64,000 nt of DNA from Halobaculum sp. MBLA0147. GTDB lineage: Archaea > Halobacteriota > Halobacteria > Halobacteriales > Haloferacaceae. Every line of letters starts with the position of its first letter. Positions within the stretch are counted from its first letter, which is position 1. This document shows, piece after piece, positions 1-64,000 of the stretch. The notes beneath the pieces are model-generated. The model searched no databases and was not told the origin of the DNA. It saw only the letters and a program-made list of their open reading frames with translations. Both the position numbers and the translations under genes were made by a program. The stretch is from the NCBI RefSeq assembly GCF_041361345.1, contig NZ_JBGKAD010000002.1, forward strand, positions 310,001-374,000. The letters run 5' to 3'.

Positions 1-806
1 GGCGACGAGTCGGCGAGTCGTTCCCACCCGTCGACGGCCACGATCACGACCACAACTACCACCGCCGCGACCGGCGGTGCGAACTCGGCGAGGCGTTCGA
101 CGCCGCCAGGAGCCGTGTCTGCCGGGACGATCAGTGGGCCCCAGTTGTGTGCGGCGTGCATGACGAGTGCCAACGCGAGACCGCCGCTGGTCTTGTTGTA
201 GATCCACGCGAGGAGCACGGAGAACGCGACGATCTCGACGAGGTAGATCGTGAAGCCCTCCACGCTCGACAGGTACCGCTGGAAGTCGAACACGGCGAAG
301 AACGTGGAGTGCCAGAGCACCCACGCGAGACCGGTGACGACGGCGGCCGTGCCGGCAGCGTACTCCCGCTGGAGTCGCGGCTGCATGAAGCCACGCCACC
401 CGAACTCCTCGAGTCCGCCCGCCAACAACAGAACGACCAGGAAACTCACGACGAAAGAGACGGGGGATACGTTGAGCAGTTTCACGTCGACTCCACTGGC
501 GACGTAGACGACGGCACCTGCAGAGTTGAACAGGATCGGCACCGTGAGCGCCACGAGGTAGTACCGTGGTGCGTGCCGGAGTCGTCTCACCTGTCCCAGC
601 AGGTCACGGACACTGGCGTCCGACAGTCCGGCCGTCACCAAGGCCCCGACGAGTGGCCCCCACGCACGAACCACGATGGCGAGCGTCGGGGGGGAGCGTC
701 CGTAGAGACTGTACGCGATGGCATCGGCGCCGAGCGACCAACCGAACGTGACGAGCAGAAACGTCACGATCGGGTGACGTTTCACGGCGTCAGTGATCGT
801 TGACAT
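1..806 (-). CDS. CPBP family intramembrane protease, 3' end cut by window edge
   Basis: This minus-strand reading frame starts at an ATG at 806 and is still open at base 1, so the C-terminus is missing; about 268 codons are visible. Several hydrophobic segments are separated by short loops. The three CPBP (Abi/Rce1-type) motifs are present: EEFGWRG near residue 130, a WVLWH segment about 35 residues later, and HAAHN near residue 220. These supply the glutamate, histidine and asparagine side chains of the membrane-embedded active site in this family. Members cleave peptides within or near the membrane; in bacteria several act in bacteriocin maturation or immunity, but the substrate here is unknown. 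It is divergent from a second CPBP gene starting at 970, so the two may share a promoter region. Family call is firm, role is not. Confidence 0.85.
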   Translation of the reverse strand, partial: MSTITDAVKRHPIVTFLLVTFGWSLGADAIAYSLYGRSPPTLAIVVRAWGPLVGALVTAGLSDASVRDLLGQVRRLRHAPRYYLVALTVPILFNSAGAVVYVASGVDVKLLNVSPVSFVVSFLVVLLLAGGLEEFGWRGFMQPRLQREYAAGTAAVVTGLAWVLWHSTFFAVFDFQRYLSSVEGFTIYLVEIVAFSVLLAWIYNKTSGGLALALVMHAAHNWGPLIVPADTAPGGVERLAEFAPPVAAVVVVVVIVAVDGWERLADSS

Positions 807-883
807 CGTTGTGACTCGTCGTAGATCACCGACGGGCATAGTACGACATCGGTGTCTGTGGGCCCGCCACCTCGGAGGAAGAT

Positions 884-891
884 TTATTACT
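884..891. promoter_or_regulatory. AT-rich element between divergent CPBP genes
   Basis: The short run TTTATTAC stands out in the GC-rich 163-base gap between the divergent starts at 806 and 970. It can be read as a TATA-like box on either strand, placed about 80 bases from each start codon, which would leave a leader of roughly 50 bases. This is inferred from base composition only. Confidence 0.35.
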
Positions 892-969
892 CTCCTCGGA
901 GTTCCGCACAGTCTCGACGAGTGTAACCCGACCGAACCTTCATGCCGTGTGGTAGAGAGAGGGTGAACG

Positions 970-1929
970 ATGAGTGAGTCGAGTCCACTCGACGGGATTC
1001 TCAGAGGGAGCGACGACACGCGCCTCCGGGCGACGTGGCGGGTCGTCGCCGCGACGGTCGCTTTCCTCGCGGTGTTCGTCCCACTGGTCGTCGTCGTTCG
1101 AGCAGCTCCGGTCCCCAAGCTGATCAGGAACGCACACGTGATCCTCCCGGCGGCTGCCGGCACTGCCGCGGTCGTCGTCGCCGCGAAGCGGCTCGAAGGC
1201 AGATCTGTCGCTGCCCAGGGGTTCTCGTTCGACCGCCAGTGGTGGGTCGACTTCGTCGGTGGGGTCGGTCTCGGCGTCCTCGCACAGTGTGTCATCCACG
1301 GACTGTGGGTCGCGACGGGAGCAGCCACCGTCGTCGAGACACTCTCCACGGGTGTCGTCTCTGGCGCCGCAGTCGTGGTCCCAGTCGTCGGGGCAGCGAT
1401 CGGGTACCTCGGTATCGGTCTCTGGGAGGAGGCGCTGTACCGCGGTGTGCTCGTCCGAAACGGTGTCGACGGACTCGTCGCGCGTGGGCTCACCCCCCGA
1501 ACGGCAGTGCTCGGTGTCGTCGTCGGCGGTGCCGTGCTCTTCGGCGTCCCGCACGTCTTCGTCCCGGCGGCGGGTGCCTCGGCGACCTTCGCGGCGGTCC
1601 AAGGTGTCGTCGCGGTCGTCTACTACACGGCCGCGTACGTGCTGACGGAACAGCTCGCCTTGCCCGTGGGGCTCCACTTCTCGATGAACTTCATGACCGG
1701 CGCCGTGTTCCCGGCCGCAGACAGTGGCGTGCCAGCACTCGTACGCTTCGATCGAAGCTTCACCGGTGATCCGTCCGTCGTCGGCGTAATGGTAGTCGCG
1801 ACGGTGCTGCTCACGCTCGCTGTCGCCGCGTGGGTCCGGCTCACCCGAGGCGAGGTCTCGGTTCGCGAGTGTTTCGGAACCGACGCTCCACCGACGGGCA
1901 CGGCCGTTCGAGGTGATACCGACGACTGA
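970..1929 (+). CDS. CPBP family intramembrane protease
   Basis: A 319-residue multi-pass membrane protein. CPBP motifs are visible in order: EEALYRG near residue 155, FGVPH near residue 195 and HFSMN near residue 235, which together form the glutamyl/metallo-type active site of the family. About seven or eight hydrophobic helices surround them and the tail is short and polar. The ATG at 970 is preceded by a purine-rich GAGAGAGGG stretch that can pair with 16S rRNA, supporting this start. The gene is divergent from another CPBP protease at 806, and a small membrane protein on the other strand ends just after it at 1948. The substrate is not evident. Its place beside ABC-2 exporters allows a role in processing or resisting a secreted peptide, but this is speculation. 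Confidence 0.85.
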   Translation: MSESSPLDGILRGSDDTRLRATWRVVAATVAFLAVFVPLVVVVRAAPVPKLIRNAHVILPAAAGTAAVVVAAKRLEGRSVAAQGFSFDRQWWVDFVGGVGLGVLAQCVIHGLWVATGAATVVETLSTGVVSGAAVVVPVVGAAIGYLGIGLWEEALYRGVLVRNGVDGLVARGLTPRTAVLGVVVGGAVLFGVPHVFVPAAGASATFAAVQGVVAVVYYTAAYVLTEQLALPVGLHFSMNFMTGAVFPAADSGVPALVRFDRSFTGDPSVVGVMVVATVLLTLAVAAWVRLTRGEVSVRECFGTDAPPTGTAVRGDTDD

Positions 1930-1947
1930 GCCGACGGCCGTGGCAGT

Positions 1948-2478
1948 TCACCACGAGCCCAGCAGGTGTGTCCTCACGAGGTACTCGCCGGAGGCCACGG
2001 CGAGGAGACCGATCAGCGACGCTGGCCCGACGACGAACAACCAGAACAACAGGAAGATCACGGGACCGCCCTCGCCCCCGAGCATAGCGAACGCGTCGAC
2101 TGTGAACGTCGTCAGACCGAACACCCAGGCGACCGCGGTCGACAACCGATAGCGCACGAACGCGACGACGGCCGCACACCACTGGCCCAACAGGAGGAGC
2201 CCGACGGCGGTGAGTGGAACGAAGACCAACACGAATCCCAGGAGTTCGGGATCCAGCCGCCGCCAGAAGAGGAGTCGAATCACGAGCCAGAACCCCACGA
2301 GGGTCCCTGCGTACGCCACACCACCCACGGCGGCGAGCCGTCGGAAGCCAACACCACTCCGACGGGCGACGACGAGACCGACGGTCACGACGAGCGCGAC
2401 GAGCACTGCCACACCGACCGTCGATACCCGCCCGCCGAAAGCAGGACGCGACGAGACTTGCAGGAGGCTACTCGACAC
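1948..2478 (-). CDS. Hypothetical four- to five-helix membrane protein
   Basis: I do not recognise a family. The reading frame extends upstream to an ATG at 2643, but that extra part is hydrophilic and low in complexity. I chose the GTG at 2478, giving 176 residues that begin just before the first hydrophobic helix (VGVAVLVALVVTVGLVVARR). Four or five transmembrane segments follow, with a GEGGP loop between the last two. It converges on the CPBP gene ending at 1929 and is divergent from the membrane protein starting at 2669, so it is probably transcribed alone. Possible functions are open; the start is uncertain by up to 55 residues. Confidence 0.6.
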   Translation of the reverse strand: MSSSLLQVSSRPAFGGRVSTVGVAVLVALVVTVGLVVARRSGVGFRRLAAVGGVAYAGTLVGFWLVIRLLFWRRLDPELLGFVLVFVPLTAVGLLLLGQWCAAVVAFVRYRLSTAVAWVFGLTTFTVDAFAMLGGEGGPVIFLLFWLFVVGPASLIGLLAVASGEYLVRTHLLGSW

Positions 2479-2668
2479 GGGAACCACACCCGGTGTGGTG
2501 TGGGACTCGACAAACGCTTTCTGGTGGAGTTCACTGCTGGACCCCGACCCCGTCGTGCGAGACTGGGGAGTCGTCCCGAAGTCCGTCGCGCCGGCGACAT
2601 CCCGATCCGTCGGTGGGTTCGGAGACACTCCCCGTCGATTCAAGTGGTCGTACCGAGAGGCGTGGCTC

Positions 2669-3937
2669 GTGTCCCTCCCGCGCCCGACTGTGGCCGTCGC
2701 TGTCGTCTTCCTGCTCGGTGTACCACTCGTCGCCGCACCGTTCGCGGTGCCGACACCCGACTCGTCACGGACCTACGACGCAGTGGCCGTCGATCCGTCG
2801 GTGGACACTGCCGTGGTCACACGGAGAACCGACGTTCGCAACCTCACGGCACTCGCCGACACCGAGACGAGTCGGCAGACGCTCGACCGAGCCGTCGACG
2901 GCGAGACGGTGAGGGTCGGTACTGCCGACGCGGAACTGTCCAGTCTCGACGACGCGGCTGGGTACGCCGTCTACCGAGGGAACTACTACCGGCTTCGAGC
3001 CCGCCAGACGGGTTCGTCAGACACGGGTGACCCCGGAACCGGTGAGTCCGGAGCAGACGACACCGGAACGGACGCGTCGACTACTACGCAGACGCCGGCA
3101 GTCGACAGTTCGGCGTTCGAACCGTTCACGCTGACGCTGCGTCCCGTCTCTGGAGCGGCCGTCCTCGCAGAGCTGGCGGTCCCCTACGACGAGACAGACC
3201 CTGCGACCCGTCGGATCGTCGACGAGGGGGAGGGTGTCGTCGAGGCGACCGACGGCGACGCGCCGGTCGTCGTTGGCGCCGAGCGCGTTCCGTCGGTCGT
3301 CGTTCGTGACGACACGTACTACGTACTCGATCGGACGAACGAACTCGCCCCGATCACCGACTTCGTCGGGTTCTTCCTCCACCGGACGGTGCTCCCCGCA
3401 CTCCAGCGACTCGGCGTGACGTACGTCGGCCTCGCAGTCGGTGTGTACGGGCTGACCGCCGCACGTGGTCGTTCCGATCCGGTGACCGAACGGACTGCAC
3501 TGGGCGCCGTCGGTGGTCTCACGCTGCTCCAACTCGCCGTCGCGGCCGGACAGGCCAGTGCCGTCTCGGTCGGGGCGCCGACGGCCACGTCGACGGCTGC
3601 CCCGATCGTCGGGTCACTCCCGCCGACGGTCGGTCGTGCCGGCCTCGCCCTCCTGATCGGAGCCGTCGCCGCGATCTCGACGCTCCCAGTCTCCGGGACG
3701 CTCCTCGTCGGAACGAGTTGGCGTCGACACGGGTTCGGCCGGCGCGTGGCACTCGCAGCCGCCGGCGTGTTCGGTGCACTTCTCCTGCACGCGGTGCTCG
3801 CCGCCGCGATGGCGGGGACGATTCTGCCGGCAGTGTTCACGACCTTCGTCGGCGGACTCGGACTGGCGACTGGACTCCCGGTCGCTCTCTTGGGGTACAC
3901 CCACGCGTCCGACACGGCCGTCGCAGACAGTGTGTGA
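2669..3937 (+). CDS. Membrane protein, paralogue of the protein at 7718
   Basis: The open frame begins far upstream (2210), but the sequence before residue 1 here overlaps the divergent gene and reads as non-protein. I set the start at GTG 2669, which gives 422 residues opening with a signal-anchor helix (VAVAVVFLLGVPLVAAPF). A long extracellular-type region follows, with the motif YAVYRGNYYRL near residue 110, then an acidic Thr/Ser/Gly linker, a second soluble stretch containing RDDTYYVLDR, and four or five C-terminal helices. The protein at 7718 has the same architecture and the related motif YVVYEGRYYRWK, so they are paralogues flanking the first ABC exporter. No known domain is recognised. 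It converges with the permease gene ending at 3986. Confidence 0.7.
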   Translation: MSLPRPTVAVAVVFLLGVPLVAAPFAVPTPDSSRTYDAVAVDPSVDTAVVTRRTDVRNLTALADTETSRQTLDRAVDGETVRVGTADAELSSLDDAAGYAVYRGNYYRLRARQTGSSDTGDPGTGESGADDTGTDASTTTQTPAVDSSAFEPFTLTLRPVSGAAVLAELAVPYDETDPATRRIVDEGEGVVEATDGDAPVVVGAERVPSVVVRDDTYYVLDRTNELAPITDFVGFFLHRTVLPALQRLGVTYVGLAVGVYGLTAARGRSDPVTERTALGAVGGLTLLQLAVAAGQASAVSVGAPTATSTAAPIVGSLPPTVGRAGLALLIGAVAAISTLPVSGTLLVGTSWRRHGFGRRVALAAAGVFGALLLHAVLAAAMAGTILPAVFTTFVGGLGLATGLPVALLGYTHASDTAVADSV

Positions 3938-3985
3938 GCTCTCTGCGCCGGTGGGGATTCGGACGACGGAGGGACGCCAGCGGGG

Positions 3986-5641
3986 TCACGACCTCACGCG
4001 ACGGCGACCGACGGCAGCGACGAGGAGGAGGGCCGGAGCGGCAGCGAGGTAGGCGACGGGCACACCGGCGGCGACCGTCGCCGGACGAGCGCCGACGAAG
4101 TCCAGCGGGGCGACTCCGTTGACGGGGCCGAGGTACCACGCGACGACGAGTGCGGTCTCGAACACGCGCGGGCGACCGGTCCAGACGCCACTCGCGAGTG
4201 CCGCCGCCGGGAGCGCACACACGCCACCGAGCAGTCCCAGAAGCGCCCCCATCTGTCCGAGGAGCGCGACACGGATGGCCGCCGGAGAGGCGACGACGGC
4301 GACGACGGCGACGCCCGAGAGGTAGGTCGGGACGAGGAGTCGCACCGGCGAGGCGGTCGTGAACAGCAGCGTCGCGGTGTCGTGTCTCCGTGCGCGACTC
4401 CCGAGCCCGGACAGGGCCGGGAGTGCGACCAGCGTCCCGAGGGGGACGACGGCCGTTCGAGCGATCCCGATCGGGGCGACGGCCGCGGCGACGACGACGG
4501 CGGCGAGGGCGAGGTACCACGCCCGCCGCCGTCGGAACGCCATCCGGAGTTCGGCGGTCGTCGCCGTCACGAGGCCGAAACGGCCGACCTCGACCGACGC
4601 GAGTCGATCGACTGCGTCGTCGACGAGCGGTTCGGCGGTGCCCGATCGAGCCCGCTCGGGCGACGACTCGTTCGTCGGTGCCCGTTCGGCCGGCCGTGAC
4701 TCGCTCGGTGGTGACGAGTCGGCCGATCGCGACTCCGACCGCGAGCGGTCCGTCGGTCCGTCCGTGGTGTCGTCACTCCCGAGCGACGGGAGCGTGACCC
4801 CGGCGTCCGGATCGAACCGGTCGAAGGACACGACGGCGACACCAGAGAGCGCGAGTGCGACCCCGACGAGTCCCGCTCGCTCGGCGAGTCGTGGCAGCGT
4901 CCACTCGACACCCGTCCACCGGAACGCCGTCGTCGCCTCGCCGGCCGAGACGTAGGCGAATCCCGTCGCCGCGCCCGCGGCGTCCGGGTACTGCGCGGTG
5001 ACGGCGGTCGACATGCTCGCCTGGAGGACCGAGACACCGGTCGGGTCGAACGGGAGCGTCCCCTCGACACCCAACCCGACGACGACGATCGCACTCAGGA
5101 CGTACGACGCGGTCCCGGCAGTCCCACGCAGCGGTCCGATCACCTCGGTGAGCACCGCCGCGGCGGCGACGACCGAGAGCGACGGCAGTGTGATCAGAAC
5201 GAACGGAGCCAGGAGGGCGATCGGATCGAACGGGCCGGTACCCCCCACGAGGAACGCCGCCGTCGTCGCGGCCGCGAGGACGGCCGTGACGACCGCGAGC
5301 GCGGCGCCAGCGGAGAGGACCTTCCCGAACACGTACGCACTGCTCGACAGCGGCGCGGTTCCCAGCAGGGTCGCCACACCCGTCTCGCGGTCGTGTGTCA
5401 CGCCACCGCGGGCGAGCGGGAACCCGAAGACGAAGAGGACGGTCGTGGCGAGGCCACAGACGGTCGCGCCGTACCAGGCGGCCGTCCCGACGCCGGTGAA
5501 CCCGTCACCGACGACGAGTTGGCCGTCGACGACGATCAGCTTCCCGAGGTAGGCGGTGAGCACCCCCGCGACGAGGAGTGTCGGGGTGCGCGTCCGCCGG
5601 CGGAGGTCCGCGAGGGCGACCGCGAGCGCCGCCCGGACCAC
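3986..5641 (-). CDS. ABC-2 type exporter permease (double-length)
   Basis: A 551-residue integral membrane protein whose ATG at 5641 overlaps the last base of the ATPase gene, so the two are translationally coupled and form one exporter. The N-terminus carries the typical ABC-2 opening (ALADLRRRTRTPTLLVAGVL) followed by about six helices. A central hydrophilic linker rich in Asp, Ser and Arg (roughly residues 270-345) separates this from a second set of helices. The C-terminal block WYLGPVNGVAPLDFVGARP aligns with WYVGPLNVPALDFAGATP in the permease at 19565, showing they are paralogues. The exported substrate is unknown. The family moves lipids, peptides or drugs outwards using ATP. Confidence 0.85.
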   Translation of the reverse strand: MVRAALAVALADLRRRTRTPTLLVAGVLTAYLGKLIVVDGQLVVGDGFTGVGTAAWYGATVCGLATTVLFVFGFPLARGGVTHDRETGVATLLGTAPLSSSAYVFGKVLSAGAALAVVTAVLAAATTAAFLVGGTGPFDPIALLAPFVLITLPSLSVVAAAAVLTEVIGPLRGTAGTASYVLSAIVVVGLGVEGTLPFDPTGVSVLQASMSTAVTAQYPDAAGAATGFAYVSAGEATTAFRWTGVEWTLPRLAERAGLVGVALALSGVAVVSFDRFDPDAGVTLPSLGSDDTTDGPTDRSRSESRSADSSPPSESRPAERAPTNESSPERARSGTAEPLVDDAVDRLASVEVGRFGLVTATTAELRMAFRRRRAWYLALAAVVVAAAVAPIGIARTAVVPLGTLVALPALSGLGSRARRHDTATLLFTTASPVRLLVPTYLSGVAVVAVVASPAAIRVALLGQMGALLGLLGGVCALPAAALASGVWTGRPRVFETALVVAWYLGPVNGVAPLDFVGARPATVAAGVPVAYLAAAPALLLVAAVGRRRVRS

Positions 5642-6528
5642 TACGGAGCCACCTCCGGCGCGACACCGATCCGGTCCGTCTCGACCTCGTGGAGGTACGC
5701 ATCCTCCAGCGTCGGGTCGACGGAGCGCGCGTCGGCGGTCGGTCGCTCCGCCGAGAGGACACGCAGGTGCACTCCGTCACTCCGGCGTGTCGTACTCGCG
5801 ACGGTGTACTCGCGTCCGATCTCGTCGACCGCAGACTCCGGAACGACGACCTCCCAGACGTAGTCCTCGACCCGATCCAGCAACGCACCGGGGGTCGTGT
5901 GTGCGACCAACTCGCCGTCGTCGAGCAGCGCGACCTCGTCGGCGGTCGCCTCCACGTCCGGGACGATGTGTGTCGAGAGGATCACGATCCGATCTGCGGC
6001 CAACGCGCCGAGGAGTCGTCGGAATCGGGCGCGCTCCGTCGGGTCCAACCCGACCGTCGGCTCGTCGACGATCAACAACTCCGGGTCCGTCAGGAGTGCC
6101 TGTGCGATCCCGACACGTCGACGCATCCCGCCGGAGAATCCCCCGAGACGCTCGTCGGCCGCCGCCGAGAGGTTCACCACGTCGAGGAGATCGTCGATCC
6201 GGTCGCCCGGAGACGACAGCCCGCGCACGGCGGCGAGGTACCGTAGGAACTCCCGGGCCGTCAGTCGCGGGTAGACGCCGAACTCTTGGGGGAGGTAGCC
6301 GACTGCCTCGCGCATCACGGTCGGCTCCTCGATCACGTCCGTCCCGTTCCAGCGGACGGTCCCCGCCGTCGGCTCGGTGAACGTCGTGACGATCTGCATC
6401 AACGTCGACTTGCCGGCACCGTTCGGGCCCAGCAAGCCGACGACACCCGGCTCTACCTCCAGTGTCACGTCGTGGAGTGCCCACGTGTCGCCGTACTGTT
6501 TCCCGAGGCCGTCGAGTTCCAACTTCAC
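5641..6528 (-). CDS. ABC exporter ATP-binding protein
   Basis: A 295-residue ATPase with all nucleotide-binding motifs: Walker A GPNGAGKST near residue 35, Q-loop YLPQEFG, signature FSGGMRRR near residue 130, Walker B LLIVDEPT and the switch histidine in STHIVPDVE. The C-terminal 80 residues are a variable accessory region that ends PTLEDAYLHEVE. It is about 60 percent alike by eye to the ATPase at 18682, including the unusual shared phrase ILSTHIVPDVEATA. It powers the permease encoded immediately downstream. The divergent winged-helix gene at 6693 lies 164 bases away and is a plausible regulator. Confidence 0.93.
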   Translation of the reverse strand: MKLELDGLGKQYGDTWALHDVTLEVEPGVVGLLGPNGAGKSTLMQIVTTFTEPTAGTVRWNGTDVIEEPTVMREAVGYLPQEFGVYPRLTAREFLRYLAAVRGLSSPGDRIDDLLDVVNLSAAADERLGGFSGGMRRRVGIAQALLTDPELLIVDEPTVGLDPTERARFRRLLGALAADRIVILSTHIVPDVEATADEVALLDDGELVAHTTPGALLDRVEDYVWEVVVPESAVDEIGREYTVASTTRRSDGVHLRVLSAERPTADARSVDPTLEDAYLHEVETDRIGVAPEVAP

Positions 6529-6616
6529 ACTGTCACCTCGTTCCGACGGAGTTCTCGTCGATCCCGTCCGGTTCGACTGTCGTCTGTGTCACCACACGAT
6601 CACCAACGTCCGACGG

Positions 6617-6650
6617 CAATTAAGGGGTCGTAGCAGCGCGTTACTGTAAC
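6617..6650. promoter_or_regulatory. Divergent promoter with palindromic operator candidate
   Basis: Between the ATPase start (6528) and the regulator start (6693) there is a rare AT-rich run AATTAA at 6617-6622, usable as a TATA-like element on either strand. It is followed by a perfect 11-base palindrome GTTACTGTAAC at 6640-6650, about where transcription of the regulator would start. The palindrome is an operator candidate for the encoded winged-helix protein. A related stretch (CCAGTAGGTTACAGTT) lies at 18551-18566, upstream of the second exporter. Confidence 0.45.
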
Positions 6651-6692
6651 TGGGCCGACAGGTTCGAGTGTGTCGGTCGCGTCTCTCCACCC

Positions 6693-7574
6693 GTGACGGG
6701 TTCGAACCGTTCGCTGGCCGACGGTGGCGACGGCCGCGACCACGACTACGACGACCACGCTCCACTGACGGACGTGTTCGACCTCGTCGGCCACGAGACA
6801 CGGACGGCGATCGTCGCAACACTCGGGGAGTACGACCGGACGGAGTCGGACGGGAGTGGGTTGTCGTTCTCGACACTCCGCGAGCGGGTCGGCCACGACG
6901 ACCCGGGGAACTTCAACTACCACCTCCAGCGTCTGGTCGGCGGGCCGGTCGAGAAGACGGACGCGGGGTACACCCTCTCGCGCGTCGGTCACCGACTGCT
7001 CGCTGTGGTGGTCTCCGACCGGTTCGATCCGGAGACAGACACCGACCTCCGTGCGACGACCGACTGTCCCGTGTGTGGCGACTCTGCTCCGGTGCGGTAC
7101 ACGGACGGGTGTCTCGAGGTCGAGTGTTCGACTCACAGTGCGACACTCGACGTGGGCTCGGCGTTCGTCGATCGCGTCGGCGTGTCTCGAGCGTACGCGA
7201 CCGGGTACTGGGACGGCGTTCTGGACTGTAGTTCGTTCCGACGCGGGATCTGTCGGCTCTGTGAGGGGCGTACCGACGGCGGCCTCGTCGAGCGAGGAGA
7301 CGGAGTGCGATTCGAGGCAATCTGTCGACAGTGTGGACACCGGATCACTCACGTTCCTGCCGGCTGTGTCCTCGATCACCCGGCGGTCGTCGCACTCTGT
7401 TGGGATCACGATGTCGACGTACGCGAGGATGCGGCGCGACTGACCGCCGACCACGCGGACAGCGAGGTCGTGCAGACCGATCCACTCCGCGTCGACGTGC
7501 GCGTCACGGTCGGCGACGACTCCGTCGTCGTCACGCTCGACGATGACGCGACGGTGTGTGGTGTCGTCGAGTGA
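6693..7574 (+). CDS. ArsR-like winged-helix regulator with cysteine-rich C-terminal region
   Basis: A 293-residue protein starting at GTG 6693. Residues about 25-115 form a winged-helix domain of the halobacterial ArsR-like type, recognisable from LVGHETRTAIVATL, a recognition helix region DPGNFNYHLQRLV and the wing GYTLSRVGHRLL. The rest carries pairs of cysteines and histidines (CPVCGDSAPV, CLEVECSTH, CRLCEG, CRQCGHR), which look like two zinc-ribbon-like sites in a ligand- or redox-sensing half. Divergent placement from the exporter genes at 5641-6528 argues that it controls them, and the palindrome at 6640-6650 could be its operator. The signal sensed is unknown. Confidence 0.8.
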   Translation: MTGSNRSLADGGDGRDHDYDDHAPLTDVFDLVGHETRTAIVATLGEYDRTESDGSGLSFSTLRERVGHDDPGNFNYHLQRLVGGPVEKTDAGYTLSRVGHRLLAVVVSDRFDPETDTDLRATTDCPVCGDSAPVRYTDGCLEVECSTHSATLDVGSAFVDRVGVSRAYATGYWDGVLDCSSFRRGICRLCEGRTDGGLVERGDGVRFEAICRQCGHRITHVPAGCVLDHPAVVALCWDHDVDVREDAARLTADHADSEVVQTDPLRVDVRVTVGDDSVVVTLDDDATVCGVVE

Positions 7575-7717
7575 GGGACGCGAGGAATCACCTTCCGAGT
7601 TCGGACGCCACAGAAACCCGCCTGTACCGTCCCACACCGAGCGGTCGGGGTCGAGTGTTCTCCCTCGTGCTTCCAAGTCTGAAACACGTGCCCCCGGTTT
7701 ATACCGCGTGAAACAGT

Positions 7718-8731
7718 GTGACCGGTGTGCGCGATGTCGTTCCGAGTGGGCGAACCGTCGCGGCCGTCCTGCTCGCGGTCGTCGGCGTCGGGTGTCTGCT
7801 GGCGTTCCCGACCACGGCGAGCGGTGTGAACCTGACCGTCGAGGCGACCGAGATCCAACCCGCCGACGACGCGGGCGCACTCGCCAACGTGAGTGTGAAC
7901 GTGACGAACCTCGACGAGCGACTGGGCCGCCCCGTCGATCCGGTCACGCGAGCGGCGCAGACGGGGTCGTTCGACGGACGGGTCGACGAGTCGCTCTCCG
8001 AGCGACTCGCGGATGTCGACACGGAGTACGTCGTCTACGAGGGCCGTTACTACCGCTGGAAGGCGACGCTGCGTTCGGACCCGACCGGTGCGCGCATCCG
8101 GATGTCCAGTGTCGACCCGGAGACGGTCGCGGCGGCCGTCGCGACGCCGTACGCCGAGGCACCGCCACAGGCGCAGCGAGCGATCGACACCGGCTCCGCG
8201 ACCGGCGGCGAGGTCACGAACGGCGTCTTCGTCCGCGACGGCACGTACTACGCGGTCCGGCCGGCGAACGCCGGCCAGGTCTTCGGCGTGCTCCTCACGA
8301 GCGCCGGGAGTCTCGCACTGTCGCTGGTCGGCGCCGGCTACGCCGCGGTCGGACTCGGACTCACCGTGCTTCGCGTTCGCGACCCGACGCCACGACCGGC
8401 GACAGTCCGGCGAGCGGGGGCCATCGCCGTCGGCGCCGTCCCGCTCGGACTCGCCGCCGCGACCTCCGAGTCGGTGGCGGCACTCGTGGCGATTCCCGGC
8501 GTCGGCGCGGTCGTCGCGACGGGACTCGTCGCGGGTGTGCTCGCACACCAGTCTCGGTGGGGGCTGCTCGTCGCCCTGTCCGTCGGCGTCGGTGTCGGAG
8601 GTGTCGCCGTCTCGTTCCTGGTAGCAGGGGGGATCGGGTTGTTCGCCGGAGTCCTCGCCGTCCCGTCCGCCGTCGTGGCCGGTGTCGTCCCGTTCGTCTA
8701 CGGCACCGTCTTCGGCGCGGACACGACGTGA
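7718..8731 (+). CDS. Membrane protein, paralogue of the protein at 2669
   Basis: 337 residues from GTG 7718; a GTG three codons later (7727) is equally possible. A TTTATA box at 7698-7703 lies only 15-20 bases before these starts, which would place the transcription start at or after them and slightly favours the later codon. There is an N-terminal signal-anchor helix, then an outside domain with the motif YVVYEGRYYRWK near residue 105 and a second motif RDGTYYAVRP near residue 178, then about four C-terminal helices. This layout matches the protein at 2669. The family is not recognised. It is followed after 57 bases by the DUF6498-like gene and probably co-transcribed with it. Confidence 0.7.
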   Translation: MTGVRDVVPSGRTVAAVLLAVVGVGCLLAFPTTASGVNLTVEATEIQPADDAGALANVSVNVTNLDERLGRPVDPVTRAAQTGSFDGRVDESLSERLADVDTEYVVYEGRYYRWKATLRSDPTGARIRMSSVDPETVAAAVATPYAEAPPQAQRAIDTGSATGGEVTNGVFVRDGTYYAVRPANAGQVFGVLLTSAGSLALSLVGAGYAAVGLGLTVLRVRDPTPRPATVRRAGAIAVGAVPLGLAAATSESVAALVAIPGVGAVVATGLVAGVLAHQSRWGLLVALSVGVGVGGVAVSFLVAGGIGLFAGVLAVPSAVVAGVVPFVYGTVFGADTT

Positions 8732-8788
8732 CAAGATCGATACACCGATACCCCGACAGATACCAGCCACACAGACACTCCGACCGAC

Positions 8789-10240
8789 ATGAGCGACCGT
8801 CCCGGCCTCCCCCCGACTGCCACCGAGTTCGCCCCGACGGCGGCCGCGAATCTCGTTCCGCTGGTCGGTGTCCTGACACTCGGCTGGGACGCCGACACAC
8901 TCACTCTCGTCTACGCCGTCGAACTCGTCGTCGCGATCCTGTTCGCGGTGCCGAAGTCGCTGTTCGCCCAGCAGCCGCCGGAGTACGACTCCGAGGAGGA
9001 GTCTGGTGAAGCCACGTACACGTGGTCGTCGTCGCCGACACCCGCGCCGAAACCCGAGGCGAGTGCGCTCGAACGGCGGGTCGGCAGCCTCTCTCTCGTC
9101 GAGTGGCTCCCGCCAGTGTACCCCCGGAGTGTCCCGTTCCTCTCGACGTGGTTCGACGCCGTGGTGTTCCTCACGCTCGTCCTGGCGGGGTTTCTGATCG
9201 CGACACTCGATCCACTGACGCTCCTCGGCGACCGAACGGTTCTCGTGAGTGTCGGGTCGCTCGTCGCCTCGCACGGCGTCGCGTTCGTGGGTGGCTACCT
9301 CGGACGGCGACGCTACGAGACGGTCACGCCGAAGAGCGTCGCCGCAGTCCCGCTGCAGGAGGCGTCGATCGTCGCCGCGGTCGTGGTCGTCGGCGCGCGA
9401 CTCGCGACGGCGGATCTGTTGGCCGTCGTCGTCCTCGCGAAGCTCCTCGTCGAGTGGGAGCGGTTCCGCGGCGAGGACGGGGTCTTCGGCTGGTTCGGCG
9501 ACGGCGACGATCACGACGGTCCGACGGCGGCGACACTCCTCGACACCGACCCGTCGACGGAACTGCCGGACGGAGAGCCGTCTGTGACGATCCGTCCGGA
9601 TCGACGCGCCGTCGTCGTCACGGGACTACTGCGAGCGGCCAATCGACTCCTCGTCCGAATCCCGCTGTTGGCGTTCGTCTGGATCGTCTCGGTCGGGGCG
9701 TGGGAACTCCCGTGGGTCGGCGTCACCGTCGCCGTGTTCGGGCTCGCCCCACTCGTGTGGTGTACGCTCTGGACAGTCGAGTACACACTCGCTCACGGGT
9801 GGGTCGTGTACCGGCGGTACGGTGACACGGTCGTCGTGTCCGACGAACTGGTCGACGCCGTCCAGTGGACGGCTCCGGTCGGTGCGTTCCGCGACGTGAC
9901 ACTCCGCGACGAACACCTCGCCGATCGCGTCTACGACACGCGGACGATCGCTCTCACGCCGACTGTGGCGGATCACGAGTGGGTCGCCGCCCACCTGCGG
10001 GCGGCACCCGACGCCGTGGACGCGTTCGAGCTCCCGCTGGCGGAGACCACGGTCGACCCACTCGACCGTCGCGTCGTCTGGACGACGGTCTGTCTGGTCG
10101 CCGTCGTTGCCGTCGCGGTCGGACTCGGCGTCTTCGTCGTCCCCGTCGGCTCGGTCCCGAGGCTGGCGCTCGTCACGTTCGGTGTCCCGTTCGCCCTCCT
10201 CTCACTCCAGGTCGTCTGGAACCGTGCGTACTCGGGGTGA
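8789..10240 (+). CDS. DUF6498-like multi-pass membrane protein
   Basis: 483 residues starting at ATG 8789. The order of helices, the loop with LPPVYPRSVPF near residue 110, and the segment VVLAKLLVEWERF near residue 215 match the protein at 17307, which has LPPIYPRNVPV and GVVLAKSIVDLGE. These are hallmarks I associate with the DUF6498 family, whose function is unknown. The second half has two or three helices, a soluble PH-like stretch (about residues 330-415) and two terminal helices. A hydrophilic acidic linker divides the halves. It sits in a same-strand run from 7718 to 11969 that ends with an M48 protease, suggesting one transcript. Confidence 0.7.
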   Translation: MSDRPGLPPTATEFAPTAAANLVPLVGVLTLGWDADTLTLVYAVELVVAILFAVPKSLFAQQPPEYDSEEESGEATYTWSSSPTPAPKPEASALERRVGSLSLVEWLPPVYPRSVPFLSTWFDAVVFLTLVLAGFLIATLDPLTLLGDRTVLVSVGSLVASHGVAFVGGYLGRRRYETVTPKSVAAVPLQEASIVAAVVVVGARLATADLLAVVVLAKLLVEWERFRGEDGVFGWFGDGDDHDGPTAATLLDTDPSTELPDGEPSVTIRPDRRAVVVTGLLRAANRLLVRIPLLAFVWIVSVGAWELPWVGVTVAVFGLAPLVWCTLWTVEYTLAHGWVVYRRYGDTVVVSDELVDAVQWTAPVGAFRDVTLRDEHLADRVYDTRTIALTPTVADHEWVAAHLRAAPDAVDAFELPLAETTVDPLDRRVVWTTVCLVAVVAVAVGLGVFVVPVGSVPRLALVTFGVPFALLSLQVVWNRAYSG

Positions 10241-10361
10241 GCGGTCGGTCGGCTCCTCTCCGGTGTGGTCTCGACCCGACACCCGTCTCTGCCACTCGGC
10301 GTGTCTCGCCGTCCGAGACACGACCAGAACCGACTTGTCGGCCGCCGACCAGGGAGTCACC

Positions 10362-11969
10362 GTGAGCGCCCTCGCCGGGACGCGGCACGGGACACGCTGG
10401 GTCCGCGTCGGCATCGCGGCACTCGTGATCGGGCTCCTCGCCGTCGTGCTCCTCACGACCGAAGTGGCGTTGCTCGCGGTCGTCGCGACGGGACTGTTGC
10501 GACTCGGTGGAGCCGTCGTGACGACTCTCGGAGCCGGTCCCGTGACCGGTCTCGTCGCCGCGACGCTCGGCTGTCTCTCGGTGTTCTGGGTCGTCGGTGC
10601 CGTCCACCGTGCGGCGAGCCGATCCGACGACGGGTTCGAGTTCGCACCACAGCTCCTCACCTACGCGTACGTCGCTCTGTTCGGTGCGTCGGTGTGGCTC
10701 GCGTGGACGTTGTTCCGACGACTGAGCGTGCCGCAGTGGGCACAGATTCTGGTCGGGATTCTCGCCATCGCGTCCTTCTACCCGGCGTTGGCCTACAAGC
10801 TCCAGCAACTCGACGTCGAGACGGAGATCGAGACGGAGACCGACCCGTTCTGGCGCGAGTCGTCAGACACGGACGACGAGAGTGCCTCCGAGCACATCTC
10901 GACGTTCGAGGGGCGAGAACACGGGCGAGACCTCGCCACCGGTGCCGCGTTCCTGCGAGCGGTCTGGCGAACTGGGACGGCACCGATCCGCGACCTGACC
11001 CGCCGAGCCGGGTGGCTCGGACCCCTCTGTCTCGGAGCCGTGGCACTCGTCGCGCTCGGTAGCCTCTGGCTCGCCGCGCGTCGCGGTGACACCGCGGCGC
11101 TGTACCGTCCGGTGGCGGTCGCAGTCGCTCTGCTGGCCACGAGCGCACACGTCGGAGGAGACCTCCACGCCGAACTGATGGAGAGCACGATCCTCGCCGA
11201 ACTCGACGAGCGGTTCGACCGGGATCGACCGGCCGGTGGAAGGACGGACACCGGCACGACCAGCGGCCCGTCGAACGCCGACGCGACCGGTTCGTCGTCG
11301 GGCACGAGCGACGACACCGGCGGACCGAGTGTCGAGGCGCGACTGACACGGCTCGCCGGACAGGCGTCGGTTCCGACACCCGACCTGCGGATCCTCGACA
11401 CGCGGCGTCCAGTCGCGGCCACGGTCGGCTACCGGGTGTCGGACGCGACGGTGGTGGTGTCGACCGGACTCGTCGACGCGCTCGACGAGGCGGAACTCGA
11501 GGCGGTGTTGGCCCACGAGGTGGCACACGTCGCCAACCGAGACGCTGCGGTCCTGACGGCGCTGTCGTTCCCACGCGTCGCGGCACGTCGCGTGTTCCAG
11601 CAGTACACACTCAACCCGCTGCTCGTCGTGTTCGCGCTGGTCACTGGGACGACGAGTCGACTGTGTGTCGCCGTCGTCGCTCGGGCGCGTGAGTACGCCG
11701 CAGACGACGGCGCGGTCGCGATCACCGGCGATCCCGCCGCACTCGCGAGCGCACTCGCGACGCTCGACGACACCGTAGATCGGCAGACGACGGCGGACCT
11801 GCGAGCCGTGGCCGCGTTCTCGATCGTTCCACCGGCCTGGGAACCCCACCGGTTCTTCGACCGGACGCGGCGACTCGTCCAGCGTGGGCTCTTCGGAACC
11901 CACCCGAGTACGAGTGAGCGGATCGAACGACTCCACGAGCGGACTCGCGAGTTCGAGCGTGAGACGTGA
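10362..11969 (+). CDS. M48 family membrane metalloprotease (HtpX-like)
   Basis: The frame is open from 10107, but the upstream part overlaps the end of the previous gene. GTG 10362 gives 535 residues starting just before the first helix. Several hydrophobic helices and an acidic linker precede the protease domain. HEVAH at residues 385-389 supplies two zinc-binding histidines and the catalytic glutamate, and REYAADDGAV near residue 445 supplies the third ligand, as in HtpX/Ste24 proteases. The active site faces the cytoplasm in this family, which degrades damaged or misfolded membrane proteins. The N-terminal part is longer than in ordinary HtpX (about 290 residues). It converges on the gene ending at 12013. 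Confidence 0.88.
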   Translation: MSALAGTRHGTRWVRVGIAALVIGLLAVVLLTTEVALLAVVATGLLRLGGAVVTTLGAGPVTGLVAATLGCLSVFWVVGAVHRAASRSDDGFEFAPQLLTYAYVALFGASVWLAWTLFRRLSVPQWAQILVGILAIASFYPALAYKLQQLDVETEIETETDPFWRESSDTDDESASEHISTFEGREHGRDLATGAAFLRAVWRTGTAPIRDLTRRAGWLGPLCLGAVALVALGSLWLAARRGDTAALYRPVAVAVALLATSAHVGGDLHAELMESTILAELDERFDRDRPAGGRTDTGTTSGPSNADATGSSSGTSDDTGGPSVEARLTRLAGQASVPTPDLRILDTRRPVAATVGYRVSDATVVVSTGLVDALDEAELEAVLAHEVAHVANRDAAVLTALSFPRVAARRVFQQYTLNPLLVVFALVTGTTSRLCVAVVARAREYAADDGAVAITGDPAALASALATLDDTVDRQTTADLRAVAAFSIVPPAWEPHRFFDRTRRLVQRGLFGTHPSTSERIERLHERTREFERET

Positions 11970-12012
11970 TCTCGGGCGGTGTCGAGTCACCAGTCGACAC
12001 CCGTTCGTCCGG

Positions 12013-12843
12013 CTACGACCGACGGCGGAGTCGACGGACGGTATCGACGAACTCGCTCGCCGTCGCCGCGTCGGGCGCGACGCGCCGGCGAACTGCGGGG
12101 TACGGCACCAGCGTCCCGACTTGGAGCCGGTCGCCGTCCGCGTCGACGCCGTCGAGACCACGCCACGGGAGGTGGACCGCGGTGCCGGCGCTCGACTCGA
12201 GAACGACGCCACTGTCGAGTGCGTAGCAGCGTCCGTCCGGATCACTACGTGCGGCGACCGAGAGCGCCACGCTGACGCCCATCGACAGCCCGAGGTCCCA
12301 CCCCCAGAGCACAGCCACCACTGCGGTCCCGACCACCCCGACGAGCCCACCGACAGTGAGGTGCCAGCGGTTCGACGTGGTCACTACGACGCGGTCGTGA
12401 CACGACTCCGTCTCTGTCCGGTACCGTGCGTGTCTGGTCGCGCCGTAGCTCCCCACGACACCCGCCGCGGCGACGACGAGCAACCCGAGTGCGTCCTCGA
12501 CGGGTGGACCGCCACCGATCCGCGCGAGTACCGCGGTGGCGATCGGCCCCGACCCCGTCACGACGACGAGAGGGAGCGTGAGACGGCGTCGCACGACTGT
12601 CTCGACGACGCCCGTGACGAACTCCGACAGCAGCCAGACGGCGCCACCGACGAGTCCGGTGACCGCGACGACGCCCCAGACGGTCGTCGCCGGCGGGATC
12701 GGCAGGTCGAGGAGAGCGGTCTCGGCCCACGTGATCGGGAGGCGTGGGAGCGACCACGCGACGAAGAGCCCACAGAGTAGGCCGATCGCGACCGCGAGTC
12801 CGTCCGGTCGAGGGAGTCGCAACGTGGAGGGGATCGTCGGCAC
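12013..12843 (-). CDS. Hypothetical membrane protein with PH-like C-terminal half
   Basis: 276 residues from ATG 12843. The first 150 residues contain four to five hydrophobic helices. The following segment RTETESCHDRVVVTT, two more hydrophobic strands or helices, and a beta-rich C-terminus (RCYALDSGVVLESSAGTAV, WRGLDGVDADGDRLQV) resemble the bacterial PH-like domains found in membrane proteins of unknown function. No catalytic motif is seen. It converges with the M48 protease and is divergent from the winged-helix protein starting at 13026. Assignment to a named family is not possible from sequence alone. Confidence 0.65.
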   Translation of the reverse strand: MPTIPSTLRLPRPDGLAVAIGLLCGLFVAWSLPRLPITWAETALLDLPIPPATTVWGVVAVTGLVGGAVWLLSEFVTGVVETVVRRRLTLPLVVVTGSGPIATAVLARIGGGPPVEDALGLLVVAAAGVVGSYGATRHARYRTETESCHDRVVVTTSNRWHLTVGGLVGVVGTAVVAVLWGWDLGLSMGVSVALSVAARSDPDGRCYALDSGVVLESSAGTAVHLPWRGLDGVDADGDRLQVGTLVPYPAVRRRVAPDAATASEFVDTVRRLRRRS

Positions 12844-13025
12844 GAACGGGCGATAGGACGACGACCGTCAAGAATCCCGGCGACGTGTGTCTCGCCGTCG
12901 AGTCGACACTGTGTGTCGGACAGTGCTTGAGGCGCACGCCAGGTGCCTCGCAGTGTCCGGTGCGGTGCGCGTGTCCGCGAGACGGCGGTCGTGGTTTGAA
13001 GTCGTGGCCGTGTATCTCTCGACCC

Positions 13026-13937
13026 GTGTCGCGGACACTCTCGGATGCGGTCGCGGAGCGACTGACGATCCGTGCGCTGACGGAGACGACGCTCGCGCTC
13101 GGCGTCCTCTGGGTGGTACTCGACCCGTCGCCGCTGCAGTTCGTCACGATGCTCGTCTCGGTAGGTGTCGTCGCGGCGACGGACGTGGTCGGTGACGCCT
13201 ACGACCTCCGGGAGTCGGTCCGACACGCCGGTCTCGGCGTGTACGCGCTGCTCGGCGGGCTCGGGATGGTGGTGCTCCCGGGGACGACACTCGTCGAGGC
13301 GTCGGCCGACGCGACGGGACCAGAGGCACTCGCAGTTCCCGTACTGTTCCTGCTCGCTGGGCTGTGGTTCGTCGTCGACGCCGTCCAGACCGCTCGGCAC
13401 CTCGGCGCGACACGCGACACGCTGGACGGCCGAGCAGTGTACCGCGAACACGTCCGACACCGCGTCCGTGAGGCGCTCGCGGAGCGACCGCGGACTCGTC
13501 GCGAACTGCTCGAAGCACTCGACGCCGACCCCGAGGACGTGACGACGGCCGTCCAGACACTCCGCGACCGCGGTGTCGTCACCCGCTCGGGGTCGGAGCT
13601 CCGCCTCCCTACCGAGAGCAGAGACGAGGGCCGTCTGGACCGCCTCCGAGACCGACTCGTGGCCGTCGGTCGTCGACTCGCACGCCCCATCAGCCTCGAA
13701 CGAGGCCACCCGACCGCAGAGTCCGACGACACTAGCTCGTCGACGGACCGAACTGCGCCGTCGGCTGACGCCGACGGGACCGACTCGTCGTCCAACGGGA
13801 CCGATTCGTCGTCCGATGTGGCCGATTCGTCGGTCGACGGCGCCAGCCAGTCGGCCGACGACGCCGACGCCCCCGCGGACGGCGACCCCTCGACGGCGAA
13901 CGGCGGAGACGACGATCGAGAGCGAGCGTCCCGCTGA
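13026..13937 (+). CDS. Membrane-anchored winged-helix protein with acidic Ser-rich tail
   Basis: I start this gene at GTG 13026 because upstream codons of the open frame (from 12744) overlap the divergent gene; this gives 303 residues. Four hydrophobic helices occupy residues 20-120. A winged-helix domain follows (about 135-195), with EALAERPRTRRELLEAL, the helix DPEDVTTAVQTLRDR and the wing GVVTRSGSELRL. The last 80 residues are an acidic Ser/Asp-rich low-complexity tail with repeated TDSSS and DSS units. The combination suggests a membrane-tethered DNA-binding regulator. Its neighbours are the PH-like protein and the carboxypeptidase, both on the other strand. Targets are unknown. Confidence 0.7.
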   Translation: MSRTLSDAVAERLTIRALTETTLALGVLWVVLDPSPLQFVTMLVSVGVVAATDVVGDAYDLRESVRHAGLGVYALLGGLGMVVLPGTTLVEASADATGPEALAVPVLFLLAGLWFVVDAVQTARHLGATRDTLDGRAVYREHVRHRVREALAERPRTRRELLEALDADPEDVTTAVQTLRDRGVVTRSGSELRLPTESRDEGRLDRLRDRLVAVGRRLARPISLERGHPTAESDDTSSSTDRTAPSADADGTDSSSNGTDSSSDVADSSVDGASQSADDADAPADGDPSTANGGDDDRERASR

Positions 13938-14007
13938 CGGGACCGCGTCACCCACTCGCTAGCGCCGCCAGTCGGGCGAGGCAGACGGCCAGGACGGACG
14001 TTGACTC

Positions 14008-14057
14008 GGGCGACGCCGTCGGCGACCGATCAGGGCGACGCCGTCGACGACCGATCA
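14008..14057. repeat. 25-bp direct repeat, two copies, covering a stop codon
   Basis: Two adjacent 25-base units (14008-14032 and 14033-14057) differ at one position. The second copy includes the TGA stop of the carboxypeptidase gene (14055-14057 on the minus strand). A replication-slippage duplication just past the gene end is the simplest reading. Confidence 0.75.
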
Positions 14058-16862
14058 AGGCGACGGCGGGGAGTGACCGAGTGCGTTCGCGAGGACGGTG
14101 TACCCGAGGTGTGTGACCCCGTGTCCGGCGAGCCCGAACGGGTGGAGGTTCTCCTGAGACGGACGCGGGAGGAGGCCACCGATCACGACGAGCTCGCCGG
14201 ACCCGACGGAGACGGTACCCGCCGTGACGAGTGTCCCGGACCGACGCTCGCGTCGTGCGGCGACGGTGCCGCCGACACCGTCGAACGCGTCTGGCGCGAT
14301 CCCGTACATCGGCACCTCCGACATCCGAGAGGCGTAGCCGACCGGGCCGCCGCGAGCCAGTTCCAGCTGATCGGACCGCGTTCCAGTCAGCAACGAGTGC
14401 TCCTCGACGCGGTTCCCGAGCGTGATTCTCCGTCCGGTCACCCGTTCGACGTCGTCGCCGGAGACGTCCAGCGGGAACTCGTCCGCACCGAGGAGTTCGA
14501 GCCCACTGTCGGTCACGACGATCGTCTCCCCGTCGGTGAGGAGCTCGCCGAGTCGCTGGACGTACTCGGGGCGATCCACGCCGGTGTCGGTCGGCACGAC
14601 CACCGGGCCACTCGGATCGTCGGCGAGGTCCGTCGGACCGGTCACGGTGAACGTCGCACCCCCGTCCGTCGCCGGCTCGTAGTCCGGTATCACGTCGGTG
14701 ATCGAGACGTCGTAGTCGCGCTGCTCGTACCCGAGTGCGACTCGTGGGTCGCGGGTCCGACCCGTCTCCACCCGTGTGGTGACCGAGCCCAGCGCGAGGC
14801 GCTCGCCGTAGGTGTTCGACAGTTCCACGCGCCACTCGCCGTCCGCCGGATCGGAGACTCCCCACGTGATCTGCCCGTTCGGTCTGGTCGCGAGCGTGCG
14901 CCGTTCGACCGTCCGGACGAGTACACCGTCCGGGTCGTACAGTGTCGCCTCCAGCGCGCCGACGGTCGTGTCGACCACGACGGCGAGTCGGTCGGTCTCT
15001 GCCTCGACCGGGACCGGCACACTCGTGGTCTCACCCGCTCGAACCGAGACGGGCACCGCCGTCGACGTGACACCGGTCTCCTCGCCGGTTTCCCCGGAGG
15101 CGTCTCCCTCCTCTCCGTCGCCGGACCCCTCCGAGCCCGACTCTCCGTCGCCGGACCCCTCCGAGCCCGACTCTCCGTCGTCCGACTCTCCCGCGGACGC
15201 GGCCGCTGCCGTGTCGGCCGTCGGGAACGGGAGTTCCGCCGCGGTCGCACCCGTGTCGTCGCCGTCGACCACCGTCACGGTCTGTTCCGCGGGTGTCTCG
15301 ACGGTCGGCGACGCCGTCTCGTGGCTCGCCAGCGTCTCGAGAACCGTCTCGTAGGCTCGCGACTGGAGTTCGACTACCTCCGAGTCGAACGACATCCCGT
15401 CACCGACGCGGTTGTCCCACGCCATCTCAAGTGCCACGCCACGGGCGCCGAGTCCACCGGCCTCCGTGGGTCGACTCGCCCACGAGGCGAAGCCGCCGGT
15501 CGTGTTGTACCGCACCATGTCGAAGATGGTGCCGGCAGTGAACGTCGTCGACGGGACCGGTGGGGTCCGGTCGATCCCGTACTCCTCGGCGACCGCCTCG
15601 GCTCGCGACTCCAGTGCCGGTCGCGTCGTCTTGAGCAGGTCGCCGACGGCGTCGTCGAGCGCCGACTCGGTCTCGGCCGCGAAGTCGAAGATGGCGTACG
15701 CGTCCTCGTACTCGAACGAGGCGTTCATCGCGAGGAGCTTCACCAACTCCTCCGAGCCGAACATCCCGTGGAAGTCCGCGACCCACGCCACGTCGTCGTA
15801 CCCGCGGAGGTGCTCGACGACGCCGAGTGCGCCCGGTACCTCCTCGTAGTAGTCGTGTGGTGTCGTCGGTACGTCGCCGTCGACTCCCGGGGCGTCGTCG
15901 ACGAGGTTCGCCCCCCTCGGTTCGGCCGGTCGGTGGCCCGGATCGATCCACCCGACCGTCGGGTACTGCCGGTTCGGATCGTGGTCGGTGCCCGTGACGC
16001 GCTCGAACGCGTTCCCCGGTGGGTTCACACCCGCGCCGAACCGCCCGTCGACGGTGAACGGGAGCCGCGCGACCCACCCGTCGGGGTTCGGGAAGACGAA
16101 GACGTACGCCGTGTCTGCGAGGGCGTCACTCGCGTCCGCCTCGCCACGACAGAGGCGTTCCAGGAACCGGACACCGGCCTCGACACCGGCCCGCTCGTCG
16201 CCGTGGATCCCGAGCGTGACGACGACCTTCTCGCGTCGTGCGAACGCCTCGCGGTCGGTCACGTTCTCGGTCACCTCGACGACGTGGACGTCCTCACGAG
16301 TCGTCTCGCCGGCCTCCACGTCGAGGTGGCCGGGACTCTGTGCGACGCGTGTGTGCCGGAGTGTGTCCGAGTACTCGGACGCTAGGTGGTCGACACCTTG
16401 CACGAACTCGGGATACGAGACGTAGTCGACGGCGTCCGTCGGGGTCGGGAAGACGCGGTCGGCGTAGTGTTCCAGCAGCCAGAACGGGTTGGCGCCCGGA
16501 GCGTACAGGACGGTCGTGACGGCGTCGAGTCGGAGGATCGCACGCAGCGACTCGAAGTCGACCGACACTCGCGCGTACGCCGCCGGTGTCTCCGTCTCGG
16601 TGGTCGTGGTGACACCGTCGAAGCCGAGTGTCTCGATCTGGTCGAGCCCGGACGGGTCGTCGACGAGGAACACCGTCGGGAGGACGGCACCCTCGCGCGT
16701 GTTCTGCCAGGCGGTCCACCAGTGCCGTGAGAGGCGCTCGTCGGGTGGGTCCGCGGCGGCTGCCGTGTCGGTCGCGGCACCTGCCAGTACGCCGGCGCCG
16801 GCGAGACCGCCGATCGTTCGGAGGACTGTCCGTCTGTCCGTAGCGCGTGTGTCGCGTGTCAT
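14055..16862 (-). CDS. Tat-exported M14 family zinc carboxypeptidase with C-terminal extension
   Basis: The frame runs upstream to 16973, but ATG 16862 gives a clean twin-arginine signal peptide (DRRTVLRTIGG, then a hydrophobic stretch ending DTAAAA); 935 residues. The M14 peptidase domain follows: HGDERAGVE holds the zinc-binding His and Glu, DPNRQYP the conserved Asn-Arg substrate pocket, DFHGMFG the third zinc ligand, and ALEMAWDNR the catalytic Glu. After about residue 515 there is an acidic Gly/Ser linker containing two copies of GESGSEGSGD, a beta-sandwich-like domain (residues about 590-690), and a C-terminal alpha/beta part resembling a glutamine-amidotransferase-like or ThuA-like fold. 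It should act outside the cell on peptides or a surface substrate. Such a long multidomain form is unusual. Confidence 0.85.
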   Translation of the reverse strand: MTRDTRATDRRTVLRTIGGLAGAGVLAGAATDTAAAADPPDERLSRHWWTAWQNTREGAVLPTVFLVDDPSGLDQIETLGFDGVTTTTETETPAAYARVSVDFESLRAILRLDAVTTVLYAPGANPFWLLEHYADRVFPTPTDAVDYVSYPEFVQGVDHLASEYSDTLRHTRVAQSPGHLDVEAGETTREDVHVVEVTENVTDREAFARREKVVVTLGIHGDERAGVEAGVRFLERLCRGEADASDALADTAYVFVFPNPDGWVARLPFTVDGRFGAGVNPPGNAFERVTGTDHDPNRQYPTVGWIDPGHRPAEPRGANLVDDAPGVDGDVPTTPHDYYEEVPGALGVVEHLRGYDDVAWVADFHGMFGSEELVKLLAMNASFEYEDAYAIFDFAAETESALDDAVGDLLKTTRPALESRAEAVAEEYGIDRTPPVPSTTFTAGTIFDMVRYNTTGGFASWASRPTEAGGLGARGVALEMAWDNRVGDGMSFDSEVVELQSRAYETVLETLASHETASPTVETPAEQTVTVVDGDDTGATAAELPFPTADTAAAASAGESDDGESGSEGSGDGESGSEGSGDGEEGDASGETGEETGVTSTAVPVSVRAGETTSVPVPVEAETDRLAVVVDTTVGALEATLYDPDGVLVRTVERRTLATRPNGQITWGVSDPADGEWRVELSNTYGERLALGSVTTRVETGRTRDPRVALGYEQRDYDVSITDVIPDYEPATDGGATFTVTGPTDLADDPSGPVVVPTDTGVDRPEYVQRLGELLTDGETIVVTDSGLELLGADEFPLDVSGDDVERVTGRRITLGNRVEEHSLLTGTRSDQLELARGGPVGYASRMSEVPMYGIAPDAFDGVGGTVAARRERRSGTLVTAGTVSVGSGELVVIGGLLPRPSQENLHPFGLAGHGVTHLGYTVLANALGHSPPSP
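15114..15176. repeat. 30-bp tandem repeat inside the carboxypeptidase linker
   Basis: The unit CTCCGTCGCCGGACCCCTCC plus GAGCCCGACT occurs twice in a row, with a degenerate third start. It encodes two copies of the decapeptide GESGSEGSGD on the minus strand and keeps the frame, so it only lengthens the flexible linker. Confidence 0.8.
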
Positions 16863-17194
16863 GGGAACGGGGACGACTCGGCCCGATCGAGTGGACCGAG
16901 TTCCGCACCGAACCTGTCCGGGTGGCCGTTTGACTCTCCCAGCGCACTCTCTGTGCGTGAGACACTGCTTCACTCGGTGTGATCGTCGGTGGGGATTGTC
17001 GTGTCTCGGTCCGCTCGGTCACGGTACCGGGCGGCGGGCACCGACCACCCCGAATCCCCCGTCGACCCCGCCGGCGTCGTCGGACGGAGTGCCCCTCGTC
17101 CGTCGACTGCCGACGCGTGACCGTCGCTCGGTTCTCCGACGTTCTCCCGTCGCGTCGACGGCCGTGTGAGACGACTCGTCACACCTTTCGCGTC
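16863..17194. other. Gap upstream of the carboxypeptidase gene
   Basis: No protein with convincing composition was seen here on either strand. Upstream of the carboxypeptidase start there is no clear TATA box. The stretch ends where the 21-bp tandem repeat begins. Confidence 0.5.
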
Positions 17195-17328
17195 AGTCAC
17201 GTCACTCTGTGCACCAGTCACGTCACTCTCCGTACCAGTCACGTCACTCTGTGCACCAGTCACGTCACTCTCCGTACCAGTCACGTCACTCTGTGCACCA
17301 GTCACGTCACTCTCCGTACCAGTCACGT
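17195..17328. repeat. Alternating 21-bp tandem repeat (three 42-bp double units)
   Basis: Six full 21-base units lie head to tail from 17195 to 17320, followed by a partial seventh to 17328. Two versions alternate strictly: AGTCACGTCACTCTGTGCACC and AGTCACGTCACTCTCCGTACC differ only in the last seven bases. All copies of each version are identical, so the array is recent or kept uniform. The DUF6498-like gene on the minus strand terminates inside it (stop 17307-17309). The period equals two helical turns, and all six frames stay open; on the minus strand it would encode heptads of the type SDVTGTE/SDVTGAQ. Confidence 0.95.
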
Positions 17329-18488
17329 GCTCGCGCATCCTCACGGTCGTCTGCCCGACCTCCAGGGGCGACAGTGTCGACGAACGCCGCCGGTCGTCGG
17401 AGGGCGTGGAGCCGGTGGTCGGTACCGACCGTCGACACCACGACCGTTCGGCTCCCCGGTCTCACCCGGTCGAGGAGACTGTTCTCGGTGTGCACGTCCG
17501 TGATCGTCTTCCGACGGACCGAGCACTGCGGCGTCTCGAGGAGTCGGTCGTACACCACGACTCGATTCGGGTACACGTGGTACTCTCGGTGACCACGCAG
17601 CACGTCGACGGCCACGACGCGACCGACCCCGACCAGTCCCACGGCGAGGGTGAGCGCGGCGGTGCCCGCCCACAGTCCGCCGAGGAGCCCGACGACGGCC
17701 ACGACGAACACGAGGAGGAGGTACGGCGGGACGAAGAGGAACAGTGGCGCGAGCCCCGGTGCTCGGACGAGCAGACTCCGCCGGTCCACCGCGAACACGG
17801 CCACCGGATCTGCCGCCGGTGGCTCCGGGTCGTCGTCCTCCCACACGTCGCGTGTCGTCGTCTCGGTCCCGATCTCCCCGAGGTCGACGATCGACTTGGC
17901 GAGGACGACACCGGCCAACAGCGCGGCGGGCACCGCCCCGTACTCGGCGAGGACGATCCCGCCGCCGAGAGCGAGGACCACCACCCCGGCGACGTACCGT
18001 CGTCCCATCGCCGATCGCACCGTGTCGTCCGTGTACCGCGCGGCGCGGACGTAGTCGACGGCGGCGACGAGCTGGCCGAGGAGCACGCCGACGATCCCGA
18101 CGGCCAGCGACGCTAGAGGGAGGCCGGTGTCTGCCGTCGCGACGACGACGAGGCCCGCGATCGGCCAGAAGAGAACGACGGCGAGGAGGCCGCCGAGGAC
18201 GACCGGGACGTTCCGTGGGTAGATCGGGGGGAGCGGTCCGATCGAGACGCCACCGCTCTTGGCACTCCACGACGCGGCCGGGAGTCTGTCGTCGAGTGCC
18301 GTCTCGATCGGGTCTCGTCGTGCGAACAGTCCCTGGACAGCGCCGCGAAGTGTCGCGACCGCCGCTTCGATCAGGAAGACGACGAGGAGGGCGGCTGCGG
18401 GCCAGTCGAAGGCGACGACACCGACGAGGACGCCGGCGTTGGCGAGTATCGACCGGAGAACACGGACGCGCCAATCGGAAGCGATCAC
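17307..18488 (-). CDS. DUF6498-like multi-pass membrane protein
   Basis: 393 residues from ATG 18488. Helices occupy most of residues 10-210, with the family-type loop LPPIYPRNVPV near residue 100 and GVVLAKSIVDLGE near 205, matching the protein at 8789. A hydrophilic segment with Trp-Glu-Asp-Asp follows, then two helices and a C-terminal PH-like beta domain (HVYPNRVVVYDRLLE, RKTITDVHTENSLLD, RTVVVSTVGTDHRL). The stop codon falls in the tandem repeat, so the last few residues (ARDWYGE) may be a product of repeat invasion of the original 3' end. It is divergent from the exporter at 18682. Function unknown. Confidence 0.7.
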   Translation of the reverse strand: MIASDWRVRVLRSILANAGVLVGVVAFDWPAAALLVVFLIEAAVATLRGAVQGLFARRDPIETALDDRLPAASWSAKSGGVSIGPLPPIYPRNVPVVLGGLLAVVLFWPIAGLVVVATADTGLPLASLAVGIVGVLLGQLVAAVDYVRAARYTDDTVRSAMGRRYVAGVVVLALGGGIVLAEYGAVPAALLAGVVLAKSIVDLGEIGTETTTRDVWEDDDPEPPAADPVAVFAVDRRSLLVRAPGLAPLFLFVPPYLLLVFVVAVVGLLGGLWAGTAALTLAVGLVGVGRVVAVDVLRGHREYHVYPNRVVVYDRLLETPQCSVRRKTITDVHTENSLLDRVRPGSRTVVVSTVGTDHRLHALRRPAAFVDTVAPGGRADDREDARARDWYGE

Positions 18489-18681
18489 GCTCTCGTGTCT
18501 GTCGCGCCGGTGGGATACCTCTTCGATCGTGTCTCACGACGCGAGACACGCCAGTAGGTTACAGTTGTCTCTCGACGGCACCGTGTGCCCGTGATCGAGA
18601 GCGACGACCGACGACCGATTCGAGGCAGTCACTCGGAGCGTGCCGGCGAGGTCCCCGAGTCGCGTCGGCGTGGAGGGACTC

Positions 18682-19563
18682 GTGAGTGACGCTCGATTGC
18701 AGACGAGGAATCTCGGGAAGCAGTACGGCGACAGGTGGGCCGTCGCGGACGTGACGCTCGACTTCGACGAGGGCATTCACGGCCTCCTCGGTCCGAACGG
18801 GGCCGGGAAGTCGACGCTGATGCGGATGGTGACGACACTCACCGACCCGACGACCGGAACCGTCCGCTGGGACGGGGTCGACGTGACGACGTCTCCGGAC
18901 GCCGTGCGGTCCGTACTGGGGTACTTGCCGCAGTCGTTCGGTGCGTACCCGGAACTCACCGTCGAGGAGTTCCTCGAGTACGTCGCGACACTCCGTGGGC
19001 TCGACCGAGAGACGGCGTCTGCACGCGTCGAAGAACAACTCGCAGTGACGAACCTGACAGACGTGCGTGCAGAGCGAATCGGTACCTTCTCCGGCGGGAT
19101 GCGTCGCCGCGTCGGCATCGCGCAGGCACTGATCAACGACCCGGAACTGCTGATCGTCGACGAACCGACCGTCGGACTCGACCCAGAGGAGCGAGTCCGG
19201 TTCCGGAACGTCCTGTCTGCGACCGCCGAGGACAGAGTCGTGATCCTCTCGACACATATCGTCCCGGACGTGGAGGCGACCGCCAACACCGTCGCGCTGT
19301 TGAACGACGGGACGCTGGTGACACACACCGACCCGGAGTCGCTCGTCGACCACGTCGCCGGCGACGTGTACCGGGCGACCGTCTCCCGAGCAGAACTCGA
19401 CGATCTCCGCGAGGGTGTTCGCGTCTCTCGAACCGTCCAGCGAGCAGACGGTGTCGAAGTCAGATTCTTGGCAGACGACCCACCGACCGAGGACGCCGAG
19501 CCGGTCCCTCCGACACTCGAAGACGCGTACCTCGCACGGATCGACGGTCGGGAGGGGTTGTGA
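18682..19563 (+). CDS. ABC exporter ATP-binding protein
   Basis: 293 residues from GTG 18682; the frame is also open to 18640, but the extra residues have no counterpart in the paralogue. Motifs are complete: Walker A GPNGAGKST, Q-loop YLPQSFG, signature FSGGMRRR, Walker B LLIVDEPT and switch STHIVPDVE. It parallels the ATPase at 5641 along its whole length, including the tail PTLEDAYLARID. The permease start codon at 19565 lies one base beyond the stop of this gene, so the two are co-translated. The element CCAGTAGGTTACAGTT at 18551 upstream may be a regulator site shared with the first exporter. Confidence 0.93.
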   Translation: MSDARLQTRNLGKQYGDRWAVADVTLDFDEGIHGLLGPNGAGKSTLMRMVTTLTDPTTGTVRWDGVDVTTSPDAVRSVLGYLPQSFGAYPELTVEEFLEYVATLRGLDRETASARVEEQLAVTNLTDVRAERIGTFSGGMRRRVGIAQALINDPELLIVDEPTVGLDPEERVRFRNVLSATAEDRVVILSTHIVPDVEATANTVALLNDGTLVTHTDPESLVDHVAGDVYRATVSRAELDDLREGVRVSRTVQRADGVEVRFLADDPPTEDAEPVPPTLEDAYLARIDGREGL

Positions 19564-19564
19564 C

Positions 19565-21268
19565 GTGCGCCACGTCCTCGCTGTCGCACGGACGGACCTG
19601 CGTCGGCGACTCCGCACGCCTCGCACGCTCGCCGTCCTGTCGGGGGCCGTACTCGTCGGCCTCGTGGCGGGTGTCGACGGGTTCGAACTCGTCTACCGTG
19701 GCGTCGACGGCCCACCGCACTACACGCCGCGACCGACGGCTGCCGCAGTCGCTCTCGAGACTGCCCTCGCCGGGACGTACGCCACGGTCCTCCTCGGGTA
19801 CTTCCTCCTCCGTGGGACACTGACCGTGGCACACCGCGTGGGGGTCGACCGTGTCACGGCGAGTACACCACTCTCGGCCGCGTCGTACCTCGTCGGCAAG
19901 TGGCTGAGTCACGTCGTGATCGTGACACTGGCACTGACCGTCCTCGGGCTCACTGCCGTGGTGAATCACGTGCGACACGGTGTCGGCAGCCCCGACCCGC
20001 TCGGAACGGTCGTGGTCGTCCTGTCGTTCGGCCTCCCCGTCGGTGCACTCGTCGCCGGAGTCACCCTGGCCTTCGAGTCGACCGACCGACTCTCCGGAAC
20101 GCTCGGGAGTATCGTCTACCTCGGACTCGTACTCGCGACGTTCGTGACGGGGTTGTCGACGTACGGTGGCGACCCGTCTACAGTTCCGACCGTCGTCGCA
20201 GCGACGGACCTGTACGGGACCGTCGCCGCCGCCCAGGCGACGACGGACGCGCTCGCGACCGTCGCACCGGCGTACGGCGGTGGCACGCCCGGGTTCTTCA
20301 CCTCCTTCCTCGGCTCTCCGGTCGGAGCGACACGGACGTTCGACTACGGTGCCGGCTCCCCAGTCTGGTGGGTCGGGCCGGGTGACGGTGCTCTCCCGGC
20401 GTGGTTCGCCGGACAGCGACTCGCAGTCACCGCCGTCGGACTCGTGGTGACACTCTGTGCAGCCGCTCCACACGACAGGTGGGCGCGGGTGTCCGAAGAG
20501 CCGTCTCGGTTACGCACACTCGGTCGCCGACTCCAGACGCTGGCCACCCGGTTCCGTGTGTCTCTCTGGACGTACGCGGTGCCGAGTGGTCTCGGCGGTT
20601 CCTCGACGACAGCGTCGGAGACGGACGACCCGGCGAGTCGTGCGCTCTCCGAGATCGCGTCGACACCGGTCGAGCGTCGTGGAGCAGCGCCGCTCGGTCG
20701 CCTGTTCTGGCAGGAACTCCGTGGCAAACTCCGCGGACGCCGCTGGTGGTGGTACGTCGGCGTCGTCGCCACCGTCGTCGTCGCTGCCGTCGCCTCCCCA
20801 CCGCGCCGTCAGTTCGTCGCCCTCGCGACCGCGTGGCCGGTGTTCGTCTGGTCGTCGCTCGGTGTCCGAGCGACACACCGAGACCGAGCGGCACTCGTCC
20901 ACTCCTCGTCCGCCGCGTACCGCCAACTGTTCGCCGAGTGGGCCGTCGGTGTCGTTCTCGCGTGTGTCGTCGCCGGGCCCGCGATCCTCGCCGACGGCGT
21001 CACCCCTGCCACACTCCTCGCGACGGCGTCGGTCGCGGTCTTCGCACCCTCGACGGCGCTCGCGCTCGGTGTCACGACCGGGTCGCGTCGGGTGTTCGAG
21101 GCGGGGTACCTCTGTCTGTGGTACGTCGGGCCGCTGAACGTTCCGGCGCTGGACTTCGCGGGGGCGACGCCGACCGCACTCGCCGCCGGGACACCGGCGA
21201 CGTTCCTCGCGATCGGTGGTCTCGCCTTCGTCGCGGCAGTGCTCGCGAAACGACGCCACGTACACTGA
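19565..21268 (+). CDS. ABC-2 type exporter permease (double-length)
   Basis: GTG 19565 gives 567 residues; the longer open frame to 19415 overlaps the ATPase gene and is discarded. The start region VARTDLRRRLRTPRTLAVLSG matches the paralogue at 3986. Two groups of about six helices are joined by a hydrophilic stretch (around residues 305-390). The C-terminus carries CLWYVGPLNVPALDFAG, shared with the paralogue. It forms the membrane channel of an exporter with the ATPase just upstream. The cargo is unknown. The DUF3592-like gene at 21358 follows on the same strand after 89 bases and may belong to the same transcript. Confidence 0.88.
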   Translation: MRHVLAVARTDLRRRLRTPRTLAVLSGAVLVGLVAGVDGFELVYRGVDGPPHYTPRPTAAAVALETALAGTYATVLLGYFLLRGTLTVAHRVGVDRVTASTPLSAASYLVGKWLSHVVIVTLALTVLGLTAVVNHVRHGVGSPDPLGTVVVVLSFGLPVGALVAGVTLAFESTDRLSGTLGSIVYLGLVLATFVTGLSTYGGDPSTVPTVVAATDLYGTVAAAQATTDALATVAPAYGGGTPGFFTSFLGSPVGATRTFDYGAGSPVWWVGPGDGALPAWFAGQRLAVTAVGLVVTLCAAAPHDRWARVSEEPSRLRTLGRRLQTLATRFRVSLWTYAVPSGLGGSSTTASETDDPASRALSEIASTPVERRGAAPLGRLFWQELRGKLRGRRWWWYVGVVATVVVAAVASPPRRQFVALATAWPVFVWSSLGVRATHRDRAALVHSSSAAYRQLFAEWAVGVVLACVVAGPAILADGVTPATLLATASVAVFAPSTALALGVTTGSRRVFEAGYLCLWYVGPLNVPALDFAGATPTALAAGTPATFLAIGGLAFVAAVLAKRRHVH

Positions 21269-21357
21269 TACGACGACACGTTGGGATACGCACCCAAGCC
21301 ACAGACGCCGAGACGCTGCGGAGGGTACAAGCCGTCGCCGACCGACTCCTCGTCCGG

Positions 21358-22344
21358 ATGCAGTTCTCGATCGGAGACACCACGATCCACGCGCCTGCGT
21401 GGCGCGTCATCGTCGCACTCCTCGCCGTCGCCGCCGTGGCGTTCACCGGCTACGACTACGTCCAACAGTCGCGAGCGATCGACGACGCGACGGCGGTCGA
21501 GGCGACGGTGGTCGAGGCAGAGGTACGCTACGACGACTCTGGAAGAGGCGGTTCGTACGGGCTGGAGGTTCAGTTCGACTACCGATACCGGGGCACGGCG
21601 TACACCGGTGATCGCGTGTTCCCGGGTGCGTACGTCCCGACGTACGACGAGCGGGAGGCGGCCCGCGCGGCACTCGACGGACTCGAACCGGGCGACACGA
21701 CCCGCGTGTACGTCCCCCCAGACGCACCTGGAGAGGCGTTTCTGAACGACCAGCGGCCACCCGGAACGTTGGACTTCTTCTGGCTCGGGCTCGCCGTCCT
21801 GGTGATCGTCGCTCTCGACGCCATCGGTCCGCAGAACCCCGACGCGACGGCAGACCTCCGACCCGAGGGTGCCGTCCCACCGGTCCACGAGCGGTCCGTG
21901 TTCGGACGCTTCCACGACCCCCTCGGTCGCTGGACGACCCGGTCGATCGCCGTCTGTACCGTCACGCTCCTCGGCTCGTTCCTCGTCGGGTTCGGGCTGA
22001 TCGTCCTCCGGAGTGGCGGGATCTTCGGCCCGGCAGCAGCGTTCTCGGTCGACCCGACGGACCCGATCGGGATCGCCGGTGTCGTGGTCGCGGCGTCGTA
22101 CGTCGGGCTCGTCGTCTCGCTGTCGCTGTACGGCGCCTGGTCGTTCGTCGAGTACCGGCGCCTGCGAGAGCGCCTCGCGGACCCGACACCGCCGAGTCCG
22201 TTCCGCAATCCGTCGCGACTCGTGACGCTGGTGCGTGGTGACGACGACGATCCGAACGAGTACGTCCGCCGTGTGCGACTGACGGGGAGTGCCGTCCTCG
22301 TCGCCGCGATCCTCACCGTCTCGGCCGTGCAGGTCGTGTCGTGA
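21358..22344 (+). CDS. DUF3592-like membrane protein
   Basis: 328 residues from ATG 21358, chosen because the preceding part of the open frame antisense-overlaps the permease gene. One N-terminal helix is followed by an outside beta domain (EATVVEAEVRYDDSG to TRVYVPPDAPGEAFLND) that has the DUF3592 layout: a helix, a small beta domain with a pattern like Y-D-x-x-x-P-G-x-x-x-L, then another helix. Three further helices and hydrophilic loops complete it. DUF3592 proteins are membrane proteins of unknown role. Located directly downstream of an exporter permease. Confidence 0.7.
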   Translation: MQFSIGDTTIHAPAWRVIVALLAVAAVAFTGYDYVQQSRAIDDATAVEATVVEAEVRYDDSGRGGSYGLEVQFDYRYRGTAYTGDRVFPGAYVPTYDEREAARAALDGLEPGDTTRVYVPPDAPGEAFLNDQRPPGTLDFFWLGLAVLVIVALDAIGPQNPDATADLRPEGAVPPVHERSVFGRFHDPLGRWTTRSIAVCTVTLLGSFLVGFGLIVLRSGGIFGPAAAFSVDPTDPIGIAGVVVAASYVGLVVSLSLYGAWSFVEYRRLRERLADPTPPSPFRNPSRLVTLVRGDDDDPNEYVRRVRLTGSAVLVAAILTVSAVQVVS

Positions 22345-22446
22345 GACGACGGGAGAGAGCGTCCGCCGCTGTCGAGAGCACGAGACGGAACGAGAGGGTG
22401 TGTGGCGACACGAGAGAGAACTTGCGAGTGTCCGAGAAGATCCCTC

Positions 22447-22486
22447 TCGGTATATGTGGTCACTCGGCGAACCCCCGAACGGAGGT
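22447..22486 (+). promoter_or_regulatory. TATA box and Shine-Dalgarno site of the CBS gene
   Basis: The box GGTATATG at 22449-22456 lies about 40 bases before the start codon. A perfect GGAGGT at 22481-22486 is spaced seven bases from ATG 22494 and fixes that start over upstream in-frame codons. Confidence 0.7.
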
Positions 22487-22493
22487 ACCACAG

Positions 22494-22916
22494 ATGCCGA
22501 TCCGAGACCTTGCCCGAGACGAGATCGTGAGTGTCGGTCCAGAGACACCGGTCCTCGACGTCGCCCGGCGGATGCGCGACGAGAACGTCGGGAGTGTCGT
22601 CGTCACCAACGACGACGTACCGGCGGGAATCGTCACCGACCGCGACCTGACCACCCGAGTACTCGCCGAGGCGATGGAGGCCGACGGGCACACGGCAGAC
22701 GACGTGATGTCGACGAACGTGTGTGCCGTCGGCCCGGACGCTGGGGTGTACGAGGCGCTCGAAGTGATGAGCGAGAACGGCGTCCGACGACTGCCGATCT
22801 GCGGCGAGAACGACGAGATCGAGGGGATCGTCACGGCCGACGATCTGCTGGAACTCCTCGCCGACGAGAGTCGACAACTGGCGTCCGTGATACAGACCCA
22901 GCGCCCCGGCTACTGA
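22494..22916 (+). CDS. Two-CBS-domain protein
   Basis: 140 residues forming a single CBS pair. The first CBS has VLDVARRMRDENVGSVVVT with VPAGIVTDRDLTTRVL; the second has VYEALEVMSENGVRRLPIC with IEGIVTADDLLELL. CBS pairs bind adenine nucleotides or other ligands and act as energy or redox sensors. No other domain is attached, as is common for the many stand-alone CBS proteins of haloarchaea. The start is set by a strong Shine-Dalgarno sequence. Convergent with the universal stress gene, whose stop is at 23019. The partner protein is unknown. Confidence 0.9.
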   Translation: MPIRDLARDEIVSVGPETPVLDVARRMRDENVGSVVVTNDDVPAGIVTDRDLTTRVLAEAMEADGHTADDVMSTNVCAVGPDAGVYEALEVMSENGVRRLPICGENDEIEGIVTADDLLELLADESRQLASVIQTQRPGY

Positions 22917-23018
22917 TCGTCGCCGGGTGATCTCCGATTCCCGACCGCCGACGGGTCCGACTCCCGGTCGACGACCGAGCGGGCGTTCCGACCGGCGAGT
23001 GACCCCTCGCGTGGCGAC

Positions 23019-23909
23019 TCACCGCACCGCGAGCACGGGAACTTCACTCGTCCGGATGGTCCGTGCGGTCACACTCCCGAGGAGCTGTCGTTCGAGTCCG
23101 GTCCGTCCGTGTGTCCCCATCGTGATCAGGTCGATCCGTTCTTCGTCCGTGTAGCGCCGGATCGTCCGGTGGACTGTCCCCTCGGCGACGTGGGTCACCA
23201 CGTCTACGCCGCGGTCTGTACACGCCGTCTCGACCGTCTCGACGGCCTCCTCACACCCCTCCCGGATCGTGTCGACGAGGTCGGGGAGCGTCGGCCCGGC
23301 GGCGTACGCTCCGACGAGTCCGTCTACGTCGACGACGGACAGCGCGTGGACGGTCGCGTCGAACGCGTCCGCGAGTGCGACCCCGTGTTCGATCGCCGCG
23401 AGTGCGGCCTCGCTCCCGTCGGTCGGGAGGAGGAGGCGGTCGTAGTCGGTCGGCGTCGTCGTCTCTCGCTCCGGATCGAACGCGACCGTGAGGACCGGTA
23501 CGTCGCTCTGCCGGACGACGCGCTCGGTGACGCTGCCGACCAGGAGCCGGTCGAGTCCGGTGCGGCCGTGTGTCCCCATCGCGACGGCGTCGATCCCCTC
23601 GTCGGCGATGTACGCGTGGATCGCCTCCGCCGGGACACCGTGTCGAACCGCGGGACGACACGGGAGTCCGTGATCGGTCACGACACGCTCGACACGGTCG
23701 ACCGCCGCTTCCGCTCCCGCCTCCAGCGCGCTCACTCGCCCGGCGGCGGGTGCGTCGCGAAGCGCCGCCGTGTCGGGCGAGGAGCGCTCGTCGACAACGG
23801 ACAGTGCGTGAACCGTCGCGTCGTAGACGGTCGCGACGGCCACCGCGTGTGGAATCGCGACCTCGGCGCTGTCACTCCCCTCGGTCGGGACGAGAATGTC
23901 GTCGTACAT
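23019..23909 (-). CDS. Universal stress protein with two UspA domains
   Basis: 296 residues from ATG 23909. Each half is a UspA fold: the first begins MYDDILVPTEGS and ends with MGTHGRTGLDRLLVGS, and the second begins YDRLLLPTDGS and ends with MGTHGRTGLERQLLGS. The G-x2-G-x9-GS motifs that bind ATP are intact in both halves, so both may bind nucleotide. Such tandem proteins respond to starvation or stress in archaea. It is divergent from the small gene at 24252 with a 342-base gap between them. Confidence 0.93.
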   Translation of the reverse strand: MYDDILVPTEGSDSAEVAIPHAVAVATVYDATVHALSVVDERSSPDTAALRDAPAAGRVSALEAGAEAAVDRVERVVTDHGLPCRPAVRHGVPAEAIHAYIADEGIDAVAMGTHGRTGLDRLLVGSVTERVVRQSDVPVLTVAFDPERETTTPTDYDRLLLPTDGSEAALAAIEHGVALADAFDATVHALSVVDVDGLVGAYAAGPTLPDLVDTIREGCEEAVETVETACTDRGVDVVTHVAEGTVHRTIRRYTDEERIDLITMGTHGRTGLERQLLGSVTARTIRTSEVPVLAVR

Positions 23910-24251
23910 TGGCCCGACTACACCCTCCCCGAGGCGGCGAGTTCGCTCCGGCGCCACCGGACCGCAGGTTCGACCCCGATTCGGGCTCGGTGTTCGGTTC
24001 GGCTCCCGCGTTCGCTCTCTCGAGTCCTCACGCCGTGTGGTACGCGACCTGGTATCAAGAGTCGAGACAGTTGTTGTCACACACCGAGAAGAGACACAGT
24101 CGTTAGGTCGAAGTCGGCGAAACCACGTGTTCGACCGCGACGCCGTGACGGGGTCGCCGAGTCGGGATCGGCCACGGGTACGGCCGTGTAGTCGGCCACG
24201 ACGGTGGGTCCGAGTGACTCGGTGCCGAGCCACGCGGTCCGACAGCCTCCC
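23910..24251. other. 342-base gap between divergent genes
   Basis: No credible gene was seen. The part at 24040-24110 is less GC-rich, with TTGATACC on the minus strand (about 24051-24058) as a possible promoter element for the stress gene. A GGTTCGACCCC stretch near 23967 resembles a tRNA T-loop but lacks a matching stem, so it is not called. Confidence 0.4.
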
Positions 24252-24401
24252 ATGACCACCATCGAGATCGGCGACGAACTGAAGCACCGCATCGACGACC
24301 ACCTCGAGGACGACGAGACGTACGAGGAGTTCCTGACGGAGCTGCTCAACATCTACGAGACGGAGGGCTCGTTCCTCCAAGAGGGGTACTCCGAAGACTG
24401 A
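24252..24401 (+). CDS. Small DUF7557-like protein
   Basis: A 49-residue protein from ATG 24252: a short beta strand (TTIEIGDELK) followed by two helices (RIDDHLEDDE and YEEFLTELLNIY) and the tail GSFLQEGYSED. This strand-helix-helix form is like ribbon-helix-helix DNA-binding proteins, many of which are antitoxins; I associate the end motif with the halobacterial DUF7557 family. No toxin gene lies next to it. The longer reading frame to 24204 is not needed. Confidence 0.75.
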   Translation: MTTIEIGDELKHRIDDHLEDDETYEEFLTELLNIYETEGSFLQEGYSED

Positions 24402-24499
24402 CGGGTCGAGACCGCGGCGCGGAGGTGATCACGAGGTGTCACTCGGGACTCCTCGGGGTTACGGGTGAACTGTCCGGCCGCGGGCGACCACGAGCGGCC

Positions 24500-24599
24500 G
24501 AGCGTACAGACGACGAGCCAATCGGGTCGAGTGTACAGACGACGAGGCCACCCGAGCACAGACGGCGACCACTCGTTCGAGAACACAGATGACGACGCC
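24500..24599. repeat. Four short imperfect repeats upstream of the APC transporter
   Basis: The core ACAGACGACGA occurs at about 24506, 24535, 24559 (ACAGACGGCGA) and 24585 (ACAGATGACGA), with spacings of roughly 25-29 bases. They precede the transporter start at 24618 and could be regulator binding sites or a decaying tandem array. Confidence 0.5.
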
Positions 24600-24617
24600 C
24601 CGTGTCTGGAGGGACCG

Positions 24618-25871
24618 GTGACGACTCGGAACGACCTCGGGTCGAGTGGATCGGCGGACCCGACACTGCGGCGGGGGCTCGGCCTGCTCGAGGTCGTGGT
24701 CTACGGTGTCGGATTGATCCTCGGCGCCGGAATTTACGCCATCCTCGGGGAGGCGACCGCAGTCGCCGGGACCGCAGTCCCGGTGTCGTTCGTCTTGGCA
24801 GCCGTCGTCGCCTCCTTCACCGGGTTGAGCTACGCCGAGTTGGCCTCGCGGTTCCCGAAGGGAGAGGGCGACTACGTCTACGTTCGCGAGGCGACCGGGA
24901 GCAAACGACTCGCGGAGGTCGTCGCGTTCCTGCGGGTGTTCGTCGGTGCCGTCTCGGCGGCGGCGGTCGCCCTCGCGTTCGGCGGCTACCTCACCGCCTT
25001 CACACAGACGCCAGTCGCCGTGGTCGGAGTCGGGCTGGTCGTCGTCGCCTCGGCGATCAACTTCTGGGGGATCGAGACCTCCGTCCGTCTCAACGTGGTT
25101 TTCACCGCCGTCGAGGTGGCGGGGCTCGTGGTCGTGATCTGGCTCGGCGGGGGCGCACTCGGACGGCTCCCCGCACTGGAGACACCCGCCGGCGTCACCG
25201 GTGTCCTCGAGGCGACGTTCCTCGTGTTCTTCGCGTACCTGGGGTTCGGCTCGATGGTCACCGTCGCCGAAGAGACGGAGGACCCGACACGGACGATCCC
25301 GAGAGCCATCGTCGTCGCCGTCGGGATCACGACGGTGTTGTACGTGCTCGTGGCCGTCGCCGCGGTCGCCGTCGTCGACTGGCGCGTCCTCGGTGCGTCG
25401 GCGTCCCCGCTCGCGTTGGTCGCCGAGACGGGCGGCGACCCGACACTCGGGACGGTCGTCGGCGCGGTCGCGTTGACCTCGACGGCGAACACGGTTCTCA
25501 TCCTCCTGGTGTCGACCTCGCGACTGGTGTACGGCGTCTCGAAGTCGGAGTACCGCTCGTTCCCGGCGGTCTTCTCGCGAGTCCACCGGACCCGGCGAAC
25601 GCCGTACCTCTCGGTCGCACTCGTCGGCGGGGTGACGGTCCCGTTCGTGTTGATCGGGGACTTGGGTGCCGTCGCCAGCGTCGCCAACGCGGCGCTGCTC
25701 GTCGTCTTCGTGGTCGTCAACGCCGCACTGGTGAAGCTCCGCTACGACGCGCCCCGGGCCCACGAGGGATTCACGGCACCGCTGACCGTCGGACGGTTCT
25801 CACTCACCGCGATCGCGGGTGTCGTCACCTCGTTCGGGCTCCTCGTCGTGTACCTGTGGAATCTGCTGTGA
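24618..25871 (+). CDS. APC superfamily amino acid transporter
   Basis: GTG 24618 gives 417 residues and is preceded at 24608 by GGAGGG, a good ribosome site; the longer frame to 24465 covers the repeat region and is discarded. About twelve helices are visible. Helix 1 holds the APC signature VGLILGAGIYAILGEA with the unwound glycine segment that binds the amino group of the substrate. Helix 6 has FLVFFAYLGFGSMVTVAEE, also typical. The protein imports or exchanges amino acids or polyamines across the membrane; the specific substrate cannot be told. Confidence 0.9.
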   Translation: MTTRNDLGSSGSADPTLRRGLGLLEVVVYGVGLILGAGIYAILGEATAVAGTAVPVSFVLAAVVASFTGLSYAELASRFPKGEGDYVYVREATGSKRLAEVVAFLRVFVGAVSAAAVALAFGGYLTAFTQTPVAVVGVGLVVVASAINFWGIETSVRLNVVFTAVEVAGLVVVIWLGGGALGRLPALETPAGVTGVLEATFLVFFAYLGFGSMVTVAEETEDPTRTIPRAIVVAVGITTVLYVLVAVAAVAVVDWRVLGASASPLALVAETGGDPTLGTVVGAVALTSTANTVLILLVSTSRLVYGVSKSEYRSFPAVFSRVHRTRRTPYLSVALVGGVTVPFVLIGDLGAVASVANAALLVVFVVVNAALVKLRYDAPRAHEGFTAPLTVGRFSLTAIAGVVTSFGLLVVYLWNLL

Positions 25872-25887
25872 CGGCGTAGTCGTCGCG

Positions 25888-26469
25888 TCACCCCGGGAGG
25901 AGGTAGTTGACGACGGCGACGACGATCCCGGCGAGTCCCATCCGGCCGGCGGCGACGTACCACCGCTGTCCCGAGATCGACCCCATGTACGCCCCGAACG
26001 TGCCGAGGATCGCGACACCGAGCGCGACGGCGACGAGGGCGGCCTGCCCCATCGTCAACAGTGTCCCCTCCAGGAGGAACGGCGTCAACGGGATCGAGAT
26101 CCCGACGACCGGTCCCAACCCGCTCGTCGTCGCGTGGACGAGTCGGACGCCACGACGTTCGCGTTGGATCCGCGTGTCGTCGAGATCCGTCAGCATCGCT
26201 CGTTCGACACGCTCGATCTCCGCGCGTGTCTCGGCGCGTTCGATCTCCCAGACGCTCCAGACGGCGGAGGTGCCGAGCCCGATCGTCGCCCCGAGTCCGA
26301 TCTCGACGACGGTGAACCCGTCCGAGACGCCCGAGAGTGTGGCCCCGACGACGAGTCCGATACAGGTGAGTGTCCCGTCGAACCCGTTCGAGACGAAGTA
26401 CCGCCGCGAGATCGCGAGGACCTCCTCTCGTCGCAGGAGCTGTCTCACGAGCCCGCCGAACGGGATCAC
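25888..26469 (-). CDS. VIT1/CCC1-like membrane transporter
   Basis: 193 residues, five helices, starting with ATG 26469. The first helix region SRRYFVSNGFDGTLTCIGLVVG and the helical polar middle (EIERAETRAEIERVERAML) fit the VIT1/CCC1 family, whose members move ferrous iron or manganese ions; the archaeal short forms are poorly studied. The start overlaps the end of the DUF211 gene by four bases, so the two are coupled. It converges on the APC gene ending at 25871. Confidence 0.75.
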   Translation of the reverse strand: MIPFGGLVRQLLRREEVLAISRRYFVSNGFDGTLTCIGLVVGATLSGVSDGFTVVEIGLGATIGLGTSAVWSVWEIERAETRAEIERVERAMLTDLDDTRIQRERRGVRLVHATTSGLGPVVGISIPLTPFLLEGTLLTMGQAALVAVALGVAILGTFGAYMGSISGQRWYVAAGRMGLAGIVVAVVNYLLPG

Positions 26470-26765
26470 GACTCTGCTCGCTCCGTCTGGTCGTCCCGGT
26501 GTCGCCCCGTCGCGTCTCCACAGGTGACCTCGTCGACGGAGTGGACCGCGGCACCGAGTTCCGTCACCGCCGTCTCCGCCGCCGCCACGTCCACGTCTCC
26601 TCCCTCGAACGTCACCGAGACGGTCTGTACCTCTCGATCCATCTCGACGAGGGAGGCCGTGACGGTGGCGACGCCGTCGGTGTCCGCGAGCCGTGCGGCG
26701 AACTCGGGGAGCGGCGGGGCGTCCGGTTTCAACACGTCGAAGACGATTCGGCGAACTGGGGCCAT
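26466..26765 (-). CDS. DUF211 family protein
   Basis: 99 residues from ATG 26765. The fold is a ferredoxin-like beta-alpha-beta unit: RRIVFDVLKP, then a helix, then VATVTASLVEMDREVQTVSVTFEG, as in the archaeal DUF211 family, which assembles into oligomers that can bind metal ions. The polar C-terminus after residue 82 is extra. The four-base overlap with the VIT1/CCC1 gene shows co-translation and suggests a regulatory or metal-related partnership. The 48-bp repeats lie just upstream. Confidence 0.85.
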   Translation of the reverse strand: MAPVRRIVFDVLKPDAPPLPEFAARLADTDGVATVTASLVEMDREVQTVSVTFEGGDVDVAAAETAVTELGAAVHSVDEVTCGDATGRHRDDQTERAES

Positions 26766-26825
26766 GGTGGGTCGGGCGAGACGTGGTCGGACTGGTCGGG
26801 GCGACGCGGCGACGGGTGTGATCGG

Positions 26826-26921
26826 CGTGTGGTGTGGCAGTGTGACCGGGGTGTGGTGAGTAGGTGCGGCCGGGGTGTGTCGTGGCAGTGTGACTGGGGT
26901 GTGGTGAGTAGGTGCGGCCGG
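26826..26921. repeat. 48-bp tandem repeat, two copies
   Basis: Two adjacent copies of a 48-base GT-rich unit (26826-26873 and 26874-26921) differ at few positions; the core is GTGGTGAGTAGGTGCGGCCG. They sit between the Hsp20 stop and the DUF211 start, on the same strand as both genes. The translations are low-complexity and not taken as protein. Confidence 0.85.
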
Positions 26922-27003
26922 GGTGAAGCGGGACGAGGCGGGGGCGTCGTCGCGTTCCAGTCGCCGTCGCCTGCCGCCTCGCCGCGTCTCGCCCCGTCTC
27001 GTG

Positions 27004-27483
27004 TCACTCGGCGTCGGACTGAATCTCGATCCGGTGGGCCTCCGACGCGGTGCGTCGCGGCAGTGTGATCGTCAACACGCCGTTGTTCATCCGCGCGGCG
27101 ACGGCGTCTCTGTCCACCTCGTCGGGTAGCTGTACCGATCTGTGCAGCGACTCGTGACGGCGTTCGTGTCGCAGGTAGTGACCGTCGTCGCGATCGCTGG
27201 CGTCGTCGTCGTGCTCGGTGACGACCTCGTCGCGCTCGGCGTCGATGTGGAGTGTGTGGTCCGTCACGCGAACGTCCACGTCGTCGCGCTCGAATCCCGG
27301 GAGGTCGACCGTCGCCACGAACTCGTCGTCGTGTTCGACCAAGTCCATCGCCATCTCGTTCGCACCCGAGGTCAGTCGTCCGAGTGTCGAGTCCGGGTCC
27401 AGTGCGCGCGACGACTCCTCGAACTGCCGACTCATCCGCCCGAACAGCTGTTCCAACTCGTCGAACGGGTTGCGTGTACTCAC
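27004..27483 (-). CDS. Hsp20 small heat shock protein
   Basis: 159 residues. GTG 27483 is chosen over an upstream ATG at 27546 because CCTCC at 27491-27495 provides a GGAGG ribosome site seven bases before it. The alpha-crystallin domain runs from about residue 45 (MDLVEHDDEFVATVDLPGF) to 150, with the signature MNNGVLTITLPRR near the end. These ATP-independent chaperones hold unfolding proteins as oligomers. A TATA-like GTATATC on the minus strand lies at 27520-27526. The acidic insertion EHDDDASDRDDGH fits a halophilic protein. Single gene, probably heat- or salt-inducible. Confidence 0.93.
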   Translation of the reverse strand: MSTRNPFDELEQLFGRMSRQFEESSRALDPDSTLGRLTSGANEMAMDLVEHDDEFVATVDLPGFERDDVDVRVTDHTLHIDAERDEVVTEHDDDASDRDDGHYLRHERRHESLHRSVQLPDEVDRDAVAARMNNGVLTITLPRRTASEAHRIEIQSDAE

Positions 27484-27791
27484 TGTGGATCCTCCGTGGA
27501 ACGCTACGCCGACCACCGTGATATACTGTGTGTCGGTCTCACACACTGCAGTCTCGTCGGCCTCGTGTCACTCGTCGCGACGACCGACACGATTGAAGCG
27601 TCGACCCGACGAACTGTCGGGACGACTGGAGGGCGATGCCGATGATCGGCCGACGAGAGGGAGGTAGAGCAACGATAGCTCGTCGCGACGAGCGTGTGGA
27701 GACGACGGTCGACCGGGTCGTCGGGAGTGTGGCGGCGTCGACCGGTCGGAGCGAGAGGGGACAGTGACGACGACCGACTGCACCGACCGGA
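27484..27791. other. Intergenic region with recurring TCGTCGCGACGA palindromes
   Basis: This gap separates the divergent Hsp20 and SLC13 genes. It holds the Hsp20 promoter and two copies of CTCGTCGCGACGA, near 27571 and at 27679. The second copy is part of a perfect 16-base palindrome, GCTCGTCGCGACGAGC, at 27678-27693. No gene was seen. The palindrome may be an operator of the SLC13 gene 98 bases downstream. Confidence 0.5.
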
Positions 27792-29438
27792 GTGTCGGCG
27801 GTGGCACCACCCGGTAGCCTCCGTCGGGTGGTCGCCCGGTACTGGGGTTCACTCCGTCGTTCTGGAGTCGTTCGCCGCGTTCGTCGTGTCGTCTCTCTGG
27901 AACGCGTCGGCCTCCTGGTGGGGCCGTTGTCGTTCGGGTGGACACTCTTCGCGTCTCCGTTTGGCCTCTCGCCGGCCGCCACCGCGACACTGGCGGGGAC
28001 GCTCTGGCTCGCGACGTGGTGGGTGACGGAGGCGATCCCGATCCCGGCGACGAGCCTCCTCCCGGTGGTACTGTTCCCGACGACCGGGGTGACGGGTGTC
28101 GCCAAGACGACTGCACCGTACGCGGACCCGGTCGTGTTCCTGTTGCTCGGCGGGTTCCTCCTCGCGGTCGGAATCGAGCGCTGGGGGGTCCACCGGCGGG
28201 TCGCACTGACGGTCGTCACCGCGGTCGGTCTCCAGTCCGACCGGCTCCTCCTCGGCATCATGGTGTCGACCGCGCTGCTCTCGATGTGGGTGTCGAACTC
28301 CGCCACCGCGATGTTGATGCTCCCGGTCGGAGCGGCAGTTACGGCCGCTCTCGACCCGGACGCCACGTGGCGGCCCGACGAGATCCCGCCCGACGAGACC
28401 CCGCTCGACGGCGACGCGCTCGGCGCGAGTGCGTCCGGTGAAGACCACGTCTCCACGGGGGCGGTCGACGGGACGGTCGGTGCGAAGCGCAGCCCACAGA
28501 CACGCTTCGGACTCGCGACGATGCTGGGGATCGCCTACGCCGCCTCCATCGGCGGTGTCGCGACCCCCGTCGGGAGTCCACCCAACGCCGTCTTCGTCGG
28601 GGTCGTCGGGTCGCAGTTGGGGATCGAGGTGACGTTCCTCGACTGGCTGTCGTTCGCCGGCCCACTCGCCGCGGTGTTCCTGCTGGTCTCGTGGGGACTC
28701 CTGACTGCACTCCTCCGTCCGACACTCCCGGACGGCGTGGGTACCGAGGTGGTGCTCCGTCGTCGCCGCGAGGCGCTCGGACCGCCGTCGCGTGGCGAAC
28801 GGCGCGTGCTCGCCGTCGTCGCCGTCGTCGCAGCCGGGTGGCTGCTCCGGCCAGTGCTGGTCGCGCCGGTGGTCCCCGGCGCGTCCGACGCGGTCGTCGC
28901 GATCGCGGGTGGTGTGGCGCTGTTCGTCGTCCCGGCCGGCGACGGCGAGCGCAGGCGTCTCTTGACGTGGACTGACGCCGCCCGCCTCCCGTGGGGAGTC
29001 TTGCTGCTGTTGGGCGGTGGACTCTCGTTGGCGAACGCCATGCAGACGAGCGGTCTCGATACCGCCGTCGCACGAGCGTTGGCCGGGCTGGGGACACTCC
29101 CGGTGGTCGGACTCGTCGCGGCGTTCGCCGCAGTCGTCGTGTTCTTGACCGAGGTCACGTCCAACACGGCCACTGCGGCGGTGTTCGTCCCGATCGCGAT
29201 CACACTCGGCCCGTCGCTCGGGGTTCCGCCGGTCACACTCGCCGCGACCGTCGCGCTCGCGGCGTCGTTCGCGTTCATGCTCCCGGTCGCCACACCGCCG
29301 AACGCGGTCGTCTTCGCGAGCGGCTACGTGACTGCCGGACAGATGTCGCGAGTGGGGTTCTGGCTGAATCTACTCGCCATCGCCGCGCTCGTCGCGACCA
29401 CCTACCTCTGGCTCCCGATCGCACTCGCCCCGCCGTAG
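27792..29438 (+). CDS. SLC13/DASS family anion transporter
   Basis: 548 residues from GTG 27792 (a GTG at 27801 is also possible). About eleven helices. The family motifs are clear: TEAIPIPATSLLPVVLFP in the first part, the first SNT sequence SNSATAMLMLP near residue 165, and the second SNT sequence TSNTATAAVFVPI near residue 455, with GGGLSLANAMQTSG before it. These residues bind sodium and substrate. The family carries dicarboxylates, citrate, sulfate or phosphate; a 40-residue acidic insertion near residue 205 is unusual. Divergent from Hsp20. Confidence 0.9.
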   Translation: MSAVAPPGSLRRVVARYWGSLRRSGVVRRVRRVVSLERVGLLVGPLSFGWTLFASPFGLSPAATATLAGTLWLATWWVTEAIPIPATSLLPVVLFPTTGVTGVAKTTAPYADPVVFLLLGGFLLAVGIERWGVHRRVALTVVTAVGLQSDRLLLGIMVSTALLSMWVSNSATAMLMLPVGAAVTAALDPDATWRPDEIPPDETPLDGDALGASASGEDHVSTGAVDGTVGAKRSPQTRFGLATMLGIAYAASIGGVATPVGSPPNAVFVGVVGSQLGIEVTFLDWLSFAGPLAAVFLLVSWGLLTALLRPTLPDGVGTEVVLRRRREALGPPSRGERRVLAVVAVVAAGWLLRPVLVAPVVPGASDAVVAIAGGVALFVVPAGDGERRRLLTWTDAARLPWGVLLLLGGGLSLANAMQTSGLDTAVARALAGLGTLPVVGLVAAFAAVVVFLTEVTSNTATAAVFVPIAITLGPSLGVPPVTLAATVALAASFAFMLPVATPPNAVVFASGYVTAGQMSRVGFWLNLLAIAALVATTYLWLPIALAPP

Positions 29439-29458
29439 TCGCGAGCGACGAGGGACGA

Positions 29459-30862
29459 TCACCCCGTCCGACGCAACCGCGAGAGTGACAGCCACGCGAC
29501 CGCCGCGGCGAGGCCGGCGAGCAGTACGGCGACGACCACGGCCACACCGTCTCCGGATGCGCGACCGAGGAGGAGCCGCCACGCCGGTCCGGTGACGCCG
29601 CCCGCTCGCGCGGCGACGACGACGACCAACACGGTCGGGATCAGGTACTTCACGGCGGGGAAGAGACGGCCGAGTTCGGACCGAGTGGCGTCGTCGTCCG
29701 CCACCCAGACGAACACGGCCACCAGACACAGCGCCGACAACGGGAGTGCGAACGTCCCGACGGACTCGTCGATCACGTCCAACACCGGACGACCGAGGGC
29801 CGTGAGCCCGACCGGACTGTAGCTCAGTGCCGACGGGACACCGGCGAGGACCACTCCGGCCGTCGTGAGTGCCGTCGCGCCCGACCGTGACAGTCGGGTC
29901 GTCGTCTCCGCCGCCGCGACGCCGACTTCGAGGAGTGCGACCGACGAGGACAGCGCAGCCAGTGCGAGTAGTCCGAAGAAGCAGACGGCGACGAGCCGGC
30001 CGAGCGGCATCACGCGGAAGGCGGTCGGTAGCGTGGTGAACGCCAACTCCGTCCCCAGCGTCGGTTGGAGCCCGAAACTGAACACGATCGGGAACACGAC
30101 CAGTCCGGCGACGAGTGCCGCCGCGACGTCCGCGACCACGACCACGACCGACGACTCGAGGAGGTCCGTCTCGTCGGTGACGTAGCTGCCGTAGGTGAGC
30201 ATCACTCCCTGTCCGACGGACATCGAGAAGAACACCTGTCCGAACGCGGCGCTCCAGACCCCGAGATCGGTCAGCGCGGCGAGTCGCGGCGTGAAGAGGA
30301 ACGCGACCGCGGTGTCCCACCCCGACAGTGTCGCCCCGTACACCGCGAGTCCGACGAGCAACAGTGCCGCAGTCGGCATCGCAACCGTCGTGAGTCGCTC
30401 GATTCCGCTCCGAACGCCCCCCGAGACGACGACGCCGGTGATCGCGGTCGCGGCGAGGAAGCCGGCGACGGGGGTCCACCCGGTGACGAACGCCGCGAAC
30501 GTCGTCCGCGCACCACCGAGCCACCCGACGAAGAACCCGAGAACCCACCCGGTGAGGACCAGGTAGTAGCTCGCCAGCAGGAGTACGCCGCCGAGGACCG
30601 CCCACCCGACCATCCGGTACTCCCGGCCGACGGTCCCGAACGCCGAGACGAGGTCCGTTCGGAGTCGTCGTCCGACACCGAGTTCCAACACTAGCATCGG
30701 GACCGCACAGAGTACGACCGCCGCGAGGTACGGGACGAGGTACGCCCCGCCGCCGTTCTGTCCGACGACCGCCGAGAACCGCCAGACGTTGCCGAGTCCC
30801 ACGGCGGCACCGACCGTCGCGAGGACGAATCCGAACTGCGACGACCACCGTTCCGTCGTCAC
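29459..30862 (-). CDS. NSS family sodium-dependent transporter
   Basis: GTG 30862 gives 467 residues that open with ERWSSQFGFVLATVGAAVG and LGNVWRF, the canonical first helix of neurotransmitter:sodium symporters (unwound region with the sodium and substrate sites). The open frame to 30973 runs into the DUF2267 gene and is discarded. Eleven helices follow; GQVFFSMSVGQGVMLTYGSY is helix 6-7 and carries the second sodium region. The family imports amino acids such as tryptophan, leucine or tyrosine with sodium. The gene follows DUF2267 on the same strand with a 76-base gap and may be co-transcribed. It converges on the SLC13 gene. Confidence 0.92.
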   Translation of the reverse strand: MTTERWSSQFGFVLATVGAAVGLGNVWRFSAVVGQNGGGAYLVPYLAAVVLCAVPMLVLELGVGRRLRTDLVSAFGTVGREYRMVGWAVLGGVLLLASYYLVLTGWVLGFFVGWLGGARTTFAAFVTGWTPVAGFLAATAITGVVVSGGVRSGIERLTTVAMPTAALLLVGLAVYGATLSGWDTAVAFLFTPRLAALTDLGVWSAAFGQVFFSMSVGQGVMLTYGSYVTDETDLLESSVVVVVADVAAALVAGLVVFPIVFSFGLQPTLGTELAFTTLPTAFRVMPLGRLVAVCFFGLLALAALSSSVALLEVGVAAAETTTRLSRSGATALTTAGVVLAGVPSALSYSPVGLTALGRPVLDVIDESVGTFALPLSALCLVAVFVWVADDDATRSELGRLFPAVKYLIPTVLVVVVAARAGGVTGPAWRLLLGRASGDGVAVVVAVLLAGLAAAVAWLSLSRLRRTG

Positions 30863-30938
30863 GGCTGGGCGTGATCGACCGACGACGGTCGACGGGTGTC
30901 TCTCGGCGCGGTGTGTCCACTCACTCCGAGTCGTCCAC

Positions 30939-31400
30939 TCACCCGTCCGACTCGTCGACGACGGTCTCGGCATCCGACTCTCCGCGTTCGGTCCACCCGC
31001 CTGCGTCGACGATCGTGAACAGCTTCTGCCAGTTCTCGTCGTCCTCGCCGGGTGGGAGTTGGTCTCGGAGTTGCTGGAGATCCGACGGCGGGACGAGTTC
31101 TGCCACCAGGTCGACGATCACCTGGGCGTGGTAGGCCGCCTTCGGCGGGTCGACACCCTCGATCTCGGCGACACGGGCGACGTACTCCTGCCAGTCGAAC
31201 CGTTCCCCGTGTTCGTCGACCGCGCCGGTCGGGTACCAACGAACCTCCATCGGGAGCGACGCCGCCAGGTCTGCGGCGTTACCCTCCGGGATCCGTCGCC
31301 CCAGCGTCGTCAACACCGCTCGCGTCGCTCTGACCGACTCCCCGGTTCCCGGGAGTTGGAGCCGGTGTTGGACCGTCCCAGTGAACTCGTCGAAGTCCAT
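30939..31400 (-). CDS. DUF2267 family protein
   Basis: 153 residues from ATG 31400. The sequence MDFDEFTGTVQHRLQL at the start, followed by ATRAVLTTLGRRIPEGNAADLAASLP, is typical of DUF2267, a small all-helical soluble family of unknown role found next to diverse stress genes. The second half carries another helical repeat, VARVAEIEGVDPPKAAYHAQVIVDLVAELVP. The acidic C-terminal tail is short. A TTTATC box lies at 31433-31438 on the minus strand, 33-38 bases before the start, giving a very short leader. Confidence 0.9.
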   Translation of the reverse strand: MDFDEFTGTVQHRLQLPGTGESVRATRAVLTTLGRRIPEGNAADLAASLPMEVRWYPTGAVDEHGERFDWQEYVARVAEIEGVDPPKAAYHAQVIVDLVAELVPPSDLQQLRDQLPPGEDDENWQKLFTIVDAGGWTERGESDAETVVDESDG

Positions 31401-31432
31401 GCTGATCGTCTCCCGATTCGAGACGCGGCTCG

Positions 31433-31438
31433 ATAAAG
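31433..31438 (-). promoter_or_regulatory. TATA box of the DUF2267 gene
   Basis: TTTATC read on the minus strand, 33 bases before the ATG at 31400. The spacing predicts transcription beginning within about ten bases of the start codon. Confidence 0.55.
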
Positions 31439-31660
31439 CCACACGCGCGTCGCAGCCGCTGCGACGACGGTGTCGGGACTCGACCCGACCGAGGCGAGCA
31501 CTCCACCGGCAGGTGACAACTCGGCGGAGACGGGGATGTACGGCCCGCCGGGAGCGGGGTGTACGCCCCGTACAGGAGCCCGCACCCGAACCGGCGAGCC
31601 GCCGCTAGAGACGGTGTACGGCCGTCAACCGGTCGAAAACGACCCGAACGGCCGTACGGG

Positions 31661-31667
31661 TATATCC
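31661..31667 (+). promoter_or_regulatory. TATA box upstream of the small ORF and CPBP gene
   Basis: GTATATCC stands in otherwise GC-rich sequence. It lies about 30 bases before the ATG at 31695 and 145 before the CPBP start at 31811. That spacing favours transcription starting at the small reading frame. Confidence 0.5.
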
Positions 31668-31694
31668 GACGCCCTACCCAGTGTGTCACTACCG

Positions 31695-31814
31695 ATGTCG
31701 ACGACGTTCGATCCACGAGCCGGTCCGGGACAGACGCCTTGGCGACGGCAGCAGACTACACACGAGACCGACACGCGCCCGCTCACTCGCCCCGCTCGGG
31801 GGTGGTCACAGTGA
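31695..31814 (+). CDS. Possible 39-residue leader ORF overlapping the CPBP start
   Basis: ATG 31695 opens a 39-residue frame rich in Arg, Thr and Pro (starting MSTTFDPRAG). Its TGA overlaps the GTG of the CPBP gene in the GTGA arrangement seen in coupled genes, and its ATG is placed properly for the TATA box at 31661. No family is recognised and the composition is basic, unlike the acidic neighbours, so it could be chance. If real it would couple translation of the protease. Confidence 0.35.
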   Translation: MSTTFDPRAGPGQTPWRRQQTTHETDTRPLTRPARGWSQ

Positions 31815-32572
31815 CGGCACTCCCACGACGACTCGACCGACTCCCCGACGTGCCGACCGAGACCCGCGCGTGGACCGCACTCGCGGCGTTCGGACTCGCC
31901 ACGGGCGGCTTCGTCGCCGGGGTGGTCGGTATCCTGTTCACCCGCCCGACGGCTGCCGCGCTCGGACTCGTCGGGACGGAGGCGTTCGAGTACGCCTCCG
32001 GCACCCTCATCCAGGTCGGGTTCGCGGGATTCGCGGTCGCGTACCTGCTCACTCGCAGCGACCGCGAGCGGTTCGTCCGTGTCCGACGGCCCTCCGTCGA
32101 GGGCGTCGCGTGGCTCCTGCTCGGGATGCCGTTGACGATCTACCTCGGCCTCGGGGCCGGTGAACTGCTCACGACGGTGCTCGGCCCCGCCGCACACCAC
32201 GGTGCCGGTGGCGGCGAGTTGGCGTTGGTCGCGAACCTCCACCTCCTCCCGGTCGCGATCGGGTGGCAACTGCTGTTCGCCGCGCCGGCCGAGGAGCTGG
32301 TGTACCGTGGGATCGTCCACGGCCGTCTCCGCGCGGCGTTCGACACCGTCGGCGTCGTCCTGCTCGGAGCACTCGCCTTCGGGTTCATGCACTTCCTCGT
32401 CGGGCTGCTCACGCCGGGCTCCGTGAGCGCACTCCGGTGGGGACTGTCGACGGTCGTTCCTGGCCTCGTCTGGGGACTCGCCTACGAACGCACCGACAAC
32501 CTGGTCGTCCCGGCGGCGCTCCACTTCGCCTCGTGGACCGTCCCGTTCGAAACGATTCTCCCGTTCGTCTGA
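31811..32572 (+). CDS. CPBP family intramembrane protease
   Basis: 253 residues from GTG 31811 (GTG 31802 is an alternative). Seven or so helices. EELVYRG near residue 160 and FGFMH near 195 are the first two catalytic motifs; the third region reads LHFASWT, where the usual Asn is replaced by Ser, so activity could be altered. A decayed second copy of the last 120 bases lies at 34207-34333, on the far side of the ATPase gene. The substrate is unknown. Confidence 0.82.
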   Translation: MTALPRRLDRLPDVPTETRAWTALAAFGLATGGFVAGVVGILFTRPTAAALGLVGTEAFEYASGTLIQVGFAGFAVAYLLTRSDRERFVRVRRPSVEGVAWLLLGMPLTIYLGLGAGELLTTVLGPAAHHGAGGGELALVANLHLLPVAIGWQLLFAAPAEELVYRGIVHGRLRAAFDTVGVVLLGALAFGFMHFLVGLLTPGSVSALRWGLSTVVPGLVWGLAYERTDNLVVPAALHFASWTVPFETILPFV

Positions 32573-32673
32573 GACGACAGTCTCTGTACAGGGTTGACCG
32601 AGCCGCTCCCGGCGTCTCCCGTCGCGGACCGTGTGGGGGTACGTCTCGGACCCGCGTCCGTGATGATCGCAGG

Positions 32674-32705
32674 GCGGAGGAGGGCATCAGAGCGGAGGAA
32701 GGCAT
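32674..32705 (+). repeat. Two 18-bp direct repeats before the ATPase gene
   Basis: GCGGAGGAGGGCATCAGA is followed at once by GCGGAGGAAGGCAT. The pair lies just upstream of the ATPase promoter palindrome. Confidence 0.6.
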
Positions 32706-32710
32706 AAGTC

Positions 32711-32730
32711 ATTATCACGATAATCATTAT
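32711..32730 (+). promoter_or_regulatory. Palindromic promoter of the ATPase gene
   Basis: ATTATCACGATAAT (32711-32724) is a perfect inverted repeat with six-base arms and a two-base centre. It is AT-rich and begins 27 bases before ATG 32738, where the TATA box of a leaderless transcript would be. A protein bound here would block the promoter. Confidence 0.55.
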
Positions 32731-32737
32731 TCAGAGT

Positions 32738-34120
32738 ATGACCTTTCACGACCGCTCGGCGGAACTCGACGCTCTCGAGACAGCGTTCGAGTCGACGGGG
32801 CACGCCTTCTACGTGGTGTACGGACGACGCCGTGTCGGAAAGACGGCACTGTTGAAGGAGTTCTGTACCGACCGCCCACACATCTACTTTCTCGCAGCAC
32901 AAGAGTCCGAGTTTCGGCAACGCGAGAAGTTCGTCGAGCGGGTCGCGACACACTTCGACGACCGCGTCCCGCGGATCGACGGGTGGGACGAGGCACTCGA
33001 GTACCTCGGCGACCGGCTCGCCGACGAACGACTGATCGTCGCCGTCGACGAGTTCCCGTACCTCGTCGACGAGAACGACTCGCTCCCGTCGTACCTCCAG
33101 TCGTTCGTCGACGAATTACTCGTGGATACAGACTCGATGCTGGTGTTGTGTGGCTCCAGTGTGAGCACGATGGAGTCCGAGGTTCTCGGCCACGAGAGTC
33201 CGCTGTACGGCCGCCGTACGGGACAGATCGACCTCGAACCGTTCGACTTCAGAGCCGCTCGCAGTGTCGTCGGGTACGACATCGAGGACGCGATCAGGTC
33301 GTTCGCCGTCACCGGCGGCACCCCGATGTACCTCACCCTCTTCGACTACGACCGTCCACTCGGAGAGAACGTCAGAGAGAGCGTCCTCTCACCGACGGCG
33401 GTGTTGTACAACGAGTCGGAGTTCCTTCTTCGAACGGAACTACGAAGTCCGGCTCGGTACACGAGTGTTCTCGAGGCGATCGCGACCGGCCACACGACGC
33501 CCAACGAGGTCGCCGGAGCGACTGGTATCGACTCGGGCCCACTGTCGAAGTACCTCCAGACTCTCCGACGCCTCCGACTGGTCGATCGCGAGGTCCCAGT
33601 GACGGCGTCGCCGAAACAGTCCAAACGGTCGCGGTACCACGTCGCGGACGAGTTCCTCCGGTTCTGGTTCCGGTTCGTGGAGCCGAACCGATCCAGTATC
33701 GAGGAAGCGCCCGGTGTCGTCTACGAGCGGTCGATCGAACCGACCCTCCCAGACCACGTCGCACCGACCTTCGAGCGGATCTGTCGAGAAGCCGTGTGGG
33801 AGGCAGTCCGTCGAGACGAACTCCCGCCGTACTCGGAGGTCGGCCGGTGGTGGTACGGGGAAGACGAGATCGACATCGTGGGACTGGCCCCGGACACGGA
33901 CCGGATTCTGTTCGGGGAGTGCAAGTGGACGAGCGATCCCGTCGGCCACACACTCGTGTCCGACCTCCGAGAGACGGCCGAACGCGTCCGTTGGGGACCC
34001 GACACACGCGACGAGACGTTCGCGTTGTTCTCGCGGAGTGGGTTCGTGGACGGTCTCGCGGACGATCTCGGCGACGACTGGTCGCTGTTCGGGCTCGATG
34101 ATCTTCGCGCGTTACTGTAG
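32738..34120 (+). CDS. Archaeal AAA ATPase with winged helix and DUF234 nuclease-like domain
   Basis: 460 residues. Residues 1-210 are the archaeal ATPase domain: Walker A YGRRRVGKTALLKEF near residue 28, Walker B LIVAVDEFPYL near 105, and sensor region LVLCGSSVSTME. A winged helix follows (ATGHTTPNEVAGATGIDSG and KYLQTLRRLRLVDRE, about 245-295). The C-terminal DUF234 part has the PD-(D/E)XK-like signature DEIDIVGL...LFGECKW near residues 375-400, suggesting nuclease activity. These proteins are widespread in archaea, often mobile, and of unsettled function. It is flanked by duplicate CPBP sequence. Short AT-rich promoter with palindrome just before the start. Confidence 0.9.
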   Translation: MTFHDRSAELDALETAFESTGHAFYVVYGRRRVGKTALLKEFCTDRPHIYFLAAQESEFRQREKFVERVATHFDDRVPRIDGWDEALEYLGDRLADERLIVAVDEFPYLVDENDSLPSYLQSFVDELLVDTDSMLVLCGSSVSTMESEVLGHESPLYGRRTGQIDLEPFDFRAARSVVGYDIEDAIRSFAVTGGTPMYLTLFDYDRPLGENVRESVLSPTAVLYNESEFLLRTELRSPARYTSVLEAIATGHTTPNEVAGATGIDSGPLSKYLQTLRRLRLVDREVPVTASPKQSKRSRYHVADEFLRFWFRFVEPNRSSIEEAPGVVYERSIEPTLPDHVAPTFERICREAVWEAVRRDELPPYSEVGRWWYGEDEIDIVGLAPDTDRILFGECKWTSDPVGHTLVSDLRETAERVRWGPDTRDETFALFSRSGFVDGLADDLGDDWSLFGLDDLRALL

Positions 34121-34206
34121 GACTCGGACCCGGCCGTCGCGGTGGTAGCGGCCCCGCCGCACGACCGGCGACGCTCGACGACACCGACGGAGGGGATTCA
34201 TCCACC

Positions 34207-34333
34207 TTGGGGGACTCTCGCCGGCCCGCGTACGAACGCACCGACGACCAGACCGTGCCGACGGTGTCCACTTCGCCTCGTGGACCGTCCCGTTCGAGAC
34301 GATGCCCCCGTCCGTCCGAGACGACAGTCTCGG
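34207..34333 (+). pseudogene. Decayed duplicate of the CPBP gene 3' end
   Basis: Bases 34207-34333 resemble 32468-32585, the last codons and trailer of the CPBP gene at 31811. Shared blocks include TACGAACGCACCGAC, CCACTTCGCCTCGTGGACCG and GAGACGACAGTCTC. The frame is broken by small deletions, the stop is changed (TCTGAGACG became TCCGAGACG), and no start is present. It therefore encodes nothing, but it marks a duplication whose two copies bracket the ATPase gene. Confidence 0.85.
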
Positions 34334-34431
34334 TGACCCGTGGCTGTGAAACCCTCTCGTGACACTCACGGGGACTCCGTCTCACAGTCACGACTGTACC
34401 GGAGCCGTCGACGTGACCGAGTGATCGCGAG

Positions 34432-35271
34432 TCAGATCGACAAGAGGACCAACGCACCCGCCAACACGAGTCCGATCACGGTGAGTGGTCCGTAGAACAA
34501 CCGCCAGTACGCACGGCGGTATCGCTTCGCCAACTCGTCCGGCGAGAGTGTGCTGATCAACAACGGGTCGTCTTCGGGTTCGGTGACACGGGGTGCCTCT
34601 CCGGGCTCGGCGGGCGTGGAGAGCGTCCCGCGAACGGTGAGTCGCTCGCCCGACTCGACGGCGTGTTCGCGGTAGCGGTGGGTCCCGTGGGTGCGACCGA
34701 GGTCGATCAGGTTCGACGTGTCGCTCGGCTCGGTGACGTCGACCTCGTCGCGGAGCCGCTGGAGTCGCTCCGGTGGCGTCTCGTCGGGAGCGACCTCGCG
34801 GTCACAGTCGAACTCGTCGATCTCGACGTGGGCTTCGGCGGTGTCGACCCCGACGAGCGTCTCGTAGCCGGTGAGTCTGTCGCCGAAGTTCGATCCCGAC
34901 GCGGTCGAGGTGACGGAGACGACGACACTCCCGTCGTCCGTCTCGACACGGAGTCGATCACACCGGACGCCGTGTGCGCCCGGCATCCACTGTTTGAGCT
35001 TGCCGCTGTCTCGCCAGCCTTCGATCGACCAGACGACGAACGCGGCCGCCTCATCCGAGACGGGTCCGGTGACACTGGTGTCGGCGCCCACGGGTCCGGT
35101 GACGAAGACTGGCTCGTCTGGCCGACCCGTCGTGGCCGCCAGTTCCGACGTGTCTCTCACGAGACGGTACCGCTCGCGGTACCGCCGACCCTTGTAGAGT
35201 ATCACGGAGGCCGGCAGCAACAGTGCCACGCCGAGAAACACCACGGCGGCAATCGCCTCTCCAGTGATCAC
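34432..35271 (-). CDS. GIDE-like membrane protein
   Basis: GTG 35271 gives 279 residues that start just before an N-terminal helix (AIAAVVFLGVALLLPASVILY); the frame also runs to 35346. A soluble region of about 220 residues follows (with PVFVTGPV, AAFVVWSIEGWRDSG, and EHAVESGERLTVRGTLS), then a C-terminal helix (LTVIGLVLAGALVLLSI). This two-anchor arrangement resembles the prokaryotic proteins related to the GIDE/MUL1 E3-ligase BAM domain; no RING is present. Function unknown; family call is tentative. It is divergent from the TetR gene and shares the operator region. Confidence 0.55.
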   Translation of the reverse strand: MITGEAIAAVVFLGVALLLPASVILYKGRRYRERYRLVRDTSELAATTGRPDEPVFVTGPVGADTSVTGPVSDEAAAFVVWSIEGWRDSGKLKQWMPGAHGVRCDRLRVETDDGSVVVSVTSTASGSNFGDRLTGYETLVGVDTAEAHVEIDEFDCDREVAPDETPPERLQRLRDEVDVTEPSDTSNLIDLGRTHGTHRYREHAVESGERLTVRGTLSTPAEPGEAPRVTEPEDDPLLISTLSPDELAKRYRRAYWRLFYGPLTVIGLVLAGALVLLSI

Positions 35272-35350
35272 GAGATCCGGTAGTCTCCGGCCGAACCTCA
35301 ACTCTACGAAGCCGCAGGCGAGCGCTCGGTGTCCTCGACACCGCAACGGT

Positions 35351-35368
35351 TTAGTTAGTGGTAACTAA
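35351..35368. promoter_or_regulatory. Palindromic operator between GIDE-like and TetR genes
   Basis: TTAGTTA at 35351-35357 and TAACTAA at 35362-35368 form a perfect inverted repeat with a four-base centre, 19 bases upstream of ATG 35387. It is the only AT-rich stretch in the gap and is in the position expected for autorepression by the TetR protein. It is 80 bases from the divergent start at 35271. Confidence 0.7.
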
Positions 35369-35386
35369 GTGATCGACACGAACAGC

Positions 35387-35971
35387 ATGAGCGACCGACG
35401 AACACAGATACTCGAGGCGGCGCGCGAGATTCTCGTCGAAGAGGGCTACGACTCGTTGACGACGAACAGAGTCGCGGAGGCGGTCGGAGTCACCAGTGCG
35501 GGGATTCACTACCACTTCGAGACGAAAGAGGAGTTGCTCGTGGCACTGATCGACAGTCTCCGAGAGCAGTTGTCGGAGACACTGGCGTCACACGACGGAC
35601 CGCCGGAGGAACGGCTCGCCGCCGTCGTCCGGCGTCAGTTCGAGATGGCAGAGGCGGTACGCGAGCTGACCGCCCCACCGGGGATTCAACTCGTCGTCGC
35701 CGGAGCACGGCCCGGACCCGTACAGGCCGCCCTCGTGTCGTACGTCGACACGTACGTCGATCACGTGACCGACGTGATCGAGGACGGTGTGGCGTCTGGG
35801 GTGTTCGAGACCGACGACCCGAGACGGGTGGCGACGTTCTTGGCGTCGGCGACCGACTCCGCGGCGGTTCGAAGCGCGTTGGACCTGTCGCTGGACCCGC
35901 TCGCAGAGAGTCTCACGGCTCACGTCCTCGACGACCTGTACGTGGCGGAGCCCCCGGAGGTGGGTCCGTGA
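35387..35971 (+). CDS. TetR family transcriptional regulator
   Basis: 194 residues from ATG 35387; a GTG at 35369 is in frame but lies at the edge of the operator. The N-terminal helix-turn-helix is canonical: RRTQILEAAREILVEEGYDS, then LTTNRVAEAVGVTSAGIHYHF and ETKEELLVALI. The C-terminal ligand domain is less conserved. Its TGA overlaps the GTG of the following CPBP gene by four bases, so the two proteins are made together. It probably represses its own operon through the palindrome at 35351-35368. Confidence 0.93.
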   Translation: MSDRRTQILEAAREILVEEGYDSLTTNRVAEAVGVTSAGIHYHFETKEELLVALIDSLREQLSETLASHDGPPEERLAAVVRRQFEMAEAVRELTAPPGIQLVVAGARPGPVQAALVSYVDTYVDHVTDVIEDGVASGVFETDDPRRVATFLASATDSAAVRSALDLSLDPLAESLTAHVLDDLYVAEPPEVGP

Positions 35972-36714
35972 CGGACTCGACGGAGGAGGCCGCGAACCGG
36001 AGCCGCACGGGCGGACCGGAGATCGTCCGCGACGGACCCGCTCTGGCGCTCGGACTGGTCGTGGCCCTCACCGGTGGCGTCACCGTCGTACAGTACGGTC
36101 TCGTCGAGTTCACGAGCCCACCCGCTGGGTCCCTGTCGGAGATCGGCTGGCGACTCGCGACGGTGTTCGTCCCGTTCGTCGTCGGTCTCGGTGGGTTCTT
36201 CGCGGTCCGAGGGCGTCCCGTCGAGGTGAGCCCGCCGAGTGTCACCGACCTCGGGTACGTGGCCGGTGGTGTCGTCGTCGCGTACCTCACGTTCGGGGCG
36301 TACGTCGTCGGCACGACGACGTTCGCGCCGGCGTTCGCACACTTCGCGGGTGTCGACGCGGGTGCCGTGACACCGGAGTCCGTGCTGGTCGGTGTGGTCT
36401 CACTCGTCGTGTTCTCCGGAGTGACCGTGGCGGTCGAGGAGTGGTTCTTCCGTGGTACGGTTCAGACGTACCTGCGCTCGGTCGTCGGCAGTGCCGGCGC
36501 CGTCGGCGTCACGGCACTCTGCTTCGCGTGGTTCCACGTCTGGCCGCTCGGGATCGGTACGCCACCGTTCGTCGGCGGTGCCGTCTACTACACTGCGATG
36601 GGGATCGTGTTCGGCTCGGTGTACGAGGCGACGGACAACGTCGTGGTCCCGTTCACCGTCCACGCGCTGTTCAACGCCGGCCCCTACGTCGCCGTCTTGG
36701 TGACTCTCTCGTGA
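35968..36714 (+). CDS. CPBP family intramembrane protease
   Basis: 248 residues from GTG 35968, coupled to the TetR gene. Helices make up most of the protein. EEWFFRG near residue 155, FAWFH near 190 and HALFN near 232 are the three catalytic motifs. Pairing of a CPBP protease with a TetR repressor implies that it is induced by a small molecule or stress signal. The substrate is unknown. Confidence 0.88.
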   Translation: MTDSTEEAANRSRTGGPEIVRDGPALALGLVVALTGGVTVVQYGLVEFTSPPAGSLSEIGWRLATVFVPFVVGLGGFFAVRGRPVEVSPPSVTDLGYVAGGVVVAYLTFGAYVVGTTTFAPAFAHFAGVDAGAVTPESVLVGVVSLVVFSGVTVAVEEWFFRGTVQTYLRSVVGSAGAVGVTALCFAWFHVWPLGIGTPPFVGGAVYYTAMGIVFGSVYEATDNVVVPFTVHALFNAGPYVAVLVTLS

Positions 36715-37060
36715 GTACTGCTAGGAACGAGCGGAGGGGCTCCACGAGGTGCTCCCCGCAGTCCCCGGCCCCGACGAAGCGGTCGCGACACGCTCGTCTC
36801 GGTCGTCACTCACCGCCCGACGGCCGTCGCTCCCGAGTTCGGTAGCCAGTTCGACACCGTGGCCGTCGGCAGTGACGCGATCACGCCGCCGACTGCGTGC
36901 CGCCACGCCCGAGGGACACCGTCGTCGTCGAGTTCGGGAACCACGTCTCGGAGTGATCGACCGGCGTGCAGTCGAGCTGCCGGTCACGGTATCGCGAACT
37001 GGTCGTAGGACGGACGCTCGACGATAGGAAGCTGACGGCTTCGACGCAGGCCGAACACCG
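36715..37060. other. 346-base gap without a recognised gene
   Basis: Several short frames are open but their composition is Arg/Ser-rich and none has a start with supporting signals. The region separates the TetR operon from the 3' end of the fibre locus and may be remnant sequence or a terminator zone. Confidence 0.4.
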
Positions 37061-37198
37061 TCAGAACGCCCCGACGGAGTAGAGGAGTCCGAGGACGAGC
37101 GCGACGACGTAGAGGTACAGCAACCAGACCAGGACGTTCCGTCGCGGCGCGTCCGGCTCGGTTCCGGGGAGCCGCAACCAGCCGCGAGGCTTCGCCAT
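37061..37198 (-). CDS. 45-residue single-helix membrane protein
   Basis: A small gene missed by length cut-offs. ATG 37198 overlaps the TGA of the acidic repeat protein as TGATG. The product has a basic N-terminus (MAKPRGWLRLPGTEPDAPRR) and one hydrophobic helix (VLVWLLYLYVVALVLGLLYSV), predicting the N-terminus inside. It ends at a TGA at 37061-37063. The start-stop overlap with the upstream gene and the clean helix make it credible. As the last gene of the fibre locus it may assist the signal peptidase or anchor an assembly factor. Confidence 0.7.
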   Translation of the reverse strand: MAKPRGWLRLPGTEPDAPRRNVLVWLLYLYVVALVLGLLYSVGAF

Positions 37199-38682
37199 CA
37201 GCCGGTGTTCGTCTCCGGTTCACCGTCCGTCGTCTCGGTGGTCTCGGTCGTCTCCGTGTTTTCTGCAGTCTCGGTGGTCCCGTCGCTCTCGTCCGACTCG
37301 GCGGCCGTGTCGGTGTCTCCGTCGTCGTTCCCGTCTGTCGCGGAGTCACCCGTCTCCTCGGCGCCGCTGGCGTCGTCGGTCGTCGTCGCGTCGTCGCCGT
37401 CGTCACCGGGACTCTCGGTCCCCGCAGAGTCACTGCCGTCGGAGTCACCCGCGGACTCGTCTGTGGAGTCGTCGGCCGATTCGTCCGTAGAGTCGTCCGC
37501 GCTGGAGTCGTCGACGGACTCGCCAGCCGAGTCGTCTACAGACTCGTCCGCGGCGTCTTCGGTAGAGTCATCTGTAGAGTCGTCGGCGGTGTCGTCGGCC
37601 GATTCGTCTGTGGAGTCGTCTGCGGAGCCGTCGGTGGAGCCGCTCGTCTCGGTCTCTTCGCTCGCTTCGTCTGCGTCGGCGGACTCCTCACCGGCCGATC
37701 CGTCGTCACCACTCTCGTCGTCTGAAGCCGCTTCGTCGTCGCCACCGTCGGTGGCGTCACCGTCACCGGCTTCCGTCGTGTCGGACTCGTCGTCCGGCGC
37801 GTCGTCCGCGTCTTCGTCCGCCGGAGACTCCGTGGCCGTGTCCGAATCGGACTCCTCGGCGGGTGTCTCGGACGTGTCCGTGTCGCCACCGTCCTCGTCG
37901 CCACCGTCCTCGTCGGTATCGGCGCCTGGGGTGTCGTCTGCGTCCGTGCCGTCGTCGGAGTCGTCCGCGTCCGACTCTGTCTCGTCGACCTGCTCGCCGT
38001 CGTCGGCGGTCTCGTCGGACTCGTCGTCGACATCTTCGCCAGACTCGCCGTCTGCAGACGCGTCGGACTCGTCGTCGGCCGGTGTGGACGTGTCGGTCTC
38101 GTCACCGCTCTCGTCCACCTCAGAGTCGTCCGAATCTCTCTCGTCCTCGCCGCCTGCCTCGTCGGTGTCACCACTGTCGTCGGTCTCGCCCTCGGACTCT
38201 GCCTCGTCGTCCGTCTCACCGTTCGTGTCCGGTGCGGGTTCGACGGGCGTCTCCTCGTCGTCACCAGTGTCGGTCTCGTTACCGTCTGGCGCGGGTTCGA
38301 CGGGCGTCTTCTCGTCACCAGAGTCGGTTTCGTTGCCGTCTGGCGCGGGTTCGACGGGCGTCTTCTCGTCACCAGAGTCGGTATCGTTGTCGTCTGGCAC
38401 GTCGACGGGCGTCTTCTCGTCGCCAGAGTCGGTTTCGTTGTTGTCTAGCACGTTGACGGGCATCTTCTCGTCGTCGCCGAGTCGTTCCTCGTCCGTGTCG
38501 TCGCCGTCCGCCGACACGTTGCCCAGGGACGTCGGCGAGGGGGCGGGTGCAATGTCCACCGTCACCGGCTGGACGGCCGTCTCGGCGTCACTCACGAGCG
38601 CGAGGCTCCCGACGCCCGCGCCCGCCGTGGCCGCCGCGACGACGACCAGCGCCACCAGGAACACCGTCGCGATCCGGTTCAC
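37198..38682 (-). CDS. Membrane-anchored acidic repeat protein
   Basis: 494 residues. The first 32 contain a signal-anchor (IATVFLVALVVVAAATAGAG). The rest is almost only Asp, Glu, Ser, Thr, Ala and Gly. Near residues 75-150 there are five imperfect repeats of about 17-18 residues built on NETDSGDEKTPVEPAPDG; later parts are (S/A)DDSTDESADDS repeats. No folded domain is expected; it should be an extended, very negative stalk or surface coat outside the membrane. Its ATG overlaps the stop of the signal peptidase gene by four bases (ATGA). It may bind cations or space fibres from the cell. Confidence 0.8.
   Translation of the reverse strand: MNRIATVFLVALVVVAAATAGAGVGSLALVSDAETAVQPVTVDIAPAPSPTSLGNVSADGDDTDEERLGDDEKMPVNVLDNNETDSGDEKTPVDVPDDNDTDSGDEKTPVEPAPDGNETDSGDEKTPVEPAPDGNETDTGDDEETPVEPAPDTNGETDDEAESEGETDDSGDTDEAGGEDERDSDDSEVDESGDETDTSTPADDESDASADGESGEDVDDESDETADDGEQVDETESDADDSDDGTDADDTPGADTDEDGGDEDGGDTDTSETPAEESDSDTATESPADEDADDAPDDESDTTEAGDGDATDGGDDEAASDDESGDDGSAGEESADADEASEETETSGSTDGSADDSTDESADDTADDSTDDSTEDAADESVDDSAGESVDDSSADDSTDESADDSTDESAGDSDGSDSAGTESPGDDGDDATTTDDASGAEETGDSATDGNDDGDTDTAAESDESDGTTETAENTETTETTETTDGEPETNTG
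38240..38460. repeat. Imperfect 51-54-bp repeats within the acidic protein gene
   Basis: Blocks carrying GACGGGCGTCTTCTCGTC, spaced 51-54 bases apart, recur five times (near 38252, 38306, 38360, 38408 and 38456, with increasing divergence). They encode the DEKTPV-type repeats of the acidic protein. Confidence 0.75.
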
Positions 38683-40061
38683 GACGACTCACCGTCCCGA
38701 GATCGGTCGTCGAGGTCGTCCTCGCCCTCGACAGCTTCGGCCTCGGCGACCATCTCGAACTCGTCGCCGTGCCCGTTCTCGACCCCCGTCTCGATCTCGC
38801 CGTCGACTGGACTCTCGTCGTCTCGGTCGGCTGGCGCCCCGAACTCGCCGCGGTCGGCGAGCGGGTCCGCCCCCTCGTGACCGCCGCGAGCGTCGGGTTC
38901 CGCCGCCTCGACGATCTCGGACACTGCCGTCGACGGGTCGGCGATCGACTCGTCCGCTGGCGTCCCGGTTGCGGGAGTCTCGTCTGCGGGAGTCTCGTCT
39001 CCGCGCTCGTCCGTCGCGGGGGCAGCCGCTGCTCCTTCCGTGACGGCGGCGACTGCCGTGCGGGCCGCACTCGCTCGGCGACGCCCGTCGACGGTGACGT
39101 ACGCCGCCGCGAGCGTGCCGAACAGTCCCGCCGTCGCCGCCGCGACCGCGACCGGGTCCGGTGCCGAGCCGACCGACACCGACCCGTACACGTTCCACCC
39201 CGCGTACGCGGCGAGGCTCCCGGCCGCGAGCGCACTCAGCGTCAGGTCCGTCTCTGCGACCGACACCGTCGCGGCCTCCGTCTCCGTCTCCTCGGCCGAC
39301 TGCGTCGCGGCCGATTCCGCCGTCTCGACCGAACGCGCCGTCGCCGCCTGTTCGGTCGACGCCGACGAGACCGAACCGCCGTCCGTGCTCGGTGTCGCCG
39401 TCGCATCGTCGACGCCGGCTACGGCGTCGCTCCCGGCGCCGTCGTCGACTCCCGTCGTCGCGCCGTTCCCGACGGTGTCGTCGAGTTCCGTCGCCGCGCC
39501 GTTCCCGACGCTGTCGTCACTCCCGGCGCCGTCGTCGCTCTCGCTCCCGTCGTCGCTCCGGACCCACCCGTACAGCTCCGAGGCACCCAACAGGAGCAGG
39601 GGGACGACCACGAACGCGACGTAGCCGAGCGGTGTGTTCGCCCAGAGGATCACGTACCCGATCAGCGGGATCGACAGCGTCACCTCGCCGAGTACGTCGG
39701 CGGGGGAGACGAGTCCGGGATCGGGGTTCTCGTTGGCGTCACCCTGCGTCAGGTAGGCACCGTCGACGACCTCCACCACGCGGTGGGTCGTCGGTACGTC
39801 GCGACCGTCGCGGAACGTGATCACGTCCCCGACGCCGACCGCCGTCCCGGCGTCGACGATCACCACGTCGCCGGTCGACAGCGCCGGCTCCATGCTCCCC
39901 GAGAGGATCACGAAGCCGTAGTTCGCGCCGATCAACTGCGGGAGTGCGAACACGACGAACGGGAGCACCACGGCCAGGAGGAGGATGGTGCCACCGACCG
40001 TCGCGGCTCGGCGTGCAGTCACCCGCGGGTCCCGCGGCTCCTCGGTCGACAGCCGCGTCAC
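38679..40061 (-). CDS. Signal peptidase I with long acidic membrane extension
   Basis: GTG 40061 overlaps the stop of the upstream gene (GTGA) and is preferred over an ATG at 40106; 460 residues. The N-terminal 170 residues are an archaeal/ER-type signal peptidase: a helix, then SGSMEP with the nucleophile Ser56, TTHRVVEV with His93, and TQGDANENPD with Asp108, that is the Ser-His-Asp version. A helix (VAFVVVPLLLLGASELYGWV) follows. The remaining 280 residues are an acidic Ala/Thr/Asp-rich extension with two more hydrophobic helices in the middle (LTLSALAAGSLAAYAGW and VAAATAGLFGTLAAAYV). This is the SipW-type position: a dedicated peptidase next to TasA-like substrates. Confidence 0.9.
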   Translation of the reverse strand: MTRLSTEEPRDPRVTARRAATVGGTILLLAVVLPFVVFALPQLIGANYGFVILSGSMEPALSTGDVVIVDAGTAVGVGDVITFRDGRDVPTTHRVVEVVDGAYLTQGDANENPDPGLVSPADVLGEVTLSIPLIGYVILWANTPLGYVAFVVVPLLLLGASELYGWVRSDDGSESDDGAGSDDSVGNGAATELDDTVGNGATTGVDDGAGSDAVAGVDDATATPSTDGGSVSSASTEQAATARSVETAESAATQSAEETETEAATVSVAETDLTLSALAAGSLAAYAGWNVYGSVSVGSAPDPVAVAAATAGLFGTLAAAYVTVDGRRRASAARTAVAAVTEGAAAAPATDERGDETPADETPATGTPADESIADPSTAVSEIVEAAEPDARGGHEGADPLADRGEFGAPADRDDESPVDGEIETGVENGHGDEFEMVAEAEAVEGEDDLDDRSRDGESS

Positions 40062-40681
40062 CGGGACCACCTCGGCTCGCTCAGCGCGGCCGTCGGTGGC
40101 ACGCACTGCTGGGCGTCGACGGTGAGCGTCAGGTCCACCGCCGCCTCCCCGACGAACCCCGCCGGGTCGAACTCGAACGCCAGCGTCACCGGGCCGACGA
40201 CACAGCCGTTCGACCCGCTGCCGTCGTCGAGTGCGAGTGGTGTCGACTGCGCGAAGCCGGACAGCGTGTCCGACGCGAGCGTCTGCGTCGGCGTCCCGTC
40301 TGCGGTCGCCGCCGACACTCGGACCCGAACCGTCTCCGAGACCTGCGTCTGTGGCGCCGTCGCCCGCAACGACAGCGCGACCGGCCGGTCGTAATCGTCG
40401 ACTGGTCCCACTTCGAGGACGACGGTCGCTGTCGTGCTCGCATCCGTCAACTCGACGGCCGGGAGCGTCACCGTCGGTCCGTCGACGACGCCGTCGGGGG
40501 TCGCCGGGTCGACACCGGCGTCCGTGTCCGTCCAGTAGGCGACCCGCACGTCCAACTGGCTGGCGTCGACGGCGTTCCCGACCGCCTCCCGGTCGCGGAC
40601 GACGGCGCCGGTGCCGGCACCGCCGAGCGCTGCCGTCCCGACGACGAGCCCCGCCAACAGACGGCGTCTACCGAGCTGCAC
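40058..40681 (-). CDS. Secreted protein with Tat/SipW-like signal
   Basis: GTG 40681 gives 207 residues; this start lies inside the 3' end of the preceding gene (14-base overlap). The signal part is RRRLLAGLVVGTAALGGAGTG followed by a short basic stretch and NAVDASQLDVRVAYW, which echoes the N-x3-A-x-x-L-D-x-x-V pattern after TasA-type cleavage sites. The mature part is beta-rich with no cysteine-based motifs (two Cys only) and resembles a beta-sandwich. It is probably a minor component or adaptor of the fibre system. No family is recognised. Confidence 0.7.
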   Translation of the reverse strand: MQLGRRRLLAGLVVGTAALGGAGTGAVVRDREAVGNAVDASQLDVRVAYWTDTDAGVDPATPDGVVDGPTVTLPAVELTDASTTATVVLEVGPVDDYDRPVALSLRATAPQTQVSETVRVRVSAATADGTPTQTLASDTLSGFAQSTPLALDDGSGSNGCVVGPVTLAFEFDPAGFVGEAAVDLTLTVDAQQCVPPTAALSEPRWSR

Positions 40682-41483
40682 TGGTCTCACCCCCGGTCGT
40701 CGCGAACGGACTCGTCGCGCCCGCCGGCACCGCCGCGAAGACGGCGTCGAATCCCAGCGTGTCCCCCTGTGAGCGGTTCGTCGCCGACTCGAACGGGAAC
40801 GTCCACGCGATGGACACACACCGTGGCGCGCCGGGTGTCAACCCGGTCACGACCTTCACACCGGCGTCGGCGCCGGCGCCGTCGGCCCCCAACGCCACGC
40901 TGGCGGGCTGCTCGGGCACCGTCACGGTCTCTGCGAAGTCCACGTCGCCGTCACAGGTCCCCAGCGGCGAGCCGTCCCGCCACACGGTCACGAGGAGTTC
41001 GTCGTCGAGTTCGCCGTCGTCCGCCGTGGTGTCACCCGCGGCGCGCTCGGGATCGAGGAGTTCGACCTCCTCGTCGTCTGTCACCGTCGTCTTGAGGTAC
41101 ACGTCGATCTCGTCCGCGAGTAGGTCGTCGGTCGGCTCCGTCTCCAGGCCGACCACGACGACGCCGTCGTCGCCCGGGAGCAACCCCGTCAACGAGAGCA
41201 CGGGCCCGTCGGCGGTCGTGGCGACGTCGTCGACGTACGCCGGCGCCGTCTCCGGATCGAGTGTCTCGTTCGACCCGGGATCGGTGGTGCCGTTCTGTCG
41301 CTCCTGGAAGACGCCGTTGTAGCGTTCGTACCAGGCGACCCGGACCACCGACTCCGGGAGGTCACTCGTCTGTGCGTAGGTGTAGTCACTGAACCGTCGC
41401 CGTGGCTGTCCGAGGGTGGCCGTCCCGACCCCCAGTGATCCCAACCCGACGGCGGTCAGCAGTGTGCGGCGTGTGAGTTGCAT
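40668..41483 (-). CDS. Secreted TasA-like-related protein
   Basis: 271 residues from ATG 41483. The signal MQLTRRTLLTAVGLGSLGVG has the twin-arginine form, then a beta-rich mature region. The C-terminal segment IAWTFPFESATNRSQGDTLGFDAVF parallels WELPFEVGNEVQGDDVAFDLAFY of the VWA proteins, so it shares the last strands of the TasA-like fold. A region GLLPGDDGVVVVGLE also resembles the KPGD strand pair. It probably co-assembles with them. The following gene overlaps its end by 14 bases. The leader is long: an ordinary promoter element (GTATAC at 41681-41686) lies about 200 bases upstream. Confidence 0.7.
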   Translation of the reverse strand: MQLTRRTLLTAVGLGSLGVGTATLGQPRRRFSDYTYAQTSDLPESVVRVAWYERYNGVFQERQNGTTDPGSNETLDPETAPAYVDDVATTADGPVLSLTGLLPGDDGVVVVGLETEPTDDLLADEIDVYLKTTVTDDEEVELLDPERAAGDTTADDGELDDELLVTVWRDGSPLGTCDGDVDFAETVTVPEQPASVALGADGAGADAGVKVVTGLTPGAPRCVSIAWTFPFESATNRSQGDTLGFDAVFAAVPAGATSPFATTGGETSAAR

Positions 41484-41917
41484 GGTGCCTCGTCGGCTCG
41501 CGCCGACGCCGGCCGGCCGATCCGACCCCGTCTCCGCGCTGTCCCGGTCTCGCTTCGATCTCGTCCCTTCTCGTCTCTCTCCCTCCGCGTCTCGTCTATC
41601 GTCCGTTCTCGTCCATTCTCGGTTCCTCCTCCCGTCCCTCCGGTCTTCCTCACCGGTCCAGTCGTCCCCCGAGAGATTAGGTATACACCCACTGCCGTCC
41701 GGTCCGGTGACCGGACCGAACCGCGTCGGGTGTACCCTGCCGTCGAGGTCTCCGGCCGCGAGAGTCGCTCTCGTCGCGGTGTCCGGCCCCGAGGCCAGGG
41801 TTCGACGTCTCGTCCGGTCACGGTACGGTGTCCGTACCGGGACGGAGGCCCCAGGGGGACTCGGATCGTGGCCGTCGACGCCGGTGATCGTGTCACCGGG
41901 CGCGACGGCGCCGTCGA
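41484..41917. other. 434-base gap inside the fibre locus
   Basis: No gene was recognised. The gap holds a TATA-like GTATACCTAATC on the minus strand (41675-41686) and a 19-base perfect palindrome at 41700-41718. A pyrimidine-rich stretch (41560-41660) on the plus strand means a purine-rich leader on the minus strand. Confidence 0.5.
41700..41718. promoter_or_regulatory. Perfect 19-bp palindrome CGGTCCGGTGACCGGACCG
   Basis: Nine-base arms flank a single central base. The site lies 14 bases upstream of the TATA-like element of the 41483 gene and 200 bases past the stop of the second VWA gene. It could be an operator or an RNA hairpin that ends the upstream transcript. Confidence 0.6.
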
Positions 41918-43627
41918 TCAGACCGCGACGGACGGCCCCCCACCGTCGTTGTTCCGGGCCTGCTCGGTGTAGAACGCTAGGTCGAACGCGACGTCGTCGC
42001 CCTGCACCTCGTTGCCGACCTCGAACGGGAGTTCCCACGACATCGCCAGGCAGTGTTGGATGCCGGCGCCCACGAACGGCTCGCGGTCCTCGTCGGTCGC
42101 GGCGTCGTCGAACTCGTCGTACAGCGTCGCGCGGTTGCCGTCCAGGGGGATCCCGTTCCCGGAGGACAGCGCCGCCAGGACGTTGTCGAGCGTGTCCGCG
42201 ACGATCACCTTCTCCGGCACGAACTGCCCCGCGAGCAGCCCGAACACCGCCGGGAGCACCGCGGGATCGTCCACGTCGAAGAAGAAGTTCGGGTCGTTAC
42301 CCGCCGTCCCGGCCTGCCCGGCCATCGCCTGTAGCGTCGCCTCGTCGGCGCTCGCCACGGAGACGGTGTACAGGTCCGTCGCCGGTGCGGGACTCGCCGC
42401 GCGAGCGTCGTCGGCCGCGTCCGTCGGGTCCACCGGGGTGTTGGGCCCCTGCCCCGAGAAGTTCGAGCCGTCCGACAGCGTGACGTTCGCCGCCCGGACG
42501 CCCGGCCGGCCGTTGCTCGCCAACTCGCTCTGTGCGTCCTGGACACCCTCGCCGATGAACGTGCCCGTGGCGATGTTGGACGCGTTCGCGTTCGGGTTCG
42601 GGTTCCCGTCGCCGTCGCCCGGCGTCGAGGGTTCCGGCCCCGTCACCAGGTCCGCCAGCTTCTGTCGGAGCCCCGACAACGCCGCGTCGACGACGCTCAG
42701 GTCCGACGTGAGCGACTGGAGCACGCCCGTCCGCGGATTGGTGTCGTCGCTGCCCTCGCCGTCGAAGTAGGCGACGCCGACCTGGAAGTCCGGGCTCTGT
42801 TGGTCGAGGTACTCGACGAACTGCCGGGCGCCGAGTTCCACGAGGTCGATCCGGGTGGTCTCCTGGTAGGTCGTGCCGTCGATGGTGATCTCGTCGTCGC
42901 TGACGACGCCACCGTACTGGTCGTACAGCATCGAGCCGGAGAAGTCCAGTGTGAGCATGATGTCCACCGGCTCCGCCTCGTCGCGGACGTTGTCACAGTC
43001 CTCGTCGTACCACATCTCCACCTCGATGTTGCTGGCGAGGTCCGGCCCGTCCGTCTCGTCGACGGCCGCCTCGCTGTCCGTGTTCAGCCCCTCGCTCTCG
43101 GAGACGTCGTCGGCCTGCATCCAGATGTAGCCCGGGTTGTCACAGAGGTGGAGACTGAAGGTGACCTCGCCCTCGTCGCCCGGCTTCACATCGCCGAGGT
43201 CGATCAGCGCCTCCTGGGGCGCCCCGGTCGTCGGATCCGTGCCGAAGGTTGCCTCCGACAGCGGCGGGATGTTGTCACAGTCGAGCACGTCGACGTTGCG
43301 GCCGTTGTCGTCCGGCCCCTCTAGCCCGGCGTCGTCCGTGTACCGCCGGACGCTGCCGTCGGGAAGTCTGATCGACTGTTCGCCGTCGTCGTCGTGGTCG
43401 GGGTGTGCGTTGACGAACGCCGTCTGTCCGTTCGCGGTGTACGTCTGTTGCCAGTCGACGAGGAGGTCGAGTTCGCCCGCGACCACCTCGTTGTTCTGGA
43501 ACTCCTCGCGGTCGGAGTAGAACGCGCTCGTGCCGAGCCCGGCGCCAGCGGACGCGAGTCCGACGGCACCGACGCCCGCGAGCACCTTCCGTCTGCTGAG
43601 TCGTCCGATTCCGTTCGTGTCTGTCAT
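41918..43627 (-). CDS. TasA-like surface protein with inserted VWA domain (2)
   Basis: 569 residues from ATG 43627. The signal is RLSRRKVLAGVGAVGLASAG followed by GLGTSAFYSDREEF, a TasA/camelysin-type site for SipW peptidase combined with a twin-arginine pair; after it comes VVAGELDLLVDW. The first half of the TasA-like fold is present (LGDVKPGDEGEVTFSLHLCD, NPGY, WYDEDCDN). Then a von Willebrand A domain begins with the MIDAS motif DFSGSM near residue 230. The TasA-like fold resumes after about residue 480 with LDNVLAALSSGNGIPLDG and MSWELPFEVGNEVQGDD. The inserted VWA should bind a divalent metal and a partner, making it adhesive. Confidence 0.85.
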   Translation of the reverse strand: MTDTNGIGRLSRRKVLAGVGAVGLASAGAGLGTSAFYSDREEFQNNEVVAGELDLLVDWQQTYTANGQTAFVNAHPDHDDDGEQSIRLPDGSVRRYTDDAGLEGPDDNGRNVDVLDCDNIPPLSEATFGTDPTTGAPQEALIDLGDVKPGDEGEVTFSLHLCDNPGYIWMQADDVSESEGLNTDSEAAVDETDGPDLASNIEVEMWYDEDCDNVRDEAEPVDIMLTLDFSGSMLYDQYGGVVSDDEITIDGTTYQETTRIDLVELGARQFVEYLDQQSPDFQVGVAYFDGEGSDDTNPRTGVLQSLTSDLSVVDAALSGLRQKLADLVTGPEPSTPGDGDGNPNPNANASNIATGTFIGEGVQDAQSELASNGRPGVRAANVTLSDGSNFSGQGPNTPVDPTDAADDARAASPAPATDLYTVSVASADEATLQAMAGQAGTAGNDPNFFFDVDDPAVLPAVFGLLAGQFVPEKVIVADTLDNVLAALSSGNGIPLDGNRATLYDEFDDAATDEDREPFVGAGIQHCLAMSWELPFEVGNEVQGDDVAFDLAFYTEQARNNDGGGPSVAV

Positions 43628-43654
43628 GTGATGTGTCGTGTGGTTCGTGATTCG

Positions 43655-43760
43655 TGGTCGCCGCTCGGTTCTGCACCGCAGCCGGTCCTCGGAGCACCGG
43701 TGGTCGTTCGGGTCTGCACCACAGCCGATCCCCGAAGGGTCGGCAGTCGTTCCGACCCCC
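43655..43760. repeat. Imperfect ~44-bp repeats between the two VWA genes
   Basis: Two copies (about 43655-43700 and 43701-43744) share GTGGTCG, TCTGCACCRCAGCCG and a CG-rich tail, with a third partial copy after. They occupy most of the 189-base gap upstream of the second VWA gene and may be duplicated promoter sequence. Confidence 0.5.
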
Positions 43761-43816
43761 ACCGCCGACGGACCTACGTGGCCCGTCGGTTCGTCGGGAT
43801 CCGTGTGACCGGTCGC

Positions 43817-45247
43817 TCAGGCGGACGGCGGCGTCGTGTTGCGCGCCTGGACCGCCGTCGCGCCGATCTCGAAGCTCACGCTGTCGGACTGCGTCTCGTT
43901 GCCCGAGGTGAACGGGAGCTCCCACTCGAAGCCGATACACTGGGTCGTGTTCCCCGGGTACGGCTGGACGCCGGACTCGACGCGAGAGCCGTCGAGGCTG
44001 ATCCGCTCGCTCAACTCCTCGAACACCTCCCGCATCGTGCCCTCGGCGATCTTCTGTTCACCCGCGAGGACGACCTCCGCGATCTCCCCGTAGACCGTGT
44101 CGAGGTCCGCGGGGTCCGGCGCGACGAAGGCGTCGTCCGGGCTGGAGGCGATCTGCGTCTCCAGGAACCCGGCTGCGGCACCGGCGCCCAGCGCGATGGT
44201 GAAGATCCGGATGCCCGCGTTGCGGGCGTCGGCCGCGGCGGCCGCGGCGGAACTCGAACTGTTCGGCGAGCCGTCCGAGAGGACGATCATCACCTTCGAG
44301 GCGCCCGCCGTCGCGTTCGTGCCGCCGAGCAGTTCGGCCTCGGCCGTGTCGATCCCGGCGGTCATGTTCGTGGTGCCACCGGCGGTGTAGTCGTCGATGG
44401 CGTCCTTGACGGCCTGGTAGTCCGTCGTCAACTCCTGGTCGAGACTCGCACCGCTGCTGAACGAGACTGCCGCCGCCTCGTCCGGCGAGGAGAGGTTGTC
44501 GACGAAGTCCGTCGCCGCCGCGATCAGGTCGTTGATCTCCTGGCGCATCGAGCCGGAGGTGTCGCTGACCAGGGCGACTTCGAGTTCGTTGCGCTCGCCC
44601 GTGCCGGTCGGCTCGAAGACGTTGTCACAGTCCTCGTCGTACCAGACACACACCTGGATCTCGTCGGGGAGTTCACTCACGTCGTCCGTGTCGATCCCCT
44701 CCGCGTCGATCTCCGGGTCGTTCTGGCCGTTGTCGCCCTCGCCGGTGATCGCGCCGAACAGTTCGACGTACCCCGGGTTGTCACAGAGGTGGAGACTGAT
44801 CGTCACCTCGCCCGTGTCGCCCGGCTTCACGTCCGAGAGGGTGAAGATCGGCACCTCGTCGCCGTTGACGAGGAACTCGTCGGCCGCGGGGCTACAGAAG
44901 TCGAACGCCTGGTCGCCCTCCGCCTGGACGAGGTCGGCCCAGTCCTGCATGTCCGCCGGCGACGGTGCCTGCCCGAGCAGGTACGTCCCGTCGCCGAGAT
45001 CCTCGGCCTCCGGGTAGCCCATCGCTTTGATCTGTGCCAGCCGTCCCTCGCCGCCGGAGTACGTCGACTTGTAGTCGAGCTTCAGGTCGAGTTCGCCGGC
45101 CGTGACCTGGTTGCCTCGGAACTCCTCCTCGTCGGAGAAGAACGCACTCGTGCCGAGCCCGGCGCCGGCGGACGCGAGTCCGACGGCACCGACGCCCGCG
45201 AGCACCTTCCGTCTGCTGAGTCGCCCCAGCCCGTTCGTGTCTGTCAT
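43817..45247 (-). CDS. TasA-like surface protein with inserted VWA domain (1)
   Basis: 476 residues from ATG 45247. The signal RRKVLAGVGAVGLASAG and GLGTSAFFSDEEEF is the same as in its neighbour; the DNA for it is about 93 percent identical between the two genes, while the rest diverged. After AGELDLKLDY come LSDVKPGDTGEVTISLHLCD, NPGY and VWYDEDCDN. The VWA domain follows with MIDAS SDTSGSM near residue 215 and GGTTNMTAGIDTA, VMIVLSDGSPN. The fold closes with REVFEELSERISLDG and FEWELPFTSGNETQSDS. Likely a secreted, metal-dependent adhesive component of a fibre. Confidence 0.88.
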   Translation of the reverse strand: MTDTNGLGRLSRRKVLAGVGAVGLASAGAGLGTSAFFSDEEEFRGNQVTAGELDLKLDYKSTYSGGEGRLAQIKAMGYPEAEDLGDGTYLLGQAPSPADMQDWADLVQAEGDQAFDFCSPAADEFLVNGDEVPIFTLSDVKPGDTGEVTISLHLCDNPGYVELFGAITGEGDNGQNDPEIDAEGIDTDDVSELPDEIQVCVWYDEDCDNVFEPTGTGERNELEVALVSDTSGSMRQEINDLIAAATDFVDNLSSPDEAAAVSFSSGASLDQELTTDYQAVKDAIDDYTAGGTTNMTAGIDTAEAELLGGTNATAGASKVMIVLSDGSPNSSSSAAAAAADARNAGIRIFTIALGAGAAAGFLETQIASSPDDAFVAPDPADLDTVYGEIAEVVLAGEQKIAEGTMREVFEELSERISLDGSRVESGVQPYPGNTTQCIGFEWELPFTSGNETQSDSVSFEIGATAVQARNTTPPSA

Positions 45248-45389
45248 GTCGTGTGTCGTTGTGTTGTCGCGGCGTGTCTCGACGACGCCGCTGCCGTCGC
45301 CCGCCGGTGTCGCCGGGGTTCCGCCCGGCCGTCGTCGGTCGTCAGTCCACTCGGGTCGCCGCCGAGTCGGTCACCCCGCTGGCGACCAC

Positions 45390-46265
45390 TCAGTTCGCGA
45401 CGGTGTTGTTGAACGGGTCCGTGTTGTTCCGGACCTGCTCCGTCTTGAACACGAGGTCGAACGAGAGACTGTCACCCTGGATCTCGTTGCCCACCTCGTA
45501 CGGGATCTCCAGCAGCAGGTAGAACACGTACGAGTCGCCGTCGACGCCACCGATGGCGAGCGGCATCCCCTGGTCGTCCTTGACGATGTACCCACCGTCG
45601 TTCACGTCCAGAACGGCGTTGGCCTCCCGGGCGGTGGTGTGGTGCTGGTCGGCGTCCACGACGCCGTCCAGGTCGGGGTCGGCGTAGGTGAGTCCGAGCA
45701 GGTCACTCGCGTTGTTGAACACCGGGTCCAGGTTCGTGAGGTCCGTCTTCGTGCCGCCCGTGGAGCCGTCCGTCGGGCCGGCGTAGTCCTGCCACACCGT
45801 CGACAGGAGGAACTCGCCCAGGTCCGCGCTATTGTTCGTGTCGCCCTCGGCCTCTCGTTCGGGCTCGGGGTTCGCACCGCCCGCCTCCGCGAACTCCTCC
45901 GTGCACACTTGCACGTAGCCGGGGTTGTCGAGGACCTCGATCTCACAGCAGACGATCCCCCAGTCGCCTGGCTTGGCGTCGTCGACCACCAGGCCGACGA
46001 CGGCGTCTTGGCCGTCTGCGGTCGTGGACGCGCCCAGCTGGAACGACTCCTGGTCGGCCCAGAAGTCGTTGGCGGCCACGATGCTGGCAGTCACGGACAT
46101 GTCGAGGGTGCCCGCGGTGAGGCTGTTGTTCTCGAGTTCTTCGGTGTCGGAGAAGAACGCGCTCGTACCGAGTCCTGCGCCCGCGGAGGCGAGGCCCACG
46201 GCACCGAGGCCGGCGAGCATCTTCCGCCGCGAGAGGTCGTACAGTCGGGGTTCGTCGTCTGTCAT
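45390..46265 (-). CDS. TasA-like (camelysin-type) fibre protein
   Basis: 291 residues from ATG 46265. The signal YDLSRRKMLAGLGAVGLASAG continues GLGTSAFFSDTEELENN, then LTAGTLDMSV, the classical TasA/CotN arrangement. The mature protein has VDDAKPGDWGIVCCEIEVLD, NPGYVQV and ends LEIPYEVGNEIQGDSLSFDL and FKTEQVRNN. It lacks a VWA domain, so this is the simple form. In Bacillus, TasA forms biofilm fibres after cleavage by SipW; the same is inferred here with the peptidase at 38679. It is the first gene of the locus, divergent from the DUF7344 gene, and there is an inverted repeat upstream. Confidence 0.85.
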   Translation of the reverse strand: MTDDEPRLYDLSRRKMLAGLGAVGLASAGAGLGTSAFFSDTEELENNSLTAGTLDMSVTASIVAANDFWADQESFQLGASTTADGQDAVVGLVVDDAKPGDWGIVCCEIEVLDNPGYVQVCTEEFAEAGGANPEPEREAEGDTNNSADLGEFLLSTVWQDYAGPTDGSTGGTKTDLTNLDPVFNNASDLLGLTYADPDLDGVVDADQHHTTAREANAVLDVNDGGYIVKDDQGMPLAIGGVDGDSYVFYLLLEIPYEVGNEIQGDSLSFDLVFKTEQVRNNTDPFNNTVAN

Positions 46266-46682
46266 GGTCGTACTCCCCGGCGGCCGTCCGTCCGACCGTC
46301 CCGGGATACACGTCCCGTGGCTGGGTACTGGATTAGCTATGATCCGATTCAACCCGGTGCATCCGGCCGATGACGGCTCGTCAGGCTCTCTAACCCCGAT
46401 ATTCGGGGTCTTTCGGCCGTGTGTCGGGGGCTCCGTACCGGTCCCCTGGCGGTCGGTCGGCTACTCCGTACCACCGTTCCGGACGTGGTCAGGGGCTCTG
46501 TACGCCCGCTGGGAGGCCCTGCAGCGTCCGCCTGTCGCTCTGTAGTGTCGCCGAGACCGACCGGAACGGGGTCCGAGCCTCGCCGTCCGCGCGTCGGACC
46601 ACGACTCAGCCGTGCCGTACCACGCGGTGGTGGCTCGCGGTGCCGTCGGGCAGCCACACCCAGTCGATCGGTCTGGGAGTGC
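46266..46682. other. Divergent regulatory region of the fibre locus
   Basis: 417 bases between the TasA-like gene and the DUF7344 gene at 46683. It includes CCCCGATATTCGGGG at 46394-46408, an inverted repeat with six-base arms, and no protein with supporting signals. The promoter elements of both genes should be here, but no strong TATA box is visible. Confidence 0.5.
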
Positions 46683-47528
46683 ATGGCCAAGACCCGACTG
46701 CTCGTCCGTACGGACGTGACGAGAGCGACCACCCTACGAGAGACGGACGCGCACCACCTGTTGAGCAGCCAGCGGCGGTGCGAGACGCTCCGCGTCCTCG
46801 CTCGACGGCCGGGTGGCGAGCCGGTGGCGCTCAGAGAGCTGTCGGAACGCGTGGCGGCGGCGGAGGCGGGCGAGACGCCCGCCCCGCGGCCGCTCCGGCG
46901 GAGTGTCTACAACGCGCTCCACCAGACACACCTCCCGACGTTGGCCGGCCACGGCTTCGTGGACTACGACCCCGTGCGCAAGCGGGTACTCGTGCGTGCG
47001 GAGGTGCGCGACCTGGTCCGGTACATGGACACGGTCACACCCGTCGGCGTCACCTGGGGGGAGTACTACCGTGGCCTCGGGATCGGCGGCCTCTGTCTCG
47101 TCGTCGCCGCCCTGGCGGAACTCCCGGTGGTCGGCCGCGTCGACCCGCTGCTGTGGGCGAGCGGCGCGCTCGTCCTCTTCGCCGTCTCGACACTGTACCA
47201 ACTGTTCGCCGCCCCAGTCGGTGGGTTGCGGGGACTCGCGTGGCTGCTCGCCGACCTGCGGCGGCTCGGCGACCGGTTCGGCCGCGTCTGGACGGAGATC
47301 TCGGTGAACGTCTCTCGCGACGGCGGGGAGACGACGGGAGCGGGTGGAGAAACGACGGGAGCAGGTGGAGAGACGACGGGAGAGGGTGGACGGAGGACGG
47401 GTGACGGCGGACGACAGACGACAATCGGTGACCCCACCGCGAGCAGAGCCGACGGCGGCGGCCCGGCCGGGGACCGCGGAGCGCCGAACGAGGACGCGGA
47501 CGACCTCGACGGACGCAGATCCCGGTGA
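46683..47528 (+). CDS. DUF7344-type winged-helix regulator with two helices
   Basis: 281 residues from ATG 46683. Residues about 25-110 form the halobacterial DUF7344 winged helix: LLSSQRRCETLRVLARRPGG, LRELSERVAA, and SVYNALHQTHLPTLAGHGFV, closely like the gene at 49109. Two hydrophobic helices follow (about residues 130-185), so the DNA-binding domain is tethered to the membrane. The C-terminus carries three copies of a GGETTGA heptad and a disordered tail. Its divergent position suggests control of the fibre locus. Confidence 0.8.
   Translation: MAKTRLLVRTDVTRATTLRETDAHHLLSSQRRCETLRVLARRPGGEPVALRELSERVAAAEAGETPAPRPLRRSVYNALHQTHLPTLAGHGFVDYDPVRKRVLVRAEVRDLVRYMDTVTPVGVTWGEYYRGLGIGGLCLVVAALAELPVVGRVDPLLWASGALVLFAVSTLYQLFAAPVGGLRGLAWLLADLRRLGDRFGRVWTEISVNVSRDGGETTGAGGETTGAGGETTGEGGRRTGDGGRQTTIGDPTASRADGGGPAGDRGAPNEDADDLDGRRSR
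47325..47390. repeat. 21-bp tandem repeat in the DUF7344 gene tail
   Basis: The unit GGCGGGGAGACGACGGGAGC/GGTGGAGAAACGACGGGAGC recurs three times, encoding the heptad GGETTGA/E, with a further degenerate copy. It lies outside the folded domain. Confidence 0.7.
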
Positions 47529-47864
47529 CGACTGTCAGTTCCCGAGAGCGGGTGGCGGACGGTTCTCTTCTTCGGAAGTAGTTCGGACACGACTGACGAG
47601 TGACGCCCACGTGAAACTGGGCCGACGGTGTCGGCGCCGGCGAGACTCGACGGCGTCGCCGCGACGACCAAGAGTCGACGACGGACACCACACGCCGGCT
47701 ACGGAGGAGACTTCTCGGAAAACGGATTCCAGACGAGCGACCGCACCGGCCGATCCGATCGATTCGACCGCTCCCGCCCGCGCCCCCCGCACCGCCCGCA
47801 CCGCCCGCGCCGCCCGCACTGCCTGCAGCGCCCGCGCCGCCCGCACCAGACGGCGTCGTTTCGC
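47529..47864. other. Convergent intergenic region with 9-bp GC-rich repeats
   Basis: 336 bases between two genes that end toward each other. Bases 47775-47850 are a run of CGCCCGCRC units (about eight copies of nine bases, imperfect). No gene was seen. Confidence 0.6.
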
Positions 47865-48818
47865 CTACGCCAGACTGTCGGCCGGGACGCGGACCTCCAA
47901 CAGCCGGCAGCCACAGTCCACGCAACCGACGGCGATCACCCGCCGCGAGGAGCAACACGACGGGACCGGCTCCTCGCCGAGTTCGACGGCGCCGCCACAC
48001 TCGGGGCACACCTCCGCGAACAGTCGGAGGCTCGCGGCCGCCTCCGTCCGCGCCGCGGGCCCGAGTCGTTCCCACTCCGGCACCCACTCTGGCAGGAGGT
48101 CGAACGCGGTCGTGTCGGCGAACAGCGCCGCCCGCGACTCCCACGTCCCCAGCCACTCCCCCTCTAGGTAGGCGACGACCCCGTCGTCGTACGTCGTCAC
48201 GACGAGCCGGTCGCGGTCCAGGTCGAGCGCCCTCGCCAGCGCGGTCCGCTCGCCCGTCTCCTCCGCCAACGCCGCCCGCGTTCCGGACAGCCACGCGGCG
48301 GCGAACCCACCGTCGAGCCGCACGTCGTCGCCGCTGGGCGTCGGCTGGAGCAACCCGGTGCCTTCCAACAGCCTCTCGGATCCGACGCCTCGGGTCGGCG
48401 GCTCCGACGGTGTCGACGCCTTCCCGAACCACGCCAACACGCGTTCCGGGAGGTACCGACTGGTGAGTGTCGGTGTGTACGGGACGACGTACCCACGGAG
48501 CCAGGTGGCGAGCAACCCGACGGCTACGACGACGAGAGCCACCGCCGGGGAGACGATCGCCAGCGCCGTCCCGGCCGCCGCGACGAACGCGAGGTTGACG
48601 ACGGTACACGGGAGACACCGGTTCTCGCCGACGTACTCCGGCTGTCGCAGTCGCCCGAGGGTGGCTCCCAGCGGGCTCTCGTGGAGTCGCCTCCGTCTCT
48701 CACGGAGCAGCCCCCGCCGCTCGCGGAGCCACCCGGCTGCCACACCGTCCCGTCGGTCTGCCTCCGTCGTCTCGGTACGTTCCCCGCCCGTCCGTCGCCG
48801 CGGTGCGCTGGTCGTCAT
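47865..48818 (-). CDS. Cysteine-rich membrane protein of unknown function
   Basis: 317 residues from ATG 48818. The N-terminal 70 residues are basic and then contain CLPCTVVN followed by two hydrophobic helices (FVAAAGTALAIVSPAVALVVVAVGLLATW). The C-terminal region is soluble with a zinc-ribbon-type set of cysteines: CPECGGAVELGE, CCSSRR, GCVDCGCRLLE. The combination is found in haloarchaeal proteins of unknown role. It may be a membrane-bound sensor or a metal-binding adaptor. It is divergent from the DUF7344 gene at 49109, hence maybe controlled by it. Confidence 0.65.
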   Translation of the reverse strand: MTTSAPRRRTGGERTETTEADRRDGVAAGWLRERRGLLRERRRRLHESPLGATLGRLRQPEYVGENRCLPCTVVNLAFVAAAGTALAIVSPAVALVVVAVGLLATWLRGYVVPYTPTLTSRYLPERVLAWFGKASTPSEPPTRGVGSERLLEGTGLLQPTPSGDDVRLDGGFAAAWLSGTRAALAEETGERTALARALDLDRDRLVVTTYDDGVVAYLEGEWLGTWESRAALFADTTAFDLLPEWVPEWERLGPAARTEAAASLRLFAEVCPECGGAVELGEEPVPSCCSSRRVIAVGCVDCGCRLLEVRVPADSLA

Positions 48819-49070
48819 CTGTCTGCCGGCACTGCCGGTCGGCTGCCGATACGCGACGTGTCGAGGTAAGTATGGGTCGCGTACGCGAACGAGGCGCAGA
48901 GCAGGGCCACCCACGGTACCTCCTCGAAAGACGCTCCTACCGGATCCGACGCCCTCGGTTACGACGAGCCGATGCCGTCTCCCAGTGGTCGGGTCGCCGA
49001 GCGAGTCCTCGCGGGTGCCCGGGTGTCGTCGGCCCTCGGGTGATGGTAGTGTTTTCCTGTTACACGTCCA

Positions 49071-49076
49071 TTTATG
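49071..49076 (+). promoter_or_regulatory. TATA box of the second DUF7344 gene
   Basis: TTTATG lies 33-38 bases before ATG 49109, in the AT-rich stretch around TGTTACACGTCCATTTATG. Confidence 0.5.
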
Positions 49077-49108
49077 TGCAGGTACTGCGTACATACGAAC
49101 GAGAACTG

Positions 49109-49702
49109 ATGTCACGTAGTACCTCGTCCGTCTCTGGGACCGAATCGGGTGGTGACCGCGAGACTGGGCTGCTCGAGGCGGACGCGGTGTTCGAGACGTT
49201 GAGTAACCGCCGCCGACGGCACCTACTCCACTACCTCGTCGGTCTGGCAGACGGCGAGACGACCACGGTCGGGACACTCTCGGAACAGCTCGCCGCGTGG
49301 GAGAACGACGTGGACCTCTCTGCGGTCACGTCGAGACAGCGCAAACGTCTGTACACGGCACTCCACCAGACACACCTCCCGAAACTGGATCGGCTTGGGA
49401 TCGTAGAGTACGACAGTGCGCGTGGGACGGTCGCCTCCGGTTCCGAGATGGCAGCGTTCGACGTCTACTTCGATATGGTGGCACCCGGCGACGTTCCCTG
49501 GAACCAGTTCTACCTCGGGTTCGCGTTCCTGGCGGTCCTGTCGGTGACGGCCGGCACTGCCGGCGTCCCACCGTTCGGTCTGCTCGACGGCTACGGGTGG
49601 GCACTCCTCGTGGCGATCGGACTCCTCGTCGTCGCCGCGTTCCACTTCGTCTACAGTCTCCACTGCCGCTCGGCGGTCGAGGGGACCCCGCCGCGTCGGT
49701 GA
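49109..49702 (+). CDS. DUF7344 winged-helix regulator with C-terminal helices
   Basis: 197 residues from ATG 49109. The DUF7344 domain is well conserved: ADAVFETLSNRRRRHLLHYL, VGTLSEQLAAWENDV, SRQRKRLYTALHQTHLPKLDRLG and IVEYDSARGTV. Two hydrophobic helices end the protein (about residues 130-185). It is the paralogue of the gene at 46683, so two members of the same regulator family flank the cysteine-rich protein. Both probably act as membrane-tethered DNA-binding proteins. Confidence 0.9.
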   Translation: MSRSTSSVSGTESGGDRETGLLEADAVFETLSNRRRRHLLHYLVGLADGETTTVGTLSEQLAAWENDVDLSAVTSRQRKRLYTALHQTHLPKLDRLGIVEYDSARGTVASGSEMAAFDVYFDMVAPGDVPWNQFYLGFAFLAVLSVTAGTAGVPPFGLLDGYGWALLVAIGLLVVAAFHFVYSLHCRSAVEGTPPRR

Positions 49703-49819
49703 CTCCGTCGTGCGCCTCTCTTCTCCGACTGCTCCTCAGCCTCGACGCTGCTCCGTGGCGGGAAGTCCGTCAGACAGTCCAGGTCACTCCCGACTACACC
49801 CGCCGCTCTCACCGCGGCC

Positions 49820-49826
49820 TTTTAAG
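49820..49826 (+). promoter_or_regulatory. TATA box of the potassium channel gene
   Basis: TTTTAAG, 33-39 bases before GTG 49859, in a GC-rich surrounding. Confidence 0.5.
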
Positions 49827-49858
49827 CCGACGCGCTCGGTAACGAGAGACGATCTCAC

Positions 49859-51541
49859 GTGCGGGCACCCACACGCGTCCTCGGCGTCGAGTTCTCGCGC
49901 CGGAACCGACTGATCGTCTACTACCTCCTCGGACTCGCCGCCCTCGTCCTCACCTACGCGGCGATCTACAACACCGCGATGGCGCGCCTGGAGGGTGTCG
50001 AGCAGTCGTACTTCGCCTCCATCGAGTTCGTCGTCCAGACGATGACGACCACCGGCTACGGCCAGGACGCCGGCCTCTGGAGTCACCCGCTGATGTTCGT
50101 CCTGGTCGCACTGACGCAGATCACCGGGATCGGGATCGGCTTCTTCACTCTGCGTCTGATCATCATCCCGCTGTTCACCGACGCGGAGGTGGACTTGGAC
50201 GACCGCCTGACGCCCAAGCGCGACCACGTGATCGTCTGCGAGTACCGGCGCGACTCTGCGGTTCTCCTGGACGAACTCGAAGACCTCGGCATCGACTACG
50301 TGTTGCTCTCCTCGGACCACGAGAGTGCCAAGGCGCTCTCGGACGCCGGCTACGCCGCGATCGACGGCTCACCACAGGACCGGTCGGCGCTCGAACGGGC
50401 GAGTATCGACACCGCCCGCGCGGTGGTCGCAGACACCGATGACGCGAACGTCGACACGATCCTGACGGTCCGCTCGATCGACCGCGACGTGGAGGTCGTC
50501 GCGCTCACCGACGACAGCGACCTCCGGCGCGTCCTCTCGAACGCCGGCGCGGACAGCGTCCTCTCACCACACGGCGTGCTCGGCCGCCGTCTCGCCGAGA
50601 AGGCACTCTCCTCGGTGGATGGCGACGCCGCCGACGCCGTCGAACTCGGCGGCGACCTCGAACTCGCGGAGGTGCCGATCCAGCCGGGGAACCGCCTCGT
50701 CGGACGACGTATCCGGGACTCCCGCATCCGCGAGGAGACGGGAGCGAACGTCGTCGGCGCGTGGATCGACGGTGAGTTGCAACTCCCGCCAGACCCGGAC
50801 GCCGTCGTCCGCTCGAACACGGTGTTGCTCCTCTCGGGCCCCAACGACGCGCTGGCGGCGTTCGACGAGTACACGCGCCCGTCACAGACGCTCCGCCGTC
50901 ACGACCGTGTCGTCGTCGCCGGGCTCGGCGAGGTCGGAGCGGCGGCTCACGAGGCACTCGTCGACGCCGGCCTCGCGGTGACGACGATCGACCGCGACGA
51001 CGGTGACGGCGTCGACGTAGTCGGCGACGCCAGCGACGAGGAGACGCTCCGAGCGGCCGGGATCGAGACCGCCGACGCGGTGATCGTCGGCCTCCCGAAC
51101 GACTCCGCCGCGCTGCTGACGACGGTGTTGGCGCGGTCGCTGAACCCGGAGATCGAGATCCTGGTCCGGGTGAGCGACACGGACGCCACCCAGAAGGCGC
51201 TGAGCGGCGGGGCCGACTACGTGCTCTCCGTGCCGCGCGTGAGCGCCCGGATGGTCGCCAGAGAGCTCCGCGGCGAGGACATCCTCACTCCGGCGACACA
51301 GATCCGCCTGCTGCGCGTCCCGGCGACGCCGTTGGCCGGCTCGACGCTCGCGGAGTCGGGCGTGTACGAACAGACGGGGTGTCGCGTGATCGCCGTCGAG
51401 GACGACGACGGGTTCGTCGCCACCGTGGACCCACAGCGACGCTTCTCCGGCGACGAGACCATCGTCGTCGTCGGCTCCGACGAGGCGATCCGGGAGTTCC
51501 GCCGACAGTTCGACGTGACGCCCGTCGAACCGGGACAGTAG
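49859..51541 (+). CDS. Two-RCK potassium channel
   Basis: 560 residues from GTG 49859. Two helices in the first 115 residues surround the pore loop with the filter TTTGYGQD (about residues 62-69). Then come two complete RCK units: the first begins HVIVCEYRRDSAVLLDELE and the second begins RVVVAGLGEVGAAAHEALV, both with Rossmann folds, each followed by a TrkA-C domain (EVPIQPGNRLVGRRIRDS and RVPATPLAGSTLAESG). The first Rossmann lacks the standard GxGxxG (it reads CEYRRDS), the second has it (GLGEVG), so only the second is likely to bind NAD. It carries potassium across the membrane, vital in salt-in haloarchaea. Stand-alone gene. Confidence 0.92.
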   Translation: MRAPTRVLGVEFSRRNRLIVYYLLGLAALVLTYAAIYNTAMARLEGVEQSYFASIEFVVQTMTTTGYGQDAGLWSHPLMFVLVALTQITGIGIGFFTLRLIIIPLFTDAEVDLDDRLTPKRDHVIVCEYRRDSAVLLDELEDLGIDYVLLSSDHESAKALSDAGYAAIDGSPQDRSALERASIDTARAVVADTDDANVDTILTVRSIDRDVEVVALTDDSDLRRVLSNAGADSVLSPHGVLGRRLAEKALSSVDGDAADAVELGGDLELAEVPIQPGNRLVGRRIRDSRIREETGANVVGAWIDGELQLPPDPDAVVRSNTVLLLSGPNDALAAFDEYTRPSQTLRRHDRVVVAGLGEVGAAAHEALVDAGLAVTTIDRDDGDGVDVVGDASDEETLRAAGIETADAVIVGLPNDSAALLTTVLARSLNPEIEILVRVSDTDATQKALSGGADYVLSVPRVSARMVARELRGEDILTPATQIRLLRVPATPLAGSTLAESGVYEQTGCRVIAVEDDDGFVATVDPQRRFSGDETIVVVGSDEAIREFRRQFDVTPVEPGQ

Positions 51542-51619
51542 CCGCCGTCCAGAGCCACTTCCCCACCGCGCCGAACTACACTGTTACCGGCTCGAACCCG
51601 AGGATGGGAGCAGCGACTG

Positions 51620-52345
51620 TCACCAGTCGTCGAGTCGCTTCCGGAGGGCAGTCAGCGAGTCGACGTCGAACGTCGGCGTGATCGAGAGGTCGACGGCCGC
51701 GTTGTGTGACCGACGGAGGAACGCGGTGTCGAGGCCGGCACGAGTGGCAGCGACTACGTCGGTCTCCCTGTCTCCGACGTAGAGACTGTCGTCCGTCTCC
51801 AGTGCCTCGAGCGCGTCGAGCAGGAGGTGCGGTGCCGGCTTGCGTCGGTAGAACCCGCGGACGCCGGTCGCTCGACCGCTGGCGTACTCGAACGCGTCGA
51901 AGTCGAACCGTTCGACGACGACCCGCACCACGTCGTCGTAGTTGTTGCTGACCAGTCCGACTCGGTAGTCGTCGGCGATGTCGGCGACGACACTCGCGTC
52001 GCCGTACGGAGTGCGCCGCTTCGCGTCGAGGCGATCGATCACCCGTCGTGCGGCGGCACGCTCTCGTCGGTCGAAGAACGCGACCGGGTCGACCCCCAAC
52101 CGATCACAGCCACGAGCGAACTCGACATCGTACTCGTACCCCGACAACAGCGTGCGCGTCTGCTCGTCCGGATCGAGCCCACACTCGTCGAGTGCGTCTG
52201 TGAGTGCCCGCTCGTGGACCGACGAGTCGGTCGCGCGTCCACGCAGGAGGACGCCGTCCATGTCGAACAACACCGCAGGCTGTCCCGACTCTTCGATCGA
52301 CTCCGAGCTCCGCTCGCCGTCTCCCGCGAGACTCGGTCCACTCAT
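51620..52345 (-). CDS. HAD superfamily phosphatase, last gene of the Phn operon
   Basis: 241 residues. The HAD motifs are FDMDGVLL (motif I), LVSNNYDD (motif II), RKPAPHLL (motif III lysine) and YVGDRETDV (motif IV). The subfamily is the phosphoglycolate-phosphatase type with an alpha-helical cap. Its ATG overlaps the stop of the second PhnE gene by four bases, so it belongs to the uptake operon. It could release phosphate from the imported compound or a derivative. No phosphonatase-specific lysine in the cap was identified, so I do not call it PhnX. Confidence 0.85.
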   Translation of the reverse strand: MSGPSLAGDGERSSESIEESGQPAVLFDMDGVLLRGRATDSSVHERALTDALDECGLDPDEQTRTLLSGYEYDVEFARGCDRLGVDPVAFFDRRERAAARRVIDRLDAKRRTPYGDASVVADIADDYRVGLVSNNYDDVVRVVVERFDFDAFEYASGRATGVRGFYRRKPAPHLLLDALEALETDDSLYVGDRETDVVAATRAGLDTAFLRRSHNAAVDLSITPTFDVDSLTALRKRLDDW

Positions 52346-53136
52346 CTGACGAGCCCCCGTGTGTACGCCGAGAGGCTCTCGGTGACGACGACGACACCGA
52401 GGATGACGAGCAACACCGTCGCGACGGACTGCCAGGCGAAGGCGTTGACAGCCCGGAACAGTTGGACACCGATACCACCGGCCCCGACGAACCCCAAGAC
52501 CGTCGAATCGCGGATGTTGATGTCCCAGCGGTAGATCGAGAGTCCGACCAGCGCGGGTTTCACCTGTGGGAGGATACCGTACAGGAGGATCTGCCCCGGC
52601 GATGCACCGGCCGCTCGGACGGCCTCCACCTGTCCGAAGTCGATCTCCTCGATCTCTTCACCCAGTAGTTTCCCGAGGAACCCGACCGACCGGAAGGCGA
52701 TCGCGACGGCGCCCGCCAGTGGGCCGGACCCGAACATCACGACGAATATCAACGCCCAGATGATCGTGTTTACCGAACGGCTGACAGTGACGATCAGTTT
52801 CCCGAGCCAGAACGTCACCGCGTTCGGTGTCGTGTTCTCGGCGGCCAACAACGCGACCGGGACCGCCAAGACGAGTGCACCCAGCGTCCCCAGCGCGGCG
52901 ATCTGTACCGTCTCGATCAGGGGATCGACGATCCGACCGGTGTACGCCACGTCGGGTGGGTACATCCTGGTCAGCAGGTCTGTGACCTCTCGCGGGATCG
53001 TGCCCGGGTTCGTGACGCCGATCTCCATGAACTCCCAGGACCCGACCACGGCGACGGCGCCGAGTACCCAGAGCGCGAACCGTCCGAGCCGCCGGCGGCG
53101 GTCGAACCGTCGCCAGCGAGGTTCGTCGACCGCCAT
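52342..53136 (-). CDS. phnE: Phosphonate-type ABC transporter permease
   Basis: 264 residues from ATG 53136, which overlaps the previous stop (TGATG). Six helices; the coupling helix AVRAAGASPGQILLYGILP and YRWDINIRDSTVLGFVGAGGIG are standard PhnE motifs. Together with its sister gene it forms the channel. The open frame further upstream to 53916 is antisense-like shadow and is excluded. It is the second of two PhnE permeases, similar to but clearly different from the first. Confidence 0.9.
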   Translation of the reverse strand: MAVDEPRWRRFDRRRRLGRFALWVLGAVAVVGSWEFMEIGVTNPGTIPREVTDLLTRMYPPDVAYTGRIVDPLIETVQIAALGTLGALVLAVPVALLAAENTTPNAVTFWLGKLIVTVSRSVNTIIWALIFVVMFGSGPLAGAVAIAFRSVGFLGKLLGEEIEEIDFGQVEAVRAAGASPGQILLYGILPQVKPALVGLSIYRWDINIRDSTVLGFVGAGGIGVQLFRAVNAFAWQSVATVLLVILGVVVVTESLSAYTRGLVR

Positions 53137-53936
53137 CACTGGTACCTCCGTCGAACGACCGCACTCACGCCCTCGGCCACCAAGACGACGGCGACGATTG
53201 CGACGAGGATGGCCGTGACGTACTGGTAGTCGTAGCGGTTGAACGCCGTGAGCAGTACCGATCCGATCCCCCCGGCACCGACGATTCCGACGACCGTCGA
53301 CGTGCGGATGTTGATGTCCCACCGGTACACCGAGAGCCCGGCGAATCGCGGCACGATCTGAGGGACGACACCGTACAAGAGCGTCTGTGTCGACGACGCC
53401 CCGGCGGCCCGAACTGCGTCGACAGACCCCATGTCGATGTCTTCTAAGTCCTCCGCGAGGAGTTTCGAGAAGAACCCGACCGTCTTGAACGTGATCGTGA
53501 GGATCCCCGCGAGCGGACCGAAGCCGATCGCTTTCACGGCGATGATCGCGACGATGATCGCGTTGAACGCTCGCGAGACGGAGATGAACCCTCTGTTCAC
53601 CGCGTACAGTGGTCTCGGAGAGAGATTCTCCGCGGCCATGAACGCGACCGGCACACTGACGACGATTCCAGTCAGCGTCGCGACCGTCGCCATCGCGACA
53701 CTCTCCAGCATCTTGTCGAGGATTCGCTGGGCCTGTCTGGGTGTCGCGGTCGGCGGGAAGAAGTCCCCCAACAGCGAGCCGGCGCTGGCGAGTCCCCGTG
53801 CGACGCGTCCCGGGTCGGCACCGACGCCCAGACCGGACCACAGGAAGAACCCGACGACACTGGCGTAGACGGCCCACTTCACCTCGCGACGGGGGAACAC
53901 CGACGGGCGCTCCCACGTCCGTTCGCCGGTCGCCAC
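53136..53936 (-). CDS. phnE: Phosphonate-type ABC transporter permease
   Basis: 266 residues from GTG 53936, one base past the stop of the ATPase gene. Six helices with the PhnE coupling sequence AVRAAGASSTQTLLYGVVP and YRWDINIRTSTVVGIVGAGGIG. Two PhnE genes in a row indicate a heterodimeric channel. Its start is fixed by the stop of phnC just before it; the longer frame reads through that gene. Confidence 0.9.
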   Translation of the reverse strand: MATGERTWERPSVFPRREVKWAVYASVVGFFLWSGLGVGADPGRVARGLASAGSLLGDFFPPTATPRQAQRILDKMLESVAMATVATLTGIVVSVPVAFMAAENLSPRPLYAVNRGFISVSRAFNAIIVAIIAVKAIGFGPLAGILTITFKTVGFFSKLLAEDLEDIDMGSVDAVRAAGASSTQTLLYGVVPQIVPRFAGLSVYRWDINIRTSTVVGIVGAGGIGSVLLTAFNRYDYQYVTAILVAIVAVVLVAEGVSAVVRRRYQ

Positions 53937-53937
53937 G

Positions 53938-54777
53938 TTAGAGCCCTCCCGTCGGCGAGTTGTCGGCGCCCGCGATTCGGTCTCGCTCTTCGTCGTTGTC
54001 GCTCGGTATCCCGGTGTGCTCTCCGGTGTCGTCGGGGACCGCTGCCCCGCGGTAGACGCGGTCGAGTCCCTGCTCGTCGAGTTCCGCCGGCGTCCCCTCG
54101 AAGACGAGTTCACCGTCGTGGAGCCCGACGATCCGGTCTGCGTGATCCAACGCCAAGTCGACTTCGTGGATGTTGATCAACACCGGTACGTCGCGCTCGG
54201 CGGCGATGTCGGTCAGGAGCCGCATCACTGTCCCGGAGGTCTCGGGATCGAGACTCGACGTTGGCTCGTCGACGAGCAGAATCTTCGGCTGTTGGACGAC
54301 CGCCCGGGCGATCCCGACCCGTTGTCGTTGCCCGCCGGAGAGTTCGTCGACACGTTTGTTCTCCATGTCTCCCAATCCGACACGGTCGAGGATCTCGTAG
54401 GCGCGATTCACGTCCTCCGACGAGAAGGAGCGCCGGAACGCGGTCCACGCCGAGACGTATCCCAACCGCCCCGTCAGCACGTTCTCCATGACAGTCAATC
54501 GCTCGACGAGATTGTACTCTTGGAAGATCATCCCGATGTCGCGGCGTGCCGACCGCAACGCGCCGTCGTCGAGCCCGGTCAACTCCGTGCCGTCGAGTCG
54601 GACCTGCCCACCGCTCGGCTCGGTCAGCCGGTTGATACACCTGATGAACGTACTCTTCCCGGCGCCACTGGGACCGATCATCGCGACGGTTTCACTCCCC
54701 TCGACCGACAGCGAGACGCCCTCGAGCGCTTCGTCACCGGTCGAGTACGTCTTCTGCAACTCGGTGACTTCGAGCAT
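53938..54777 (-). CDS. phnC: Phosphonate-type ABC transporter ATPase
   Basis: 279 residues; ATG 54777 follows directly on the TAG of the substrate-binding gene. Walker [11 protein letters not shown]-loop [17 protein letters not shown] (typical of PhnC), signature LSGGQRQR, Walker B ILLVDEPT and switch [10 protein letters not shown]. The last 30 residues are an acidic tail rich in Asp/Glu without known role. It powers import by the two PhnE subunits. Confidence 0.93.
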
Positions 54778-55983
54778 CTACGAACCCAGTGCGCTCTCGG
54801 TGTACTCGACGCCGTTGTACCGCTGGATGATCATGATGTCTTTGAACACCGTCCGGTAGTCGATGGGGACGAACTGGTCGTACCCGGTGCGCTCTTCGAA
54901 CGCCGTCCCACCGAAGTCTGACTCGAGATACGCTCGCTCGATGCCCTCGATGATCTCCGGCTTGAGATTGTACCGGTAAGCGACCGGGCCGTTCGGGAAC
55001 GGCGCCGAGGCCCAGACCACTTTGAAATCGTCGAAGCTCAGGTCGCTCGTCGCCTCGACGGTGTCGACGAAACAGGTGGAACAGATCGGCCCGGCATCGT
55101 AGTCACCGGCTGCGATACCGCGTGTCGTGTTCCCGTGACCGCCGGAGAAGTTGACCTCGTAGTCTTCTTCCGCCGTCACGTCGAAGTACTGGTCGAACAG
55201 TGCCGACGGCGCCTGGTGCCCAGAGTTCGAAGCCGGTTCCGAGTGACCTATCTTCACATCGTCGCGAGCGAAGTCCTCGACACTCTGGATGCTGTCGGCC
55301 TCTGCGCGGGTCGTCGCGAACAGGCGGTACCCGAACAGTTTGTCTGGAGTCAGGCCAGCAGCGAACGGAACTGCACCCGCCAGGTTGACCGCGAACGCCG
55401 TCGTCCCGGTCGAGAAGTTCGCGATGTGTGCGCGTTCGGACCGCATCGCCTCGACGGACGCGGCGTAACTGTTGACCTTGCTGAACTCGACTTCCTTCCC
55501 CGTCTCCTCGCGGATCCGGTCGAAGACGGCCTCGAAGTCCTCCTCGAACCGGCCTTGGACGTCTTCACTAGGGCTCTCGGTGAACACCAGCGTGTCTGGG
55601 TCTAGTAGTTCGCTCTCGTCGCTCGGCGTCTCCCGAACTGGTTGGCCGTGTGGCACCTCGTCGACGCTGCGGCCACGCATGTTCTTCAGATCTGCAGTCG
55701 ACCCGCGTTCGTAGGTGGCATCGACCAGTGGCGTCGAAAGATAGTTGTTTTCCTCCCACGCAGGGTTCGCTGGATCGAAGCTCCCGGCATCGGCCAACAT
55801 CGGGTCCCCGGTCCCCGTGCTGCTCGTCCCACCGGACGAGTCGGCGTCTCCGGAACCACTCGACCCGTCGGAGCCACTGGATCCAGAACCACTCCCACCA
55901 GAACAACCAGCCAATCCGACTGCGAGGGCCGTCGCCGATCCCTTCAACACGGTACGCCGCCGCGGCGTGTCCTTGTCAGACAT
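54778..55983 (-). CDS. phnD: Phosphonate-type substrate-binding lipoprotein
   Basis: 401 residues from ATG 55983. A twin-arginine signal (PRRRTVLKGSATALAVG) ends in the lipobox LAGC, followed by a Ser/Gly linker of about 40 residues, so it is a Tat-exported lipid-anchored protein. The mature part is a periplasmic-binding-type protein: LVFTESPSEDVQG, SYAASVEAMRSERAHIAN, IGHSEPASNSGHQAP, and DAGPICSTCFVD fit the PhnD family. Its ligand could be a phosphonate, phosphite or phosphate. It starts the five-gene operon phnD-phnC-phnE-phnE-HAD. Confidence 0.9.
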   Translation of the reverse strand: MSDKDTPRRRTVLKGSATALAVGLAGCSGGSGSGSSGSDGSSGSGDADSSGGTSSTGTGDPMLADAGSFDPANPAWEENNYLSTPLVDATYERGSTADLKNMRGRSVDEVPHGQPVRETPSDESELLDPDTLVFTESPSEDVQGRFEEDFEAVFDRIREETGKEVEFSKVNSYAASVEAMRSERAHIANFSTGTTAFAVNLAGAVPFAAGLTPDKLFGYRLFATTRAEADSIQSVEDFARDDVKIGHSEPASNSGHQAPSALFDQYFDVTAEEDYEVNFSGGHGNTTRGIAAGDYDAGPICSTCFVDTVEATSDLSFDDFKVVWASAPFPNGPVAYRYNLKPEIIEGIERAYLESDFGGTAFEERTGYDQFVPIDYRTVFKDIMIIQRYNGVEYTESALGS

Positions 55984-56023
55984 CGTGACACTACATCCAG
56001 TGTTAGAACTTCAATCTATCGAA

Positions 56024-56041
56024 ATTTTATACGTTGTATAA
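56024..56041 (-). promoter_or_regulatory. TATA box and palindrome of the Phn operon
   Basis: The minus strand reads TATAAAAT at 56024-56031, 41-48 bases before ATG 55983. Overlapping it is the inverted repeat TTATACGTTGTATAA (56027-56041) with six-base arms. This is the most AT-rich stretch in the window and probably carries a repressor site for phosphorus control. Confidence 0.6.
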
Positions 56042-56180
56042 TGTACAAACCCGTACTGGTCGTAGGGGACCGCACCGGTACGGGTCGTTCAATAGTGGAA
56101 CGTACTCTCCCGAGCTCCCGCCCAGATCTGTACGACTCGGGACAGATTCAAGCGGAACCCCTCCGAGCGAACACGCAGGA

Positions 56181-57083
56181 ATGGAAGACTCCGACGCCGA
56201 CACGACCGCCGAGACGCGACTCACGATCCTCGGCAGTCACCACCTCGCACAGCCGGGCAACGACGAACACGGGACGGACGCGGGCGACCCGTTGGACGAC
56301 GGTCGACAACGTGAACTGGCGGCGCTGCGGGACCGACTCGCCGGACGCTCGTTCGACTGGGTCGGCCTCGAGATCCCTCGCGACCACCGGGACGCCCTCG
56401 CGGAGCAGGTCGACGCCGTCGACGCGGCAGTCGCCGAGCGAGGTGAGGCGGTCTGGACGGACCCGGACGAGTGGCCCGACGGGCCGCTGCGTGTCCGCGG
56501 CGAGGCGGTCCAGATCGGACTCAGACTGGCTCGACGACTCGACGCGCGTGTCCACGCGGTGGACAGCCAACCGGCGCCGCCAGATCCGCCTGCGGGCTCG
56601 ACGGCGGAACTGGACTGGTCGCTCGCCGTCGATTCGGAGGCGGTGCCGTACGACGTGCCAGACCCGGAGGCGGTCGTCGCGGATCGTGAGTCGCGAGTTG
56701 CCGAGTCCAGCTACCTGGAACTGTTCCGGCACACGAACCGAGAGCCGCAACTCCAGCAGAACCACCGGCTCAACGTCGCCGCCTCTCTCTCGTCATCGGA
56801 GCTCTCGGCGTCCGACACCACCGGTGAGGCGGAGTCGGACACCGAGCCGCCGCTCGTGGCTGCCGATGCCACCACCGACTACGCCGGGGCCAGACAGTTG
56901 GGGTACTGGTACGAGCGCAACGCCCGGATCTGCGAGAACTGTCGCGCCGTCGCGACGCCCAGCTCCGAGGGAATGCTCGTGATCGGTGCGGCCCACGTGA
57001 TCCCAGTTCGGCAAGTCGCCGACGCCGCGGTCGGTATCACTCCCGCGAGTCCGCTCCCGCTGTTGACCGACGACGAGCCGTAG
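56181..57083 (+). CDS. DUF5694-like protein
   Basis: 300 residues from ATG 56181. The start LTILGSHHLAQPGNDEH, DDGRQRELAALRDRLAG and FDWVGLEIPRD follow the DUF5694 pattern (ILG-x-x-H-x-x-P near the N-terminus, then a helix ending before a conserved Glu), a family with a TraB/ChaN-like fold. Near the C-terminus REQLGYWYERNARICENC (by eye RQLGYWYERNARICENCR) and VLVIGAAHV match its other motifs. Function unknown. It is divergent from the Phn operon and convergent with the kinase gene ending at 57175. Confidence 0.8.
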   Translation: MEDSDADTTAETRLTILGSHHLAQPGNDEHGTDAGDPLDDGRQRELAALRDRLAGRSFDWVGLEIPRDHRDALAEQVDAVDAAVAERGEAVWTDPDEWPDGPLRVRGEAVQIGLRLARRLDARVHAVDSQPAPPDPPAGSTAELDWSLAVDSEAVPYDVPDPEAVVADRESRVAESSYLELFRHTNREPQLQQNHRLNVAASLSSSELSASDTTGEAESDTEPPLVAADATTDYAGARQLGYWYERNARICENCRAVATPSSEGMLVIGAAHVIPVRQVADAAVGITPASPLPLLTDDEP

Positions 57084-57106
57084 CGGACTCGACACGGGCG
57101 GTAGAC

Positions 57107-57163
57107 GACGCGAGACGAGCAGACCGACGCGAGACAAGCAGACCGACGCGAGACGAGCGGGTG
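57107..57163. repeat. 19-bp tandem repeat, about three copies
   Basis: Units GACGCGAGACGAGCAGACC (57107), GACGCGAGACAAGCAGACC (57126) and a third diverging after 14 bases (57145) lie between two convergent genes. No coding role. Confidence 0.75.
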
Positions 57164-57174
57164 CGGCGACCCGC

Positions 57175-59478
57175 TCACCCCCAGACGCCGCCGACCTCGA
57201 TCCGTGCGCCGCCGTCGTCGCTCTCGCCGACGGCGACCGTCCACCCGTGTTCGCGGGCCACGTCGCGGACGATCGAGAGCCCGAGCCCGGTCCCGTCGCG
57301 AGCCGTCGAGTACCCTGCGTCGAGCACCGCCTCGCGCTCGTCTGCGGGGATGCCGGGACCGTCGTCGCTCACGGCGAAGCCGTCGCCGGTCCGCTCGACC
57401 GTGACGGTGACCGTCGGTCCACCGTGTTCGACGGCGTTGCCGAACAGGTTCTCGAGTAACTGTCGGAGCCGGGACGACGACGCTCGCAGCGTCGCGTCCG
57501 TCTCGACGACGAGGTGTGCGTCGTCGCCGCCGACGGTCACCCAGGCTGCCTCTGCGGCGGTCGCGAGTTCGATCGCCTCGGTGTCTCGGTCGGCGGTTCC
57601 CCCACTCGTGAGCTCGAGGAGCCCGTCGATCAACTCCTGACTCCGGTCGAGTGCCGTCGCCACGTCGTCGAGGTGCTCGCTGTCACACTCCTCGCGAGCC
57701 AGGTCCAGGCGACCGCTGGCGACGTTCAGCGGGCTCTGGAGATCGTGCGAGACGACGGCCGTGATCTCTTCGAGGCGTTCGTTCTGTCGTTCCAGCGTCG
57801 CCTCGCGGTCGAGTCGGTCCAAGGCGACACGGGCGTGATTCGCGAGGATCTCCGCCAACTCCGCGTCTCGCTCGTCGAAGGCGTCCGTCTCCTCCGCGAC
57901 GGCTTGGAGGACCCCGTGGTCGCCGATCGGGACCGTCAGCGCGGAGCCGTACCGGTCGGGCTTCAGCGCGTCGTCGTCTGCCGCCGTGTCGGCCGTCACG
58001 GCCGTCTCGCCGCTCGTGTAGACGCGTCCGACGACCCCCTCGTCGGCGGCGACGCGTTCGACGGTCTCCGACGAGAGGTCCGACGAACAAGTCGCCGGCA
58101 CGAGTGAGCCGTCGTCGGCGAGATTGAGACAACAGTGGCTGAACGCGAGGATCTGCTCGGCCGTCTCGACCGTCTGCTCGCAGACGGCGGCGACGGACTC
58201 GTGGGAGCCGAGTTCCGTGGCGACGCCGTGGAGCGCCCGCAGTGCTCGCTCGTGGCGTTCGGTCTCCGTCCGGTCGGTACTGATCCCGACGAGCCCCTCG
58301 ACCTCGCCGGTCGGCCCCGCCAGCGGGTACTTCTCGTTGCGGAAGAACCGCTCCCCGTCGTCGGTCTGCAGGTGACGGTCGTACGAGACGGACTCGCCGT
58401 CGAGCACGCGCTCGTCCCGGCGACGGATCCTGTCGCCCTCCTCGGATCCGAACAGCTCGCGGTCCGTCGCCCCGAGCATCTCCTCGCGTGTCGAGTCGAC
58501 CGCCTCCGCCGCGGCCTCGTTGACCAACTCGTACTCGCCGTCGACGTTCTTCACGAAGACGGCGTGGTCCGTCCGCTCGACGACCGACCGCAGCCACCGC
58601 TGGCTCTGCTCGCGCTCCGTCACCGGCCGCGCCGAGGCCAAGACGAGGTCGCGGCCCCCGATCCGTGCCTCCGCGAGGCGGACTTCCGTGACGACCACCT
58701 CGCCGTCCGGTCGCGCGACGTACCACTCCAACTCCTCGTCTCGGTCGCCCTCGACCGCGTGGTCGCGGTCTCCCAGTTCCTCCCCGTCGTTCACTCGTTC
58801 TCTCTCGGCGTCTGGTCGCTCGCTCTCGCCGTCAACCCCGTACGCTTCACCGCGGACGACGGCCGCGAGCCAGTCGTCGGATCGCTCCGGGTGATCGGCG
58901 GTGAACGCCGTGGGTGTCTCGCCGACGACTGCGTCTCGCTCGCGGCCGACGAGTTCACAGTAGCGATCGTTCGCGTCGACGATCGCCCCGCTCTCGGGGT
59001 CGTGGAGTGCGATCCCGTCGGCGGTCTTCGCGAAGATCTCGCGGTAGTCAGTCTCCGCGCGGTGGCGATCCACCGCGTTCCTGATCCGGTTGACGAGCAT
59101 CTCCGCGGTGTTGCCGCCGGTCCGCTTCTGCACGTAGTCGTCGACACCCCGCGAGATCGCCTCGCTGGCGATCTCCTCGCTCCCGTGAGCGGTGTACAAC
59201 ACGAACGGGAGCGAGCCGTACTCGTCGCGAACCGTCTCCAACAGATCGAGCCCTGTCCCGTCGGGCATCTCGTAGTCCGAGACGACACAGTCGACCGACT
59301 CCGTCTCCAACACTTCTCTCGCGGCGGCGGCCGATCCGACGGTCCGCACGGAGAACTCGTCTCCCAACCGATCGAGCTGCTCCGCCAACAGTCCGCGCAC
59401 CTGCGGTCGGTCGTCCACGTGGAGCACGTCGATCGGTTCCCGTCGAGGCGACGCCTCACTCGGTTCTGTGAGATTCAA
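57175..59478 (-). CDS. Hybrid histidine kinase: receiver, two PAS, GAF, HisKA, HATPase
   Basis: I propose the TTG at 59478 as start (767 residues): the TATA-like TTTAAG on the minus strand lies 25-30 bases ahead, as in leaderless transcripts, and no ATG or GTG is in frame between them; the next in-frame GTG lies within the receiver domain. The order is receiver (IDVLHVDDRPQ, phosphorylated Asp in VVSDYEMPDGTG, Lys in VQKRTGG), PAS (YREIFAKTADGIALHD), PAS (VVERTDHAVFVKNVDG), GAF (about 430-580), dimerisation box VVSHDLQSPLNVASG, and ATPase (LLENLFGNAVEHGG, DDGPGIP, GTGLGLSIV). It is a typical haloarchaeal sensor with intracellular input. The partner and signal are unknown. Confidence 0.88.
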   Translation of the reverse strand: MNLTEPSEASPRREPIDVLHVDDRPQVRGLLAEQLDRLGDEFSVRTVGSAAAAREVLETESVDCVVSDYEMPDGTGLDLLETVRDEYGSLPFVLYTAHGSEEIASEAISRGVDDYVQKRTGGNTAEMLVNRIRNAVDRHRAETDYREIFAKTADGIALHDPESGAIVDANDRYCELVGRERDAVVGETPTAFTADHPERSDDWLAAVVRGEAYGVDGESERPDAERERVNDGEELGDRDHAVEGDRDEELEWYVARPDGEVVVTEVRLAEARIGGRDLVLASARPVTEREQSQRWLRSVVERTDHAVFVKNVDGEYELVNEAAAEAVDSTREEMLGATDRELFGSEEGDRIRRRDERVLDGESVSYDRHLQTDDGERFFRNEKYPLAGPTGEVEGLVGISTDRTETERHERALRALHGVATELGSHESVAAVCEQTVETAEQILAFSHCCLNLADDGSLVPATCSSDLSSETVERVAADEGVVGRVYTSGETAVTADTAADDDALKPDRYGSALTVPIGDHGVLQAVAEETDAFDERDAELAEILANHARVALDRLDREATLERQNERLEEITAVVSHDLQSPLNVASGRLDLAREECDSEHLDDVATALDRSQELIDGLLELTSGGTADRDTEAIELATAAEAAWVTVGGDDAHLVVETDATLRASSSRLRQLLENLFGNAVEHGGPTVTVTVERTGDGFAVSDDGPGIPADEREAVLDAGYSTARDGTGLGLSIVRDVAREHGWTVAVGESDDGGARIEVGGVWG

Positions 59479-59502
59479 TACTTGATTGTAGGGCCGTGAG
59501 AC

Positions 59503-59508
59503 ACTTAA
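59503..59508 (-). promoter_or_regulatory. TATA box for the TTG-start hybrid kinase
   Basis: TTTAAG on the minus strand, 25-30 bases before TTG 59478; spacing predicts transcription from the start codon itself. Confidence 0.55.
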
Positions 59509-59630
59509 ACCTCGTCGCCCTCGATCGGCGGTGTTCGAACGAGTATCGAGGGGACACACGACCGGCCGGTCGTGCACCCGTCCGTCACCGTCCGTCGCGT
59601 GTGGGTTCGAGACGGTGACCGACGGCGACC

Positions 59631-61295
59631 TCACTGCGGCAGATCGACGATCACGCGGGTTCCGCGGCCGTCGCGCGACTCGATCCGGAACTCGCCACCG
59701 AGGTACCGGGTCCCCCACCGAACGACCCACAGGCCGAGTCGACTCCCGTGTTCCAGCGGCGACTCCTCGCCGGTCGTGACGGCGCGGCGGTCCTGCTCGG
59801 GGATACCCGGACCGTCGTCGGCGACGACCACCCGCACGGCGTCGTCCGTCTCCGTCACACGCGTCTCCAGCGTCGGCGTCTCCGTGTCGTTGTGGACGAG
59901 TGCGTTCTCGACCACCTCCGCCAACACCGTCTCCAAGATCCGCTCGTTCGTCTCGACGGCCGTCGTCGGTGCTACGTCGAACGCCGTCTCCACCGCCACC
60001 TGGCCGTCGTAGTCGTCGACCGCCCGCTCGACGACACCCTCCAGTACGCGCCCGACGTGGACCGGCTCCCGTTCGGCGGTCTCGTCGACGGACAGCAGTC
60101 GATCGAGCGTCCGCACGTTCTCGACGAGGTCGTCGAGGTCGTCGAGTTTCGACCCGATCCGGTCGACCGCCTCCTCCCGCGGAATCGGCGTCTCGTCGTC
60201 GAGACTCTCCGCGTACCCTCGGATCGTCATCAGTTCGTTGCGGAGGTTGTGGCGCAACACCCGGTTCAACACGCCGAGCCGTTCCCGGCGCCGCTCGCGC
60301 TCGCTCACGTCTCTGACGGTCACCGCGCGGCCGACGCCGTCCTCGATCGGCGTCACCGACACGCGGAGCAGTCGACCCGACTCCGCCTGCTGTGTCACCG
60401 CGCCGTCGGTCGGAAGGGCGTCTGGGAAGACCGTCCTCGCCGGTTCGCCGACGGGATCGGTCGTCTCCAACACAGCCGCCGCGGCGTCGTTCGCGTCGAC
60501 GACGCGGTCGTTGCCGTCGAGGATAAGGAACCCCTCCTCCAGCGAGTCGATCGCGACCTCGCGACCGGTCGAGGCGATCAGTGGGCCACTCGACAACAGG
60601 TCCGTACGGAACAACGCGTAGCCGTACCCGACGCCGGTGACGGCCAGTGTCAACGGCGTCGCGTTCGTCGAGCCGACGAACACGTCGCCGGTCGCGGTGA
60701 GTACCACGCCGACGACGGGCATGACGGAGCCGACGACGAGCGCGACGCTCTGGTCCGTGTACAGGTCCGTGTCCGACAGGGCGGTTCGCGCCACGAGGAA
60801 GAGTCCGATCACGGTGAGCACGAGCGAGTACGCCGTCGCGACGAGGAACGTCGGCCCGAGTTCGTACGACACGACCGTGACGACCGGCGCCACCTCGACG
60901 GTGAGGTTCCGCACCGCCAGTCCGTGCAACGGACTCGTCGTGACGGCGAGGACGTGGACCACGAACGGCGCCGCGAGCAGGGCGATCCGTCTCGGTGTCA
61001 CCAGCGCCGTCCGCCCGGTGTACACCAGCGCGAACGTCACCCACGCCGTGGCGGCGATGCTGCTCGTGGCGACGCGGATCGCCTCGCCGACGAACGCGAC
61101 CGGCACCGACCCCGCCTCCAGCGGGAGCACACTCGCGAACGCCCACGCCGCGTCCGCCACCAACAACATCTCGAACCACTCGGCGACCTCCGAGTCCTCG
61201 CCGAGCAGGTGGGTGAACACGGCGATCAGACTCAACAGCCCCCCGACACCGAGGAAGGCGATCGCCAACGACGACACCGGGCGGGCGACGATCAC
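59631..61295 (-). CDS. Membrane histidine kinase, 7TM-type input with PAS
   Basis: 554 residues from GTG 61295. Seven hydrophobic helices (residues 1-220) form a 7TM-like input module of the halobacterial HisKA_7TM type. A PAS domain follows (IDSLEEGFLILDGNDRVVDAND). The dimerisation box is VLNRVLRHNLRNELMTIRGY with the phosphoacceptor His; the ATPase has VVENALVHND, VADDGPGIPEQD and SRLGLWVV. TATA-like TTTATT on the minus strand lies 23-28 bases before the start, so the message is probably leaderless. It senses an extracellular or membrane signal. No response regulator lies beside it other than the hybrid kinase downstream. Confidence 0.9.
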   Translation of the reverse strand: MIVARPVSSLAIAFLGVGGLLSLIAVFTHLLGEDSEVAEWFEMLLVADAAWAFASVLPLEAGSVPVAFVGEAIRVATSSIAATAWVTFALVYTGRTALVTPRRIALLAAPFVVHVLAVTTSPLHGLAVRNLTVEVAPVVTVVSYELGPTFLVATAYSLVLTVIGLFLVARTALSDTDLYTDQSVALVVGSVMPVVGVVLTATGDVFVGSTNATPLTLAVTGVGYGYALFRTDLLSSGPLIASTGREVAIDSLEEGFLILDGNDRVVDANDAAAAVLETTDPVGEPARTVFPDALPTDGAVTQQAESGRLLRVSVTPIEDGVGRAVTVRDVSERERRRERLGVLNRVLRHNLRNELMTIRGYAESLDDETPIPREEAVDRIGSKLDDLDDLVENVRTLDRLLSVDETAEREPVHVGRVLEGVVERAVDDYDGQVAVETAFDVAPTTAVETNERILETVLAEVVENALVHNDTETPTLETRVTETDDAVRVVVADDGPGIPEQDRRAVTTGEESPLEHGSRLGLWVVRWGTRYLGGEFRIESRDGRGTRVIVDLPQ

Positions 61296-61300
61296 GGGTC

Positions 61301-61323
61301 GTGGTTACCACCACCACGAATAA
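61301..61323 (-). promoter_or_regulatory. Palindrome and TATA box at the 7TM kinase start
   Basis: GTGGTTACCAC (61301-61311) is a perfect 11-base palindrome placed between the TATA box TTTATT (61318-61323) and the GTG at 61295. A bound protein would cover the transcription start. Confidence 0.5.
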
Positions 61324-61409
61324 ATCTACCGCAGTCGTCTAGAGAACGGAAGTGGGTGCCCACCGTGTCGGTCCGGGCGACACTCCTCGAGTTCGTCGTT
61401 CACCGACCC

Positions 61410-62915
61410 TCACACGCCGTCGAGCCAGAGGTCGATCTCCGAGACCAACTCGGCGGCGTCGTCGTACGGCGACCGGGTCGCCTCGTGACCCCCGTCTCCG
61501 GTGTGACCGTCCGACGACCTGGCCCCGTCGCGACCGCGAGCGAGCGCCCGCCGGAACGCCCGCCTGACGCCCTCGTTCTCGAACAGCCCGTGGAGATACG
61601 TGCCGAGTACGTCACCCGCGACCGCGCTCTGTGGTCCGAGTGGGCGCTCGACGGCCGCCGCGTCGAGCGGCTCCGTGTCGCCCATATGGATCTCGTAGCC
61701 GGCGACCGCCGCGTCGAGCCCCGCCAGCGGGCCGGCCCCACTCGCCGGGACCGTCGTCCGCTCGACGCGTTTCTCTCGCGAGAACGTGGTCCGCACCGGG
61801 AGCAGTCCGAACCCGTCGACCGGTCCCTCCGTCTCCGCGCCCTCGACGTGGGCGTTCTCGATCCGCTCGCCGAGCATCTGGTAGCCGCCACAGACGCCGA
61901 CGATCGGCCCGTCGAACGCGCGGAGTCGCTCGCCGACCCCCGCGGCACGGAGTGTCCGCAGGTCGTCGACCGTGTTCTTGCTGCCCGGGAGGACGATCCC
62001 GTCGAACGCGTCGAGAGCGGCGTCCGCCGGCAGGTAGACGACACGGACGCCTGGCACCCGCGCCAGCGGTTCGAAGTCGGTGACGTTGGAGGCACGTGGG
62101 AGTCGCGGGACGCCAACGCGGAGTGCGTCCGCGTCAGACACCTCGTCGTCGTCCCCGACGACGGCTCGTTCGCCCTGCGGCGGGAGCGAGACGCTGTCCT
62201 CCTCGGGCAGTCCGGGGTCGTCGTAGGGCAACACCCCGAGGACGGGCACGTCCGTCAGCCGCTCCAGTTCCTCGACGCCGGGGGCCAGCAGCGAGCGGTC
62301 CCCGCGGAACTTCGTGATCACACACCCACGGACTCGCTCGCGGAGGGCCGCGGGCATCAACTCCAACGTGCCGTAGAGGCTGGCGAACACGCCGCCGCGT
62401 TCGATGTCGCCGACGACGAGCACGTCGGCGTCCGCGAACCGTGCCGCCTCGACGTTCGCCAGGTCGCGGTCGTGGAGGTTGACCTCCGCCGCGCTCCCAG
62501 CTCCCTCTGCGACGATCACGTCCGCGTCTGCGGCGAGTCGATCGTGGGCTGCCGCGGCGGCCTCGCGGGCCCGGTCCCAGTGCTCGTCGTAGTACGTGCC
62601 GGCCTCGTAGTGGCCGACGGCGGTGCCGTCGACGATCAGTTGACTCTCGCCGTCGCCGCTCGGTTTGAGCAACACCGGGTTGTGGTCCGTCGACGGCGCG
62701 GTACGAGCCGCCCGGGCTTGGACGTACTGGGAGACGCCCACCTCGCCCCACTCGCCGTCGGGTGTCGCGGCGACGCGGGCGTTGTTGCTCATGTTCTGGG
62801 CTTTGAACGGCGCCACGTCGTAGCCCGCGTCCGCCAGCCGGCGGCAGAGTCCGGCGACGACGGTGCTCTTGCCGACGTGACTCGCCGTCCCGACGACGAG
62901 GATCGTCTCGGTCAC
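61410..62915 (-). CDS. cobQ: Cobyric acid synthase
   Basis: 501 residues from GTG 62915. The N-terminal amidoligase carries the P-loop [16 protein letters not shown] and [10 protein letters not shown], and [13 protein letters not shown]; the C-terminal glutamine amidotransferase has the nucleophile in [12 protein letters not shown] and the histidine region [10 protein letters not shown]. It amidates four side chains of adenosyl-cobyrinic acid a,c-diamide using glutamine and ATP. Its start overlaps the end of cbiA by four bases (GTGA), so the order is cbiA-cobQ. The acidic C-terminal tail is a halophilic addition. Confidence 0.95.
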
Positions 62916-64000
62916 CTCTCCCGTGACCCCCCGGATCGTTCTGTGCTCGACGGTGGCGCTCGGGACCGCTCGTCTGCCCTCTGCGGCTCCCGCGACCGCT
63001 CACCCTCCGCCCACGCCGCGACACGGTCACAGAACGTGTCGAAGGCGCCGGACTCGGCGTGGACGTGTGTGTACGTCCCGAGCGTCCGGTACTCCGTCAG
63101 CCCCTCGCGGCCGTCGGCGATCCCGTCGCCGCGCGTCACTTCGAACGCGAACCGCGCGTCGCTCGCCACGTCGGCCGTCGAGTAATGGAACTCGTGGCCG
63201 CGAACCGTCTCCCCGCTCGCGGCCGTGAGCGTCCGGTCCGTCGCACTGAGTTCGACGTGATCCAGCGCCTGGTACCGGTCACACATCCGCACGTCCGCCG
63301 GGAGCACGCCCGCCATCTCGTGGGTCTCCCCCTCCGCCGTCGTCAACGTCTCTACCAGCGCCATCAGGCCGCCACACTCGCCGAGAACGGGGAGTCTGTC
63401 GGCGGCCCGCTCCGCCAACGTCGCCAGCGCCGGACTCTCGGCGAGCGCCGCGGCGTGGAGTTCGGGGTAGCCACCCGGGAGGTAGACGCCGTCACACGGC
63501 GGGAGCTCGTCGCCCGCGGCGGGGGAGAACGGCACCACCGTCGCACGCGCTCGGAGTCGGTCGAGCGTCGAGGGGTACCGGAAACAGAACGCGGCGTCGT
63601 CCGCGACCGCGACACGGGGCTCGTCGGTGTCGATGTTCGAGGCCCGTCCCTCGCGTCCCTCGACTCCCGAGTCGCCGTCTGCGGGTCCACCCCGACCCGA
63701 CTGCGCCGGTCGCGGTGGCTCGCGAGCGACCTCGACCAGCCGCTCGGCGTTGACGTGCTCGGCCGCCTCCTCGACGGCCGCCTCGGAGACGGTCGTCTCC
63801 TCGCCCATCACGAGTCCGAGGTGCCGATCCGGCACGGAGAGATCTTCGTCTGGGGGGACCCGACCGACGTACGCCAACTCCTCCGGCAGCGCCTCGCGAA
63901 TCCCCTCGGCGTGGCGCCCGCCGTGGGCACGCTGTGCGAGGACGCCGGCCACCTCTACGTCGTACCCCGCCTCGTCGGCGTACGCTGCGAACCCGAGCGC
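62912..64000 (-). CDS. cbiA: Cobyrinic acid a,c-diamide synthase, 5' end cut by window edge
   Basis: The frame is open at base 64000 (residues [19 protein letters not shown] read in from the edge), so the N-terminal P-loop part lies outside; 362 residues are present. Visible are GLVMGEE, a linker rich in Arg/Gly, and the glutamine amidotransferase with [12 protein letters not shown], the nucleophile in [12 protein letters not shown], and HEFHYS. It amidates the a and c acetate side chains of cobyrinic acid. The basic Ser/Arg tail is odd for a haloarchaeon. Coupled to cobQ. Confidence 0.93.

What the first reader, a model, noticed from the sequence alone, without database searches (positions are those of the whole stretch)
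32468..34333. ATPase gene bracketed by a duplicated CPBP gene end
Bases 34207-34333 are a decayed copy of 32468-32585. The 1.4-kb ATPase gene with its promoter and small repeats lies between them. This is the footprint of insertion with target duplication, or of recombination that moved the ATPase-DUF234 gene in. Such genes are often mobile in archaea, but the mechanism is not known.
Basis: partly seen in the sequence, partly recalled or inferred. Interest (0 to 1): 0.7.

Follow-up and report, generated by a model that had tools for sequence, protein, structure and literature searches.

The report
Mobile ATPase-nuclease gene with duplicated flank
A salt-loving archaeon has picked up a one-gene candidate antivirus system (an ATPase fused to a nuclease), and a ~110-base copy of the neighbouring gene's end was left on its far side; relatives of this gene in other species show the same kind of scar, and in one of them the second copy comes largely from foreign DNA, which hints at how such genes move without a transposase.

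Summary
Window 32479-32587 (end of a CPBP gene) recurs at 34227-34334, 86% identical, with sharp ends, bracketing one ATPase-DUF234 gene (32738-34120). The gene is horizontally spread: 73-81% identical across scattered haloarchaeal genera and megaplasmids, not found in the three congeners held, lower in G+C than its neighbours, conserved only from 42 bases before the ATG to the stop. It matches PADLOC's candidate defence family PDC-S27; the AlphaFold model shows a STAND/Orc-like ATPase and a PD-(D/E)XK-like end. Bracketing repeats are enriched around this family: 11 of 124 loci versus 0.9% of control positions. Two relatives have true empty sites in congeners. In Halolamina the right copy begins with 146 bp of a foreign homologue (71% to Halolamina, 83% to another genus), then switches to host sequence: recombination through a homologous flank, not a transposon-type target duplication. 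For the window no empty site exists in the genomes held, and its right copy looks neutrally decayed (1-nt deletion, lost stop, 5/5/4 changes by codon position), so true duplication plus decay remains a live rival. Closest precedent: 'insertion with long target duplication' of restriction-modification genes.

The parts
31811..32572 (+). CPBP / Rce1-like membrane protease gene, intact; its 3' end is the left copy of the repeat
   Evidence: Pfam PF02517 E 5e-14; homologues 40-60% in other genera; GTG start at 31811 is an estimate
32479..32587 (+). left copy of the direct repeat (core; a looser extension begins at 32468)
32571..32584 (.). GAGACgacaGTCTC small inverted repeat at the 3' end of the left copy; may be the CPBP terminator or a breakage point
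   Evidence: function inferred
32588..32695 (.). left spacer, no similarity to anything compared
   Evidence: flank conservation at background 25%
32696..32737 (+). conserved promoter/operator CGnAAnnnATAAGTCATTATCGnAGTAATCATTATnnAGAGT, directly before the ATG
   Evidence: conserved in 44 non-identical homologous loci, sharp drop to 25-29% upstream of -42; 0 expected by chance in the window
32738..34120 (+). ATPase-DUF234 gene, 460 aa: STAND/Orc-like ATPase, winged-helix region, C-terminal PD-(D/E)XK-like domain; PDC-S27 family
34121..34206 (.). right spacer, no similarity to the CPBP gene upstream of the repeat
34227..34334 (+). right copy of the direct repeat (looser extension from 34207): 15 differences, 1-nt deletion, stop lost
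34318..34331 (.). second copy of GAGACgacaGTCTC at the 3' end of the right copy
34432..35346 (-). GIDE-like membrane gene downstream of the insertion
   Evidence: Pfam PF12483 E 6e-6

Best explanation
A horizontally transferred single-gene candidate defence unit (own promoter + STAND-type ATPase fused to a PD-(D/E)XK-like domain, PDC-S27 family) was integrated just behind the CPBP gene by the cell's DNA recombination machinery, not by a transposase. The incoming piece probably carried, next to the ATPase, a homologue of the CPBP gene end. Recombination in that homology at one junction, with a non-homologous join (or a single crossover of a circle) at the other, left two copies of the CPBP end around the new gene. 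The left copy completes the working CPBP gene; the right copy is free to decay. Shown: the repeat, acquisition by horizontal transfer, recurrence around relatives, empty sites and foreign sequence in a relative. Inferred: that the window's own event took the same route.
For: Repeat confirmed with sharp ends. ATPase 73-81% identical in scattered genera and on haloarchaeal megaplasmids, only 43-45% paralogues in the three held congeners, while its neighbours match at most 60% and 39% elsewhere in the family. Conservation starts 42 bp before the ATG and stops at the stop codon. ATPase G+C 0.633 vs CPBP 0.706. Bracketing repeats: 11/124 family loci vs 33/3613 control positions; tight brackets 5/124 vs 1/3613 (Fisher with a reduced control count 7e-5 and 0.007). 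Empty sites with one copy in congeners for L101 (Halohasta) and L252 (Halolamina). L252 left copy 95-96% to host relatives; first 146 bp of right copy 71% to host relatives, 83% to another genus, differences 10/6/27 by codon position, then host-like. L101 mosaic 40/49 informative sites, permutation 0/20000.
Against: No empty site for the window locus in 170 family genomes or a 392-genome sample of the order, so its route is inferred by analogy. Window differences look neutral (5/5/4 by codon position, deletion, lost stop), as expected of an identical copy that decayed. Most homologous loci (42 of 44 close ones) have no bracket. L275 has a different topology: both sides of its right copy continue in the relative and the left copy is an extra patch. 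The Halohasta mosaic could also arise by decay of the non-functional halves.
Confidence: 0.5

Rival explanations
1. [quoted passage not shown] the two copies were identical at birth and the right one decayed.
For: In the window, differences are spread over codon positions as under neutrality (5/5/4), with a 1-nt deletion and lost stop in the right copy. Same appearance as the ~100-bp target duplications described for restriction-modification genes (PMC3874152). In L252 about 58 bp at the end of both copies is near-identical host-like sequence, so a real overlap of the two junctions does occur there.
Against: In L252 most of the right copy is foreign. In L101 differences have a third-position excess, 19/36, p about 0.012, hand-counted. 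Three window differences in the right copy match the nearest homologue's bases, though this is within chance.
Confidence: 0.33
2. Old tandem pair of CPBP genes; the ATPase later replaced most of the second gene, leaving only its 3' end.
For: CPBP genes are abundant in this genome (5 matches) and another lies at 35968-36714.
Against: The two copies share 15 nt past the stop and then both end sharply; old paralogues in this family are only 30-60% identical in protein. No tandem of this CPBP type was seen beside the homologues checked.
Confidence: 0.12
3. The bracket is unrelated to the ATPase: a coincidental local duplication in a rearranging region.
For: A minority of homologous loci have brackets; the island-like surroundings of some loci contain IS-type sequence (by eye).
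Against: Brackets are ~10 times (loose) to ~100 times (tight) more frequent around this gene family than at control positions on the same replicons; 26 of the 33 control hits come from the window, where a tandem gene array lies at 42-46 kb.
Confidence: 0.05

Closest known systems
Insertion with long target duplication of restriction-modification genes (Nobusato et al. 2000; Furuta et al. 2010; as summarised in PMC3874152 and PMC1643837)
   Same: A defence-type gene without transposase lies between direct repeats of ~100 bp of flanking sequence, while a relative has one copy (relatives of the window gene).
   Different: Archaeal, single-gene ATPase-nuclease instead of an R-M pair; in Halolamina the second copy is largely foreign, so it is not a simple duplication. 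The original papers were not available here; comparison rests on the summaries.
PDC-S27 (PADLOC-DB candidate defence family; PMC12988326)
   Same: ATPase fused to a PD-(D/E)XK-superfamily domain; single gene; widespread in Archaea by transfer; HMM match E 3.6e-49.
   Different: The paper does not describe flanking duplications in the passages read. Antiviral activity of the window gene is untested, and its immediate neighbours are not defence genes.
Homology-facilitated illegitimate recombination (PMC3240628)
   Same: [quoted passage not shown] matches the Halolamina junctions.
   Different: Described for naturally competent bacteria and E. coli conjugation; here inferred from archaeal genome comparison, donor molecule unknown.
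Archaeal STAND-like ATPases 2qen (P. abyssi) and 2fna (SSO1545)
   Same: Best fold matches of the model, E 6e-14 and 6e-11.
   Different: Those chains are ~350 residues and TM-scores are moderate (0.47-0.48 by query); the C-terminal DUF234/PD-(D/E)XK-like part is extra.

Membership tests
PDC-S27 candidate defence family | Profile match to the family models | tested here: met
   PDLC04984 E 3.6e-49, PDLC04985 E 2e-34; relatives L101, L252, L253, L255, L275 also match best
PDC-S27 candidate defence family | ATPase domain with Walker motifs | tested here: met
   PF01637; GRRRVGKT-type Walker A in all 44 close homologues; D104-E105 invariant
PDC-S27 candidate defence family | PD-(D/E)XK-superfamily domain | tested here: met
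   Invariant D379 and E394-C-K396 in 34 sequences; helix-strand-strand-strand-helix-strand order at residues 325-432 in a pLDDT 95 model. By motif and topology only; the fold search was won by the ATPase half
PDC-S27 candidate defence family | Antiviral activity | not testable with these tools
   Needs a plaque assay; [quoted passage not shown]
Insertion with long target duplication | Direct repeats of ~100 bp of flanking sequence around the gene | tested here: met
   109-bp core repeat
Insertion with long target duplication | Empty site with one copy in a relative | tested here: inconclusive
   None found for the window; found for relatives L101 and L252
Insertion with long target duplication | The two copies are duplicates of one host sequence | tested here: inconclusive
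   Window: compatible with decay of an identical copy. Not met for relative L252, where 146 bp is foreign
Transposon / insertion sequence | Transposase gene and terminal inverted repeats with short target duplication | tested here: not met
   Only the ATPase gene lies inside; no inverted repeat brackets the unit
Integrase-driven element | Integrase gene next to an att site | tested here: not met
   No integrase between the repeats; no Rfam match in 31000-36000
Homology-facilitated illegitimate recombination | One homologous and one non-homologous junction with donor sequence known | tested here: inconclusive
   L252 right junction lies in conserved sequence, left junction without detected homology; donor unknown; not resolvable in the window

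The most novel reading that the evidence does not exclude
PDC-S27 genes promote their own spread: the ATPase-nuclease protein makes or stabilises breaks so that its gene is copied into broken loci by recombination, leaving flank duplications as a signature, a homing-like behaviour of a defence gene.
Probability: 0.06. Interest if true: 0.85.

Novelty: new variant of a known kind. Interest (0 to 1): 0.5.

Why it matters
Single-gene defence candidates spread widely among archaea although they carry no transposase or integrase. If flank duplications are a recurrent scar of their arrival, and if the second copy is often foreign, then homologous flanks, rather than an enzyme of their own, would be the vehicle. 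It would also mean that some 'long target duplications' described for restriction-modification genes deserve a check for foreign sequence in one copy. Both are testable by comparing empty and filled sites.

Tried and rejected
First CPBP coordinates were out of frame. Empty-site search for the window by CPBP DNA and right-flank DNA in the family and CPBP protein in the order: only distant CPBP genes (best 60%, G081) without the same neighbours. CPBP, GIDE or TetR beside other close ATPase loci: none. Empty sites for L268, L275, L253, L255: not found. L275 topology differs. First orientation of loci was wrong for minus-strand hits and was redone. Viral contigs: no relative; phages: only distant ones, at most 34%. 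Rfam: nothing. Direction of change in the window copies by comparison with the nearest CPBP homologue: 9 sites favour the left copy, 3 the right, not decisive (counted by eye).

Full report
Observation. Bases 32479-32587 and 34227-34334 are direct repeats, 86.2% identical over 109 bp with one 1-nt gap; a looser extension reaches 32468 and 34207. The score is far above shuffles (141 against at most 27 in 300), and outside the repeat both flanks fall to the shuffle level. The left copy is the 3' end of an intact CPBP gene plus 15 nt after its stop; the right copy has lost one base and the stop. In the own genome there are only these two good copies. One gene lies between them, 32738-34120, ATPase_2 + DUF234.

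What the gene is. Its best annotated match is PADLOC's PDC-S27 (E 3.6e-49). A 2026 survey of archaeal immunity describes S27 as an ATPase fused to a PD-(D/E)XK-superfamily domain, a candidate defence gene without validation, abundant in Archaea and spread by transfer (PMC12988326). In an alignment of 34 relatives the Walker A glycine and lysine, D104-E105, D379 and E394-C395-K396 are invariant. An AlphaFold2 model (mean pLDDT 94.9) has the strand order expected of a PD-(D/E)XK domain at residues 325-432, and the ATPase part matches archaeal ATPases 2qen and 2fna, Orc/Cdc6 proteins and NLR resistosomes. The nuclease assignment rests on motif, topology and the paper; the fold search did not single it out.

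It is an acquired unit. Homologues with 73-81% identity sit in scattered haloarchaeal genera and on at least a dozen megaplasmids, while the three other held genomes of the genus have only 43-45% paralogues. Its neighbours are far less conserved: CPBP at most 60% and GIDE at most 39% within the family. Among 44 non-identical homologous loci, DNA conservation begins 42 bp upstream of the ATG and ends at the stop codon; beyond both, identity is the 25% background. The conserved 42 bp hold CGnAAnnnATAAGTCATTATCGnAGTAATCATTATnnAGAGT, probably promoter plus operator. G+C is 0.633 against 0.706 in CPBP. Several genomes carry broken remnants. No transposase, integrase or terminal inverted repeat belongs to the unit.

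Does the bracket recur? I compared upstream and downstream 2-kb flanks of 44 close and 80 more distant (35-49%) relatives. Repeats of at least 60 bp bracket 11 of 124 (2 close, 9 distant), against 33 of 3613 sliding control positions in neighbouring 20-kb regions and the window; tight brackets (left copy within 250 bp, right copy within 450 bp) occur in 5 of 124 against 1 of 3613. Control positions overlap, so I also used a reduced control of about 330 gene-length segments: p = 7e-5 and 0.007. Most of the control hits (26 of 33) come from the window, where a tandem array of related genes lies at 42-46 kb. The window locus is itself one of the five tight cases and is why the test was made; without it the counts are 10 and 4 of 123. 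Most loci show no bracket, so it is not an obligatory footprint.

Empty sites in relatives. Halohasta litorea (L101, ATPase 75% identical) has a 351-bp, 85% bracket. A congener (G023) has one copy with both outer flanks contiguous. The left copy resembles the empty site in its 5' part, the right copy in its 3' part: 40 of 49 informative sites fit one switch, 0 of 20000 permutations. Each conserved half belongs to an intact gene, so selective decay of the other half is a possible alternative; a third-position excess of differences (19 of 36, hand-counted, p about 0.012) leans towards a foreign homologue.

Halolamina salifodinae (L252, ATPase 41% identical) is clearer. Its bracket is 204 bp, 77% identical, at the 5' end of an RNase J-like gene. 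Congeners G032 and G005 have one copy with both flanks contiguous. The left copy is 95-96% identical to them over its first 146 bp. The right copy, which begins the intact gene, is 71% identical to them there and 83% to a genome of another genus (G028); the differences between left and right copies fall 10/6/27 by codon position, the mark of a working foreign gene; the last 58 bp are 93% identical between the copies and host-like. The segment just before it also matches other genera at 79-81%. So the right junction is a crossover between a foreign and the host gene, and the left junction lies about 60 bp further along without detected homology. This resembles homology-facilitated illegitimate recombination, known from bacteria (PMC3240628).

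Back to the window. No empty site was found in the family (170 genomes) or a 392-genome sample of the order. The 15 differences fall 5/5/4 by codon position plus one outside, and the longest identical run, 31 bp in the middle, has p about 0.06. Nearest-homologue comparison is undecided. The window therefore does not discriminate between a duplicated host copy that decayed and a foreign homologue that decayed. I prefer recombination through a homologous flank because the one relative that can be resolved shows it, at about even odds.

Comparison with the known. Restriction-modification genes of Helicobacter were reported to insert with target duplications of the order of 100 bp (PMC3874152, PMC1643837); the original papers were not held. 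The window and its relatives look like this class of event in archaea with a different defence-type cargo, with the added observation that one copy can be foreign. I file it as a new variant of a known kind. That the gene drives its own movement is not excluded but nothing here requires it.

Limits. The family and order searches were samples of available species. The bracket test used thresholds chosen after seeing the window and the first relatives; a fresh data set should repeat it.

Noticed in passing
window 41918-46352 (minus strand): Three neighbouring genes with similar N-terminal signal regions (LSRRK(V/M)LAG(V/L)GAVGLASAGAGLGTSAF), two with vWA-like stretches: a tandem array that produces most of the control repeats.
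   Followed up: partly
window 32571-32584 and 34318-34331: GAGACgacaGTCTC inverted repeat closes both copies of the direct repeat; a similar element occurs once more at 63786.
   Followed up: no
L199-L278, upstream of the ATPase starts: Different branches of the DUF234 ATPase family have different, strikingly repeated AT-rich operator-like promoters (for example GAAATCnnGATTTCnGAAATC arrays), suggesting tight, perhaps autogenous, control.
   Followed up: no
L217, L221, L253, L275 flanks: IS200/IS605 (TnpB)-like ends seem to lie beside several bracketing repeats; judged by eye only.
   Followed up: no
L275 3950-4010 region downstream of the ATPase: Long run of a 6-base TTCCTG-type tandem repeat just after the right copy.
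   Followed up: no
L186 (G073:C2 148000-154000), L185, L187, L188: Broken copies of the close ATPase (stops or missing ends) in several genomes, pointing to frequent gain and loss.
   Followed up: partly
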